A stretch of 47,256 bases of DNA from Phycisphaerae bacterium (GTDB lineage: Bacteria; Planctomycetota; Phycisphaerae; UBA1845), in assembly GCA_029260165.1 (NCBI GenBank), contig JAJDDT010000067.1, positions 1 through 47,256 of the forward strand, read 5' to 3'. Both the position numbers and the translations under genes were made by a program. Below, in pieces: positions 1 through 47,256 of this stretch (position 1 is the first letter of the stretch; the number at the start of each line of letters is the position of its first letter). The notes beneath the pieces are model-generated. The model searched no databases. It was not told the origin of the DNA and worked only from the letters and a program-made list of their open reading frames with translations.

Positions 1-2
1 AC

Positions 3-1415
3 GACAACGGCAACCTCACCGACGACGGCACGTTCAAGTACGTCTACGACGCCTGGAACCGGCTGGTGCAGGTTAAATCGTCGAATGACGATAGTATCAT
101 TATCGCCACCTACACCTACGACGCCCTTGGCCGGCGGATCAGGAAGGTCGTGACGAATCGTGGCGAACTGGACGGGACGACGTTGTATTATTACAATGAT
201 CGCTGGCAATTGTTGGAAACGCGTGACGGGTCGGAGAGCCTCGACATGCAGATCATCCACGGGACGCAGTACATCGACGAGATCGTCCGCTTCGGCAAGG
301 TCGGACGCGGTGAAATGTTCGTCTTTCAGGACGCCAACTGGAACGTGACGAGTGCGGTAGGCTTCAGCGGCATCGTGTTAGACCGCATCACCACTACGCC
401 CTACGGCCAACCGACGTTCGACACGCACACGGTGAACGGCGATTACGACGGCGACGGCGATCTCGACACGAGCGACGACAGCCAGTTAACAACCTGCATC
501 AACGCCGGCACGCCCCCCAGCGCTTGCCGCATGTTCGACTACGACCTCGACGGCGACGTCGACACCGCCGACGAAACCCACTTCGACAACCTCTACCCCG
601 GCACAGACGTCATCACAAGACGCATGGGGCAGGAAAAGAGCTTCAACAACCTGGTGTTCGCGCATCAGGGACTGCTCATGGATCACGAATCCAAGTCAGC
701 CTACAACCGATTCCGAAACTTAATGCCAGGTCTCAGAACATTCAACGCAAGAGACCCACTCGGCTATATCCCGGGTATGAATCTCCTCGCCTATGTCAGG
801 CAAAACCCGATCGGATTGATCGATCCGCTCGGATTGGCCCCTCCAGGAGGTGGGGCACCTGACATCTGCGCCCAGAATCCCGACTACCCGGGATGTTACG
901 ACTTTGAAGCTCCGGGAGGGCCTGTAGGATCAGACGATAATTCGCCAGACGGCTCAGTTTCCGGGGATCGACCGCCACCTTCGATATCGCCAATACCACC
1001 GGAATGGGAGGATTTTGAAATATGCTTGGTTAATCCTAACACCGGCGTGTGTGATCCGTTTGACAAACCAGATTGTTGGACTGACGCCAGTGGAAACGTA
1101 GTGTGTTTTGGTCCGCCGGATGATGATCCAGACCCTGGCGATGTGGAAATCCCAATTCACCACCCCACGCATGTATGCATAGCGGGCTGGCAGTGCCGCA
1201 ACAATTGCATCAGTACATTTGCGAGAGATTCGACGCAAAACAATCAGCTTTTTGTTGCGGAGGGGGCAGCAGGACTTATGACCGGTTCTGTAGACGTAAT
1301 AATCGGCATCTCTTTGCACCAGTTAATTGTAGAATATCACTTGTTGGAGGACTTATATGACTGTCTAACGGATTGCCCAACGTGCAATCGACAAGGCTGT
1401 CGTACTTGCGATTAG
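3..1415 (+). CDS. RHS repeat-associated core protein, 3' part, with dockerin-like insert and variable tip
   Basis: The reading frame is open from the left edge, so the gene starts outside the window; an in-frame GTG at 66 is internal. The visible part begins with YD/RHS-type repeats (YDALGRRIRK, YYYNDRWQLLETR), passes the TTTPYGQP strand, and is then interrupted by a pair of EF-hand-like loops (DYDGDGDLD and DYDLDGDVD) with two Cys between them. The RHS core resumes (YNRFRNLMPG, RDPLGYIPG, LIDPLGL). After DPLGL the protein switches to an unrelated, Pro/Asp-rich and Cys-rich tail of about 195 residues with one hydrophobic stretch (GLMTGSVDVIIGISL). In RHS proteins the core forms a shell and the segment after DPxGL is the exchangeable, often toxic, tip. 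I do not recognise this tip's activity. The tail DNA is visibly poorer in GC than the core, as is usual for exchanged tips. Confidence 0.85.
   Translation, partial: DNGNLTDDGTFKYVYDAWNRLVQVKSSNDDSIIIATYTYDALGRRIRKVVTNRGELDGTTLYYYNDRWQLLETRDGSESLDMQIIHGTQYIDEIVRFGKVGRGEMFVFQDANWNVTSAVGFSGIVLDRITTTPYGQPTFDTHTVNGDYDGDGDLDTSDDSQLTTCINAGTPPSACRMFDYDLDGDVDTADETHFDNLYPGTDVITRRMGQEKSFNNLVFAHQGLLMDHESKSAYNRFRNLMPGLRTFNARDPLGYIPGMNLLAYVRQNPIGLIDPLGLAPPGGGAPDICAQNPDYPGCYDFEAPGGPVGSDDNSPDGSVSGDRPPPSISPIPPEWEDFEICLVNPNTGVCDPFDKPDCWTDASGNVVCFGPPDDDPDPGDVEIPIHHPTHVCIAGWQCRNNCISTFARDSTQNNQLFVAEGAAGLMTGSVDVIIGISLHQLIVEYHLLEDLYDCLTDCPTCNRQGCRTCD
10..616 (+). repeat. direct repeat, copy A (RHS core segment)
   Basis: This stretch recurs at 2357-2963 at a constant offset of 2347 bases with no indels that I can find and high identity by eye. 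It covers the end of the YD repeats, the PYG strand and the EF-hand insert. Similarity fades just after the codons for the second EF-hand. Confidence 0.85.
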
Positions 1416-1700
1416 CAGTGGCATCCATAGGCAAGTTGCATTTGTGGCCGTTTCCCGGAGACCTTGGGACCGACTGTGTCGTTGGTTTCTTCGGTTGGGT
1501 CGGGTAGGTAGATCGGATCGTTGGGGGTTCTGAAGAATCTGACTAGGTAACTTGGGGTTCCCAATACCCAGGAGTCTGGTCATATTCGCGTACTTGCAAA
1601 GTCCGGGGGTTTGGATCGCAATGGAACCATGGAGCCCTAGGAAAGCGCAGATTGGGCAGGATTCGTTGTAGCCTACTGACATCGATTTGGCAGACACTGC

Positions 1701-2309
1701 ATGAGTATTCGAAAAGAAGATTTGTTGGCGGTGGACAACAAGGCCAATATGCGCGCCGGTCCAGTTTCTGGAAAAGACATTTTCAATTTTGTCTTGGGAG
1801 TGTTGTTGATCTGCGCTTTTGGTGGCGTAGTGTACCTCGTTCCTACAAGTGCATTAGGAAGGTATCGTTCTTGCAAACACGTCCTCAGTTTTTCATGTCT
1901 CTTCACTGGACTGGCGTTGATTTCATTTTCCGTGATCTGCATTCGCAAGCATGCGGGAGATAAACAATGGGCTAGGTGGGCAATCATCCGTAATCATCGC
2001 GTTCTAGTTTCAGCAATAGTTGGAGGATTCGCATCAATTATGGGACACACCTCGATTCTCTTTTGGGTGTTCGTAATTCGGCTAAATGTGGGGGGATCGA
2101 GGGAGAATGCGCCCGCCTTTAGGAGCAGAGTGATAGGAGCGTCGTTCATCCTGTTTTTTGGCGTCTTCTTTGTTTACGCTTACGTGAAGGATCGCAGGTA
2201 TGCGGAATCGCTTAGGTTGTCCCCCCTGTGTGAGAATTGCGGCTATAGTCTAATCGGCTCCGAATCCGCGGTTTGCCCAGAATGCGGCCACCCCGTCGGT
2301 CCGAGATGA
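1701..2309 (+). CDS. four-helix membrane protein with C-terminal zinc ribbon
   Basis: A 202-residue protein with four hydrophobic segments at about residues 25-48, 57-77, 97-125 and 148-167, followed by a cytosolic tail with two CxxC knuckles (CENCGYSL and CPECGHP) that should bind zinc. Small membrane proteins ending in CxxCGYxL...CPECG are frequent in Planctomycetota, and their function is unknown. It sits between a complete RHS tip and a displaced RHS core copy, on the same strand and in DNA of lower GC than the neighbours. That is the position an immunity gene would occupy, but the family is also found away from RHS loci, so immunity is only a guess. The ATG at 1701 is the first in frame; I see no strong ribosome binding site. 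Confidence 0.6.
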   Translation: MSIRKEDLLAVDNKANMRAGPVSGKDIFNFVLGVLLICAFGGVVYLVPTSALGRYRSCKHVLSFSCLFTGLALISFSVICIRKHAGDKQWARWAIIRNHRVLVSAIVGGFASIMGHTSILFWVFVIRLNVGGSRENAPAFRSRVIGASFILFFGVFFVYAYVKDRRYAESLRLSPLCENCGYSLIGSESAVCPECGHPVGPR

Positions 2310-2343
2310 ATTCAGCCAAATAGGCCCGGTCGCGACCTAGGAT

Positions 2344-3399
2344 TTGGTTGGACAGTGCAACCTCACCGACGACGGCACGTTCAAGTACGTCTACGACGCC
2401 TGGAACCGGCTGGTGAAGGTGAAATCGTCGAATGACGATAGTATCATTATCGCCACCTACTCGTACGACGCCCTTGGCCGGCGGATCAAAAAGGTCGTCG
2501 AGAATCGTGGCGAGTTGGACGGGACGACGTTGTATTATTACAATAACCGCTGGCAACTGTTGGAAACGCGTGACGGGTCGGAGAGCCTCGACATGCAGAT
2601 CGTGCACGGGACGCAGTACATCGACGAGATCGTCCGCTTCGGCAAGGTCGGGCGAGGCGGGATGTTCGTCTATCAGGACGCCAACTGGAACGTGACGAGT
2701 GCCGTCGGCTTCAGCGGCATCGTGTTGGATCGCGTCACCACCACGCCGTATGGCCAACCAACATTCGATACGCAAACAGTCAACGGCGATTACGACGGCG
2801 ACGGTGATCTCGATTCCAGCGACGACAGCCAACTCAACACCTGTGTTATCGCCAGCACCGTCCCGGACACCTGCCGCATGTTCGACTACGACCTGGACGG
2901 CGACGTCGACACCGCCGACGAAACCCACTTCGACGCCCTCTACCCCGGCTCTGATGTCATCACGCGTTTCTTCGGACGCGAAAAAAGCAAGAACGGATTC
3001 CCCCATGCCAAACACGGTTTGCCGGTTGACTTTGAGGGACCTTTCGTAAGCCATTGGCCGCGTATTTATGCGATAAAGCTGCGCACGTTTATCCATCGCG
3101 ACAGAAGTAGCGAGATTTCGCGATCTGGTAACCGCCCAATCGGTGCCGGCGAATTCACCACAAGATACGAATTCGCAAACTCAAGGCCAGTTACGACGCA
3201 GGAACAGATTTCACCACCCTCACGGCCTCCGCTGTCAGATAACGGTGCTCACAGGCGCCCGCCGACTTTACCGTACCCTGTAGACCAACTTCCCGAGAAT
3301 CCTCATTTTCCACAAGATTCTGAGGAGCCCCCCTGCTTTTCATTATTCCAGATGAGTGCGACATCTAGATTTCAGGGCTTCTTTTGTGCAATCAGGTAG
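2344..3399 (+). pseudogene. displaced second RHS core copy with degenerate end
   Basis: The frame encodes 351 residues, but there is no N-terminal shell: it starts abruptly inside the YD repeats where the homology with the upstream RHS gene begins, without a ribosome binding site. It matches the upstream core through the PYG strand and the EF-hand insert. Afterwards the remaining core signals are decayed: RDPLGY is replaced by RDRSSE, the NLxxYxxxxP block is reduced to RYEFANSRPVT, and no DPxGL follows. The tail is Pro-rich with no recognisable domain. This is the structure of an orphan RHS cassette left by gene conversion or tip exchange. It could still donate sequence to the upstream gene by recombination. 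Expression as a separate protein is doubtful. Confidence 0.6.
2357..2963 (+). repeat. direct repeat, copy B (RHS core segment)
   Basis: Second copy of the segment at 10-616, in the same orientation and reading frame. Differences are mostly substitutions, many at third codon positions. Recombination between the two copies would swap the intervening tip and membrane-protein gene. Confidence 0.85.
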
Positions 3400-3529
3400 C
3401 TGCCATATACGCCTGGAACCTGCCCAGGACGGCTGTATGATGTGTTTTGAAATATTCTCTTACCAAAGAGGGACTCAGGCCACCGCTACCATGGCCGGAA
3501 TTGTAACCCCTTTATCACCAATCGGTTAA

Positions 3530-3604
3530 TCGGGGCGACTGGATTCGAACCAGCGACCTCTGCGTCCCGAACGCAGCGCTCTGGCCAGGCTGAGCTACGC
3601 CCCG
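3530..3604 (-). tRNA. tRNA-Pro (anticodon CGG)
   Basis: The minus strand folds as a full cloverleaf of 75 nt. The acceptor arm CGGGGCG pairs with CGCCCCG and is followed by discriminator A at 3530. The D arm is GCTC...GAGC. The anticodon stem CTGCG/CGCAG encloses loop TTCGGGA, giving anticodon CGG. The T arm carries TTCGAAT. CCA is not encoded. The gene lies between the RHS region and pyrG and is on the same strand as pyrG, directly after its stop. Confidence 0.95.
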
Positions 3605-3621
3605 TAGCACGAAGGCCAATG

Positions 3622-5376
3622 CTAGGCGCGCGTCTCATGAGTGTCAACGACGGCTGGTGGAGGCGAAAACCGCACCGCAGCTTCGACCAAACCGACAAAC
3701 ATCGGATCGGGATCGAGTGGTCGGCTGGTCAGTTCAGCGTGGGCTTGTGTCGCGAGAAAGAAAGGATGCACGTCTTGTGGTAACTCGAGGATTTGTGCGA
3801 TTCCGCCATCCTGCGATTTTCCCGAGAAAACCATGCCCGCCGATTCGATTTGCGACATGTAGTCGGGATTTACCTCGTAGCGATGTCTGAAGCGAAGCCG
3901 GATTTTTTCAGGGTTTCCGTGCAGGTTGGCTGCGAGTGATTGTCGCGTCACGCGGATGTCGTGGCCTCCAAGCCTCATGTTGCCCCCCAATTGGGTGATG
4001 TCACGCTGTTCGGGGAGAATATCGATGACCGGGTGCACGCAATTGGTGTTGATTTCGGTGCTTTGCGCATCTTCCAGGCCACAGACGTGGCGGGCGTATT
4101 CAATCACGGCGACCTGGAAACCGTAACACAATCCGAGATATGGGATTCCATGCTCGCGTAAATGCTTGACACAAATGATCTTACCTTCTACCCCCCTCGT
4201 GCCGAACCCGCCTGGCACGATGACGCCGTGGACACCGGCGAGTCGCTTTTGCACACCAGCTTCGTCCAGTTCCGTGCTGTCGATCCATTCAATTCTCACC
4301 TTAGCACCGAGATGCACGCCGGCGTGCTCCAGCGCTTGAATAATGCTGGCGTAGCTGTCACGCAGCGAGGTGTATTTGCCGGTGATGCCAATTGTCACGG
4401 GCGTCGCGGCTTCGCGATACCGCCGGATGTAGTCGTTCCAGACGCCTCGTTGTTTTTGTTCGCGAACGGCGTCGATCTGCTCGGTCAGTTTCAAGCGTTT
4501 CAGTACGGCTGTGTCGATACCCGCTTCCCGGAGCAACTCGGTGATGGCGTAAACGCTGTCCACGTCGTGCATGGAAAAAACGCGGTCGAGCGGCACGCTG
4601 GAGTGCATCGCGATTTTTTCACGGACTTTTTTGGTTACCGGATTTCCGGCTCGACAGGCGATGATGTGGGGTTGAATGCCCGCGCCCATCAGTTGTTTGA
4701 GGTTGAGCTGGGCTGGTTTGGATTTTTGCTCGCCGAGCATCGGGGGTTTGACCACATAGGTCAGGGCGACGAAGCAGACTGAATTCGGGCCTTCTTCGAA
4801 CGCGAGCTCGCGGACGGCTTCGATGAGGTACGCGTTTTCGACGTCGCCGACGGTCCCGCCAATTTCGACAAAAACGACCTGGGCTGCGCTGGCGACAGCC
4901 AGCTCGCGGAGACAGCTTTTGACCTCGCCGGTGACGTGCGGGATCATCTGCACATCCCGTCCGAGGTATCCGCCGCGTCGCTCCTTTTCCAGGATACGGG
5001 AGAACACCTGCCCACTGGTCACAAAATTCAGTCGCGACAAATTCTGATTGAGCATCCGTTCGTAGGTGCCCAGATCCATGTCGCACTCCAACCCGTCATC
5101 GAGCACGAACACCTCACCATGTCGGAATGGGTTGAGCGTTCCCGCGTCGCGATTGAGATATCCTTCGAGCTTGATCGGCGTGACGGAGAATCCTTTGTCC
5201 TGCAAGACCCTTGCGAGCGAGCTTGAAAAAATGCCCTTGCCGAGTCCGCTCATGACGGTGCCCAAAACCACGACGTACTTGCATTGGCCTGGTTTGTAGT
5301 TGGCGGGCATGGGGGTGTGGAATTCCGTTTCCTCGGACACGTCACTGATGGAGGAGAGGATGTGGCGATCAGTCAT
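3622..5376 (-). CDS. pyrG: CTP synthase
   Basis: CTP synthase aminates UTP to CTP using ATP and glutamine. The N-terminal synthetase domain shows the P-loop (GTVMSGLGKGI) and the DPYLNRDAG-type region (GYLNRDAGTLNPF). The C-terminal class I glutamine amidotransferase shows PGGFGTRG, the nucleophile Cys in GLCYGFQ and a His-x-Glu near the end (HAELTSRP). The ATG at 5376 is chosen although the frame opens 54 bases earlier. It overlaps the kdsB stop codon, with both codons inside the eight bases ATGACTGA, and has GAGG six bases upstream. This gives 584 residues against about 545 for the family; the excess is a short N-terminal extension. It forms an operon with kdsB, whose enzyme consumes the CTP made here. 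Confidence 0.96.
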   Translation of the reverse strand: MTDRHILSSISDVSEETEFHTPMPANYKPGQCKYVVVLGTVMSGLGKGIFSSSLARVLQDKGFSVTPIKLEGYLNRDAGTLNPFRHGEVFVLDDGLECDMDLGTYERMLNQNLSRLNFVTSGQVFSRILEKERRGGYLGRDVQMIPHVTGEVKSCLRELAVASAAQVVFVEIGGTVGDVENAYLIEAVRELAFEEGPNSVCFVALTYVVKPPMLGEQKSKPAQLNLKQLMGAGIQPHIIACRAGNPVTKKVREKIAMHSSVPLDRVFSMHDVDSVYAITELLREAGIDTAVLKRLKLTEQIDAVREQKQRGVWNDYIRRYREAATPVTIGITGKYTSLRDSYASIIQALEHAGVHLGAKVRIEWIDSTELDEAGVQKRLAGVHGVIVPGGFGTRGVEGKIICVKHLREHGIPYLGLCYGFQVAVIEYARHVCGLEDAQSTEINTNCVHPVIDILPEQRDITQLGGNMRLGGHDIRVTRQSLAANLHGNPEKIRLRFRHRYEVNPDYMSQIESAGMVFSGKSQDGGIAQILELPQDVHPFFLATQAHAELTSRPLDPDPMFVGLVEAAVRFSPPPAVVDTHETRA

Positions 5377-6133
5377 GACGGGCCTCGATATGCTCGGATT
5401 GTGTTTGGTGGCGAGCGACAAATGCTTCATAATCCGCGGGTGTGTCGATACCGACAGCGGCGGTTTTCACGATACCGACGGCGATGGGGAAACCATTCTC
5501 CAGCACGCGAAGTTGTTCAAGCCCTTCCGCTTTTTCCAGCGGGGTTGGTGGTAGTGACGAAAGAGTTAACAGGAATTCCCGACGATAAGCGTAGATTCCC
5601 AGGTGCAGGTAGGTTGGGACATTCTCGGGATTTCGCGGATGTGGGATGCGACTCCGGGAGAAGTAGATCGCCCTGTCGCCGCCGACGACAACCTTGACAC
5701 AGTTCGGGTCGTCAGGGTCAGCGTCCATACCAAGCCTTGCGACGTCGTCAAAACGACACGCAAGCGTCCCCATCGACTCGCCCCCTTTTTTCATCAGATT
5801 GACGAGCGTATCGATCGACGAAGGCTCGATTTCAGGCTCGTCGCCCTGGACGTTGACGAATAATTCCGCCTCAACTTCCCGCGCGACCTCCGCCACGCGA
5901 TCGGTCCCGGACGGATGGTCTTTGCGTGTCATGGCGTATCGACCACCGAAGGATGCGACGGCTGATGCGATTCGTTTGTCATCGGTGGCGACGATGACAT
6001 GATCGACGGTCCTGGCCTGTTGGGCACGTTCGTAGACATGTTGGATGAGGTACTTGCCCGTCTTGTTGGCGAGGGGTTTTCCGGGGAACCGGGTGGCATC
6101 GTAGCGGGCGGGAATGACGACGACGACACTCAC
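5369..6133 (-). CDS. kdsB: 3-deoxy-manno-octulosonate cytidylyltransferase (CMP-Kdo synthetase)
   Basis: KdsB couples Kdo to CMP from CTP, the activation step before Kdo is added to lipid A. The 254 residues match the family length. The N-terminus has the nucleotide-binding signature IPARYDATRFPGKPL, followed by VIVATDD, a TRKDHPSGTDR block and the metal-binding stretch NVQGDEPEI. Translation probably starts at GTG 6133; there is only a weak purine-rich stretch upstream. The 3' end overlaps the start of pyrG, so the two are likely translated together. Its presence supports a Gram-negative type outer membrane with a Kdo-bearing lipid. Confidence 0.95.
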   Translation of the reverse strand: MSVVVVIPARYDATRFPGKPLANKTGKYLIQHVYERAQQARTVDHVIVATDDKRIASAVASFGGRYAMTRKDHPSGTDRVAEVAREVEAELFVNVQGDEPEIEPSSIDTLVNLMKKGGESMGTLACRFDDVARLGMDADPDDPNCVKVVVGGDRAIYFSRSRIPHPRNPENVPTYLHLGIYAYRREFLLTLSSLPPTPLEKAEGLEQLRVLENGFPIAVGIVKTAAVGIDTPADYEAFVARHQTQSEHIEARHD

Positions 6134-6329
6134 GGGGTCATTCCGGTTCGTTGGTGGTGTCTCGTTTCGGTGTGCACCCGTGGAAGATAACGACCCGGTT
6201 CTGCAACGTCAAAAGCGAACCCTTGTCGTGGCGTGAGCAGGAACAGGCCTTTGTCACGACGCAATCACTCGATGACAATTCCGTGCTGTGCGGTTAGATT
6301 CGCGGGCATTCGTGGAGGAATCGGGCGAC

Positions 6330-7772
6330 ATGAAGATCAAATTACACAATCTCATTTTTGTGGCCATGCTGGTTGGCGTGGTCCTCGGGCTGACGCTCTG
6401 GTGGGTTGAGAAGCAGAATGGCGATGAGGAGAGTGCGACGGTCTCCCACATTGTGTGGTGGCTTGATCTGTTCGGTCCGACGCTGTTCATGGGTGCGTTG
6501 AAGATGATCATCGCACCGCTCATTCTGGCCAGCATTGTTTCGGGGGTGACGTCTCTGCCCAACATGAGCGAGCTTGGGGCGATTGGTTGGAAGACGATGG
6601 TCTATTACGTCTGCACGACCAGCGTCGCGGCGTTCATCGGTCTGGTACTGGTTCTGACCATTCAGCCTGGCAAGAAGGCGGCTTCTGTCGAGACGCGACA
6701 GCATCGCGTCGACGAGCTGCTGGAATTGCGCGTGGAGTACGAATCTGTGACGGGTTTGCAGGCGTTGGACGAATCGGAGCACCCGAATCCGTCGTATCGC
6801 GCGTGGTTGGCTGCCAGGGAGGGCGTGAAAGGGTCGGGTGGGCATGACGCGGCTTTGATCGGCAAGCTGGAAGGGGCGGCTGGCAGGTCGCCGGGTTCCA
6901 TGTTCAAGGATGACATCATCAAACCCCTGCTCACCAATCCGTTTCAATCGTTGTCCGCCAACCCGCCGAACTCGCTCGGGATCATCTTTTTTGCGTTGCT
7001 GTTGGGTGTGGCTTGCACGGTCGTTGGTCCGTCAGCCGAGCCTGTGGTGCGGTTTTTTCATGGGTTCAATGACGTTATCATGCGCGTCACGCACTGGCTG
7101 ATGGCGATTTCACCCTTTGCGGTGGGTTGCATCATGGCGGGACTGATCGCGGAGAACGGACCGGACATTTTCGGGACACTCGGATGGTACTGCGCGACTG
7201 TTTTGGCGGGTATTTTCGTCCATGTGGGATTGTTGGTCGCGATTTGTGCGACGATCGGTGGGATCAATCCGATTCAACTGTTTGTCGGATTGCGGGAAGC
7301 CATCATGATCGCATTCACAACGCGATCGAGTGCAGCCACGCTGCCCGTTACCATTGCGAACGTGACCGAGAATCTGAAGGTGTCGCCGAAGGTGGCCAAC
7401 TTTTCGTTGCCGCTTGGTGCGACGATGAACATGGATGGGACAGCCTTGTACGAGGGTGTGGCGATTATTTTCCTGATACAGATTTATGGTGGCCTGGACG
7501 ACGTGTCGATCGCGATGACGATGATGACGACGTTGCTGATTTTCATCACGGCGGTCCTTGCGAGCGTCGGGGCGGCGGCTGTTCCCGATGCGGGACTGGT
7601 GACCATGGTGTTGGTCGCGAGCGCGGTCCATCTGCCGATTCATTATATTCCGTTGATATTTGCCGTGGACGCATTTTTGGACATGTTCCGGACGTCGACG
7701 AACGTTCTTGGCGATTCGGTCGGCGCGATTGTTGTGAATCGGCTGGAACGCGGACGTTTGGAAGCGACATAG
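6330..7772 (+). CDS. dicarboxylate/amino acid:cation symporter (DAACS family)
   Basis: An inner-membrane symporter of the glutamate transporter type that takes up dicarboxylates or acidic amino acids with Na+ or H+. There are about eight hydrophobic segments plus re-entrant loops. Hallmarks are the KMIIAPLILASIVSGV helix, the serine-rich re-entrant loop TTRSSAATLPVT, the NMDGTALYE cation/substrate motif, and a later hairpin loop containing GAAAVPDAG. A soluble insert of about 75 residues lies between the third and fourth helices, as in other long members. The start at 6330 is preferred over an in-frame GTG at 6288, because GGAGGA lies 10 bases upstream and the signal-like helix follows. It is divergent from kdsB and followed 22 bases later by an OsmC-like gene. 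Confidence 0.93.
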   Translation: MKIKLHNLIFVAMLVGVVLGLTLWWVEKQNGDEESATVSHIVWWLDLFGPTLFMGALKMIIAPLILASIVSGVTSLPNMSELGAIGWKTMVYYVCTTSVAAFIGLVLVLTIQPGKKAASVETRQHRVDELLELRVEYESVTGLQALDESEHPNPSYRAWLAAREGVKGSGGHDAALIGKLEGAAGRSPGSMFKDDIIKPLLTNPFQSLSANPPNSLGIIFFALLLGVACTVVGPSAEPVVRFFHGFNDVIMRVTHWLMAISPFAVGCIMAGLIAENGPDIFGTLGWYCATVLAGIFVHVGLLVAICATIGGINPIQLFVGLREAIMIAFTTRSSAATLPVTIANVTENLKVSPKVANFSLPLGATMNMDGTALYEGVAIIFLIQIYGGLDDVSIAMTMMTTLLIFITAVLASVGAAAVPDAGLVTMVLVASAVHLPIHYIPLIFAVDAFLDMFRTSTNVLGDSVGAIVVNRLERGRLEAT

Positions 7773-7794
7773 AGAAACCGAAGGGGTGAATGAT

Positions 7795-8244
7795 ATGTCA
7801 GAGCACAAGGTAACCACAACATGGGCACGGACGTCGGTCGGATTTGGATACGAGGAATTCAACCGCGAGCATGTGTGGCATTTCGAGGGCGGACAGGAGG
7901 TCAAAGCGTCGTCGGCACCGGACTATCTCGGCAAGGCGGAGTGCGTCGATCCCGAGCAGGCGTTTGTGGCATCGTTATCGAGCTGTCACATGCTGTTCGT
8001 GTTGGCGATTGCGTCGAAAAAGAGGTTGACGGTGGATCGTTATACGGACGATGCCGTGGGGTTTCTGGAGAAGAATGCTGACGGCAAAATGGCGGTTACG
8101 CGGGTTGTGTTGAGACCCAAAATTGTGTTTTCCGGGGAAAAAACGCCGACGCCCGAGGAGGTGGAGGCGATCCATGAAAAAGCGCACGCGGGTTGTTTTA
8201 TCGCGAATTCGGTCAAGGCGGAGGTGACGATCAGGCCCGTGTGA
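7795..8244 (+). CDS. OsmC/Ohr family peroxiredoxin-like protein
   Basis: A cytosolic thiol-dependent peroxidase family that detoxifies organic hydroperoxides. The 149 residues contain both conserved cysteines: Cys64 in SLSSCHML and Cys134 in HAGCFIANS, in the expected order and spacing. The ATG at 7795 is preferred to the in-frame GTG at 7786, since AAGGGG at 7781-7786 sits eight bases before it. It is probably cotranscribed with the symporter just upstream. Which hydroperoxide it reduces cannot be told from sequence. Confidence 0.9.
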   Translation: MSEHKVTTTWARTSVGFGYEEFNREHVWHFEGGQEVKASSAPDYLGKAECVDPEQAFVASLSSCHMLFVLAIASKKRLTVDRYTDDAVGFLEKNADGKMAVTRVVLRPKIVFSGEKTPTPEEVEAIHEKAHAGCFIANSVKAEVTIRPV

Positions 8245-8413
8245 TTGTCTTTTTGCGGTCGTTTGGTGTTTACCAACCGACGGTGGGGATTGGCCCGAAA
8301 TCGGCGGTTTGGGTATGATCCGCGGGTTCGCCCTGCGGCTGAGGATGGACCTCGGCGGCGGGCGTTTTTTGTTCGGGAACTGGAATACTTGAAACGGTGG
8401 AGCTGGCAGGGAA

Positions 8414-10222
8414 TTGAATGACACCAGGATTCGCAACGTAGCCATCATCGCTCATGTCGATCATGGCAAGACCACGCTGGTCGATCAGATGCTTCGACAG
8501 AGTGGGCAATTTCGCGAGGGGCAGCTCAAGGGTGAGCGCATTCTCGATTCAAACGATCAGGAACGCGAACGGGGGATTACAATCCTCTCGAAGAACATCG
8601 CGGTCCAGTACAAGGACATCAAGATCAACCTGATCGACACGCCGGGCCATGCGGATTTCGGCGGGGAGGTTGAGCGCGTGTTGATGATGGCGGACGGATG
8701 TCTGCTGCTCGTCGATGCGTTTGAAGGTCCGATGCCGCAGACGCGGTTCGTTCTTCGCAAAGCCTTCGAATCACACTTGAAGCCTGTGGTTGTGATTAAC
8801 AAGATCGACCGGCCTGAAGGTCGGCCTGCGGAGGTGTTGGACGAGGTGCTGGACCTGTTCATCGAGTTGGGGGCGGATGATGAAGCCCTCGAGTTTCCGA
8901 CCATCTATGCTTCTGCGACGCAGGGATTCGCAACCCATGATCCGGACAGGAATACCGAGGATATGACTGCACTGTTCGACACGATCATCGAGCACATTCC
9001 GCCGCCCGAGGTGGACCTGAACTCCCCGCTGCAGATGTTGATCACGACGCTGGATTACAGTGATTATGTCGGACGGATCGGGATCGGACGGGTTCATGCC
9101 GGGACGATTCATTCGGGTGAGGAAGTCGTCGTCATTCATCGTGACGGGACCGAGAAGAAGGAACGGATTGGTGAATTGTTTCTGTTCAACGGTTTGGCGC
9201 GTCAGAAGGTGTCCGAGGTTTCGGCGGGTGATATCTGTGCGGTGGTCGGGTTGGACAGCGTGGACATCGGCAACACGATCTCCGACCCCGAGAACGTGAA
9301 ACCCCTGCCGATTATTCGGATCGACGAGCCGACCCTGCACATGACGTTCAGCGTGAACAATTCGCCCAATGCGGGGCGGAGTGGACAGTTTGTGACGAGT
9401 CGAAACATTCGCGATCGTCTTGAGCGGGAGTTGCAAACGAATGTGGCATTGCGGGTGGAGCAGGGTGCGACCCCCGATGAATTTCATGTTTCGGGTCGCG
9501 GGTTACTGCACTTGTCGGTTTTGATGGAGACGATGCGTCGCGAGGGGTTTGAGTTGGGGGTCGGCAAGCCGAAGGTGATTTATCGCGAACTGGACGGGAA
9601 AAAGACCGAGCCTATCGAGCAGTGCGTGATTGACGTACCGGCGGAGCATGTGGGGCCGGTGATGGAGCTAATGGGTGCGAGACGGGCGATTTGCAGGAAT
9701 ATGGATAACCGGGGCGGGGGATCGCTGATCGAGTTTACGATCCCCGCGCGCGGGTTAATCGGGTTGCGTAATCGGATGCTGACCGCCACCAACGGGACAG
9801 CCATCATGCACCACAATTTTTACGAGTATGAGTTTTTCCGTGGAAGTATTCCGGGGCGGGCGAACGGGTCGTTGATGGCCAGCGAGGCGGGGCAGGTGAC
9901 CGCGCATGCGTTGGAAGCGTTATCGAGTCGGGGTGAGTTTTTTGTCAAACCCACCGATCAGGTGTACGAAGGACAGATCGTCGGCGAGCATTGCCGGGAT
10001 AACGACCTGGCGGTGAATGTGTGTCGACAGAAGAAGCTGACGAATGTTCGGGCTGCGTCCGCGGACAAGACCGTCGTGTTGCGGCCACCACGGGAACTGA
10101 CGCTGGAACTCGCGCTGGAGTTTATCGAGGACGACGAGTTGGTCGAAATCACGCCCGAAGGGAATCGCATCCGCAAGCGGCTGCTGAAGGAATCCGACCG
10201 CCGACGCGCGGGGCGGAAGTAA
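8414..10222 (+). CDS. typA: translational GTPase TypA/BipA
   Basis: A ribosome-associated GTPase of the EF-G superfamily, involved in ribosome assembly and stress or cold adaptation. G-domain motifs are present in order: AHVDHGKTT (G1), RGITI (G2), DTPGHADFGGEV (G3), NKIDRPEGRP (G4) and YASA (G5). These are followed by the beta-barrel, the EF-G III/V-like domains and the TypA-specific C-terminal domain. The 602 residues match the family. No in-frame ATG suits the N-terminus; TTG at 8414 places the first residues as in other TypA proteins, with GGAG 11 bases upstream. The ATG at 8418 is out of frame. It is convergent with the MFS-acyltransferase gene. Confidence 0.96.
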   Translation: MNDTRIRNVAIIAHVDHGKTTLVDQMLRQSGQFREGQLKGERILDSNDQERERGITILSKNIAVQYKDIKINLIDTPGHADFGGEVERVLMMADGCLLLVDAFEGPMPQTRFVLRKAFESHLKPVVVINKIDRPEGRPAEVLDEVLDLFIELGADDEALEFPTIYASATQGFATHDPDRNTEDMTALFDTIIEHIPPPEVDLNSPLQMLITTLDYSDYVGRIGIGRVHAGTIHSGEEVVVIHRDGTEKKERIGELFLFNGLARQKVSEVSAGDICAVVGLDSVDIGNTISDPENVKPLPIIRIDEPTLHMTFSVNNSPNAGRSGQFVTSRNIRDRLERELQTNVALRVEQGATPDEFHVSGRGLLHLSVLMETMRREGFELGVGKPKVIYRELDGKKTEPIEQCVIDVPAEHVGPVMELMGARRAICRNMDNRGGGSLIEFTIPARGLIGLRNRMLTATNGTAIMHHNFYEYEFFRGSIPGRANGSLMASEAGQVTAHALEALSSRGEFFVKPTDQVYEGQIVGEHCRDNDLAVNVCRQKKLTNVRAASADKTVVLRPPRELTLELALEFIEDDELVEITPEGNRIRKRLLKESDRRRAGRK

Positions 10223-10405
10223 GCGTAGCGCGCATGTTGGGTGCGTTCCGTGCGTAATGAAGCATACGGCGTTGGGTGAAACCGATCCTGGCAGCCCCAT
10301 CCCGGGAAGCCTGTCATTCGACAATTCAACTGTGGGACGTTCCTGGTTTCTCGTCCGGTCCGGTCCGCGCCATGCGACAGGGTCGGGCTGTTGGAGGCGG
10401 GGGTG

Positions 10406-12280
10406 CTATGGGGCGAGGGACTGGATGGCGTCGAAGATTTTCTGGCTGGCGGCTTCGAGGGATTCGGGTTTTCGGTCCTTGAAATCTGAAAGGTCTACGG
10501 GTTTTCCGAAGGCGATACGGGCGTGGTGTCTCTGAAGGAAGCATTTGATCATGGATTCCTTGTATCGGACGCCGCTGAGGTGTACTGGAACGACGGTGGC
10601 ACCGGTGCGGAGGGCCATCATGGCGACGCCGTTTTTGAGTTCGTCCTGGTCACCGCGGTTTCGGATGCCGCCCTGGATGAAGATACCGACGAGTCTGTTG
10701 TCCCGCAGTCGGCGGATGGCTTCCTTGATGGCACCGATGTCGTTCCTGCCTCTTCGGACAGGAATGCATTCGCCGGTTCGCACGAAGTGGGAAATGATGG
10801 GGACGGTGTAGTACTCGGCGGCGATCATGAAACCGGGCATCCGGTATCTGCAGGAGGCGTAGATAAAGAGGGGGTCGATGGGTGAGACGTGGTTTGACGT
10901 GACAATGACGGGGCCTGTGTGGGGGATCGTGCAGCGGTTGACCTGATCGAGCCGGTACCAGAATTTGAGGATAAACTCGGCGAGGTTCCGGTAGAAAATG
11001 TAGTGTTTTGAGAATTGCGTGGTTCTCATCCGTCTGGACAGGGTGAGCAGGCCTGTGACGGCGAGCATGAAGGCAGCGAGCAGGAGGATGTATCCCGTCC
11101 ACTGGTCGAGGTTGTCCCATTTGGGGATGGCGAGGGTTCCTGTCGCAATGAGAAGCCCGCCGATGGTGGTTAGCGTGAGGATACCGAAGACACGTCCGCG
11201 GTATTGGTTGGGTACGAATTTCTGGATCATGGCGTTGTAGCTGACCATGATGATGACGGCGAAGAATCCACAGAAAAACAGCGCGACGGCACCGATGGTG
11301 GCAGCCAGAGCGGTCGGAAACGGGATGAAGACGGTGGCGGCGAGAAGGACAAGCGAGACGGTGGTTCCGAGGATGCCGTAGGTGATGGCGATTTCGCTGC
11401 GGAGGGCGAGGCTGAGCACGAAGAGTGCGATGGAACCTGCGATGAATCCGAGACCGAGGAAGCCGAGGTATATTCCAAAGTCCTGAAACGTGCCGCCGTA
11501 GACGTTTTTGACGATGGCTGGGATGAGGCATTTGACGGCTGCCCCGGCGCACCAGACGACGGTGGCAATGCCGATGAGCTGTATGACGCGTCTGTGTCCT
11601 CTCAGATATCGGAATCCCTGGCGAAGGCTTGCGGCGATGGATTCGTCGCCGTGGTGTTTGTGGCTGTGGATGTGTCCGCGTTTGGGGCTGATAAGCGAGA
11701 TGCACACCGCGCTTAAGCAGAAGGTTCCCGCGTCGAGGTAGAAGGCTTCCTGGATGAGATTGTTGTCTGCGAGGGTTCCGCTGAGGACCTGCGCCGCGAT
11801 GGTACCGATGAGTCCCAGGCCTGCGATGGTCGCGTTTGCGGAGACGAGTTCGTCCTGTTTGACGAGCGTTGGGACCATGGCTTCTCTTGCGGGTCCGAAC
11901 ATGGAGGCGAAGAAACCGAGGGCGAGGATGGGGACGAACGGCCCCCAGGCAGGCCCGAAGTTGCTCGTGCAGGTATTGATCAGCGTGAAGAAGACGACAA
12001 GGAGGCCTGCCCTTGCAAGATCGGCGGAAATCATGAGGGATCGTCTGGAGATTCTGTCGGCGAGCACACCCATTAAAGGACCGAATAAGAAGAATGGGAG
12101 CATGAGGGCAAAGGTGATGCGTGCGGCGAGTGGGGTGACGTCAACGCTTTCGTCGAGTGCATTCTGGGTTGCGAGGATGGCGAATTCCGAGAGGTGATCG
12201 CCCATGGCGCTGATACCGTAGGCGCACCAGAGAAGGACGAAATTAGTGTTGCGAAGAAGATTTTTGAATTGGCTGGCCAC
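10406..12280 (-). CDS. MFS transporter fused to a PlsC-type acyltransferase
   Basis: A two-domain membrane protein. Residues about 5-410 form a 12-helix major facilitator domain (FALMLPFFLFGPLMGVLADRI is cut here to its signature GVLADRISRR). Residues about 430-624 form a 1-acylglycerol-3-phosphate acyltransferase domain with the HX4D motif in NHVSPIDPL, the substrate motif GGIRNRG, and VPVHLSG. The arrangement resembles LplT-Aas type lysophospholipid flippase plus acyltransferase systems without the acyl-ACP synthetase. It may therefore bring lysophospholipid inwards and reacylate it; this is inference. The GTG at 12280 is preferred, with AAGGG seven bases upstream and the family N-terminus (SQFKNLLRN) just after; the frame extends to an ATG at 12352 without a ribosome binding site. 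Confidence 0.88.
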   Translation of the reverse strand: MASQFKNLLRNTNFVLLWCAYGISAMGDHLSEFAILATQNALDESVDVTPLAARITFALMLPFFLFGPLMGVLADRISRRSLMISADLARAGLLVVFFTLINTCTSNFGPAWGPFVPILALGFFASMFGPAREAMVPTLVKQDELVSANATIAGLGLIGTIAAQVLSGTLADNNLIQEAFYLDAGTFCLSAVCISLISPKRGHIHSHKHHGDESIAASLRQGFRYLRGHRRVIQLIGIATVVWCAGAAVKCLIPAIVKNVYGGTFQDFGIYLGFLGLGFIAGSIALFVLSLALRSEIAITYGILGTTVSLVLLAATVFIPFPTALAATIGAVALFFCGFFAVIIMVSYNAMIQKFVPNQYRGRVFGILTLTTIGGLLIATGTLAIPKWDNLDQWTGYILLLAAFMLAVTGLLTLSRRMRTTQFSKHYIFYRNLAEFILKFWYRLDQVNRCTIPHTGPVIVTSNHVSPIDPLFIYASCRYRMPGFMIAAEYYTVPIISHFVRTGECIPVRRGRNDIGAIKEAIRRLRDNRLVGIFIQGGIRNRGDQDELKNGVAMMALRTGATVVPVHLSGVRYKESMIKCFLQRHHARIAFGKPVDLSDFKDRKPESLEAASQKIFDAIQSLAP

Positions 12281-12450
12281 TGATTCGCCCTTGCGCACGT
12301 TGTTGCAATGATTTCGCGTGGGCATTGGAACGCAGGTTTGTTTTTGGGGCAAGGGGTGGGGTTTTGCGGGATGTGTGGGATGTCGCGGACCGGGTTGATG
12401 TGGTCGATCGGTGGTTGGTTGGCGTGATTTTCCTGCCAGGGATCAGGGCT

Positions 12451-12470
12451 ACTTGAATGTTATTTCAAGT
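12451..12470. promoter_or_regulatory. inverted repeat upstream of the small basic protein gene
   Basis: ACTTGAA at 12451-12457 is mirrored by TTCAAGT at 12464-12470 around the six bases TGTTAT. It lies about 100 bases before the start of the gene at 12569 and could be an operator; a factor-independent terminator is less likely, as the T-run only comes later. Confidence 0.35.
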
Positions 12471-12568
12471 TTCGCGTTTTTGGTTCCGATGATCGAGGCA
12501 GGAACGGAAATTTTTGGCAAAGTCACGTCAATAATCAAGGTACACGCAAAGCACAAAGGAGACCGTGA

Positions 12569-13006
12569 ATGGCTACAAGTATTCGAAGTGGAAGCTGGAG
12601 CTCGACTCGTTCGAGCGGTACAAAAACGAAGGGCACTGCCCGCAAGGTTGCACCCGGTTACTCGACCTGCTGCAACTCTTTCAACCAGCGCATTCAGTCT
12701 TACAAGACTCTCTGCGCACAGACAATGGGTCCTGCTCGCAAGTCGCGTCCTTCAACGGCAACGTTGAACACGTTGGCCAAGTGGGTCGAAAAGGGTGCGG
12801 TCATTCGCAAGGTCAGCGCCGCTCAGGTGAAGCGTTGGACGAAGCAGTCCAGTGCATTCAAGACGCCTGCCCCTGTGAAGAACGCCCTGTGCAAGACATT
12901 CGGCAAGACAACCATCAAGGCTGTCTGTCAGGACAAGAGTGGTTCGTTCCTGGTTGCTTGTTCCTCGGTCGCGAAGGGCAAGCCGTTTAATTTCCCGAAC
13001 AGCTAG
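12569..13006 (+). CDS. small, strongly basic, cysteine-containing protein of unknown function
   Basis: A 145-residue protein, not recognised. Lys and Arg are spread along the whole length with few acidic residues, and the first 30 residues are rich in Ser/Thr/Gly (SGSWSSTRSSGTKTKGTARK). Six or so cysteines are present (STCCNSF, KTLCAQT, NALCKTF, KAVCQD, LVACSS). There is no signal peptide or membrane segment. AAAGGAG seven bases before ATG 12569 is a near-perfect ribosome binding site. A structured 3' UTR and a strong terminator follow. Together this suggests an abundant product; high basicity would fit nucleic-acid binding, but that is inference. The gene stands alone, divergent from the MFS-acyltransferase gene. 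Confidence 0.8.
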   Translation: MATSIRSGSWSSTRSSGTKTKGTARKVAPGYSTCCNSFNQRIQSYKTLCAQTMGPARKSRPSTATLNTLAKWVEKGAVIRKVSAAQVKRWTKQSSAFKTPAPVKNALCKTFGKTTIKAVCQDKSGSFLVACSSVAKGKPFNFPNS

Positions 13007-13024
13007 TTTGCCGAGGCAAACCAG

Positions 13025-13069
13025 GCCGGTCCGGATCGCAATGCGATCCGACACGACAGCAGGACCGGC
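13025..13069 (+). ncRNA. nested hairpin in the 3' UTR
   Basis: An outer stem GCCGGTCC (13025-13032) pairs with GGACCGGC (13062-13069). Inside it, GGATCGCA (13033-13040) pairs with TGCGATCC (13042-13049). It lies between the stop of the small basic protein gene and its terminator, so it would be part of the same transcript and may stabilise it. Confidence 0.5.
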
Positions 13070-13093
13070 GCAAATCACGTGACATGCCTTCCG

Positions 13094-13124
13094 GGCGACC
13101 CCATTTGTGTGGGTCGCCTTTTTT
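13094..13124 (+). terminator. factor-independent terminator
   Basis: GGCGACCC (13094-13101) pairs perfectly with GGGTCGCC (13111-13118) around a nine-base loop and runs straight into six T. It ends the transcript of the small basic protein gene. Confidence 0.9.
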
Positions 13125-13223
13125 CATGCGCACACCATGATCGACGATGCCAACCCAGCCAACCCGGCTTGAATACACCTCGAATGTTTGGTATATGTTT
13201 GCGTGTGAACAAGGGCAGGCATC

Positions 13224-14249
13224 ATGCGACGCGTTGAAAACCCACCCAACCCGTACGAGTCCGCCCACCGCGAGTGGCTCGAGGAACCGCCCAAAGCGGA
13301 GGTCCACATTTACGAGGAAACCGCACGCACCATCCTCGCCAAAAACGACAGCCCCGACATCCCGTTCAACTGGTCGGTCAATCCCTATCGCGGCTGCCAG
13401 CACGCCTGCGCCTACTGCTACGCCCGCCCCTACCACGAATACCTCGGCTACGGAGCAGGCACCGACTTCGACACCCGCATCGTCGTCAAAATCAACGCCG
13501 CAGAACTACTCGCCAACGAGCTGGCCCACCGCAAATGGAACCGGGAATGCATCAATTTCTCCGGTGTCACCGATTGCTACCAACCCATCGAATCCGTCTG
13601 GAATATCACCAGGCGTTGCCTCGAGGTCTGCCGCGACGTTGCCAATCCCGTCGTCATCGTTACGAGATCCCGCCTCATTATTCGTGACGCGGAACTGATC
13701 GCCGACATCAACGATCGCGCAGGATCGGCTGTCTTCGTCAGCATCCCCTTCGCCGACGACGCCACCGCCCGCATTATCGAACCCTACGCACCACCACCCT
13801 CACGCCGATTCGACGCCATCGCAAAACTCACAAAAGCAGGCGTGCCCGTCGGCGTTTTCGTCGCACCGATCATTCCCGGACTCAACGACAATCAGATACC
13901 AGCCATTCTTGAAAAGGCGAGCGAAGCGGGTGCAAGAACAGCGGCCAACACCGCCCTGCGACTACCCGGCAGCGTCGAACAGGTCTTTCTGTCACGCCTC
14001 CGAAAAGCGATGCCCCTCCGCGCCGAACGCATCGAAAACAGAATCCGCGACATCCGCGGTGGACAACTTGACGACAAAAGATTCGGCCGGCGCATGACAG
14101 GCCAGGGCAACTACTGGGAGACCATTCAGAAACTGTTCCAAATCGCCGCCCGCAAGGCAGGTTTGCAAACCGACACCCGCCGTCTCATCAAAATCAAACC
14201 AGCACGAAGAAAATCGCCGCAGGCCCAACTCACCCTCGGCTTCGATTGA
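13224..14249 (+). CDS. radical SAM protein, PA0069/SplB-like family
   Basis: A 341-residue radical SAM enzyme. The iron-sulfur cluster motif CX3CX2C is at Cys58, Cys62 and Cys65 (GCQHACAYCYAR), preceded by NPYRG, as in the spore photoproduct lyase-related family annotated PA0069-like. Further family features are NFSGVTDCYQPIE and VIVTRS, which line the barrel. It will bind a [4Fe-4S] cluster and S-adenosylmethionine in the cytosol; the substrate is not known for this subfamily. The ATG at 13224 follows a weak AGG. Its stop codon directly abuts the stop of the convergent permease gene, leaving no intergenic base. Confidence 0.9.
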   Translation: MRRVENPPNPYESAHREWLEEPPKAEVHIYEETARTILAKNDSPDIPFNWSVNPYRGCQHACAYCYARPYHEYLGYGAGTDFDTRIVVKINAAELLANELAHRKWNRECINFSGVTDCYQPIESVWNITRRCLEVCRDVANPVVIVTRSRLIIRDAELIADINDRAGSAVFVSIPFADDATARIIEPYAPPPSRRFDAIAKLTKAGVPVGVFVAPIIPGLNDNQIPAILEKASEAGARTAANTALRLPGSVEQVFLSRLRKAMPLRAERIENRIRDIRGGQLDDKRFGRRMTGQGNYWETIQKLFQIAARKAGLQTDTRRLIKIKPARRKSPQAQLTLGFD

Positions 14250-15023
14250 TCAGCCAACCGCACGGGCACTGACCGCCCCCCAAATCCCGTCCACCAGCAA
14301 CACCTTCGTCCCCGCCAAAAACAACGCGGCCAGATAAAGCCGACGAAACAACGACTCACTGACGTACTTCATCACCCGCGTCCCCAGGAGCGTCCCCGGA
14401 ATCACCATCACGATCATCAACACCCCAAGCTCACCAAGCCGCCCCACCTCAAGTCGCCCCAGCAACAGGAACGCGGGCAGCTTCGCCAAATGCGTCATCA
14501 TTTGACACACCGCCTTGGTCGCCACTAACCGCTCTTTCACGAAATCGCGTCGCACAAACAACGGCGCGATCAACGGACCAATCGCACCAACCGTCAGGGC
14601 AGCCGACCCCGCCACAAACCCAATCAACGGGAAATCCCACCACGTCCCCGGACGCGCCCCGTTCGTCGGCTTCGGTACAAACACCGAACCCAGCACATAA
14701 ACACCGACGACCATCTTCAGGTAAGGCTCGCTCTCGGTCACCTCACCCAACCAGAACAACAAACCCGCTCCAACCACCGCCCCGGGCAACATCCCCAGAC
14801 AGAACCGCCCACCCGTCCGCCAATCGACATGAGGCCAATACCCCAGGACGCGCGTCCCGTTGCTGGCCAACTGAACCGAAGCATGAATCGGAATCGCCTC
14901 GCCATGAGACAGAAAACTGAACATCACCGCCAACAACAACATCCCCCCACCCATCCCGATGATGGCCGAGATAGTCGATGTCACAAAAGCGGTGGCCGCA
15001 AGCACCATGTATTCAAGACTCAT
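14250..15023 (-). CDS. TauE/SafE family permease (sulfite exporter-like)
   Basis: A 257-residue inner-membrane protein with about eight hydrophobic segments. The N-terminal half has the family-typical SAIIGMGGGMLLL helix and the C-terminal half a matching GAIGPLIAPLF helix, the internal duplication expected of TauE/SafE (formerly DUF81) proteins. Members export sulfite, sulfoacetate or related organosulfur anions; the substrate here is unknown. Start at ATG 15023. It is convergent with the radical SAM gene with zero spacing and lies 56 bases after the protease gene on the same strand, so the two may share a transcript. Confidence 0.88.
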   Translation of the reverse strand: MSLEYMVLAATAFVTSTISAIIGMGGGMLLLAVMFSFLSHGEAIPIHASVQLASNGTRVLGYWPHVDWRTGGRFCLGMLPGAVVGAGLLFWLGEVTESEPYLKMVVGVYVLGSVFVPKPTNGARPGTWWDFPLIGFVAGSAALTVGAIGPLIAPLFVRRDFVKERLVATKAVCQMMTHLAKLPAFLLLGRLEVGRLGELGVLMIVMVIPGTLLGTRVMKYVSESLFRRLYLAALFLAGTKVLLVDGIWGAVSARAVG

Positions 15024-15079
15024 GGTGATGCGGCCTTCAATTCTGTTCCGTCACATCGCGCGGTCAAAACGCGATCGAT

Positions 15080-17407
15080 TCAATCTTTGTCTTTGTTGGG
15101 ATCATCAATGATGAAGCCCGCCTCGCGAATCTTGATTTGCGTTTCCTGGATTCCTGCGGTGGCTTTCTCTGAGTCGCGAGCAAGACGCTCCAACCGCTGA
15201 TTCAGCAGGCGCTGGCGGGACTCATTCCGCCGCCCTCCCCGTTGTCTCAACTCTTCCTCAACCTTCTGTCGGTCGGCTTGCATGCGGCCAAGCTCATTGC
15301 GGTGCAGATTCGCAACGACGCGCCAAAGCCGAACGAGATACTGCTCAGGTTGTCCCGCCGTCAGACGACTCGACACCAACAGCTTGTCCTCCGCATCCTC
15401 CGCACGCTTCAAGAGCTTGTTATACTCGCTTCGCTTGCCAACCTGCGTCGTCTCCAACGTCTCAATCGTCAGCTTCGCCTCCCTGACGAAGACTTCGGCC
15501 AACTGCTGACCAGCCCCTTCGTATGTGGCTGGCTGCGACAGAGGCTGACCATCGACCATGCCATCCTCAAACCGATCCATCAACGCCATCCGTGCCTTGG
15601 CACTCCAGCGAATATTCGCCGTTTTGGTGTTGTCCTTGTCCAGCTTACGAAACACCGAATACGATTCCTTCAGCTTGCCGGAACGGAACATCAACTCCCC
15701 ATCAAGGAAACGCAACTGTTGCTGTTTCTCCTCGGTCAACGAACGGTACATATCGCCGGCGATCAACGGCCTGGTCAACGACTCCGCCGCATCCATATCC
15801 CCCTTGTCCAGCGCCCTTGCAATCCGCAACAAACGCTCATCCGACGTCTGAATCGTCTCAGTCAGCGTAATCTCCCGAACCCTCATGTTCTCGGAATAAT
15901 CAACCAACCGAATATCACAATCTCCCTCGTCAAAATCGCCAAACGAGAACGTAATCCCGCGACGATCACACCAACTCAGTTTGCCGCCCAACTCATGCGA
16001 GGCAAAAGACCCCGTCATGCGCGAACCACCGGCCGTGGCCAATACACGATCAAAATCACCCGATATATTGCGAACGTCGGATACGGGAATCTGAACCTCA
16101 CCAAATACCTCATCCTCAAACGCAACCTTGCCCGTCACGTCCTGCAACGACAAACGCATTCCACTTCCCATCAACACATGCGACTCCCCTGATGGAATAC
16201 GAACGTCCCCCGTCGATTGGCGAAAACCAATGTGCGTCACATCGCCAAGAGGAACCTCCCGCGGCTTGCCTCCCGGAGGCTTGAACATCAACGTCGTTTC
16301 GTCCGGGTCAAAGGGCAACATATCGCCGCCCTCAACAAAGGCGATCATCCGATCCTCCTCCGCCACAATATAAGCCATCGCGGAGGTCGGAATCTCAATC
16401 TCACCAAGAGGCGTGGGTAAAGTGATCGTCTCACCCGCTACCGCACCACACATCCGGGCACCACCCTCAACCGAAATACAGTCCCGATTTGCCTCTCGCT
16501 CGAACATGGGGAAATCCCATGCCCGCTCTTCGGTCAGGAAAAGCTTGTAGAACGGTCGCAGGTCAACCCCCGCCTGAACCTTTCCCCGTCGAAACGAGGT
16601 TTGAATCATCTCATGCACAAGATCGCCGGGCACGAGCATTGTCGTATTCGCCTGCGCTTCCGATTGCGATCCCAACGTCAATACGCCGATCAACTGACCC
16701 TTGTCGTTAACGAACGGCCCACCACTGTTGCCCTGGTTTGCCAACACGTCCGTCTGAATCATCTTCAACCGACCTGATGGTGTGCGTTGCATCTCCGTGA
16801 TGTTTCCCCACGTTCGAGCCACTCGCGCATGATCACCCACGTTGCCCTTGCGACGATCACCACCTGGAAAACCGAAACACCACGCCCGCATCCCTTCATC
16901 AACCCATGTGGATGGGAAGAACTCCAGAAAATTCGGCGTCTCCAGATACTCTCCATCTTTGTCACGCGTTTGCAACACCGCGATATCAGCACGCTCATTC
17001 TGATAGAGAACGTCAGCCTTCCATTCCTTCTCTTCCTCGGTACCGCCATCCGTCACAACCGTCCAAACCAGACGATTCATCTGGTTCTTCAGCGCAAATT
17101 TCTCCTGTGGCGATTTCTGATGCCCGGGATCAACCACATGGTTATTCGTGATCGCCATCCCCGTACGATTCACGAAGAAACCGCTTCCGGAACCGAACGG
17201 TGTGTCGCCCTCCTTGTTCTTCGAGGAAGACGTAATCACCATCACCGCAGCGTGTTTCGTCTGTTCAAAAACCTCGGGCGGCATCCCCTCCGCGCGACAG
17301 GGACTCGCCCACCCCGACGACACAACCACCGCCGCCAAAGCAGCCACAGCCATGCCCCGACCAATCAACGCGAATCCGAATTGCCGAGTTGTGCTGGCAC
17401 ACGACAT
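15080..17407 (-). CDS. secreted trypsin-like serine protease with long C-terminal region
   Basis: A 775-residue exported protein. A signal peptide covers about residues 1-40 (MAVAALAAVVVSSGWA). The S1-type protease domain has a complete triad: His90 (TNNHVV), Asp141 (RADIAVL) and Ser228 (GNSGGPFV). There is no PDZ domain, unlike DegP. The middle carries two repeated beta-rich modules that look like a paired domain (GEIEIPTSAMAYI and GEVQIPVSDVRNI). A helical region and a C-terminal coiled coil rich in Arg/Gln/Glu (about residues 700-760) follow. The start at 17407 has GAGGAG seven bases upstream; an in-frame ATG 75 bases earlier has none and would bury the signal peptide. It likely acts in the periplasm or at the surface. 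Confidence 0.88.
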   Translation of the reverse strand: MSCASTTRQFGFALIGRGMAVAALAAVVVSSGWASPCRAEGMPPEVFEQTKHAAVMVITSSSKNKEGDTPFGSGSGFFVNRTGMAITNNHVVDPGHQKSPQEKFALKNQMNRLVWTVVTDGGTEEEKEWKADVLYQNERADIAVLQTRDKDGEYLETPNFLEFFPSTWVDEGMRAWCFGFPGGDRRKGNVGDHARVARTWGNITEMQRTPSGRLKMIQTDVLANQGNSGGPFVNDKGQLIGVLTLGSQSEAQANTTMLVPGDLVHEMIQTSFRRGKVQAGVDLRPFYKLFLTEERAWDFPMFEREANRDCISVEGGARMCGAVAGETITLPTPLGEIEIPTSAMAYIVAEEDRMIAFVEGGDMLPFDPDETTLMFKPPGGKPREVPLGDVTHIGFRQSTGDVRIPSGESHVLMGSGMRLSLQDVTGKVAFEDEVFGEVQIPVSDVRNISGDFDRVLATAGGSRMTGSFASHELGGKLSWCDRRGITFSFGDFDEGDCDIRLVDYSENMRVREITLTETIQTSDERLLRIARALDKGDMDAAESLTRPLIAGDMYRSLTEEKQQQLRFLDGELMFRSGKLKESYSVFRKLDKDNTKTANIRWSAKARMALMDRFEDGMVDGQPLSQPATYEGAGQQLAEVFVREAKLTIETLETTQVGKRSEYNKLLKRAEDAEDKLLVSSRLTAGQPEQYLVRLWRVVANLHRNELGRMQADRQKVEEELRQRGGRRNESRQRLLNQRLERLARDSEKATAGIQETQIKIREAGFIIDDPNKDKD

Positions 17408-17641
17408 GACCAATCTCCTCGATGACACCTGTATATCAATCTCTGGCCCGCCCGGAAACGAACCCATCCCTATCATAACCAAACTCGCCCATAAAACATT
17501 CTACGTTACACCCGTTTTCCAATCAATATCGGTAAAAACCTGCACGACCCGCCCCGTCTTTCACGCGGGCAGGGTTGGCGACCGCATCAATCCGGAATAA
17601 AATCTCCACGAGAGACGTTCAATTGACGAGGAATCATCATC

Positions 17642-17827
17642 ATGACACCACTGGCCATCATCGCAACGCTCGCCGGCGCGGGAATGGGCGGATCGCTCGC
17701 CTGGTTCGTCGGAAAAAACAAAAAATCCTGTGCCACCGGGGGTGGCTGAGGAACCTTGAACCCGCTCACAGGCGCCATCTACGGCGCCCTGCTGGGCTGG
17801 ATGATCGTGGCAGGTCTGTCACAATAA
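17642..17827 (+). CDS. 61-residue DUF6132-like membrane protein with an in-frame UGA (possible selenoprotein)
   Basis: Translating from ATG 17642 (GAGGA nine bases upstream) gives a glycine-zipper helix (IIATLAGAGMGGSLAWFVG), a short basic loop, SCATGGG, then TGA at 17747-17749. The same frame continues with GTLNPLTGAIYGALLGW, a second helix, and TAA at 17825. This layout (helix, CxxG-type loop, NP-x-IYGALLG helix) is that of a DUF6132-like family, in which the loop before NP normally carries a second Cys. Reading the UGA as selenocysteine therefore restores a CX5U pair in a full-length family member. A stable hairpin lies 20-42 bases after the UGA. Alternatives are a nonsense mutation, a base-call error, or a truncated 35-residue peptide. 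Sec is inference; the two-part homology is what I see. The family assignment is from memory of the family. Confidence 0.55.
17769..17791 (+). promoter_or_regulatory. hairpin downstream of the in-frame UGA (SECIS candidate)
   Basis: CAGG-CGCC pairs with GGCG-CCUG (one bulged C) around loop AUCUAC, which starts 28 bases after the UGA. That distance fits bacterial SECIS elements (about 16-37), but the loop lacks the G usually needed in its first two positions. A second hairpin, GCCACC-GGG-GGTGGC at 17732-17746, ends exactly at the UGA. Confidence 0.3.
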
Positions 17828-17870
17828 CCCCAACACGTTAATCTCACACAGCAAAGCAGGCCTGTTGACC

Positions 17871-18242
17871 ATGCCCGATCCATCCATCATCGAGACGTTT
17901 GAAAACCCCAACCCCGACCGAAATTACGTCATCACGCACACTGCTACGGAATTCACCAGTCTCTGCCCCGTAACAGGACAGCCTGACTTTGGAAAATTCA
18001 CTCTCCGTTACATCGCAGACAAAACCTGCATCGAACTTCGCAGCCTAAAGCTATACTTACATTCATACCGCAACGAGGGTATCTTCTACGAGGCTGTCAC
18101 CAACAGCATTTTGACCGACCTGGTGGCTTCCTGTTCGCCTCGCTGGATGGAGATACAGTCTCACTGGACCGTTCGCGGTGGAATTCGCACGGACGTTCTG
18201 GTACGCCACGGCGACGATTCGATCGTGCCGCCCCGTCTTTGA
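17871..18242 (+). CDS. queF: NADPH-dependent 7-cyano-7-deazaguanine (preQ0) reductase
   Basis: QueF reduces the nitrile of preQ0 to preQ1 in queuosine biosynthesis, in the cytosol. The 123 residues match the short, single-domain (YkvM-type) form. The catalytic Cys is Cys32 in SLCPVTGQPDFG, and the NADPH/substrate signature is ELRSLKLYLHSYR with a following FYE. The ATG at 17871 is preferred to an in-frame TTG six bases upstream; the ribosome binding site is weak (GCAGG), which suggests coupling to the small gene ending 43 bases before. I see no preQ1 riboswitch in that short gap. No other queuosine gene is in the window. Confidence 0.94.
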   Translation: MPDPSIIETFENPNPDRNYVITHTATEFTSLCPVTGQPDFGKFTLRYIADKTCIELRSLKLYLHSYRNEGIFYEAVTNSILTDLVASCSPRWMEIQSHWTVRGGIRTDVLVRHGDDSIVPPRL

Positions 18243-18476
18243 CCGAACGGGACCAACAAGCGTAACGTCCGGTGTGAGCGCTTGTTGTGAACCCGAAAAA
18301 CCGTTGACTCTGCAAGGGCGAATCTGTACCATCGGGTTGCGTGGTCGTATTCGTCGACCACCGTGGTTTCGCTTGAGGGAGGGGAATCACGTCGGGGAGA
18401 AGAGTAGAGAGAAGGCCAATCTGTCGCCCGCCTGGTAAAACTGCGGGATGCTCGATTCGCTGGGGAGGGAGAAGGG

Positions 18477-19943
18477 TTGCACCCATCTCACGTCGCAGCA
18501 GGACGTCTGCTGCTTGTCCATTTTAACGCGCCCGTGCGCCGGAATCTCTGCGGTCAGCTCGCAGGTGTCGGTTGTAATGTGCGCGGTGTCGAGACGATCG
18601 ACGAAGGTATTGACCTGCTGACCGGCGGTCCTGTGTTTCCGGTCGTTTTGGTCGTCGCCTGCGGTGACGCTTCGCGGATGCGGTCCGCCTACGACGAACT
18701 TGTCGAGGGAATTGCGTCGTTGCAGTCAGCCTCTGCGACCAGCCAGATTCTGCTGGTCTGCGACTCGCGCGTCGATATTGCCTGGTGCTGCCACGCGATC
18801 AACAACGGCGTGGCTGGGTTTATTGAATACGAAAACGACGGAATCCCGACCGAGAGACTTCAGTCCCGGTTGGATCATGCGTTGGCTCGCTACGAGCGCG
18901 CAGTGGCTGACGCCCGCCAAATTCACGACGGGTCGCTCGCAGAGCGAACCGGCATTATCGGTGTCAGTCACGGAATGGCCCGGATTCTCTCGCAATCCGC
19001 ACGAGCGGCGGAGGTTTCCGACGCGCCCGTTCTGATCTACGGTGAATCGGGCACCGGCAAGCAACTGCTGGCTGAGATGATCCATCGCCTCGACGGGAAA
19101 CGTGCGCAAAAACCGTTTCTGTCGGTCAACTGCGCTGCCATCACCGGATCGCTGGCGGAAAGCGCCCTGTTCGGGCATGTGAAAGGTGCCTACACCGGTG
19201 CGACCGAAGCTCGGGCGGGTTACTTCCGGGCAGCCGACGGTGGGACTGTCTTCCTCGACGAGGTTGGCGAGCTTTGCCCGACGCTTCAACCCAAGCTTCT
19301 TCGCATTCTTCAAGAAGGCATGGTCATGCCGGTCGGGTCGGACCGTGAGCACGCCGTCGACGTCCGCGTCATCGCTGCGTCCAACCGACGCATCCCCGCG
19401 CTCGTCGAAGCCGGCGACTTCCGCCTCGATCTGTATCAACGATTGAACGTCATCTCGCTTGAATTGCCTCCGCTGCACGAACGCCGCGAGGACATCCCGC
19501 TGTTGATCGATTTCTTTGTTAAGAAATACGCCAATCTATACAACAAGCCCATCGGTCGCGTCGATCGGCGCGTTTACGAGCTGTTGGTTGACACGTCGCT
19601 GGAGGGCAACGTTCGCGAACTGGAAAACACGATTCGCCGTGCATTGGCCATCAAGGATCATGGCGACGAACTGACCCTGGCTGACCTGCCCGCCTCGCTG
19701 TTGGCAAGACACGGGCAGAACCTCGTCGAGCAGGCTCCGATCATTGACAGGGAATCTATTAAGAACGCCTGTCAATTGATTACATCGGGCAGGATCACAC
19801 TCCCCGAGTTTATCGAACAGTGTGAAAGACTCGTGCTCGCTCACGCGATGAAAACAAACGAAATCGACCACAACGATCTGTCCAGACAGCTAGGCCTGTC
19901 CACGCGCACGCTTTACAACAAACGTCGCAAGTACGGGCTGTAA
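18477..19943 (+). CDS. sigma-54-dependent transcriptional activator with degenerate receiver domain
   Basis: A 488-residue NtrC-type activator. Residues about 10-140 look like a response-regulator receiver fold, but the acidic pocket is absent (LLLVHFNAP where DD is expected) and the phosphorylation-site strand VVLVVACGD has no suitably placed Asp. The AAA+ domain is complete: Walker A GESGTGKQ (189-196), the sigma-54-contacting loop GAYTGA (237-242), Walker B VFLDE (258-262) and NVRELEN. A Fis-type helix-turn-helix closes the protein (LSRQLGLSTRTLYNKRR). The start is TTG 18477, eight bases after GGAGG. Without a phosphorylatable Asp it is probably controlled by ligand, partner or expression level. 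Confidence 0.92.
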   Translation: MHPSHVAAGRLLLVHFNAPVRRNLCGQLAGVGCNVRGVETIDEGIDLLTGGPVFPVVLVVACGDASRMRSAYDELVEGIASLQSASATSQILLVCDSRVDIAWCCHAINNGVAGFIEYENDGIPTERLQSRLDHALARYERAVADARQIHDGSLAERTGIIGVSHGMARILSQSARAAEVSDAPVLIYGESGTGKQLLAEMIHRLDGKRAQKPFLSVNCAAITGSLAESALFGHVKGAYTGATEARAGYFRAADGGTVFLDEVGELCPTLQPKLLRILQEGMVMPVGSDREHAVDVRVIAASNRRIPALVEAGDFRLDLYQRLNVISLELPPLHERREDIPLLIDFFVKKYANLYNKPIGRVDRRVYELLVDTSLEGNVRELENTIRRALAIKDHGDELTLADLPASLLARHGQNLVEQAPIIDRESIKNACQLITSGRITLPEFIEQCERLVLAHAMKTNEIDHNDLSRQLGLSTRTLYNKRRKYGL

Positions 19944-20157
19944 CGAATCTTACACAAATTCACCATTCACCTGTTGGCCACCTTGCAGCGATGACCGAAT
20001 TCCGGCGATATCCCGCAATCGTCGCAACACCGCCAACTGAATAAAGCACCGCTTGATCGCAGCAGACTGCCCGTTCCGAATTGATTCTGTCAGCGTGTTT
20101 CGTTACCATCGCAGGCAGAGCCGCGACCGCGTAACAACTCATTCCGGAGGCTGGAAG

Positions 20158-21567
20158 ATGAAATCCATTCTCGCAACGCTTTTGTCGGTCGTTATGTCAA
20201 CGCAACTCCTCGCAGTCGGCGACTGCTACACCGGTGACAAGGACTGCGATGATGGTAACGCCTGCACGAATGACTTGTGCACCTTCGACAGCGGCTTCGT
20301 CTGTGTTCACGGCTTCAACTTTGACGTCACCTCGCGTTGTTGTGATCCTGCCACGGGATACACGAGAATACTGTCCGATGATGATCCCTGCACACTGGAC
20401 GTTTGCGATGACAACGGCGGTCCCGTTCATATAGACATCACACCGGATTGTGGGCCGGGGCCTACCCGCGTGTTTTTCGTACCCGCCGGGGTCGATCCTG
20501 TCGACGTACTGCTCGACCCGAACTTTGAACACGTCGTGGACGCCGGCACCACGCTCACGATCGAAGCCTTCGTTTTTCTCAACGACGTCGCTGTCAGGAA
20601 AATTCTCATACAGAGTAGATGTGATTTCCTCAGCGACCAAACCACCGCACCTGCGGTGCAACTGGTCGCCAATTCTGTCGTTCAGGACGGATCACGGCTG
20701 GACTGGTTCGGGCAGGACGGCGCGGTAGTCGGCGTTCGCGAACAGGGTTCGTGCGGGGATCTGTGCCCCGATCCAAGCCTGGGGTCGTGCGGCATCCCGT
20801 GCATTCCGAGTCCTGATTCTTGCCCTGGAGGTACATTGTGTCAGCTTGGAGTTTGCTCGATCTCTCCTCCGATATTGGGCATCGGCAGCCTGGTCGGCCC
20901 GCTCTCGCCGTCCGGGCCACGCTATCTTGGCGAAATGCAATACAATATCCACGAAGATGCGGTTGGCACCTACACATTCCGACCCGAATGCTGCGTCAAC
21001 GACGCGGACTGCGACGGCGTCGCCGACGGCGGATGCGTTGTCAGCTTCACCATCCTTGACTACGGCATCACCCCACTCGACATCGTCATCCCCCTCATCG
21101 TCACGATCCAAACCGGTGACTGCCTCGCCGGTGACACCTGCACCCCGGACGTCACGCGCACCGAATGCGAAAACAACCTTGGCGGCACGTTCCGCCCGGA
21201 TGGCACCTGTGGCTGCTTCGACGATACCGACTGTGTCGATCTCAACCTTTGCACGACCGACACCTGCGCCGACATCGGTGGGCAATGCCCGGACGGCTCC
21301 CAACCGGACAACAACAACTGCTGTCGCCTCGACCTCATACGCGCCGAATTCTGCTGCGACCCCGCGACCGCCCGGCTGGTCCTGCGCACCGACGCCAACG
21401 CCTGCACCATCGACACCTGTGACCAGAACGGCGAACCCGTCCACGAGCCGATCCCCGGCTGCGACATCGGCTCCCCGATTCCAACGCTGACCCCGTGGGG
21501 CCAAGCGACCATGATGATTGTCCTGACCATAGCCCTCGCCCTGACCGCAAGACGAAGAACCGCATAA
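20158..21567 (+). CDS. secreted Cys-rich protein with IPTL-CTERM sorting signal
   Basis: A 469-residue exported protein. A signal peptide (LATLLSVVMSTQLLA) is followed by Cys-rich repeats of the form DxxxCTxDxC (DGNACTNDLC, DDPCTLDVC, DLNLCTTDTC, DANACTIDTC) in two clusters near the two ends; between them is a beta-rich domain of about 200 residues. The C-terminus is a textbook tripartite sorting signal: IPTLTPWG, a hydrophobic helix, and the basic end ARRRTA. IPTL-CTERM proteins are thought to be processed by exosortase H. GGAGG lies seven bases before ATG 20158, which rules out the earlier in-frame start at 20053. The function is unknown; it is probably a cell-surface or matrix protein. Confidence 0.87.
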   Translation: MKSILATLLSVVMSTQLLAVGDCYTGDKDCDDGNACTNDLCTFDSGFVCVHGFNFDVTSRCCDPATGYTRILSDDDPCTLDVCDDNGGPVHIDITPDCGPGPTRVFFVPAGVDPVDVLLDPNFEHVVDAGTTLTIEAFVFLNDVAVRKILIQSRCDFLSDQTTAPAVQLVANSVVQDGSRLDWFGQDGAVVGVREQGSCGDLCPDPSLGSCGIPCIPSPDSCPGGTLCQLGVCSISPPILGIGSLVGPLSPSGPRYLGEMQYNIHEDAVGTYTFRPECCVNDADCDGVADGGCVVSFTILDYGITPLDIVIPLIVTIQTGDCLAGDTCTPDVTRTECENNLGGTFRPDGTCGCFDDTDCVDLNLCTTDTCADIGGQCPDGSQPDNNNCCRLDLIRAEFCCDPATARLVLRTDANACTIDTCDQNGEPVHEPIPGCDIGSPIPTLTPWGQATMMIVLTIALALTARRRTA

Positions 21568-21740
21568 CCCACCAACAACCCATATCAGAGGCAGGGATCG
21601 GAAACGAGATGCACGCCGATTGCATTGCTTTTCCGGAATACCCCGGGTTATTGGTCATCGGACTGCGTCCGATAATCCGGCACCTACTGTAACCTGCTCG
21701 AAATAAACCACTTACGATTCGGGCACGATTGCGGGTCAAC

Positions 21741-21756
21741 TGGCACGGCGTGTGCT
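21741..21756 (+). promoter_or_regulatory. sigma-54-type (-24/-12) promoter
   Basis: TGGCACG, four bases, then GTGCT. The -24 element is perfect, the GG and GC doublets have the exact required spacing, and only the first base of the -12 element differs from the usual TTGCW. Transcription would start near 21768, ahead of the start codons proposed for the next gene. Confidence 0.6.
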
Positions 21757-21803
21757 TACTGTCTGTCGACTTTGTAATGGCATTGGTGCCATGGAGGAGA
21801 ACA

Positions 21804-22088
21804 TTGTCCGACCGACGCCCGACAACTGGAAGCCGGGTGAGCTTTCGTCTGATCGACGTGGTTTGCCCCGAGTACGACCGGATCATCTCAGAAATGGGAC
21901 CGGAACTCGCAGTGATGGGTGAGGTCGTTTTGCAGAGCGATCGCGGCGTTGAGCGTGATGGTTTTGTGATCGTGCAGGTGCCTGGTATTGCAGCACCGTT
22001 GGTCGTGCCGGCTGAGAAGCTGCTCGACGTGGTGGATACGACTCGCGACGCCTTGCGGTCGAGCGAGATTGGAAAGACCGGCACATAA
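21804..22088 (+). CDS. small protein of unknown function behind a sigma-54-type promoter
   Basis: Not recognised. The frame is open from 21729, but a start before about 21768 is incompatible with the sigma-54-type promoter at 21741. TTG 21804 follows GGAGGAG by a short gap and is preferred; ATG 21777 is the alternative but has no ribosome binding site. From TTG the product has 94 residues (LSDRRPTTGSRVSFRLID...), is cytosolic, and predicts mixed alpha/beta structure with a beta-rich middle (GVERDGFVIVQVPG) and a C-terminal helix. Three bases after the stop the hairpin array begins, so the array may be the 3' end of this transcript. Confidence 0.6.
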   Translation: MSDRRPTTGSRVSFRLIDVVCPEYDRIISEMGPELAVMGEVVLQSDRGVERDGFVIVQVPGIAAPLVVPAEKLLDVVDTTRDALRSSEIGKTGT

Positions 22089-22090
22089 GC

Positions 22091-22455
22091 TTGTTAATTT
22101 GCTCTCTCTCTCCCTCCCAGGCGAGAGAGCCCGACGGGGCTAATTCGCCTGGGAATTTAAGATCGATCCCGCCGCGTTGTCGGTGGGTTGACATAATCTC
22201 TCTCTCTCCCTGCCAGGCGAGGGAACCCGACGGGGCTGTCTCGCCTGGCAATTTTGCGATCGATCCCGCCGCGTTGTCGGTGGGTTGACATAGACTCTCT
22301 CTCTCCCTGCCGGGCGAGGGTGCCCGACGGGGCTGTTTCGCCCGGCAATTTTGCGATCGATCCTGCCGCTGTGTCGGTAGGTTGACATAATCTCTCTCTC
22401 TCCCTACCAGGCTTGTTTCACCCGACGGGGCGGAACAAGCCTGGTAATTTTTTAC
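22091..22455. repeat. tandem array of four ~97-bp units with covarying hairpins
   Basis: Four units start their main hairpin at 22116, 22212, 22309 and 22406 (period 96-97). Main stems differ but always pair: CCCAGGCGA/TCGCCTGGG, GCCAGGCGAG/CTCGCCTGGC, GCCGGGCGA/TCGCCCGGC, ACCAGGCTTGTT/AACAAGCCTGGT. All loops hold CCCGACGGGG. Between units a second hairpin, CCCGCCG/CGGTGGG at 22168-22187 and 22265-22284, becomes CCTGCCG/CGGTAGG at 22362-22381, another compensated change. A CT-rich run (ATAATCTCTCTCTCTCCC) precedes units 2 and 4, with slight changes before units 1 and 3. Paired changes show that structure is maintained, as RNA or as single-stranded DNA. Confidence 0.85.
22406..22452 (+). terminator. 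terminator-like last hairpin of the array
   Basis: The twelve-pair stem ACCAGGCTTGTT/AACAAGCCTGGT is followed by AATTTTTT. Units 1-3 end in shorter T runs, so only this last unit looks like a factor-independent terminator. Confidence 0.5.
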
Positions 22456-22491
22456 GCGCAGCGACACCCCCTCTGCCAGCCTGCCGCATGG

Positions 22492-22520
22492 TTGTATTCG
22501 CAACATGCAATCGCTATAAT
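22492..22520 (+). promoter_or_regulatory. sigma-70-type promoter of the GbsR-like gene
   Basis: A perfect -10 TATAAT at 22515-22520 with a weak -35 TTGTAT at 22492-22497 and an ideal 17-base spacer. Confidence 0.6.
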
Positions 22521-22522
22521 CG

Positions 22523-22540
22523 TTTCAGTAACTTCTGAAA
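22523..22540. promoter_or_regulatory. probable operator overlapping the transcription start
   Basis: TTTCAG (22523-22528) and CTGAAA (22535-22540) form a perfect inverted repeat around TAACTT. It covers the expected transcription start and touches the ribosome binding site, the position for autorepression by the regulator encoded next. Confidence 0.45.
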
Positions 22541-22548
22541 GGATCATC

Positions 22549-23085
22549 ATGCCGGAATCGCAATATGAAAAATCGCGAGCGCTATTCATTCGTCGCTGGG
22601 GCGAGATGGCTGCGAGTTGGGGGATCAGTCGCACCATGGCGGAGATTCACGCTTTGCTGTTTTTGTCGAGCAAGCCATTGTGTGCGGACGATCTGATGGA
22701 GGTTTTGCAGATTTCGCGAGGCAACGCGAGCATGAACGTGCGGCAGCTCATCGCGTGGGGGCTGGTACATCGCGTTCATCATCGGGGGGATCGTCGGGAA
22801 TACTTTCTGGCGGAGTCGGACGTCTGGCAGATGTTTGAGATTATTTCACGCGAACGGCGGCGGCGCGAGATCGAACCGATTGTCGAGACGATCGGCAAGT
22901 GTCGGGAGATGTTGGCTGAGGGCAATCATGCATCGGCTGAGCAGGTCGAGGCGGGGGGTGTGTTCGACGAGCGGCTGACGGACATGCAGGAGTTTTTCAC
23001 GGTCGCCAACTCGCTGTTCAACGCGTTCGTCAGGACGGGCAGATCGAAGATGGGGAAACTGCTGAAGTTGCTGGTCAAGGTGTGA
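22549..23085 (+). CDS. GbsR/MarR-type transcriptional regulator
   Basis: A 178-residue winged helix-turn-helix protein of the GbsR type (COG1510-like). The N-terminal helix and wing region reads RWGEMAASWGISRTMAEIHALLF, shown here by its core GISRTMAEIHA; the recognition helix is in QISRGNASMNVRQLIAW and the wing in RVHHRGDRREYF. A C-terminal helical dimerisation region follows. ATG 22549 has AAAGGA six bases upstream and a good promoter ahead of it. Family members respond to osmolytes such as choline or control membrane functions; the target here is unknown. It stands alone on its strand, downstream of the hairpin array. Confidence 0.88.
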   Translation: MPESQYEKSRALFIRRWGEMAASWGISRTMAEIHALLFLSSKPLCADDLMEVLQISRGNASMNVRQLIAWGLVHRVHHRGDRREYFLAESDVWQMFEIISRERRRREIEPIVETIGKCREMLAEGNHASAEQVEAGGVFDERLTDMQEFFTVANSLFNAFVRTGRSKMGKLLKLLVKV

Positions 23086-23119
23086 TCGGGTTCTGATCAA
23101 ATCCGACACGAACGAATGA

Positions 23120-23902
23120 TCAGCTTCGTTTGCCCTCAAACGCCGTGTTGACCTTCCCCAGCACGACCCCGAAAACCACCGCTGCACCTGCAGCCTTCAA
23201 CACCTTCGCGCACTCGTTCAGCGTCGCCCCGGTTGTTGAGACATCATCCACCATGCAGAGACTCGCGCCAGTGACGCTTGCTCCGCCAGCCATCGCGAAT
23301 TTCCCCTTGATGTTGGCTGCTCGCTGCGATCGCGGCAGGTCCATCTGATGAGGTCCGCCGACCACACGCCGGAGCACCGTCGCCATCGGAATTCCGGTCC
23401 GCCGCGACAGATTTTTCGTCAATGCACGCGGAGCGTAGAACGGTCGGGTGACGGAATGTCGCCAATGCGTCGGCACGCAAACAAGCGCTTCAATCCGGTC
23501 CCACCATGGAGCAAGCTCCAGCGCACCCACCATCGCATCGGCGCACATGAGATCAAGCTCGTCGCGCCCGCCGTATTTGAAAACCCGCACCAACGTGGAA
23601 ATCTCATCGACATACGGCCCCGCCCGCGCCAATCCATCCAGCGCGGCTTTGGTATGACGACAGTTCAGGCAGCGCCCGTTTTCGTCCAACCCGAATGGCC
23701 CGATCGAGTGTCCACAACACCAACACGCTGGTTGCGCAATCAGCAGGTCCAGCCGGCGGCGGCACCCTTTGCAAACATCCCGCACGCAACCGTCGATGGC
23801 GGTCGAACAGATCGCGCAGCGTCGCGGGTAGATCAGGTCGGCGAGCGATGTCCCGGCGTTCGTTATCAATTTGCTAATTGAACGCCCACTTGCCCCGATC
23901 AT
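23120..23902 (-). CDS. ComF family phosphoribosyltransferase-like protein
   Basis: A 260-residue ComF-type protein, linked to DNA uptake or DNA metabolism. The N-terminus has the double zinc-ribbon (CAICS, CKGC, CWCCG, CLNC) typical of the family. The C-terminal half is a type I phosphoribosyltransferase domain with the PRPP-binding loop VDDVSTTGATL. The ATG at 23902 is preferred to an in-frame GTG at 23926 because GAGG lies five bases upstream. It is divergent from the RND adaptor gene. Its nucleotide substrate is not established for the family. Confidence 0.9.
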   Translation of the reverse strand: MIGASGRSISKLITNAGTSLADLIYPRRCAICSTAIDGCVRDVCKGCRRRLDLLIAQPACWCCGHSIGPFGLDENGRCLNCRHTKAALDGLARAGPYVDEISTLVRVFKYGGRDELDLMCADAMVGALELAPWWDRIEALVCVPTHWRHSVTRPFYAPRALTKNLSRRTGIPMATVLRRVVGGPHQMDLPRSQRAANIKGKFAMAGGASVTGASLCMVDDVSTTGATLNECAKVLKAAGAAVVFGVVLGKVNTAFEGKRS

Positions 23903-24015
23903 CGCCGCCTCACGACTCGCCCGCACGATTATTTAACACGGTAAGAATATATCACTTCGCGACCATTTGGCGTATACTGCACCGGATTGTGGTTCCAGAT
24001 CAGGAGAACTGGCTC

Positions 24016-25161
24016 GTGCGTTCGATTTTTGCATTTTTCCTTGCGGCGTCCGTCCTGCTCGCCCAGCCGAGAAATGACGTTGTGTTGACCCAGGTTGCCA
24101 TGCGCGATCTGCCAGGCACGGCGACGCTGGTCGGTACCGTCGAGCCTCGGACGCGGTCACTGGTCGGTACGGAAATCGCCGGCATCGTGGTGGCTATGCA
24201 GGTCCGGCAGGGCGATCGGGTCACGAAGGGCGATGTTCTCGTCGAGTTGGATACACGCAAACTGGAGCTTCAATTATCGGAGGCGAACGCGCGCGTGGAA
24301 GCTGCCAAAGCGCAGGTCAAACGCTGGACGTTTGAAATGCAATGGGTTCGCGATCTTCACGGCGACAACCAGGCGGGCCGAATGGAATTGTACCGGACCG
24401 AGGCTGACCTCGCCGTGGCAGAGCAGTCCGTCCGCGAACGACAGTCGATAGTTGACCAACTCCAGACCGATCTGGCCAAGAGCCGGATCGTCGCGCCATT
24501 CGACGGATTTGTTGTGGCGCGTCATACGGAAGTCGGGGAATGGCTTGACCGGGGCGGGGGCGTGGTCGAAATCGTTGATTTGTCGACTGTGTTGGTGCGT
24601 ATTGACGTTCATGAACGTGCGATCCCGTTCGTCAGGCAGGGCGATTCCGCCCGTGTTCATGTTGGGGCGCTGGACCGCATTTTCGAGGGGACCATTCGCC
24701 ACGTCATACGTCAGGCGGACCCGGCTGCCCGGACCTTTCCCGTTGAAATCGAGGTCGATAACAGCGGGAACGAGCTGGCGGCGGGTATGTTCGTTCGCGC
24801 GACGGTGACGGCTGGCTCGTCCGAGAGCGTCGTGGCTGTTCCCAAGGACGCCATTTTCGTGATGGGCGGTGTGGAATACGTTGGGCTGGTCATGCCGGGG
24901 CAGCACGGCGGGACAAATGGTTTTTTGAAACCCGTCACAACGGGGAAAGACATCAATGATTGGATTGCGATCACGTCAAACAATCTGACCGCGGGTATGG
25001 ACGTGGTGATTCGCGGAAATGAACGCCTGCTACCATTTCCCGCGCCGGTCCGCGTGGTTGACGAATTCGGCACACCGATTGAAATGACACCGCCCGACAA
25101 GAGTGCATCGCCCTCCGACGGAGCCCATTCAGCAAGGTCAACGACGGGCAGCAGTCATTAG
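24016..25161 (+). CDS. RND efflux pump periplasmic adaptor (membrane fusion protein)
   Basis: The adaptor bridges the inner-membrane RND pump and an outer-membrane channel. GTG 24016 with AGGAGA eight bases upstream gives a 381-residue protein with an immediate signal peptide (IFAFFLAASVLLA); the frame opens 138 bases earlier but that would mask the signal. Domains in order: lipoyl half (GTEIAGIVVAMQVRQGDRVTKGD), an alpha-helical hairpin of about 75 residues, the second lipoyl half (SRIVAPFDGFV), a beta-barrel (VHVGALDRIFEG) and a membrane-proximal domain. A Ser/Thr-rich tail ends the protein. The pump gene follows after 185 bases that contain a REPIN-like palindrome. No outer-membrane factor is in the window. 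Confidence 0.92.
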   Translation: MRSIFAFFLAASVLLAQPRNDVVLTQVAMRDLPGTATLVGTVEPRTRSLVGTEIAGIVVAMQVRQGDRVTKGDVLVELDTRKLELQLSEANARVEAAKAQVKRWTFEMQWVRDLHGDNQAGRMELYRTEADLAVAEQSVRERQSIVDQLQTDLAKSRIVAPFDGFVVARHTEVGEWLDRGGGVVEIVDLSTVLVRIDVHERAIPFVRQGDSARVHVGALDRIFEGTIRHVIRQADPAARTFPVEIEVDNSGNELAAGMFVRATVTAGSSESVVAVPKDAIFVMGGVEYVGLVMPGQHGGTNGFLKPVTTGKDINDWIAITSNNLTAGMDVVIRGNERLLPFPAPVRVVDEFGTPIEMTPPDKSASPSDGAHSARSTTGSSH

Positions 25162-25215
25162 GGACGACGCGTGATACGATGACTATCGAGACGCATGATT
25201 ATGCTGACATAGGAC

Positions 25216-25297
25216 GGGTGGCCCACCTCTTTAGAGGTGGGGGACTCGATTGCTGGTTTGAAATCGACTCCCCCACGGCTGAAGCCATGGGCCACCC
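25216..25297. mobile_element. REPIN-like palindromic element
   Basis: GGGTGGCCCA (25216-25225) is inverted at 25288-25297 (TGGGCCACCC). Each half has its own hairpin: CCCACCTC-TTTA-GAGGTGGG on the left, and CCCACGGCT-GA-AGCCATGGG with one mismatch on the right. The inner parts GGGGGACTCGATT and AATCGACTCCCCC also pair with one mismatch. Two facing REP-type hairpins are the structure of elements mobilised by IS200/IS605-type (RAYT) transposases; no such transposase is in the window. Confidence 0.7.
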
Positions 25298-25346
25298 AAT
25301 CATCGAACAATGAGTAACGAAGCACTGGACGAGTAGACCCCCGCGC

Positions 25347-28300
25347 ATGGATATCATCAGGTTCGCTATTGGCAATCCCGTGAAGGTGGCTGTTGGGTCG
25401 ATTTTGCTCTGCATATTCGGTGTGCTGAGCATTCTCGAAATCCCCAAGCAGTTAACGCCCGACGTCGATCAGCCCGTGGTAACCGTCGAGACCTTCTGGA
25501 GTGGTTCCAGCCCGCAGGAAATTGCCAGCGAAATCGTGGATCGTCAGGAGGAACGACTCAAGAGCGTCTCCGGACTGCAGAAGATGACGTCCGAGTCGAT
25601 CCGTGGAAAGGCGAAGGTTTCGCTTGAATTCAACGTCGGTGTCAACAAGGACACCGCGTTGTCGGAGGTGTCTGAAAAGCTGCGCCAGGTGTCGGGTTAT
25701 CCCGAGGAGGTCGATGAGCCGACGGTGACGGCTGGTAGTACGGATATGTCGCGCACGATCGCGTGGATCATGATGCGTGGACCGGCGGGCATCGACGTTG
25801 CCAAAATGAAGACGTTTGTCGAGGATCGTGTCAAACCGATTCTTGAGCGTGCGGAAGGCATTTCGTCAGTTGACGTCTACGGCGGACGCGAGCGCGAGAT
25901 GCAAATCGAGGTTGATCCGTACAAGCTTGCAGCCCGCAGTCTGACGTTCCGCGATCTTGAGCGGGCGATTCGAAGCCAGAACGAGAACATCTCCGGCGGT
26001 GATATTTCGCAGGGAAAGCGAGATTACACCTATCGTACCATCGGCGAGTTCACGAGTGTTGAGGATATAGCCGACACGGTCATCGCGTATCGAAAAGGTG
26101 GTCCTGTCAAGGTCAGCGACGTTGCAACGGTTGTGAATGGGTTCAAGAAGCCGACGGCATTCGTCCGGAGCAAGGGAGATTTCGTCATCGCGATCCCCGC
26201 CCGTCGCGAAACCGGTGCCAACGTTCTGACCGCGATGGAGAATCTCAAGCGGCAGATTGATATCGTAAACGCGGAAATCCTGCCGACGGTTCACCCCGAT
26301 CTGCATCTCGATCAGGTCTATGACGAGACCATCTATATTCAGTCAGCCATCGGGTTGGTGACCAACAACATTCTGGTCGGGGGGTTGCTCGCGATTGTGG
26401 TGTTGCTCGCGTTTCTGCGCAGTGGTTCCGCCACGGCGATTGTCGGTGTCGCGATTCCCATTTCGGTCATTGGTACGTTTCTGATCATCGCCATGCTCGG
26501 TCGCACGATGAACGTCGTGCTGTTGGCGGGAATGGCGTTCGCCGTCGGCATGGTCGTGGACAACGCGATCGTCGTGTTGGAAAACATCTTCCGCCATCGA
26601 CAAATGGGCAAGACGCGGGGTCAGGCAGCCTACGACGGTGCCACCGAGGTGTGGGGTGCGGTGCTGGCGAGCACGTTGACCACGATGGCGGTTTTTCTTC
26701 CGGTCGTGTTTATCAAGGAAGAGGCAGGGCAACTGTTCGGTGACATCGCGGTCGCAATCAGCAGCGCGGTTGCTCTTTCGTTGATCATTTCGATCCTGGT
26801 GATTCCGCCGTTGTCGGCTCGATTGCTCGGCAAGGGGGCGAATCAACGAACGGACGACAGCGCGTGGTTTCTCGCACGTTGGTTCGCCGCCGTCGTTGGC
26901 TGGATCAATCGTCGTGTCACGACGCGCCTCGCGGTCATCGTCGGGCTGACGGGGTTGTCTGTCCTCGGAAGCTGGCAGCTCATGCCAGCCACGGATTATC
27001 TACCCGCGGGTAACCGCAATCTTGTTTTCGGTTTTCTTGTCAGCCCACCGGGATACACACTCGACGAATTCAGGCACATGGCCAATATCGTTGAAGACGG
27101 TGCTCCGGACGACCCCGACGACGGAATCAGGCCCGCGTGGGAGGCGGAAGTTGATTCACCGCAGGCAGCCAATCTCGCGGAGATCGATGTGCCGTTGCCT
27201 TCGGGGCAGGGACAGGCGGTGACGGTCAGGCCCCCGCCCATCGACAACTTCTTCTTCGTAACGTTTGGGAACAGCAGTTTCATGGGCTGTACGAGCAAGG
27301 TCGATTCGCAGGTTAGTCCGCTGGTGGAAGTGATGAAAACGGCTGGTGCGCGCATACCGGGCGTTTACGCGTTTTTCGCGCAAAGCTCGCTGTTCGGAAG
27401 AGGCTTGTCCGGCGGAAGTTCGATCGAGTTGGAAATCCGCGCCAGTGATCAGAAGAAAGTCGTATCGGCTGCGAAAGCGGTGCAGATGAAAATCATGCGC
27501 GCCGGGTTCAGTTACCCGCGTCCGAGCCCCAGCAATTTCAGCAAGGGCAAACCTGAAATCCGAATCATCCCCGATCGGGCCAAGGCGGCGGACCTCGGCT
27601 TGAACGTGCGCGACATCGGTTTCAACATCGAAGCCTGTGCCAACGGTGCGTTCGTCGGCGAGTTCAATGACCATGGTGATCGGATCGACCTTGTTCTACT
27701 TGTCGAGGGAACAAAAAACGCGACGGTCCAGGAGATTGGGCAAATACCGATTTACACGCCTTCCGGAAGCATTGTTCCGCTGGAAGCGACCGTCGATATG
27801 GTTCCGTCAACGGCTGCTCAGCAGATCAACCATGTCGAGGAAATGGACGCGGTCACGCTGGCGATCAGTTTGCCCCAGGGTGAACCGTTGCAGTCTGCCA
27901 TGGACCGCGTACGCAATGACATCATTGCACCGTTGCGGGAGTCCGGCGTGATCGATCCGTCGGTCATCGTTTCGATGGCGGGCAATGCGGACAAGTTGAC
28001 CACGACGCAACGGGCGCTGATTGGTGATTTCAGGAACACGGTTCGTTGGCCCGTGTGGTTCGGAGGCTCGGTTGGCAAAACGTTGCTGATTCTGTTGGCG
28101 TGCATCGGTCTTGTGGTGGCTGCAACGTTTCTCGTCGGGAACCTCCGATGGGCGATCAACCTCGGTGGCGGGTTGTTCGTGTTGACGTTGCTCGCGTTTC
28201 TTTTCGCCAATCCCGATTTCTCTCTGATGCTGTTTCAGTCGCGGGTCGCGCTGGCGGTGCTGATTGTTTATCTGTTGATGGCTGCGCTGTTTGAATCGTT

Positions 28301-28859
28301 CATTTACCCCCTCGTCATCCTGTTCAGCGTTCCGTTGGCAGCCGTTGGAGGTTTTGCGGCGTTGCGGTGGGTGCATGTCGTGAGCCTGACGGACATTTCG
28401 GTGCCGGTTCAGAATTTTGATGTGCTGACGATGCTCGGTTTCGTCATCCTGCTCGGAATCGTCGTGAACAACGCCATTCTTGTGGTGCATCAGTCACTGG
28501 TAAACATTCGCGAATACGGAATGTCCGCTTCGGACGCCGTCAAGAGCAGCGTCTCGACCCGGACCCGGCCGATATTCATGACGGCGACCACGAGCATTTT
28601 CGGGATGCTTCCGCTGGTGCTGATGACCGGTGCCGGCAGCGAGTTGTATCGTGGACTGGGAAGCGTGGTGGTCGGGGGCTTGCTTTTTTCAACGATTTTC
28701 ACGCTCTTCGTTGTTCCGACACTGCTTTCGCTGGTTTTGGGTGTTCGGGCGCGCATCGTCGGTGATTTTTCCGCGGCAACAGCTTCTGGAAGTCTGCCAA
28801 CATCAACCTCGGCTGGTTCGCTCCACCCAGCCCCCGCCAATCGTTCACCTCACGCGTAG
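25347..28859 (+). CDS. RND efflux transporter permease (HAE1/AcrB-type)
   Basis: A 1170-residue inner-membrane pump driven by proton flow; the family is usually about 1040 long. Twelve helices are arranged in two halves, each led by a helix and a large periplasmic loop. The N-terminus (IRFAIGNPVKVAVGSILL), the TM4 motif GMVVDNAIVVLENIF and the second-half GIVVNNAILVVHQ are diagnostic. The proton-relay pair is Asp-Asn rather than Asp-Asp. Extra length lies in the first periplasmic/cytosolic connectors and in a Ser/Pro-rich C-tail. ATG 25347 has no clear ribosome binding site. It works with the adaptor upstream; substrates cannot be predicted from sequence alone. Confidence 0.93.
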   Translation: MDIIRFAIGNPVKVAVGSILLCIFGVLSILEIPKQLTPDVDQPVVTVETFWSGSSPQEIASEIVDRQEERLKSVSGLQKMTSESIRGKAKVSLEFNVGVNKDTALSEVSEKLRQVSGYPEEVDEPTVTAGSTDMSRTIAWIMMRGPAGIDVAKMKTFVEDRVKPILERAEGISSVDVYGGREREMQIEVDPYKLAARSLTFRDLERAIRSQNENISGGDISQGKRDYTYRTIGEFTSVEDIADTVIAYRKGGPVKVSDVATVVNGFKKPTAFVRSKGDFVIAIPARRETGANVLTAMENLKRQIDIVNAEILPTVHPDLHLDQVYDETIYIQSAIGLVTNNILVGGLLAIVVLLAFLRSGSATAIVGVAIPISVIGTFLIIAMLGRTMNVVLLAGMAFAVGMVVDNAIVVLENIFRHRQMGKTRGQAAYDGATEVWGAVLASTLTTMAVFLPVVFIKEEAGQLFGDIAVAISSAVALSLIISILVIPPLSARLLGKGANQRTDDSAWFLARWFAAVVGWINRRVTTRLAVIVGLTGLSVLGSWQLMPATDYLPAGNRNLVFGFLVSPPGYTLDEFRHMANIVEDGAPDDPDDGIRPAWEAEVDSPQAANLAEIDVPLPSGQGQAVTVRPPPIDNFFFVTFGNSSFMGCTSKVDSQVSPLVEVMKTAGARIPGVYAFFAQSSLFGRGLSGGSSIELEIRASDQKKVVSAAKAVQMKIMRAGFSYPRPSPSNFSKGKPEIRIIPDRAKAADLGLNVRDIGFNIEACANGAFVGEFNDHGDRIDLVLLVEGTKNATVQEIGQIPIYTPSGSIVPLEATVDMVPSTAAQQINHVEEMDAVTLAISLPQGEPLQSAMDRVRNDIIAPLRESGVIDPSVIVSMAGNADKLTTTQRALIGDFRNTVRWPVWFGGSVGKTLLILLACIGLVVAATFLVGNLRWAINLGGGLFVLTLLAFLFANPDFSLMLFQSRVALAVLIVYLLMAALFESFIYPLVILFSVPLAAVGGFAALRWVHVVSLTDISVPVQNFDVLTMLGFVILLGIVVNNAILVVHQSLVNIREYGMSASDAVKSSVSTRTRPIFMTATTSIFGMLPLVLMTGAGSELYRGLGSVVVGGLLFSTIFTLFVVPTLLSLVLGVRARIVGDFSAATASGSLPTSTSAGSLHPAPANRSPHA

Positions 28860-28998
28860 GTCGGGAATTACCGCGTCAGGCGAGCGAGACGGCACCTTTT
28901 TGCGTCACGTCGATTCAGACGGCCTCGATTTTGCAGTATAGCTGTAATTACCGGACCGACAGTGGCGGGACAACGCATGCGGGGCAACATTTGGCAAT

Positions 28999-29010
28999 AT
29001 GCAATTGCAT
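28999..29010. promoter_or_regulatory. 12-bp perfect palindrome upstream of the dockerin protein gene
   Basis: ATGCAATTGCAT lies 133 bases before the start codon in a gene-free stretch of about 280 bases. It could be an operator; I see no convincing promoter next to it and nothing else in this gap. Confidence 0.3.
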
Positions 29011-29142
29011 CTGCGGATGCGTATCCACATAATCGGACCTGATGGGAGTTCGGGTTTGGATGGTTGGCTGGCCTGGTCCCGGGCGCGCAGATTTGAAAGT
29101 TTGATTGGTGCAACACAGGTCGGCGATTAAAGGAGAAAAGGA

Positions 29143-30381
29143 ATGACACGGATTGCAGGTTTTGTCGTACTGGGATTGGTGACTGCGGGAACCGCACTGG
29201 GGCAATCGTTCAATATCGATTTCGGGCCTTCCGATTCGTCGGGGCCTTCTGCCGATTACGCGGCTGCGGGGGTTGCGGGGGTGTGGAACAGTATCGAGGC
29301 GGAACACACGTCGATCGGGAATCCCACCGCCGTCTATCAGCTCGTCGATCTGGACGGCAACGAGACGGACGTGAGGCTGCATCAGTTTGGCGGGACGGAT
29401 TTGCAGGTTTTCAACGATCCGAGCCTGTCCGGAGATGACGCTGTCCTGATGAACGACACCTTGCTGACGCACAGTTCGGGTCTGGAATCGTGCATGTTCA
29501 TCAACAATCTCGAACCCGGATTTTACGAGGTCATCAGCTACGGATGGATGCCCCTGCATCCTGAGACCAGGAGCCGTGTTCGCGTCGATTTTGTCCTCGA
29601 GACACCGGATGTCGGGGGTGAGTGGCCTGGTGGTCACGTCGAGGGTGTTACCTACGCCGTTCACGTCGTCGAGGTTGGTCCCAACGGATTTATGGGGACG
29701 CACTCCGGGAACGTCCCCGGTGCGGACCTCGCGATCGGTGCGTCTTACAACGGTATGCAGATTCAAAAGATCGAGGACTGCGCGACGTTTCTTCAGGATA
29801 CGGCCACCGGCACGTCATTTGGCGAGCGGGCGTTTGACGGTTACGTTGATCCCCGTATTGAAAGCTCGAACGGTGTTGATTTCGACCTTGGTATTACGGA
29901 GATCACGCTCGAGTTCAATCTGCCGGTTCGCGACGCGGGCAGCCAGTTTATCACACCGAATTCGTTTTCGCTGACTCAGACGGGTGGCGGGGACGCTCCG
30001 GTTGTTCAGTCTCTCTTTACTGAGGACGCTCGCGTTATCACGTTGAATCTCAATGGCCCGTTGACGCCGGGTGAATGGACGACGGTTGATATCGGGGCCG
30101 TGTCGGATTGCTCCGGTGAACCGCTCGAGGGTGAAACAACGGTGCGAATCGGTTTTCTACCCGGCGACGTCAACCAGAACGGCGTGGTCCAGCCAACCGA
30201 CCTTTTTGCGTTCCGGCAACTGGTCAACAACCTTGCGACGCCGGACATCGGGGTGAGCGAGGATTACATCGACACGAATCGCGATGGCAGTATCACACCG
30301 ATCGACCTCTTCCGATTCCGCGGACTAATCAACGGCGTCACCCCCGCCACGCAATCATGGGCGGGTGCGTCACTGCCATAA
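29143..30381 (+). CDS. secreted protein with C-terminal type I dockerin
   Basis: A 412-residue exported protein. The signal peptide (FVVLGLVTAGTALG) is followed by a beta-rich domain beginning FNIDFGPSDS, which resembles the start of malectin/carbohydrate-binding-like domains seen in planctomycete surface proteins (weak call). The C-terminal 65 residues form a dockerin: two Ca-binding repeats, GDVNQNGVVQPTDLFAF and DTNRDGSITPIDLFRF, each followed by a short helix. Dockerins bind cohesins or act as Ca-dependent docking modules; no cohesin is in the window. AAAGGAGAAAAGGA just before ATG 29143 is a strong ribosome binding site. A terminator follows the gene. Confidence 0.88.
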   Translation: MTRIAGFVVLGLVTAGTALGQSFNIDFGPSDSSGPSADYAAAGVAGVWNSIEAEHTSIGNPTAVYQLVDLDGNETDVRLHQFGGTDLQVFNDPSLSGDDAVLMNDTLLTHSSGLESCMFINNLEPGFYEVISYGWMPLHPETRSRVRVDFVLETPDVGGEWPGGHVEGVTYAVHVVEVGPNGFMGTHSGNVPGADLAIGASYNGMQIQKIEDCATFLQDTATGTSFGERAFDGYVDPRIESSNGVDFDLGITEITLEFNLPVRDAGSQFITPNSFSLTQTGGGDAPVVQSLFTEDARVITLNLNGPLTPGEWTTVDIGAVSDCSGEPLEGETTVRIGFLPGDVNQNGVVQPTDLFAFRQLVNNLATPDIGVSEDYIDTNRDGSITPIDLFRFRGLINGVTPATQSWAGASLP

Positions 30382-30437
30382 CCCAACAAAGCTCCCTTCA
30401 GGGCGTTGTGCCAACCACAGGCACGTCTGTGTGAACC

Positions 30438-30468
30438 GAGCCGACCGTTTAACCGCGGTCGGCTCTTT
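30438..30468 (+). terminator. factor-independent terminator
   Basis: GAGCCGACC (30438-30446) pairs perfectly with GGTCGGCTC (30457-30465) and is followed by TTT and C. It lies 57 bases after the dockerin gene and could serve both converging genes. Confidence 0.75.
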
Positions 30469-30508
30469 CAGTTATCCGGCGAACCTGCGAATTCGGGGAG
30501 TCGATTTT

Positions 30509-30952
30509 CTATGCCCGCGTCGTACCCGCAAGCTCACTCACCGCCCGGCGCCCCTCGAATCCCGCCTCAACCTCGTGCCAGAATCCGATCTGCTTCTCGC
30601 CCGACTTCCAGCACAACAACACGTCACGCTCCTCATGCCTGGCCCAGAAGTCGATCAACCCCGATTGCGGATCCTTCAAGTCGCACCCAATCGCGTGCAA
30701 TTCGTCGATCAGTTTGTCAAGCCGCATCGCCGCCGTCTCGACCTGTTTCTCCACGACGAACTGCTCGTCATCGGTCGTCTTCCCCTCCGACTCGTGCAAC
30801 ACGATTTGCGAATGAAGAAACTCAGCGTATGCATCCGAGATGTCCGAAACGACCCGCCGCACCAGTGGCAGCGCCCGATTGGCATCTTCCAGCGTGAAGT
30901 ATTTGCGCTCCTGACGAGGCGGGGCAATGGTTGGTAATCCTGAATTCGTCAT
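30509..30952 (-). CDS. DUF2203 family protein
   Basis: A 147-residue soluble protein of the DUF2203 family, whose function is unknown. Family hallmarks are the N-terminal FTLEDANRALPLVRRVV, the middle LKDPQSGLIDFWA and the C-terminal block LLCWKSGE...WHEVEAGFEGRR. It is mainly helical with a central coiled-coil-like stretch. ATG 30952 is one codon inside an in-frame GTG. It is convergent with the dockerin gene and downstream of, and on the same strand as, the lipoprotein gene with about 60 bases between. Confidence 0.9.
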   Translation of the reverse strand: MTNSGLPTIAPPRQERKYFTLEDANRALPLVRRVVSDISDAYAEFLHSQIVLHESEGKTTDDEQFVVEKQVETAAMRLDKLIDELHAIGCDLKDPQSGLIDFWARHEERDVLLCWKSGEKQIGFWHEVEAGFEGRRAVSELAGTTRA

Positions 30953-31010
30953 CACCGTATGATAGCAAGTTCAGGCAAAACATCACAACCCCCCGAAATC
31001 CAGCGACAGA

Positions 31011-32411
31011 TCAGCGTTTCGAGGTGGTCGATCCCCGCAGGGTATTGGCTGCGCTGAGTCGCTTGTCTCCGACCGAAAACGGGTGAATCGCCTGCGTCCG
31101 CTTGCCGGCCAGTTTGTCCTCGACCGTCAGTTTCAGCACATATTCCCCGGAAACAAGCGTCGCCGGAATCACCATTTTGTTGGCCACGAAAAAATCACGA
31201 CGCACCCGCCTCGCCAAATCCTCGATCTTCGGCTCGTCCACACGCCACAGCACATCACCCGACGGTGACATGATCTCCACCTGACTGCTCAGCAACGACC
31301 GATACCTTCCGCCAGGCTGCAATTCCGACTTGAAATTCTCAACCTCAAAATACAAAATCACCTGATTCGCCCGTCCGGGTCGCAGAATCCCCGTCGGCAG
31401 CTCCTCATACACCGCAAACGCATTCACTTTCAAACACAGTCTCACCGTCGGAACTTCCAGGGACGCCTTCGTCGCGGCCGCCGACCGCAAACGATCCGCT
31501 GCCGCATAGACCTCGTCCGCTCCCCGCGCCGGCGAAACCACCATCGACCGAAGCCCCGACAAAAGATCCAGCCCCCCCGTCATCACCGTCGCCGTCCCCA
31601 CCGGCAACTCCTCGAACAAGCTCACCGCCTTTTCATGATCCCCTGTCGCCGCATACAAAAGCGCCAACCGCCAACGAATCTCCATGTTCGCCGACTCCGC
31701 CTCAACCTGCGTCACCAACTGCTCGATGTAGTCCGCCAGCGTCGCGTGAACCGCGATCGCCACCTTCGCAACACCCCGGTTAGGCGTCGTCTCCTGATCC
31801 GCCGGCGCGACATCCACCACATGATCCGGAACGCGGAAACCCACCTTTGTAATTCTCGGTCTGCGCACAGGCTCCACGACGTCATCCACAGACAACGCCA
31901 CGTTCGGCGAAACCCCAACCGATAACTCCTTCACCCCGTCGCCTGCCAACGCCTGCAACATCTCCGCCTCGATGTCATCAGCCTCAGTATCATCAGTCGC
32001 TTCGCGCTCACCCCCACCGCCCGGTTTACCCTCGCCCGTAAAAGAACGCTCCTGCAGGGGGTACAATTTTCGTCCATCGCGATAGTAAGGTTTCTTTCGC
32101 TGCTCACCCATCGCAACAGCCATCGCCTCGGGTTCCCTGCGTTCCAGACGCTTCACGAACGCAAGCACCTGCTCCCGGGCACGCTCCGCCTCCTCCGGAT
32201 CGGACACTCCATCCACAACGACAGATTCGGGTACGACAGCCCCGGATTTCGCCACGCCTTGTGAACGGGATTCCGCCTCCGCTGTCGGCCGCTGCTGAAC
32301 CATCCACCGACTGCCGTCGCTTTGCGCCCAGTCATCCTCGGTGCAACCGCAAACAAGACCGATGCAACCAACCATTACCAACAAAACGTGTCCAACGAAT
32401 CCATTCGTCAT
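31011..32411 (-). CDS. lipoprotein with TPR-like segment, unknown function
   Basis: A 466-residue exported protein. The N-terminus (MTNGFVGHVLLVMVGCIGLVCGC) is a lipoprotein signal with the lipid-accepting Cys in LVCGC; given here in full it is just over the core LVMVGCIGLVCGC. An acidic, low-complexity linker (residues about 30-170) precedes a TPR-like pair of helices (WRLALLYAATGDHEKAVSLFEELP, core YAATGDHEKA) and a C-terminal beta-rich domain (RPGRANQVILYFEVENF) that looks immunoglobulin-like. ATG 32411 has AAGGAT nine bases upstream; an earlier in-frame ATG would overlap holA. Last gene of the TPR-holA-lipoprotein operon. Confidence 0.82.
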   Translation of the reverse strand: MTNGFVGHVLLVMVGCIGLVCGCTEDDWAQSDGSRWMVQQRPTAEAESRSQGVAKSGAVVPESVVVDGVSDPEEAERAREQVLAFVKRLERREPEAMAVAMGEQRKKPYYRDGRKLYPLQERSFTGEGKPGGGGEREATDDTEADDIEAEMLQALAGDGVKELSVGVSPNVALSVDDVVEPVRRPRITKVGFRVPDHVVDVAPADQETTPNRGVAKVAIAVHATLADYIEQLVTQVEAESANMEIRWRLALLYAATGDHEKAVSLFEELPVGTATVMTGGLDLLSGLRSMVVSPARGADEVYAAADRLRSAAATKASLEVPTVRLCLKVNAFAVYEELPTGILRPGRANQVILYFEVENFKSELQPGGRYRSLLSSQVEIMSPSGDVLWRVDEPKIEDLARRVRRDFFVANKMVIPATLVSGEYVLKLTVEDKLAGKRTQAIHPFSVGDKRLSAANTLRGSTTSKR

Positions 32412-32451
32412 GACTCTGCGATCCTTCGCTGTCAGATGTGTCCCAAAGAAA

Positions 32452-33426
32452 CTACGCAACCCTCGCGCTGTGTTTCACAATAAACCGTTCGATCTCCCGC
32501 GCGACACTGCCCAGACCCGTCTTCGTGCGAACGTCCGCGCGCAACAGATCACGCAACAAATTCCCCAATCGCTCCGCCGAAAACCGCTTCATTCTCCGCT
32601 CGAACTCATCAGGCCTCATCCAGTATTGACGTGCCAGAGACGCCGGACTGCCACCCTGATCGTACGCCCACCGCGCCTCCATCAATCGCCGCACACCGTA
32701 GGCCAACCCACCGATCGCCCGCCCCGGCGCTGCCCGATCCGTCATCAACACCTGCTGCCACTGCGTCAGCGCCGTTGGCGCATCACCCGCCGCGATTGCG
32801 TCCATCACCGCAAACACGTTTTCCTCCCGATACGTCCCCACGAGCGTGTCCACGTCATCCGGACCAATTTCCTCCCGATCCCCCACGAACAGCGACAGTT
32901 TCGCCAATTCCGAATCCAGTCCCTCCTGACCCGTCCCGGCATGTTCCACCAACCGCGCCGCCGCCGGATAACCCATCCGCTTTCCATACACTGTACTCGC
33001 CGTTTCACAAATCCAGCCCGGCAGGTCCTTCCGTTTCATCTCCGCACATTCGTTAACATCCCCAGCCGACACCACCGCTTTGGCGAACTTCGTGCGCTTG
33101 TCCAACCCGTCGCAAACGAGAATCAAACACCCGCTGTCGCACCCGGTCTTCAGAAATTTCTCGAGTACCCCGCGATTCTGACTGATGAATTTGTCCGCCT
33201 CCCGAACCACAACGACCCGCCGATCCCCCAACAACGAATACGTCCGTACGTCATCCAGCACCGACGCACCGTCAGCCTTTACCCCCTCGATCTGAATCAC
33301 GTTCAATGAACGGTCCCCGCCGTCCAGCTCACGCTCGATCACGCGCTCCAATACCTGCCGACGTACATACGCGTTCTTCCCGTGAACCACCGAAATGAAA
33401 TGCAATGTCGTCTGACTCGCCATCAT
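32452..33426 (-). CDS. holA: DNA polymerase III subunit delta
   Basis: The delta subunit opens the sliding clamp in the clamp-loader complex. The 324 residues show the HolA layout: an AAA+-like N-terminal domain without a functional P-loop (FISVVHGKNAYVRRQVLERV), a DVRTYSLLGDRRVVVVREADKF stretch (core LLGDRRVVVVREA), the lid domain (GLDSELAKLSLF), and the C-terminal collar helices. The start ATG overlaps the upstream stop as TAATG, indicating translational coupling. It is encoded between two exported TPR-type proteins, an association with no obvious functional reason; probably simple cotranscription. Confidence 0.92.
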   Translation of the reverse strand: MMASQTTLHFISVVHGKNAYVRRQVLERVIERELDGGDRSLNVIQIEGVKADGASVLDDVRTYSLLGDRRVVVVREADKFISQNRGVLEKFLKTGCDSGCLILVCDGLDKRTKFAKAVVSAGDVNECAEMKRKDLPGWICETASTVYGKRMGYPAAARLVEHAGTGQEGLDSELAKLSLFVGDREEIGPDDVDTLVGTYREENVFAVMDAIAAGDAPTALTQWQQVLMTDRAAPGRAIGGLAYGVRRLMEARWAYDQGGSPASLARQYWMRPDEFERRMKRFSAERLGNLLRDLLRADVRTKTGLGSVAREIERFIVKHSARVA

Positions 33427-34703
33427 TATTTATTCGTCTGCCGAAAATCCGTCGCCAGCCGCGCCAGATTCGCAAGTCGCAACCGCGTCTGCCCAACGAT
33501 GTCCGCAGGGGCGGACCCGATATCCAACACCCGCTTGTAATGCTCCCGCGCCAATATCTCATCCCCCTGATAAATCGCAACGTCACCCAGATGCAACCAC
33601 GTCTGCGCATGGTCCGGACGATGTCGCACGATACGCGACAATTGTGAAACCGCCTCCCCAAATCGTTGCTGACCGATATGAACCAACGCTGAACCTTCCA
33701 ACGCCTCGAACGAATCCGGCCGCTGCGCTAGTGCGAGTTCAAACGACTCCAACGACTCCGAAGGCTTCCCCTGAGCGTACAGAACCCCGCCCAACGTCAC
33801 AAGCGCCTCCGCACGATTCGGATCAATCGCCAACACGTCCCGCAAACGAGACGCCGCCAACCGATACTCCGCCCGATCCGCATGCTGCCGGGCCAACTCC
33901 AGAATCCGATCCGCCCGCAATCGGTCCGCCTCCGGGATTCCGGATCGACCCCCGAATTCAGACCTGTCCTCTCCGATACGCTCAAATTCCCGCCCCGAAA
34001 ACGCCCGCGCCGGTCCACCCCGTCCAACTCGATCAGGTATCTCCCGCCGACGAAAATCCGGAATCCGCACCACCGCCACCGCCGACGATCTATGCCCCGC
34101 CCGGTCCACACAACGCACCCGCACCGTCATCTCCCCCGTCGTCCCCTCAGCCACACGCCAATCATACGAACCTGTGTTCGCAACAGCCGCCTCAATCCCA
34201 ATCCACGAGCCTTCCAACCCGCTGCGATACGACAACGATATGGGCCTGTCCACCAATCCCACATCAATCGCCGTCCAGCCTATCAACACCACAGGCCTGA
34301 TCGCGGTCTCATCCTCCACCCGCAACGGATGCAGTTGCAACACCGGAGGCGACCCATCCACCCACGCCCAAAACGTCTCAACATCGCCGGCAACCGCACC
34401 ATCCTCGTCATTGACCGTCAATCGAAAACCATGCATCCCATCCCGATCCGCCAGGAAGCCGATTTTCCCATCCACCGCAGGAACACGCTCCCCGCGCGAC
34501 CACGTCTTTCCATCATCCGTCGTATGCCACAACGTCACCAGATCCCCATCACCCGCGTCCGCCACCTCGAACGACACGTCAAACCCGCGAACGGTCAATA
34601 ACGGCACATCCGCGATTCCAGGCGCGCCCGCCAACGCAAGCGCCGAACCCAACCATGCCGAAATCAGCCCCAACAACGTCCAGCGTCGCTCTTTTTTTTG
34701 CAT
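33426..34703 (-). CDS. secreted TPR protein
   Basis: A 425-residue exported protein with a signal peptide (LLGLISAWLGSALALA). Residues about 35-240 are beta-rich and read like fibronectin/Ig-type modules (VTLWHTTDDGKTWSRGE and FWAWVDGSPPVL). Residues about 280-415 hold four tetratricopeptide repeats, for example AEALVTLGGVLYAQGKPSES and AQTWLHLGDVAIYQGDEILA, which should form a protein-binding solenoid. The start at ATG 34703 lacks a strong ribosome binding site. It is first in the operon with holA and the lipoprotein. The exact role is unknown; probably an envelope scaffold. Confidence 0.85.
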   Translation of the reverse strand: MQKKERRWTLLGLISAWLGSALALAGAPGIADVPLLTVRGFDVSFEVADAGDGDLVTLWHTTDDGKTWSRGERVPAVDGKIGFLADRDGMHGFRLTVNDEDGAVAGDVETFWAWVDGSPPVLQLHPLRVEDETAIRPVVLIGWTAIDVGLVDRPISLSYRSGLEGSWIGIEAAVANTGSYDWRVAEGTTGEMTVRVRCVDRAGHRSSAVAVVRIPDFRRREIPDRVGRGGPARAFSGREFERIGEDRSEFGGRSGIPEADRLRADRILELARQHADRAEYRLAASRLRDVLAIDPNRAEALVTLGGVLYAQGKPSESLESFELALAQRPDSFEALEGSALVHIGQQRFGEAVSQLSRIVRHRPDHAQTWLHLGDVAIYQGDEILAREHYKRVLDIGSAPADIVGQTRLRLANLARLATDFRQTNK

Positions 34704-35007
34704 CGATACCGCGTCCTTCGCCTGAAAATCAAAGCCTCACGGAAATATCGGACGTGCCGACAACCCCGCTTGATGATACTTGGCAAGCGGTGAAATCCTG
34801 CCCGATTCGACTGTAATGCTTTACTAATAAACAGGTTACGACAATTTCTGGTGCGGGCAGGTCAGCCGCAGGCACCCGCCGGGTCAGTCCTGACAGCTTG
34901 CCAGGGGCGATTTTCCGGGCCGATTTTGCTTTGCCGACCGATAACAGCGATGATAGACTCCCGTCAGGACCGAAAAACGGGGTCAACATACTCGTGGAGA
35001 GACCAAC
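34704..35007. other. 304-base divergent intergenic region
   Basis: No gene seen. It separates the TPR operon (minus) from the histone-like gene (plus). It contains a palindrome GTCAG-TC-CTGAC at 34883-34894 and a possible plus-strand promoter: TTGCCG at 34931-34936, 17 bases, TAGACT at 34954-34959. Confidence 0.4.
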
Positions 35008-35193
35008 ATGATGGAAGAATACGAACGACTCAAACAGCTCATCGAAACCGCCGCCGAGGACGTCGCCAAGGCTGCCGGTGGGAACAAAGCCGCAGGAACG
35101 CGCGTCCGAAAGGCCATGCAGGACGTCAAGTCCTCCGCGCAGGAACTGCGAAAACGCGTCCTCGAGGTCCGTTCAGAGCCATCACAGCTCTAA
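35008..35193 (+). CDS. histone H1-like (Hc1-type) small protein
   Basis: A 61-residue, helical, Lys/Arg/Glu-rich protein with the block GGNKAAGTRVRKAMQDVK, which is the signature of the short bacterial histone H1-like family found in Bacteroidetes, Chlamydiae and Planctomycetota. It is presumed to bind DNA. The usual Lys/Ala/Pro-rich tail of longer members is absent. GGAG lies nine bases before ATG 35008; a second ATG follows immediately. It stands alone between two divergently and convergently placed operons. Confidence 0.85.
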   Translation: MMEEYERLKQLIETAAEDVAKAAGGNKAAGTRVRKAMQDVKSSAQELRKRVLEVRSEPSQL

Positions 35194-35402
35194 ACGATTT
35201 CGCCGGGGGGCCTGCTCCCAACGAAGATCGTCGAGACCCGACAGACTGGTTCCCAGGGGCTGACCGCGTTTTTCGCCGTCGGTGATGCTCGAACGTACGC
35301 CGAAGCGACCGAGGTGATCCGGTCAGCCAGCCGTGCCCGTCTCGCACAGCCACGCTGACGTGACACAGAACGCCCCTCAACAGGACGCGAACGCCGAATC
35401 CA

Positions 35403-35885
35403 ATGGCCAGCAATATCCTTTTCGCAGAGAAAAATCTCGCCGACGAAACAATCCTCGTGGATCACGAAGCGATTTATCGACGACTGCCCCAACAGCACGA
35501 GTTCCGACTCATCGACGCAGTCACCCATCTCGACCGCGACAACGGACACGCCATCGCCTACCGCGACATCACATCCGACCAGTGGTGGTGCAGGGGACAC
35601 ATTCCCGGAAAACCCATCTATCCGGGCGTGCTCATGCTCGAGTCTGGTGCCCAGCTCGTAGCCTACATGGAACGCTACGCCGACGAAAAATTCAATGGTT
35701 TCGTTGGGTACGGGGGGATCGACGACTGCAAATTTCGCAGAACTGTCGAACCAGGCTCGCGACTCTGGCTGCTCGTCCAACGCATCGAAGCCCGCGCACG
35801 ACGCATCGTCTGCCGCTGCCAGGGCGTGGTGGATGGCTCGCTCGCATTCGAAGCCACCATCACAGGTCTCCTGATTTCTTCTTAA
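35403..35885 (+). CDS. FabZ-like 3-hydroxyacyl-ACP dehydratase
   Basis: A 160-residue hot-dog fold protein. The active-site helix region GHIPGKPIYPGVLMLES supplies His66 and Glu80, the catalytic pair of FabZ/FabA dehydratases that remove water from 3-hydroxyacyl-ACP in fatty acid synthesis. It is slightly longer than FabZ (about 145), and the central sequence is divergent, so it may be a paralogue working on a special acyl chain rather than the housekeeping FabZ. ATG 35403 lacks a ribosome binding site. Its stop codon overlaps the stop of the convergent gene. Confidence 0.85.
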   Translation: MASNILFAEKNLADETILVDHEAIYRRLPQQHEFRLIDAVTHLDRDNGHAIAYRDITSDQWWCRGHIPGKPIYPGVLMLESGAQLVAYMERYADEKFNGFVGYGGIDDCKFRRTVEPGSRLWLLVQRIEARARRIVCRCQGVVDGSLAFEATITGLLISS

Positions 35886-36196
35886 CCTGAACCTGAATTC
35901 GATTCCGACCGCATCGCACTCGACTGCGCAGGCCGGACAGACGTCTGACACACCGATGGTTGCAAGACACCCGGTACCGACAACGCCCGATCAATCGACT
36001 CCTGAAAACCGCGGAGCAATGTCAACAGGAGTCGACTCTTTCCAACCTGCGTTTGCTCGTGTTCAACGCTGGTCGCGTGCAGGTCGGTTGTCCACAGATG
36101 GATCGCCTCCGTCTCGTCAGCCATTCGATCAAGGCACTCACCCGCCGTTGCGTCACCCTTCCCCCACCGATCGTTATTTGACAACTTGTCTGCCAT
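35882..36196 (-). CDS. small protein of unknown function
   Basis: Not recognised. The frame opens at 36304, but ATG 36196 is preferred: AGGTGG lies close upstream, and the 104-residue product starts MADKLSNNDRWGKGD. It is hydrophilic with a helical middle (GKSRLLLTLLRGFQESIDRAL) and a Ser-rich, probably disordered C-terminus. Its stop overlaps the FabZ-like stop on the other strand. It is divergent from surE. Real expression is plausible but unproven. Confidence 0.45.
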   Translation of the reverse strand: MADKLSNNDRWGKGDATAGECLDRMADETEAIHLWTTDLHATSVEHEQTQVGKSRLLLTLLRGFQESIDRALSVPGVLQPSVCQTSVRPAQSSAMRSESNSGSG

Positions 36197-36332
36197 TAAT
36201 CCACCTACCAACCTCGATCGCCCAATCAGGCAACCACCCCTTTTAGAACGCCCGCAAACACCGTACCATTCGCTCATCGGGTTGGGCTCCGCACGACATA
36301 ACACCCCATTTACAGGTCAACACAGTCTGATA

Positions 36333-37124
36333 ATGCACCTGCTACTCACCAACGATGACGGCATTAACGCACCGGGATTAGCGGCCTTACACGCCGCGCT
36401 TCGCGAAAAACACACGCTGTCGATCGTCGCGCCAACGTCCGAACAATCACGCACCGGACACACCGCCAACTACGACCAACCCATCACCGTCCACGCAATC
36501 AACCACGAAACCCTCGGGCCGTCCCATTCTGTCAACGGTACACCCGTCGATTGTGCACGACTCGCCGTCACCGAACTTGTCACCGAACCCGTCGATGTCG
36601 TAATTAGTGGTATCAACCACGGCGCCAACGTCGGCTGGGTCGATCTGGCCACCTCGGGAACCTTCGCAGCCGCTCGCGATCTCGCATTCCTCGACATCCC
36701 CGCCATCGCCATCTCGCAGATGTTCCTCAAAAACCAACCCACCGATTGGCCCGCTGCGTTCCGGCGGGCACGGACCATCCTCGACCACCTGCTCGACGCA
36801 TCGGCTCCACCTGTCAAACTATGGAATGTCAACCTGCCACGAACCGGCCCCGGTCAGCAACCCAAAGGCGTCCGACTGCTCCCACCGTCGTTCGATCAGA
36901 TTCCACTCCAATACGAGACACTCGAAAAAAAGGATAGCCTCACCACCTATCAGTACGCAGGTGAATGGGAATCCCGCACGCGTACACCCGACCACGACGT
37001 CGCGGGCGTTTTCGACGGTTACGTCGTGGTCACGCCCCTGGACGCCGCCCTTCACGTCGCACAGAATATCCCCGACGAATTCGTACGGACGCTCGAAATC
37101 GCCATCAAAAACAGCGAACCGTAA
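36333..37124 (+). CDS. surE: 5'/3'-nucleotidase SurE
   Basis: A 263-residue metal-dependent phosphatase that removes phosphate from nucleoside monophosphates, linked to stationary-phase survival. The N-terminal metal site LLTNDDGINAPG, the loop SEQSRTGH, the conserved VNGTPVDCARLA, and SGINHGANVG are all present. ATG 36333 places the family N-terminus (MHLLLTNDDG) at the start; the frame is open for a further 147 bases upstream, but that part has no homology or ribosome binding site. Monocistronic by position; the MscS gene follows after 163 bases. Confidence 0.94.
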   Translation: MHLLLTNDDGINAPGLAALHAALREKHTLSIVAPTSEQSRTGHTANYDQPITVHAINHETLGPSHSVNGTPVDCARLAVTELVTEPVDVVISGINHGANVGWVDLATSGTFAAARDLAFLDIPAIAISQMFLKNQPTDWPAAFRRARTILDHLLDASAPPVKLWNVNLPRTGPGQQPKGVRLLPPSFDQIPLQYETLEKKDSLTTYQYAGEWESRTRTPDHDVAGVFDGYVVVTPLDAALHVAQNIPDEFVRTLEIAIKNSEP

Positions 37125-37287
37125 CCCATACCCCAAAACAGTCTTAAATTCCTGCGATGTCGTGGAGAAAGTTTCAATACAATGCCCCCGTCGGTCCGCG
37201 CCATAAACACAAGCCACTCATTGCCCGGAAGACGTTGTTCAGTCGCTCCCTGGACCGATTCCCAACGTCCGTTACCATCCGGGCATC

Positions 37288-39546
37288 ATGAAGAATACGA
37301 CTCGATCAGCAACGACCGACGCAATCCTCCTGTTTCTCACCATCGCGATCCCCGTCGCAGCTCAACAACCCGACGCACCAGAACCTGACTCACCCAAACC
37401 CGACGCAGCGCAAACCGAATCCGCCCCCGAACAGTCCGCTGCGGTCGTCAACCTCTCCACTCCCCAGGACACCATGCGCACGTTCCTCATTGCCGCACAG
37501 GACGCATCCCAAAATCCCAAACGCATCGACGACGCCGCACGGTGCATCGCGGACATCGACGAAATTGACGATGAAGACGAGCTTGCCAAACTCCGCGAGC
37601 AGACCCGGCGCCTTCACGCCGTCATCCAGCAAATAGGCCTGAAGATTGACGATATCCCCACAACGCTCGATGGCGACGAATGGATTTTCTACCAGTCCGA
37701 CGCGCCGGGCAGCGGTCAACCCACACCCACCATTGCCCTCTTCAAAATCCCCGACGCCGACATCTGGCGATTCTCCGCACGAACACTCGAATCCCTCCCG
37801 ACCATCGAAACCCGGCTCGCCGAGAAAAGCACCGCCACCACGGTCGCCGAAAACGTCCGACCTGCCTTCGCCGGCCCGCGCGCCGCCATCATGACTTTCC
37901 ACGTCGCCATGACCGGCGAAAACCTCGAACTCGCCGCGGAATCTCTCGACCCCACAGGCCGCGACCCCGCAGCCTGGTCCGTCGAACGCGACGGTCTTGC
38001 TCAGAAACTTTTCAACGTTATCAGCAAGGCCAGATACGTCGTCGAAGCCGAAATTCCCACAGAACCCAACCAAATCCCGTTCCTGTGGTACGCACACTCC
38101 GCCGGTTCCATCGAACTCGCACCGCTTCAGGACGGTGAGCGCAAGGGCGAATGGCGATTCACCCCCGCCACCGTCAACGCCATCGACGCGCTCTACACGG
38201 AATTTGAAGACATCCAACCCCTCCCGGGTCAACACGAACACCTCACCCTCGGACTCTGGCTGCAACGCAACGCGCCACCATCGCTCCGCCGCGTTTTTCC
38301 ACCCATCGTCAGCGAATCCCACGCCCTGCAAATCTGGCAATGGCTGGGGCTTCTCGCGACCCTCGTCATCGCGTGGATCGTCAGACACATCGCCGGATTC
38401 CTCATCGCCACGCTCGTCAGGTTAGCTCTCCGCGCCAGGAAAATCGTCATCGACCAACCCGAACAACTCACCGCTCTGCGCTCCACCGGCACCATCGCAG
38501 CCACCGCCGTCGCGTGGTTCGTCATCGAAGCCAACTTCCTGCTGCTGCCGACGGGCTGGCTCGCCGTCCTCATTCCCGTGACCAAGTTCACCCTCGCAGC
38601 CGCCTGCGTCTGGGTGGGATACCGGCTCGTCGACGTCGTCGGTGGACACATCACCGCCGACACCTCCATCCAGCTCACAAATTTTGACGACGTTCTCATC
38701 CCGCTTCTTCGTCGCGTCCTTCGATTCTTCATTGTCATCGTCGTCATTCTGTTCGTCTGCGACTGGTTCGGACTCACACCCACCACCGTCCTCGGCGCGC
38801 TCGGCATCGGAGGTGTCGCCCTCGCCTTCGCAGCCCAGGACACCCTCAACAACTTCTTCGGATCCGTGACCGTCCTGTTCGACAGGCCCTTCGGTATCGG
38901 AGACTGGGTCGTCATCGGGGACGTCGAAGGCACCGTCGAACGCGTTGGATTCAGATCCACCCGCGTCCGCACCTTCTACAATTCCCTCATCACCATCCCA
39001 AACTCAAAAATGGTCAGCACCAGCGTCGACAACTACGGGGCCAGACGTTTTCGGCGTAGCAGCCTCACCCTTTCCCTCATATACGCCACGCCTCCCGAAA
39101 AAATCGAAGCCTTCTGCGAAGGCGTCCGCGAACTCATCCGCCTCCATCCATACACCCGAAAAGATTACTACCACGTCTACTTCAACTCATTCGCAGCCGC
39201 CTCGCTCGACGTCCTCGTCTATATGTTCTTCGAAACGCCCGACTGGAGCACCGAACTACGCGAAAAACACGTATTTTTTCTCGACATCATCCGACTATCC
39301 GACAAACTCGGCGTCGAATTCGCATTCCCCACGCAAACGCTCCAGATTCAACGTGAAAAAAAGAATCCCGAAACCCAGTCGCAATTCCTACCAGACACCG
39401 ACGCAGGCGACGCCGGTCTCAACGCCGCCGCAGACATCTTCAAAACCATCCACGCCGCCGTCCCCATCCGACCACCCGTGGTCATCGAAACCAGACCCCG
39501 AACCCTTGAGGGCATCAACCCCCAGGGTGACGATGACGCGACATAG
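37288..39546 (+). CDS. mechanosensitive ion channel (MscS family, large form)
   Basis: A 752-residue inner-membrane channel that opens under membrane tension. The signal peptide (AILLFLTIAIPVAA) is followed by a Pro/Asp/Glu-rich linker and a periplasmic domain of about 300 residues, then four or more helices. The pore helix and beta domain are typical: LGALGIGGVALAFAAQDTL, FGSVTVLFDRPFGIGDWV, and IPNSKMVSTSVDN. The long N-terminal domain groups it with MscK/MscM-like forms. It is followed by the cobalamin riboswitch, which controls the next gene, not this one. Confidence 0.93.
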   Translation: MKNTTRSATTDAILLFLTIAIPVAAQQPDAPEPDSPKPDAAQTESAPEQSAAVVNLSTPQDTMRTFLIAAQDASQNPKRIDDAARCIADIDEIDDEDELAKLREQTRRLHAVIQQIGLKIDDIPTTLDGDEWIFYQSDAPGSGQPTPTIALFKIPDADIWRFSARTLESLPTIETRLAEKSTATTVAENVRPAFAGPRAAIMTFHVAMTGENLELAAESLDPTGRDPAAWSVERDGLAQKLFNVISKARYVVEAEIPTEPNQIPFLWYAHSAGSIELAPLQDGERKGEWRFTPATVNAIDALYTEFEDIQPLPGQHEHLTLGLWLQRNAPPSLRRVFPPIVSESHALQIWQWLGLLATLVIAWIVRHIAGFLIATLVRLALRARKIVIDQPEQLTALRSTGTIAATAVAWFVIEANFLLLPTGWLAVLIPVTKFTLAAACVWVGYRLVDVVGGHITADTSIQLTNFDDVLIPLLRRVLRFFIVIVVILFVCDWFGLTPTTVLGALGIGGVALAFAAQDTLNNFFGSVTVLFDRPFGIGDWVVIGDVEGTVERVGFRSTRVRTFYNSLITIPNSKMVSTSVDNYGARRFRRSSLTLSLIYATPPEKIEAFCEGVRELIRLHPYTRKDYYHVYFNSFAAASLDVLVYMFFETPDWSTELREKHVFFLDIIRLSDKLGVEFAFPTQTLQIQREKKNPETQSQFLPDTDAGDAGLNAAADIFKTIHAAVPIRPPVVIETRPRTLEGINPQGDDDAT

Positions 39547-39609
39547 CAGGCCAATGAATGCGACGAGAACGTTGACACACCCATTACAGCAGCGTTAACA
39601 TTCCGAACG

Positions 39610-39786
39610 GATTGGTATCCGCCTCGGCGGATCGAAAAAGGGAATACCGGTGAAAATCCGGAGCGGCCCCGCCGCTGTAAGCGAGAACGAAAACCGCAAC
39701 GAACCCATTGACTCAACCGAGTCGAGAAGGGGCGGTCAGTAGGACCGAGTCAATCGGACGCTCGCAAGCCAGAAGACCTGCCAATC
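39610..39786 (+). promoter_or_regulatory. cobalamin riboswitch
   Basis: The core is clear: GGGAATACCGGTGAAAATCC at 39640-39659, then CCGCCGCTGTAAGCGA, and the B12 box GCCAGAAGACCTGCC at 39768-39782. The closing stem GATTGG (39610-39615) pairs with CCAATC (39781-39786). About 230 bases remain before the next start codon and include a GC hairpin, CGCGCGC/GCGCGCG at 39889-39909, which may be part of the expression platform. Coenzyme B12 binding would normally turn the downstream gene off. Confidence 0.93.
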
Positions 39787-40020
39787 AAACGATGTTGAAG
39801 GCTTTTGCACTCTCGTGGGAGGAGTCGCGGCTCATGCCATACGGAAATTCAAACCCGTTACGCACCGGTCCAACACTGTCCTGATCCACGCGCGCCGTTT
39901 TCGCGCGCGACCACGACGCAATTCCTGACACATCACCCGGTCTCCATCGGCAGCCGGGCTGCGACATCGTTCGCGCGGGTCGAACAAGTCGCACGCCCAG
40001 CCCAACAAAAAGGACAAACC

Positions 40021-42318
40021 ATGTCCAGGCACGCGCTATTCGCAACCCTTGTCACCCTGGTAACCGTCACCGTCTCCACCAACGCAGCCAACTTCAACGA
40101 CTACACTGAACAAGGCTCCTTCACCGCACCAGCCTCTCCAACCCTCATCGACAACCTCCCCGACGGCAGACTCATCATTCTCTCTGTCGCCGACCTCTAC
40201 ATCGAAGATGCATTCAACACGCGATCGTTCACGTTTGCCGGAACCCTCCCGGGCGCAGACATCTCAATATTCGGCGGATCGTTCCTGAAGGTGTCACCCG
40301 ATGGCACCCGCATCGCCGTCGGCAACGGCGGCGGTACGTCATTCACCAATTTCCAGGTCGGCGTTTTCAACCTCTCCGATTTCATGGGGCAATGGTTCAC
40401 CGCCAGCCACTTCCTGGGACAATGGTTCGACAACTCCAACATCGCACTCACTGCGGGCACCTTCGGACAACCCGCCGTCGTCACCATCCTCGACATCACA
40501 AGCCCCAACGCATCGATACCCATTAACCCGACCATCATCAACGGCATTGGTGGCGCCAGCGCGGGTATCGCGATCGACAACACAGGAAACCTCTACACCG
40601 GCAACGGATTCGACGACTTCAACCCCGTCACCACAAGCACCACAGGCACCATCAAAGCCTTCACAAACACAGATTGGATGCTCGCATGGACCACGGGAAC
40701 ACCACTCGACTTTGAACTCGAAGGCATCGAAATCGCCACCATCCTCTCCGCATCACCACTCGCCTTCGATGCCATGAACAACCTTTTCGTCGGCGGCGGA
40801 AACTTCGGCGTCGACGCCGACAACGTCGCCCTCGTCAACGCGTCAGCCATCAACGACGTGCTTTCCGGAGGAAATCCAATCGACGCGCTCGACACCACAC
40901 AAGTCCGCCGCTTCGACCCCGACACCATCAACAGCAACTTCTATTTCCTCGCCCACAACCCCATCACCCACGAAACCTACGCATGGGACTCCGATACCAT
41001 CCACATCATCGCCACCGACACCCCGTCCGCCGTCCCCACAACAAACACCTACGCACCAGCCACCATGATCCTCTTGATGTTCGCATGCGCAATCAAAACC
41101 ATCCGGAGCAGGTACCGAAATGTAGCGTCACGCCTCGTGGGTGGCGCGAAGGCAAAACCAATGTTCAATGACCGTCGGATGTCGAACGGCATCACGGCGT
41201 TCATACTCCTTTGCGCAACGATCGCCCCTCGCGCAACCGCCCAATCCCCTTTCGCTGCAACTGTTCCTGACTACACGCCCGCCCCAGGCCAACTCGTCAA
41301 CAACCCCGCCTTCAACGACCCCACCCACGCCCTTGGACCACCCACCGGAGGCGGCACACTCAATCCCGACAACTCCGGCATCGTCACCCTCGGCGGATTC
41401 GGTGGATATATCGTCCTCGCCTTCGACCACACGGTCGAAGACCACCCCGCCAACCCCCTCGGTCTCGATGCCATCGTTTTTTCAAACGCTTTCCACGTCA
41501 GCGGAAACCCAAACCGAAAATGGGCGGAATCCGCTCATATCGAGATCAGTCAGGACACCAACCAGAATAGCCAACCCGACGACCCGTGGTACCTCATCCC
41601 AGGCTCACACATCACCAATCCGGCCAACCAATTCACAACGCAGGTATGGGACAACGATTTCGCAGACCCAACCCATCCACCGACGCTCCCGACGTGGTAC
41701 CCGGTCATCCCTGTATCCATGTACGAAACAACCGCCTACCGACTCCCAGCCGACCCGTTCAACGACATCGTCCTCTCGAACCCCAACGGACCCGTCGCCA
41801 CCGAGGAAGCCATCTTCGGCTACGCCGACAACACCCCAACCCTCGTCCTCGGCGACCTCAACGTCGACAACATTGTCGACGACCACAACATCACCCCCGA
41901 AGAGTTCTACACCGTACCGGATGACCCCTTCACCGTCGGCATCAGAGCCGGATCCGGCGGTGGAGACGCCTTCGACATCGCATGGGCCATTGACCCCAAC
42001 ACCAACCAACCCGCCAACCTCCCGGGATTCGACTTCATCCGCATCACCACCGCCGTCAACCACATCGACCCTGCCTTTGGTGAACAATCCACCGACATCG
42101 ACGCCGTCTCAGACGTCACCCCCGGTCTCATGGGCGACGCAGACGCCGACAACGACGTCGACCTCGACGATTTCAACTTCCTCCGGACCTGCCTCACCGA
42201 CCCCGGACCCAACTTCGCCCCACGCTGCCGCGTCATGGATTTCAACTTCAACCACCAAATCGACCTCACCGACTACGCCGACCTCCAAATCGCCTTCACC
42301 GGAGACCTCTCCGAATGA
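40021..42318 (+). CDS. B12-riboswitch-controlled surface protein: propeller domain fused to a second exported, dockerin-tailed protein
   Basis: 765 residues from ATG 40021 (AAAAGGAC nine bases upstream). Residues 1-25 are a signal peptide. About 30-345 form a beta-propeller-like repeat domain (VSPDGTRIAVGNGG, IDNTGNLYTGNG). At about 350-375 comes a hydrophobic helix ending in basic residues (MILLMFACAIKTIRSRYR), as a C-terminal anchor would. Then a new signal peptide starts (ITAFILLCATIAPRATA) and a second domain follows (GFGGYIVLAFDHTV, SNAFHV, ISQDTNQNSQPDDPWY). It ends in an EF-hand pair (DADADNDVDLDDF, DFNFNHQIDLTDY) with two Cys between. So two exported proteins appear fused in frame. 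The second domain resembles surface proteins in Bacteroidetes B12-uptake loci. A role in cobalamin capture is inferred from the riboswitch. Confidence 0.8.
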   Translation: MSRHALFATLVTLVTVTVSTNAANFNDYTEQGSFTAPASPTLIDNLPDGRLIILSVADLYIEDAFNTRSFTFAGTLPGADISIFGGSFLKVSPDGTRIAVGNGGGTSFTNFQVGVFNLSDFMGQWFTASHFLGQWFDNSNIALTAGTFGQPAVVTILDITSPNASIPINPTIINGIGGASAGIAIDNTGNLYTGNGFDDFNPVTTSTTGTIKAFTNTDWMLAWTTGTPLDFELEGIEIATILSASPLAFDAMNNLFVGGGNFGVDADNVALVNASAINDVLSGGNPIDALDTTQVRRFDPDTINSNFYFLAHNPITHETYAWDSDTIHIIATDTPSAVPTTNTYAPATMILLMFACAIKTIRSRYRNVASRLVGGAKAKPMFNDRRMSNGITAFILLCATIAPRATAQSPFAATVPDYTPAPGQLVNNPAFNDPTHALGPPTGGGTLNPDNSGIVTLGGFGGYIVLAFDHTVEDHPANPLGLDAIVFSNAFHVSGNPNRKWAESAHIEISQDTNQNSQPDDPWYLIPGSHITNPANQFTTQVWDNDFADPTHPPTLPTWYPVIPVSMYETTAYRLPADPFNDIVLSNPNGPVATEEAIFGYADNTPTLVLGDLNVDNIVDDHNITPEEFYTVPDDPFTVGIRAGSGGGDAFDIAWAIDPNTNQPANLPGFDFIRITTAVNHIDPAFGEQSTDIDAVSDVTPGLMGDADADNDVDLDDFNFLRTCLTDPGPNFAPRCRVMDFNFNHQIDLTDYADLQIAFTGDLSE

Positions 42319-43109
42319 AACGTCCACCACGCCAATCCCAATCCGCCTTCACCCTCGTCGAACTCCTCATCACCATCTCCATCATCTCCCTCCTCCTCGC
42401 CATTCTCCTCCCATCCCTCTCATCCGCCCGCGAACAAGCCCGCACCACGGTTTGCGCCTCCAACATCCGACAAATCACCATCGCCAACCTCGCCTACAGC
42501 ATCGACCACAACGACCACCTCTGCCCCGGCGCCAAAAACTTCCTCACAAACCTGCACCGCTGGCATGGCTCCCGACCCTTCGTCAACCAACCGTTCAACC
42601 CCACCAGCGGACCCCTCGTCCCATACCTGTCCGCCGACAAGAAAATCCGCAACTGCCCGACATTCCGAAGATTCTCCGAATTCGCCACCAACGCCTTCGA
42701 ACTCGGAAACGGCGGATACGGATACAACAACGCCTTCCTCGGACGCCAACTCAAAAAAATCACCCCCACCCTTTACACCGTCGAATCCGACCAATCCGGC
42801 GTCAGCCTCACCCGCGTCCACGCACCCGCCAACACCCTCCTGTTCGCCGACGCAGCCTTTGCAGCTACCCAACCCATCGAATACAGCTTCGCCGAACCAC
42901 GATTCCACCCCGAATACCCCGCACGAACCGACCCCTCCATCCACTTCCGACACCAAAACAACGCCAACGTCGCATGGTCCGACGGGCACGTCGATCGAAA
43001 ACCCCTGACCTTCACCCATTCATCAGGACTCTACGACGGCGACACCGAAAAACTCCGCATCGGTTGGTTCGGACGATCCGACGACAACCGCTTCTTCGAC
43101 CTCGACTGA
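42315..43109 (+). CDS. type II secretion-like pseudopilin with H-X9-DG domain
   Basis: A 264-residue protein with a prepilin N-terminus (SAFTLVELLITISIISLLL), cleaved before Phe by prepilin peptidase and keeping the Glu at mature position 5. The C-terminal region has the planctomycete H-X9-DG motif: His, nine residues (QNNANVAWS), then Asp-Gly. Such proteins form a very large planctomycete family believed to be processed or assembled like pseudopilins. Its ATG overlaps the TGA of the surface-protein gene (ATGA), so the two are cotranslated and both under the cobalamin riboswitch. Confidence 0.9.
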   Translation: MKRPPRQSQSAFTLVELLITISIISLLLAILLPSLSSAREQARTTVCASNIRQITIANLAYSIDHNDHLCPGAKNFLTNLHRWHGSRPFVNQPFNPTSGPLVPYLSADKKIRNCPTFRRFSEFATNAFELGNGGYGYNNAFLGRQLKKITPTLYTVESDQSGVSLTRVHAPANTLLFADAAFAATQPIEYSFAEPRFHPEYPARTDPSIHFRHQNNANVAWSDGHVDRKPLTFTHSSGLYDGDTEKLRIGWFGRSDDNRFFDLD

Positions 43110-43145
43110 TTCCACGCTCAAACACAATCAATCCACCAACACACA

Positions 43146-43174
43146 TTGACGTCCTTGCCCGGCTTTTCGACAAT
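43146..43174 (+). promoter_or_regulatory. possible promoter giving a leaderless transcript
   Basis: TTGACG at 43146-43151, 17 bases, GACAAT at 43169-43174. Transcription would start at about the A of ATG 43182, which lacks a ribosome binding site. Confidence 0.35.
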
Positions 43175-43181
43175 AACACAC

Positions 43182-44072
43182 ATGGCCAGCCACCCCTCGC
43201 GCCAAACAGCGGTCCTCCTTACCGCGGTCCTCCTCGCCACGACAGGTTGCGAGCGCTGGCAATGGTTCGATTTCAATTGGAACCAACCCGAGCAAACCGC
43301 CGAACCTGAACCCAACCCGGTGAGCGAAGGACCACCACCCACCATCAACTCGACCACGCGGTCCGACGTCGTCACCATCGGCATGCTCTTCGACGTCGAA
43401 CGCGTCCTCATTCCCGACCACATCGCCGCCCAAAAACGCGAGAAATTTCGGACCTACATGGACGAATCGCGACAGGGACTGAAACTCGCAGCCTACCTCG
43501 CCCGAAACGGATTCCGCATCGGCGTGACCGACGCAGCCGGTCTCGAAGCCCTGCGCGACCAATTCGACCACCTCAACGCCACCCGCGAACGCATTCAACA
43601 CATCGCCCAGTCGGGCCTCCCCATCACGCTCGACCTGGGATCACTCCCCAGCAACAAATCCATCTTCATTTTTGCACCCGACGGCACCCTCGAAGGCACG
43701 TCATTCCAAAACGCCACCAAACATCTCCACATCGATTTCGATGTTGTCTGCCCCGATAACTGCCACACCACCCTCCGCGTCACCCCCGAAATTTTCAAAC
43801 AAACGCAGCAACCGCACTGGCAGGTCCGCGACGGTACCGTCGATTATTCAAAACTCTACGAAGGACGCGTTTTCCGGGAACTCGCCACCGACATCGAACT
43901 CAAGGCTGGCGAAGCCCTCATTATCGGACCCTCTGACCCCCAAGACGCAAAATCCGCCCTCGGAAACGTCCTGTTAACCGACCTCTCAGCCGGCAGAAAA
44001 TGGGAAACCTTGATTTGCATCGTTCCACAACCCTACAAACAAGCACCGCCAAAGGACGATTCGATGCCATGA
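43182..44072 (+). CDS. lipoprotein of unknown function
   Basis: A 296-residue exported lipoprotein; not recognised. The signal TAVLLTAVLLATTGC has a lipid-accepting Cys at about residue 22. A Pro/Glu-rich linker (NQPEQTAEPEPNPVSEGPPP) follows, then an alpha/beta region with a helical stretch (RQGLKLAAYLARNGFRIGV) and a beta-rich end (GEALIIGPSDPQ). ATG 43182 starts the signal peptide; the frame opens 36 bases earlier. No ribosome binding site is seen; a possible leaderless promoter is listed separately. Its stop overlaps the start of the histidine kinase gene (ATGA), suggesting that the two act together, for example as envelope sensor and kinase. Confidence 0.75.
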   Translation: MASHPSRQTAVLLTAVLLATTGCERWQWFDFNWNQPEQTAEPEPNPVSEGPPPTINSTTRSDVVTIGMLFDVERVLIPDHIAAQKREKFRTYMDESRQGLKLAAYLARNGFRIGVTDAAGLEALRDQFDHLNATRERIQHIAQSGLPITLDLGSLPSNKSIFIFAPDGTLEGTSFQNATKHLHIDFDVVCPDNCHTTLRVTPEIFKQTQQPHWQVRDGTVDYSKLYEGRVFRELATDIELKAGEALIIGPSDPQDAKSALGNVLLTDLSAGRKWETLICIVPQPYKQAPPKDDSMP

Positions 44073-45163
44073 CGACACAAGACGCACATTCCGCCGCCGC
44101 CGACCACCACCGACGCGTGCTCGAGCACGCCCCGTTTCCCCTCATCTCCACGGGCGAACACCACAACATCCAATCCATCAACGCCGCCGCCTGTAAACTG
44201 TTCCAGGAACAACCGCAAAACGTCATCGGCCAACCAATTATCCACATGCTCTCCGAAGACATGCGCGACACGATGACCGCAGCGCTGACCGCAGCCATCC
44301 AAAATGCCCAGAAAACCGAATTCCTGTTCAACCGACCAAACAACCCCAACGCGTTAGGCACGACCGTTTGCCCCATCACCGACGACCACAACAAACCCGT
44401 TGCCGCCCTCGTCACCATCCGTGAGATTACCCAACGGATCGACCCCGCCACAAACAACATCCAACGCACCAAACTCGCCTACCTTGGCAGGATGGCTGGC
44501 GCTTTCGCACACTATTTCAACAACATCCTCGGAGGGGCGGTCACCTCCGTCAGCTACGCACTCAGTTCCGACGACGCCGATCTCCAGGCCAAGACCCTCA
44601 AACACACCAACGACGCCCTCGCGCGAGCAACCAAACTCCTGGACAGCCTTCTCTCGTTTGCAGAGGGAGACCAACGTCACAGCAGCCAATCCGAACTCAC
44701 CGAGCTTATTCACGACGTCGCCTCATACGTCGGACCCGAACTGGCCCGCCAGAACATCACCCTCGACCTCAAGCTCGAACCCATCCCCAAGACCCTTGTC
44801 CCCCAAATGCAGATCATCACGGTCCTCGAGAACATCATTCACAATGCCGCCGATGCCACGGAATCCGGTGGAAACATCGTCGTCAGCACACGACGTGACA
44901 GCGACTCCGTCACACTCTCCGTGACCGACACGGGATGTGGTATCGCCGAAGCCCAACTTCCACATATTTTCGAGCCGTTCTTTTCAACAAAATCCGACGT
45001 CAACGCCGACTTCGAACACCACCCCGGACTCGGTCTCGCCGTCGCCCATGGCTTGCTCCAGGTTCTTGGACACACCATTTCCGTCCAGTCAACCACCGAC
45101 GAAGGCACCACAGTCACCATCCGCTTTGAGGCAGCAACAACACCGACTGACCCCTCGTCATAA
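44069..45163 (+). CDS. PAS-domain sensor histidine kinase (cytosolic)
   Basis: A 364-residue kinase without membrane segments. Residues about 12-125 are a PAS-type sensor (LEHAPFPLISTG, INAAACKLF, IGQPIIHML, VTIREITQRI). The phosphoacceptor is His148 in GAFAHYFNNIL. The ATPase domain has the N box ENIIHNAADA, the G1 box DTGCGI, EPFFSTK and the G2 box GLGLAV. The start ATG overlaps the lipoprotein stop, with AAAGGA 12 bases upstream. No response regulator is adjacent. Stimulus unknown. Possible link to the upstream lipoprotein by coupling. Confidence 0.9.
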   Translation: MTTQDAHSAAADHHRRVLEHAPFPLISTGEHHNIQSINAAACKLFQEQPQNVIGQPIIHMLSEDMRDTMTAALTAAIQNAQKTEFLFNRPNNPNALGTTVCPITDDHNKPVAALVTIREITQRIDPATNNIQRTKLAYLGRMAGAFAHYFNNILGGAVTSVSYALSSDDADLQAKTLKHTNDALARATKLLDSLLSFAEGDQRHSSQSELTELIHDVASYVGPELARQNITLDLKLEPIPKTLVPQMQIITVLENIIHNAADATESGGNIVVSTRRDSDSVTLSVTDTGCGIAEAQLPHIFEPFFSTKSDVNADFEHHPGLGLAVAHGLLQVLGHTISVQSTTDEGTTVTIRFEAATTPTDPSS

Positions 45164-45180
45164 CACCCATATCGCTGATT

Positions 45181-45209
45181 TTGGTCGATTCGTCCGGTCC
45201 TGTTATAAT
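45181..45209 (+). promoter_or_regulatory. sigma-70-type promoter of the DUF1571 gene
   Basis: A perfect -10 TATAAT at 45204-45209 with a weak -35 TTGGTC at 45181-45186 and a 17-base spacer. It gives a leader of about 160 bases. Confidence 0.55.
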
Positions 45210-45215
45210 CAGGAC
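45197..45215. promoter_or_regulatory. probable operator centred on the -10 box
   Basis: GTCCTG (45197-45202) and CAGGAC (45210-45215) flank TTATAAT as a perfect inverted repeat, so a bound dimer would block the promoter. Confidence 0.45.
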
Positions 45216-45376
45216 ACGGCGCGGACGGACCGCCACCCTGCCACCCCGGGGTGCAGGTTTTCGACGTCGAATGCCGATAAACGAGGGCGGGGTGGTGGCA
45301 ACAAGAGCAGCACCCATTTGATCAACATTAGACCGGTGCACCCAACCAGCAGCAGGGTGTCCGCCCGACAATCACC

Positions 45377-46231
45377 ATGAAAAAAACCATGACGCGATTT
45401 CTCCTGCCCGTGTTTCTAACCATGGCTGCCACCTGCGCGGCCCAGGCAGACCCACCCACGACACCATCGGTCGTGAACCCATCACAGCAGTCAGGCAGTT
45501 TCGCACCGGCACTGCAGGGACCAGCCCAAAAACTCGCCCACCATTCGCCACTGGATTTTCTCAAGTACTGCCTCAATCACTACGAAAACGCCGACGTGAA
45601 TGGTTACACCTGCACCTTCACAAAACAGGAGCGTGTCAAGACCCGGCTGACCGACGTCCAGGTCATCGCTGTCAGGCTCCGCGAAAAACCATTCAGCGTT
45701 GACATGACCTGGATCGCCAACGCAAAGGAAGCCGACCGCGCCATGTACATCGAAGGCGCGTGGAACGACGACGACGGTCAGCCGCTCGCGTGGATCAAAC
45801 CGCACGGATGGATCATTCGGATCGTTCTGCCCAAAACGAAGCAGCCCATCCATGGGAAACGCGCCAAGGCAGCCGCTCGGCGGACCATCGACCAGTTCGG
45901 GTTCAGGAGAAGCCTGGAACTCATCCTCAAATACACCGAGCTGGGTCGCAAAAACGGCGACTTGAAAATCATCTGCACAGGCCAGGGCAAGGTCAACGGA
46001 CGCCCCACGTTCGTCTTCGACCGCGTTCTCCCCTACAGCGGCGACGACAGCCAATACCCCGACGGACTCCTGCGATTCCACATCGACCAGGAATGGCTCG
46101 TCCCCACCGCTGTCTTCAGCTACGCCGACCTCCACGCCCAAAAACTCCTGGGAAGCTACATCCTCACCGACGTCACCTTCAACCCGGTCCTGAAAAACCA
46201 CCACTTTGATCCGAAATCCGAAGATTTTTAG
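45377..46231 (+). CDS. DUF1571 family exported protein
   Basis: A 284-residue exported protein with a signal peptide (LLPVFLTMAATCAAQA). The DUF1571 region starts at about residue 55 (DFLKYCLNHYENADVNGYTCTF, core YENADVNGYTCTF) and includes KQERVKT, REKPFSVDM, and the C-terminal block FHIDQEWLVPTAVFSY. The domain is common in Planctomycetota, and its beta-rich pattern recalls lipoprotein-carrier (LolA/LolB-like) folds; the function is not established. ATG 45377 begins a Lys-rich signal start. The long leader and the operator-like palindrome at its promoter suggest regulation. Confidence 0.88.
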   Translation: MKKTMTRFLLPVFLTMAATCAAQADPPTTPSVVNPSQQSGSFAPALQGPAQKLAHHSPLDFLKYCLNHYENADVNGYTCTFTKQERVKTRLTDVQVIAVRLREKPFSVDMTWIANAKEADRAMYIEGAWNDDDGQPLAWIKPHGWIIRIVLPKTKQPIHGKRAKAAARRTIDQFGFRRSLELILKYTELGRKNGDLKIICTGQGKVNGRPTFVFDRVLPYSGDDSQYPDGLLRFHIDQEWLVPTAVFSYADLHAQKLLGSYILTDVTFNPVLKNHHFDPKSEDF

Positions 46232-46239
46232 CGACCGGG

Positions 46240-46569
46240 CTAATGGGGCACGAACCAGTAAGGTAGTGCTGTGTCACCGTACCAATGCCGCCCACCAGCC
46301 GACCCGTCACCATTCTTTGGAAACCCGGTTTCGGCGACGATCAGTACACCAAAATCGCCGTCGGCTAACAATTGCTCACGCGCGTAAGCGCGCAACACAC
46401 CACGCATATCATTCGCACGCCAGCTGGCCCGACCCAGGAGACGCTGATTGCCGTGAGGCGTTGCATCACCAATGTGTTTCGCCAACTGCCACCCGTCCTT
46501 ACGCCGAGCAGGCCCCAAGAGTCTACGAACTTACAACAATGCCCGACGCCGCAGATCACGTCGCCCCAA
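46240..46569 (-). pseudogene. IS701-like transposase remnant
   Basis: Reading the minus strand from 46569, the residues LGRRDLRRRALL, a TAA stop at 46531-46533, then VRRLLGPARRKDGWQLAKH, GDATPHGNQRLLGRASW and AETGFPKNGDGSAGG match the start of IS701-family DDE transposases, from memory of the family. The first catalytic Asp of the usual DETGF is Ala here, there is an internal stop, and the frame ends after about 93 further residues where the full protein would have some 400. This is a dead remnant next to an IS630-type element. Confidence 0.75.
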
Positions 46570-46796
46570 ACAACCACCCACAACAACCGCCAATCGCGCG
46601 AAGTGAGTCCCCCAACCACGCACCAACGCCGCATCCACGCCTATCCCCCCAAACCTCAACCGAGGCATCCATGTCCGCAGAGAAATCATCAACAATTTGC
46701 AATGCGCTACTTTGGCTCTAGTGCATTGTCATAGCTAGGCGTTCGGGTTATCCTGCCTTCTTGTTTTTGACGTTCGGAAGACAAGGAGGTTTCCCG

Positions 46797-47240
46797 ATGC
46801 AGAAAAAGTACATTGTGCGATTGAGTGAAAAAGAGCGCGATACGTTGCACGAGGTGGTCAAGAAACTCAAAGGGACGGGCCAGAAGGTTCGGCGTGCCCA
46901 GGTACTGCTTAAGGCTGATGCAAACGGACCAGGCTGGACCGACGCTAGAATTGCCGATGCGTTCTCCTGCCGGATCCGGACCGTCGAGAAGGTTCGCCAG
47001 CGTTTGGTTGAATGCGGTTTTGACGAGGCGCTCGATGGAAAAAAGCGGGCGACGCCACCGACGGAAAAACTCCTGGATGGCAAGCAGGAAGCCAAGATCA
47101 TCGCCATGCGACTTGGCCCGGCACCGAAAGGCTACGCGAATTGGAGCTTACGGCTCTTGGCACGCAAGGTTGTGGAACTGGAAATCGCCGATACGGTCAG
47201 CCACGAAACCGTTCGACGCACGCTCAAAAAAACGGTATGA
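46797..47240 (+). CDS. IS630-family transposase, N-terminal part; partial element cut by the window end
   Basis: ATG 46797 has AAGGAGG seven bases upstream. The 147 residues form the helix-turn-helix part of an IS630-family transposase (SEKERDTLHEVVKKLKGTG, WTDARIADAFSCRIRTVEKVR, LLARKVVELEIADTVSHETVRRTLKK). Frame 0 ends at TGA 47238. At 47226-47232 there are seven A; slipping back one base there reads LKKNGMTNRRI, which looks like the normal continuation of IS630 transposases into the catalytic domain. So a -1 frameshift probably produces the full enzyme, as known for this family. The DDE part and the right end are outside the window. The left end should lie between about 46710 and 46780; I could not define its inverted repeat. 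Confidence 0.85.
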   Translation: MQKKYIVRLSEKERDTLHEVVKKLKGTGQKVRRAQVLLKADANGPGWTDARIADAFSCRIRTVEKVRQRLVECGFDEALDGKKRATPPTEKLLDGKQEAKIIAMRLGPAPKGYANWSLRLLARKVVELEIADTVSHETVRRTLKKTV

Positions 47241-47256
47241 CCAACCGCAGGATTGA

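Follow-up and report, generated by a model that had tools for sequence, protein, structure and literature searches.

Selenocysteine (Sec) is found in the active sites of oxidoreductases (PMC1794560), and the inventory of prokaryotic selenoproteins of May 2026 lists, in its Table 1, 119 families and subfamilies (PMC13188914); selenoprotein candidates of two planctomycetes are collected in the supplement of another study (PMC4807772). In the standard bacterial SECIS (bSECIS) model the UGA is followed at a distance of 16-37 nt by a stem-loop with a loop of 3-9 nt, an MFE of -7.5 kcal/mol or lower and a G as the first or second base of the loop, a model that certain selenoprotein genes do not meet (PMC13188914). 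Among protein families the closest described system is DUF6132 (PF19628), the Cys form of which combines two glycine-rich helices with a pair of Cys, followed by a conserved Pro ahead of the second helix, a layout shared by the UGA-containing proteins discussed here, in which Sec (U) would occupy the site of the second Cys.

The stretch of DNA analysed, hereafter the window, comprises 47,256 nucleotides of a contig of a Phycisphaerae bacterium and contains, at 17642..17827 on the forward strand, a small gene interrupted by an in-frame UGA, which very probably encodes a selenoprotein with Sec at codon 36. The case is made by computation, from the reading frame, the conserved UGA, the presence of the Sec machinery, the alternation of Sec and Cys among homologues and the nucleotide constraint after the UGA.

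The gene and its UGA-containing orthologues

The gene opens at ATG 17642, 9 bases after a ribosome-binding-like GAGGA (17628..17632, forward strand), and runs through 35 codons, the TGA at 17747-17749 (forward strand, codon 36, predicted Sec) and 25 further codons to TAA 17825-17827, the frame reading MTPLAIIATLAGAGMGGSLAWFVGKNKKSCATGGG-UGA-GTLNPLTGAIYGALLGWMIVAGLSQ-TAA. The single frame with a good ribosome binding site and an internal UGA, described in an earlier note on this DNA, was confirmed with its translation, as was the warning that standard gene callers would truncate the gene: the ordinary ORF list (table 11) shows only a stub of 35 amino acids, so that routine listing cuts the gene short. 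With the UGA read as Sec, the frame, the alignment of homologues and a low-confidence structure model (mean pLDDT 63) point to a protein of 61 amino acids, with helices at residues 3-25 and 41-59 and a C-x5-U motif in the loop between them. The Cys of this motif, Cys30 (codon 17729..17731, forward strand), is invariant across eight aligned UGA proteins. Scans with Pfam, PHROGs and NCBIfam gave no credible family for the window protein, and NCBIfam was equally without a credible match for the ten other UGA members; a PDB profile search, a single-sequence search of a genome contig collection and a scan of viral contigs (one) returned no match.

Searched with the single sequence, 114 genomes of the order yielded eight members including that of the window, and a profile built from these eight recovered a ninth (genome G085). 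All nine carry one TGA each, at the same aligned site; in the remaining 105 of the 114 genomes the searches found no gene of this type. In the single-sequence search the 15 rows that followed the first eight were set aside; nine of them were inspected and judged unrelated, and among the rows set aside L035-L038, L040 and L043 (E 0.046-0.087) were not inspected. In the profile search L083-L088 were set aside, all but L087 after inspection. Eight more genomes of the order share this frame with its UGA at the same aligned position, so that the UGA frame of the window is not due to chance. The first Cys and U are separated by 2-5 residues in the order members and by 4 in the further UGA members L091 and L098; the motif CxxU occurs in four order members, as CGTU or CGSU.

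The gene is flanked upstream by a trypsin-like protease gene (15080..17482, reverse strand; from the ORF list and the comparison of loci) and downstream by a QueF-like gene (17865..18242, forward strand), both of which adjoin it in seven of the eight other order loci, the exception being G066. An NtrC-like gene lies nearby in seven and a TauE-like gene in five of these eight loci, some contigs ending close by. At L108 and L109 the small gene is known from sequence searches alone. In the window the product of 14250-15023 (reverse strand), one gene removed from the Sec gene, is presumably a TauE/SafE-like permease, a possible link to sulfur. Elsewhere in the window, 20053-21567 (forward strand) encodes a Cys-rich protein ending in IPTLTPWGQATMMIVLTIALALTARRRTA, which we take to be akin to an IPTL-CTERM sorting tail, and 66-1415 and 2344-3399 (forward strand) are two very similar tandem ORFs with different ends, presumably for YD/RHS-repeat proteins.

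Cysteine homologues, the relation with DUF6132 and possible function

UGA alternates with TGC/TGT among the homologues: the seven that lack UGA (L089, L090, L092, L093, L095, L096 and L097) all have Cys at the site, none has Trp, and all are single uninterrupted proteins. A profile of the UGA proteins, built without any Cys form, matches the Cys forms L089 (E 4.4e-6), L090 (1.7e-6) and L092 (1.5e-4), as well as L091 (7.6e-5), a UGA member from outside the order whose genome has selA. UGA members outside the order occur in genomes G164 and G455, both with selA, and G066 carries both forms, the Cys one being L089. Against the PF19628 cut-off of 23.2 bits, L089 and L091 score 35 and L090 scores 50, and the UGA members L098 (31.2) and L028 (24.8) are also above it; L092 (16.2) falls below, L025 (20.8) and L026 (21.6) only just so, and the Pfam scan, which covered neither L024 nor L082, gave no DUF6132 match for L022, L023 and L027.

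The kinship with DUF6132, which the earlier note had proposed, has thus been computed by profile searches and by hhalign (96.9% for the window protein against the Cys member L090), but the window protein itself has no match to PF19628 at the gathering score of 23.2. A PF19628 search of 392 genomes of the phylum gave matches at E <= 0.001 in at least nine genomes, five of them with Cys forms, two with UGA forms (L091/L099 and L098) and two judged spurious on inspection (L100 and L101), of which L101 was rejected as a dockerin-like chance match though above the cut-off with its neighbours. The 392 genomes are a sample of a larger group, and scoring was limited to 15-16 candidates in each, so that the counts are lower bounds; the phylum search with the UGA-protein profile did not list L093 and L095-L098, and that with PF19628 did not list the window and L092.

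The second Cys that the earlier note placed close to the UGA position is indeed present in the Cys forms, at the site or adjoining it, and the misalignment by one residue that it feared is real, in that an ungapped hhalign alignment sets the U of the window on the Pro that follows the L090 Cys. The seven Cys forms, together with L026 and L091 among the UGA forms, have the conserved Pro at a distance of six residues from their C or U; for the window and the seven remaining members of the order this distance is five, and L098 lacks the conserved Pro after U. Since L026 bridges the two arrangements, the offset of the window U from the family Cys is explained by the loss of one residue after U. 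In the Cys forms the two Cys are 3-4 residues apart. Four Cys-form genomes (G207, G127, G495 and G348) carry selA, so that Cys forms do not simply mark the absence of Sec; selA was not found in the Cys-form genomes G423 and G454 (64% and 61% complete). In a tree of 18 short rows the nine UGA proteins of the order group together (84/65) and those of G164 and G455 lie elsewhere, a tree too weak for counting origins.

As to function, Sec occurs in active sites of oxidoreductases, which makes the second Cys of DUF6132 the probable reactive residue and would provide this uncharacterised domain with a testable chemistry. A thioredoxin domain follows in the same frame in the Cys homologues L090, L092 and L095; L095 adjoins two sulfur-transport genes (PF04143), L096 adjoins rhodanese and DUF1858 genes, and L090 precedes a pyridine-nucleotide disulfide oxidoreductase. 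From these fusions to thioredoxin and the proximity to sulfur-transport and rhodanese genes a thioredoxin-like partner is proposed for the window protein. Both of its helices may be embedded in the membrane, its Cys-Sec pair may form a reversible selenylsulfide, and the protein may exchange electrons or sulfur with such a partner. According to the positive-inside rule, Lys-rich loops point to the cytoplasmic side, and the Lys-rich loop of the window protein suggests that this loop may be cytoplasmic. That the protein forms a hairpin in the membrane and uses its Cys-Sec pair for redox chemistry together with a thioredoxin-like or sulfur-transfer partner is a proposal for which the case is evenly balanced. 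A selenoprotein with a structural or a metal- or selenium-binding role, rather than one in thioredoxin-linked redox chemistry or sulfur transfer, is a somewhat less than probable but serious alternative: judged by their names, the genes immediately flanking that of the window (protease, QueF) do not belong to thiol redox or sulfur metabolism, and a Cys-to-Sec spacing varying from 2 to 5 residues suits a flexible site better than a fixed CxxC fold. However, three Cys homologues run into a thioredoxin domain and others stand beside sulfur-handling genes.

Selenocysteine machinery, RNA element and decoding of the UGA

The host genome (4.43 Mb in 119 contigs, with a listed completeness of 100% and a contamination of 1.71%) was searched for selA, selB, selC and selD, as the earlier note had advised, and contains the full set: a tRNA-Sec (scoring 68.1 bits where the cut-off is 47; anticodon TCA), selB (361.3 bits with neighbours in frame), selA directly after it (541.6 bits) and selD (367.8 bits), which has a Sec-UGA of its own, its one in-frame TGA yielding SCAGUAGK. 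In the order selA is matched in 99 of the 114 genomes at E <= 0.001 (93 above the cut-off) and selD in 99 of 114 at E <= 1e-60; the genomes with the UGA gene have both in all nine cases, the selD sequence of G084 ending before its Sec site. Side observations on these genes are an in-frame TGA in the selA of one order genome (G074:C353:463-1812) and longer SelD-type frames with Cys (GLGCACK; L044-L051, L053 and L054), some genomes with such frames, e.g. G066, G077 and G049, additionally having a UGA-type SelD. With this equipment ribosomes would insert Sec at UGA 36 with the help of SelB, tRNA-Sec and a stem-loop that follows shortly after the codon.

A candidate for the latter is the SECIS-like stem-loop at 17761..17800 (forward strand), the lowest-energy hairpin found by folding (-22.6 kcal/mol), with a 6-base apical loop at 17777-17782 (AUCUAC). 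It corresponds to the hairpin of the earlier note, with the loop starting 27 nt after the UGA, and the lack of G remarked on there holds for the first two loop bases. Compared with the standard bSECIS model, the stem-loop agrees in size, distance and energy but departs from it in the missing loop G, so that the window gene fails the bacterial SECIS check, and no alternative hairpin scanned passes it. With any hairpin admitted, the loop-G test is passed by 8 of 11 UGA genes, 6 of 7 Cys homologues and 21 of 21 UGA-type SelD; since it fails to discriminate between UGA and Cys genes, the test was not used as support. In the SelD gene of the host one hairpin agrees with all the bSECIS terms, though not its lowest-energy hairpin. 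Rfam gave no match at 17600-17900, and RNAalifold on eight sequences returned only a weak consensus fold (-0.89 kcal/mol), which was not used as support.

Excess structure was evaluated against synonymous re-codings with the codon usage of each locus, over 54 bases on each side of the UGA. After the UGA the window has a z value of -3.06, only 0.3% of 600 re-codings folding equally well; the mean is -1.84 for the nine members of the order, -1.69 when all 11 UGA genes are taken and -0.39 for the seven Cys homologues (11 versus 7, Mann-Whitney p 0.022), and before the UGA it is -0.28 in the 11 UGA genes. Excess structure is weak or modest in three order members (L026, -0.16; L027, -0.30; L023, -1.00) and strong in the Cys gene L096 (-2.56); with L096 strongly structured and L026 and L027 near zero, it is a trend and not a rule. 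The earlier note had also pointed to a second hairpin abutting the UGA upstream: the inverted repeat GCCACC-GGG-GGTGGC is there (17732..17746, forward strand), but the 54 bases before the UGA have no excess structure (z -0.14), and the repeat is probably incidental.

When the nine members are compared in pairs, which are not independent, 32 of the 36 pairs have a lower synonymous difference behind the UGA than ahead of it (column-permutation p 0.0015). The pS value falls from 0.72 before the UGA to 0.55 in columns 36-54 and to 0.18 in columns 55-61; since synonymous sites are slowest beyond the hairpin, the latter does not explain all of the constraint. The extreme pair is that of the window and its nearest relative, with dS of 0.17 after and 2.8 before the UGA; the corresponding values are 0.65 and 1.06 for L028/L082 and 0.63 and 1.33 for L027/L028. 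Excess structure and low synonymous divergence together indicate selection on an RNA element directly after the UGA, with L026, L027, L023 and L096 as exceptions, and the stem-loop at 17761-17800 may be the SECIS.

Other ways of decoding the UGA have been weighed. Reading it as tryptophan in a reassigned code, or by leaky readthrough without selenium, predicts the same full-length frame but is very improbable given the complete Sec machinery, the Sec-UGA in selD and the presence of Cys, never Trp, in the homologues without UGA. Furthermore, the QueF-like gene ends in TGA as a normal stop, which implies that UGA also works as a stop in the host, and by alignment it is the terminal stop of the family members L024 and L028 themselves. 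Still less probable is that the UGA is a true stop releasing a one-helix peptide of 35 residues, the remainder being a decaying relic. The failure of the window hairpin on the SECIS loop-G rule would favour it, but none of the nine UGA members found in the order has lost the second half or has a decaying tail, the internal stop is UGA in nine out of nine, and P41, A45, G48, G58 and S60 after the UGA are invariant in the eight aligned members. Moreover, of 28 pairs among eight members (L026 being left out) 24 have a pN/pS below 1 in the part that follows the UGA, with a value of 0.18 for L028/L082. The remaining four pairs lie at 1.07-1.31, the value of 1.31 coming from the window paired with its nearest relative, a comparison with exceptionally few synonymous changes. 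That the halves are two small proteins, with re-initiation starting the second, is scarcely credible: the UGA does sit between two helices, codon 39 of the window is an in-frame TTG with a GAGGA overlapping the UGA three bases 5' of it, and L027 and L082 have GTG directly after the UGA, but the second start is not conserved, with no start codon there in L022, L024, L025, L026 and L028, and the Cys homologues are uninterrupted. The selenoprotein proposed in the earlier note is supported by the Sec machinery, the conserved UGA, the Sec/Cys alternation and the undecayed tails; among the checks run, only the SECIS model, which the window gene fails, does not favour it.

Comparison with known systems

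The gene product, which would consist of two glycine-rich helices with Cys and Sec in the connecting loop and would be homologous to DUF6132 proteins with Cys in place of Sec, appears to represent a so far unlisted DUF6132-related family of selenium-containing redox proteins. DUF6132 is absent from the 119 prokaryotic families and subfamilies of Table 1 of PMC13188914, to which the family would be an addition. Among the matches listed in literature searches (DUF6132, PF19628, planctomycete selenoproteins, SECIS, hairpin/glycine-zipper) no paper on such a protein was recognised from titles and abstracts, the sole DUF6132 match being, by title and abstract, on another subject; a mention in the supplement of PMC4807772 is possible.

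Taken together, the observations can be joined in a broader and tentative reading, which as a whole is rather unlikely to hold in every part. The family may have arisen more than once from DUF6132 Cys proteins and may link a thioredoxin-like partner to a sulfur-transport system in the membrane by passing electrons, or sulfur or selenium, between them, with, in the order, an atypical SECIS devoid of the loop guanine that would be served by the same SelB as the standard-looking SECIS of selD. The standard stem-loop of selD and that of the window without the loop G offer a contrast within one genome for the study of recognition by SelB.

With respect to the DUF6132 Cys form, the UGA members differ by the replacement of the second Cys with Sec and by having no Pro directly after it; eight of the nine order members are also one residue shorter up to the conserved Pro, and the window protein is below Pfam detection. 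The DUF6132-thioredoxin fusions (L090 and L095, with the similar L092 below the DUF6132 cut-off) have the same hairpin, with C-x4-C or C-x3-C, but carry the thioredoxin domain in the chain, whereas the window protein stands alone. Finally, among the entries of Table 1 of PMC13188914, the DUF1858 protein (CxxU) and the YeeE/YedE transporter (GUxSG) share with the family a Cys-Sec pair, of the CxxU type in four order members, or a sulfur-handling context, but belong to other Pfam families.
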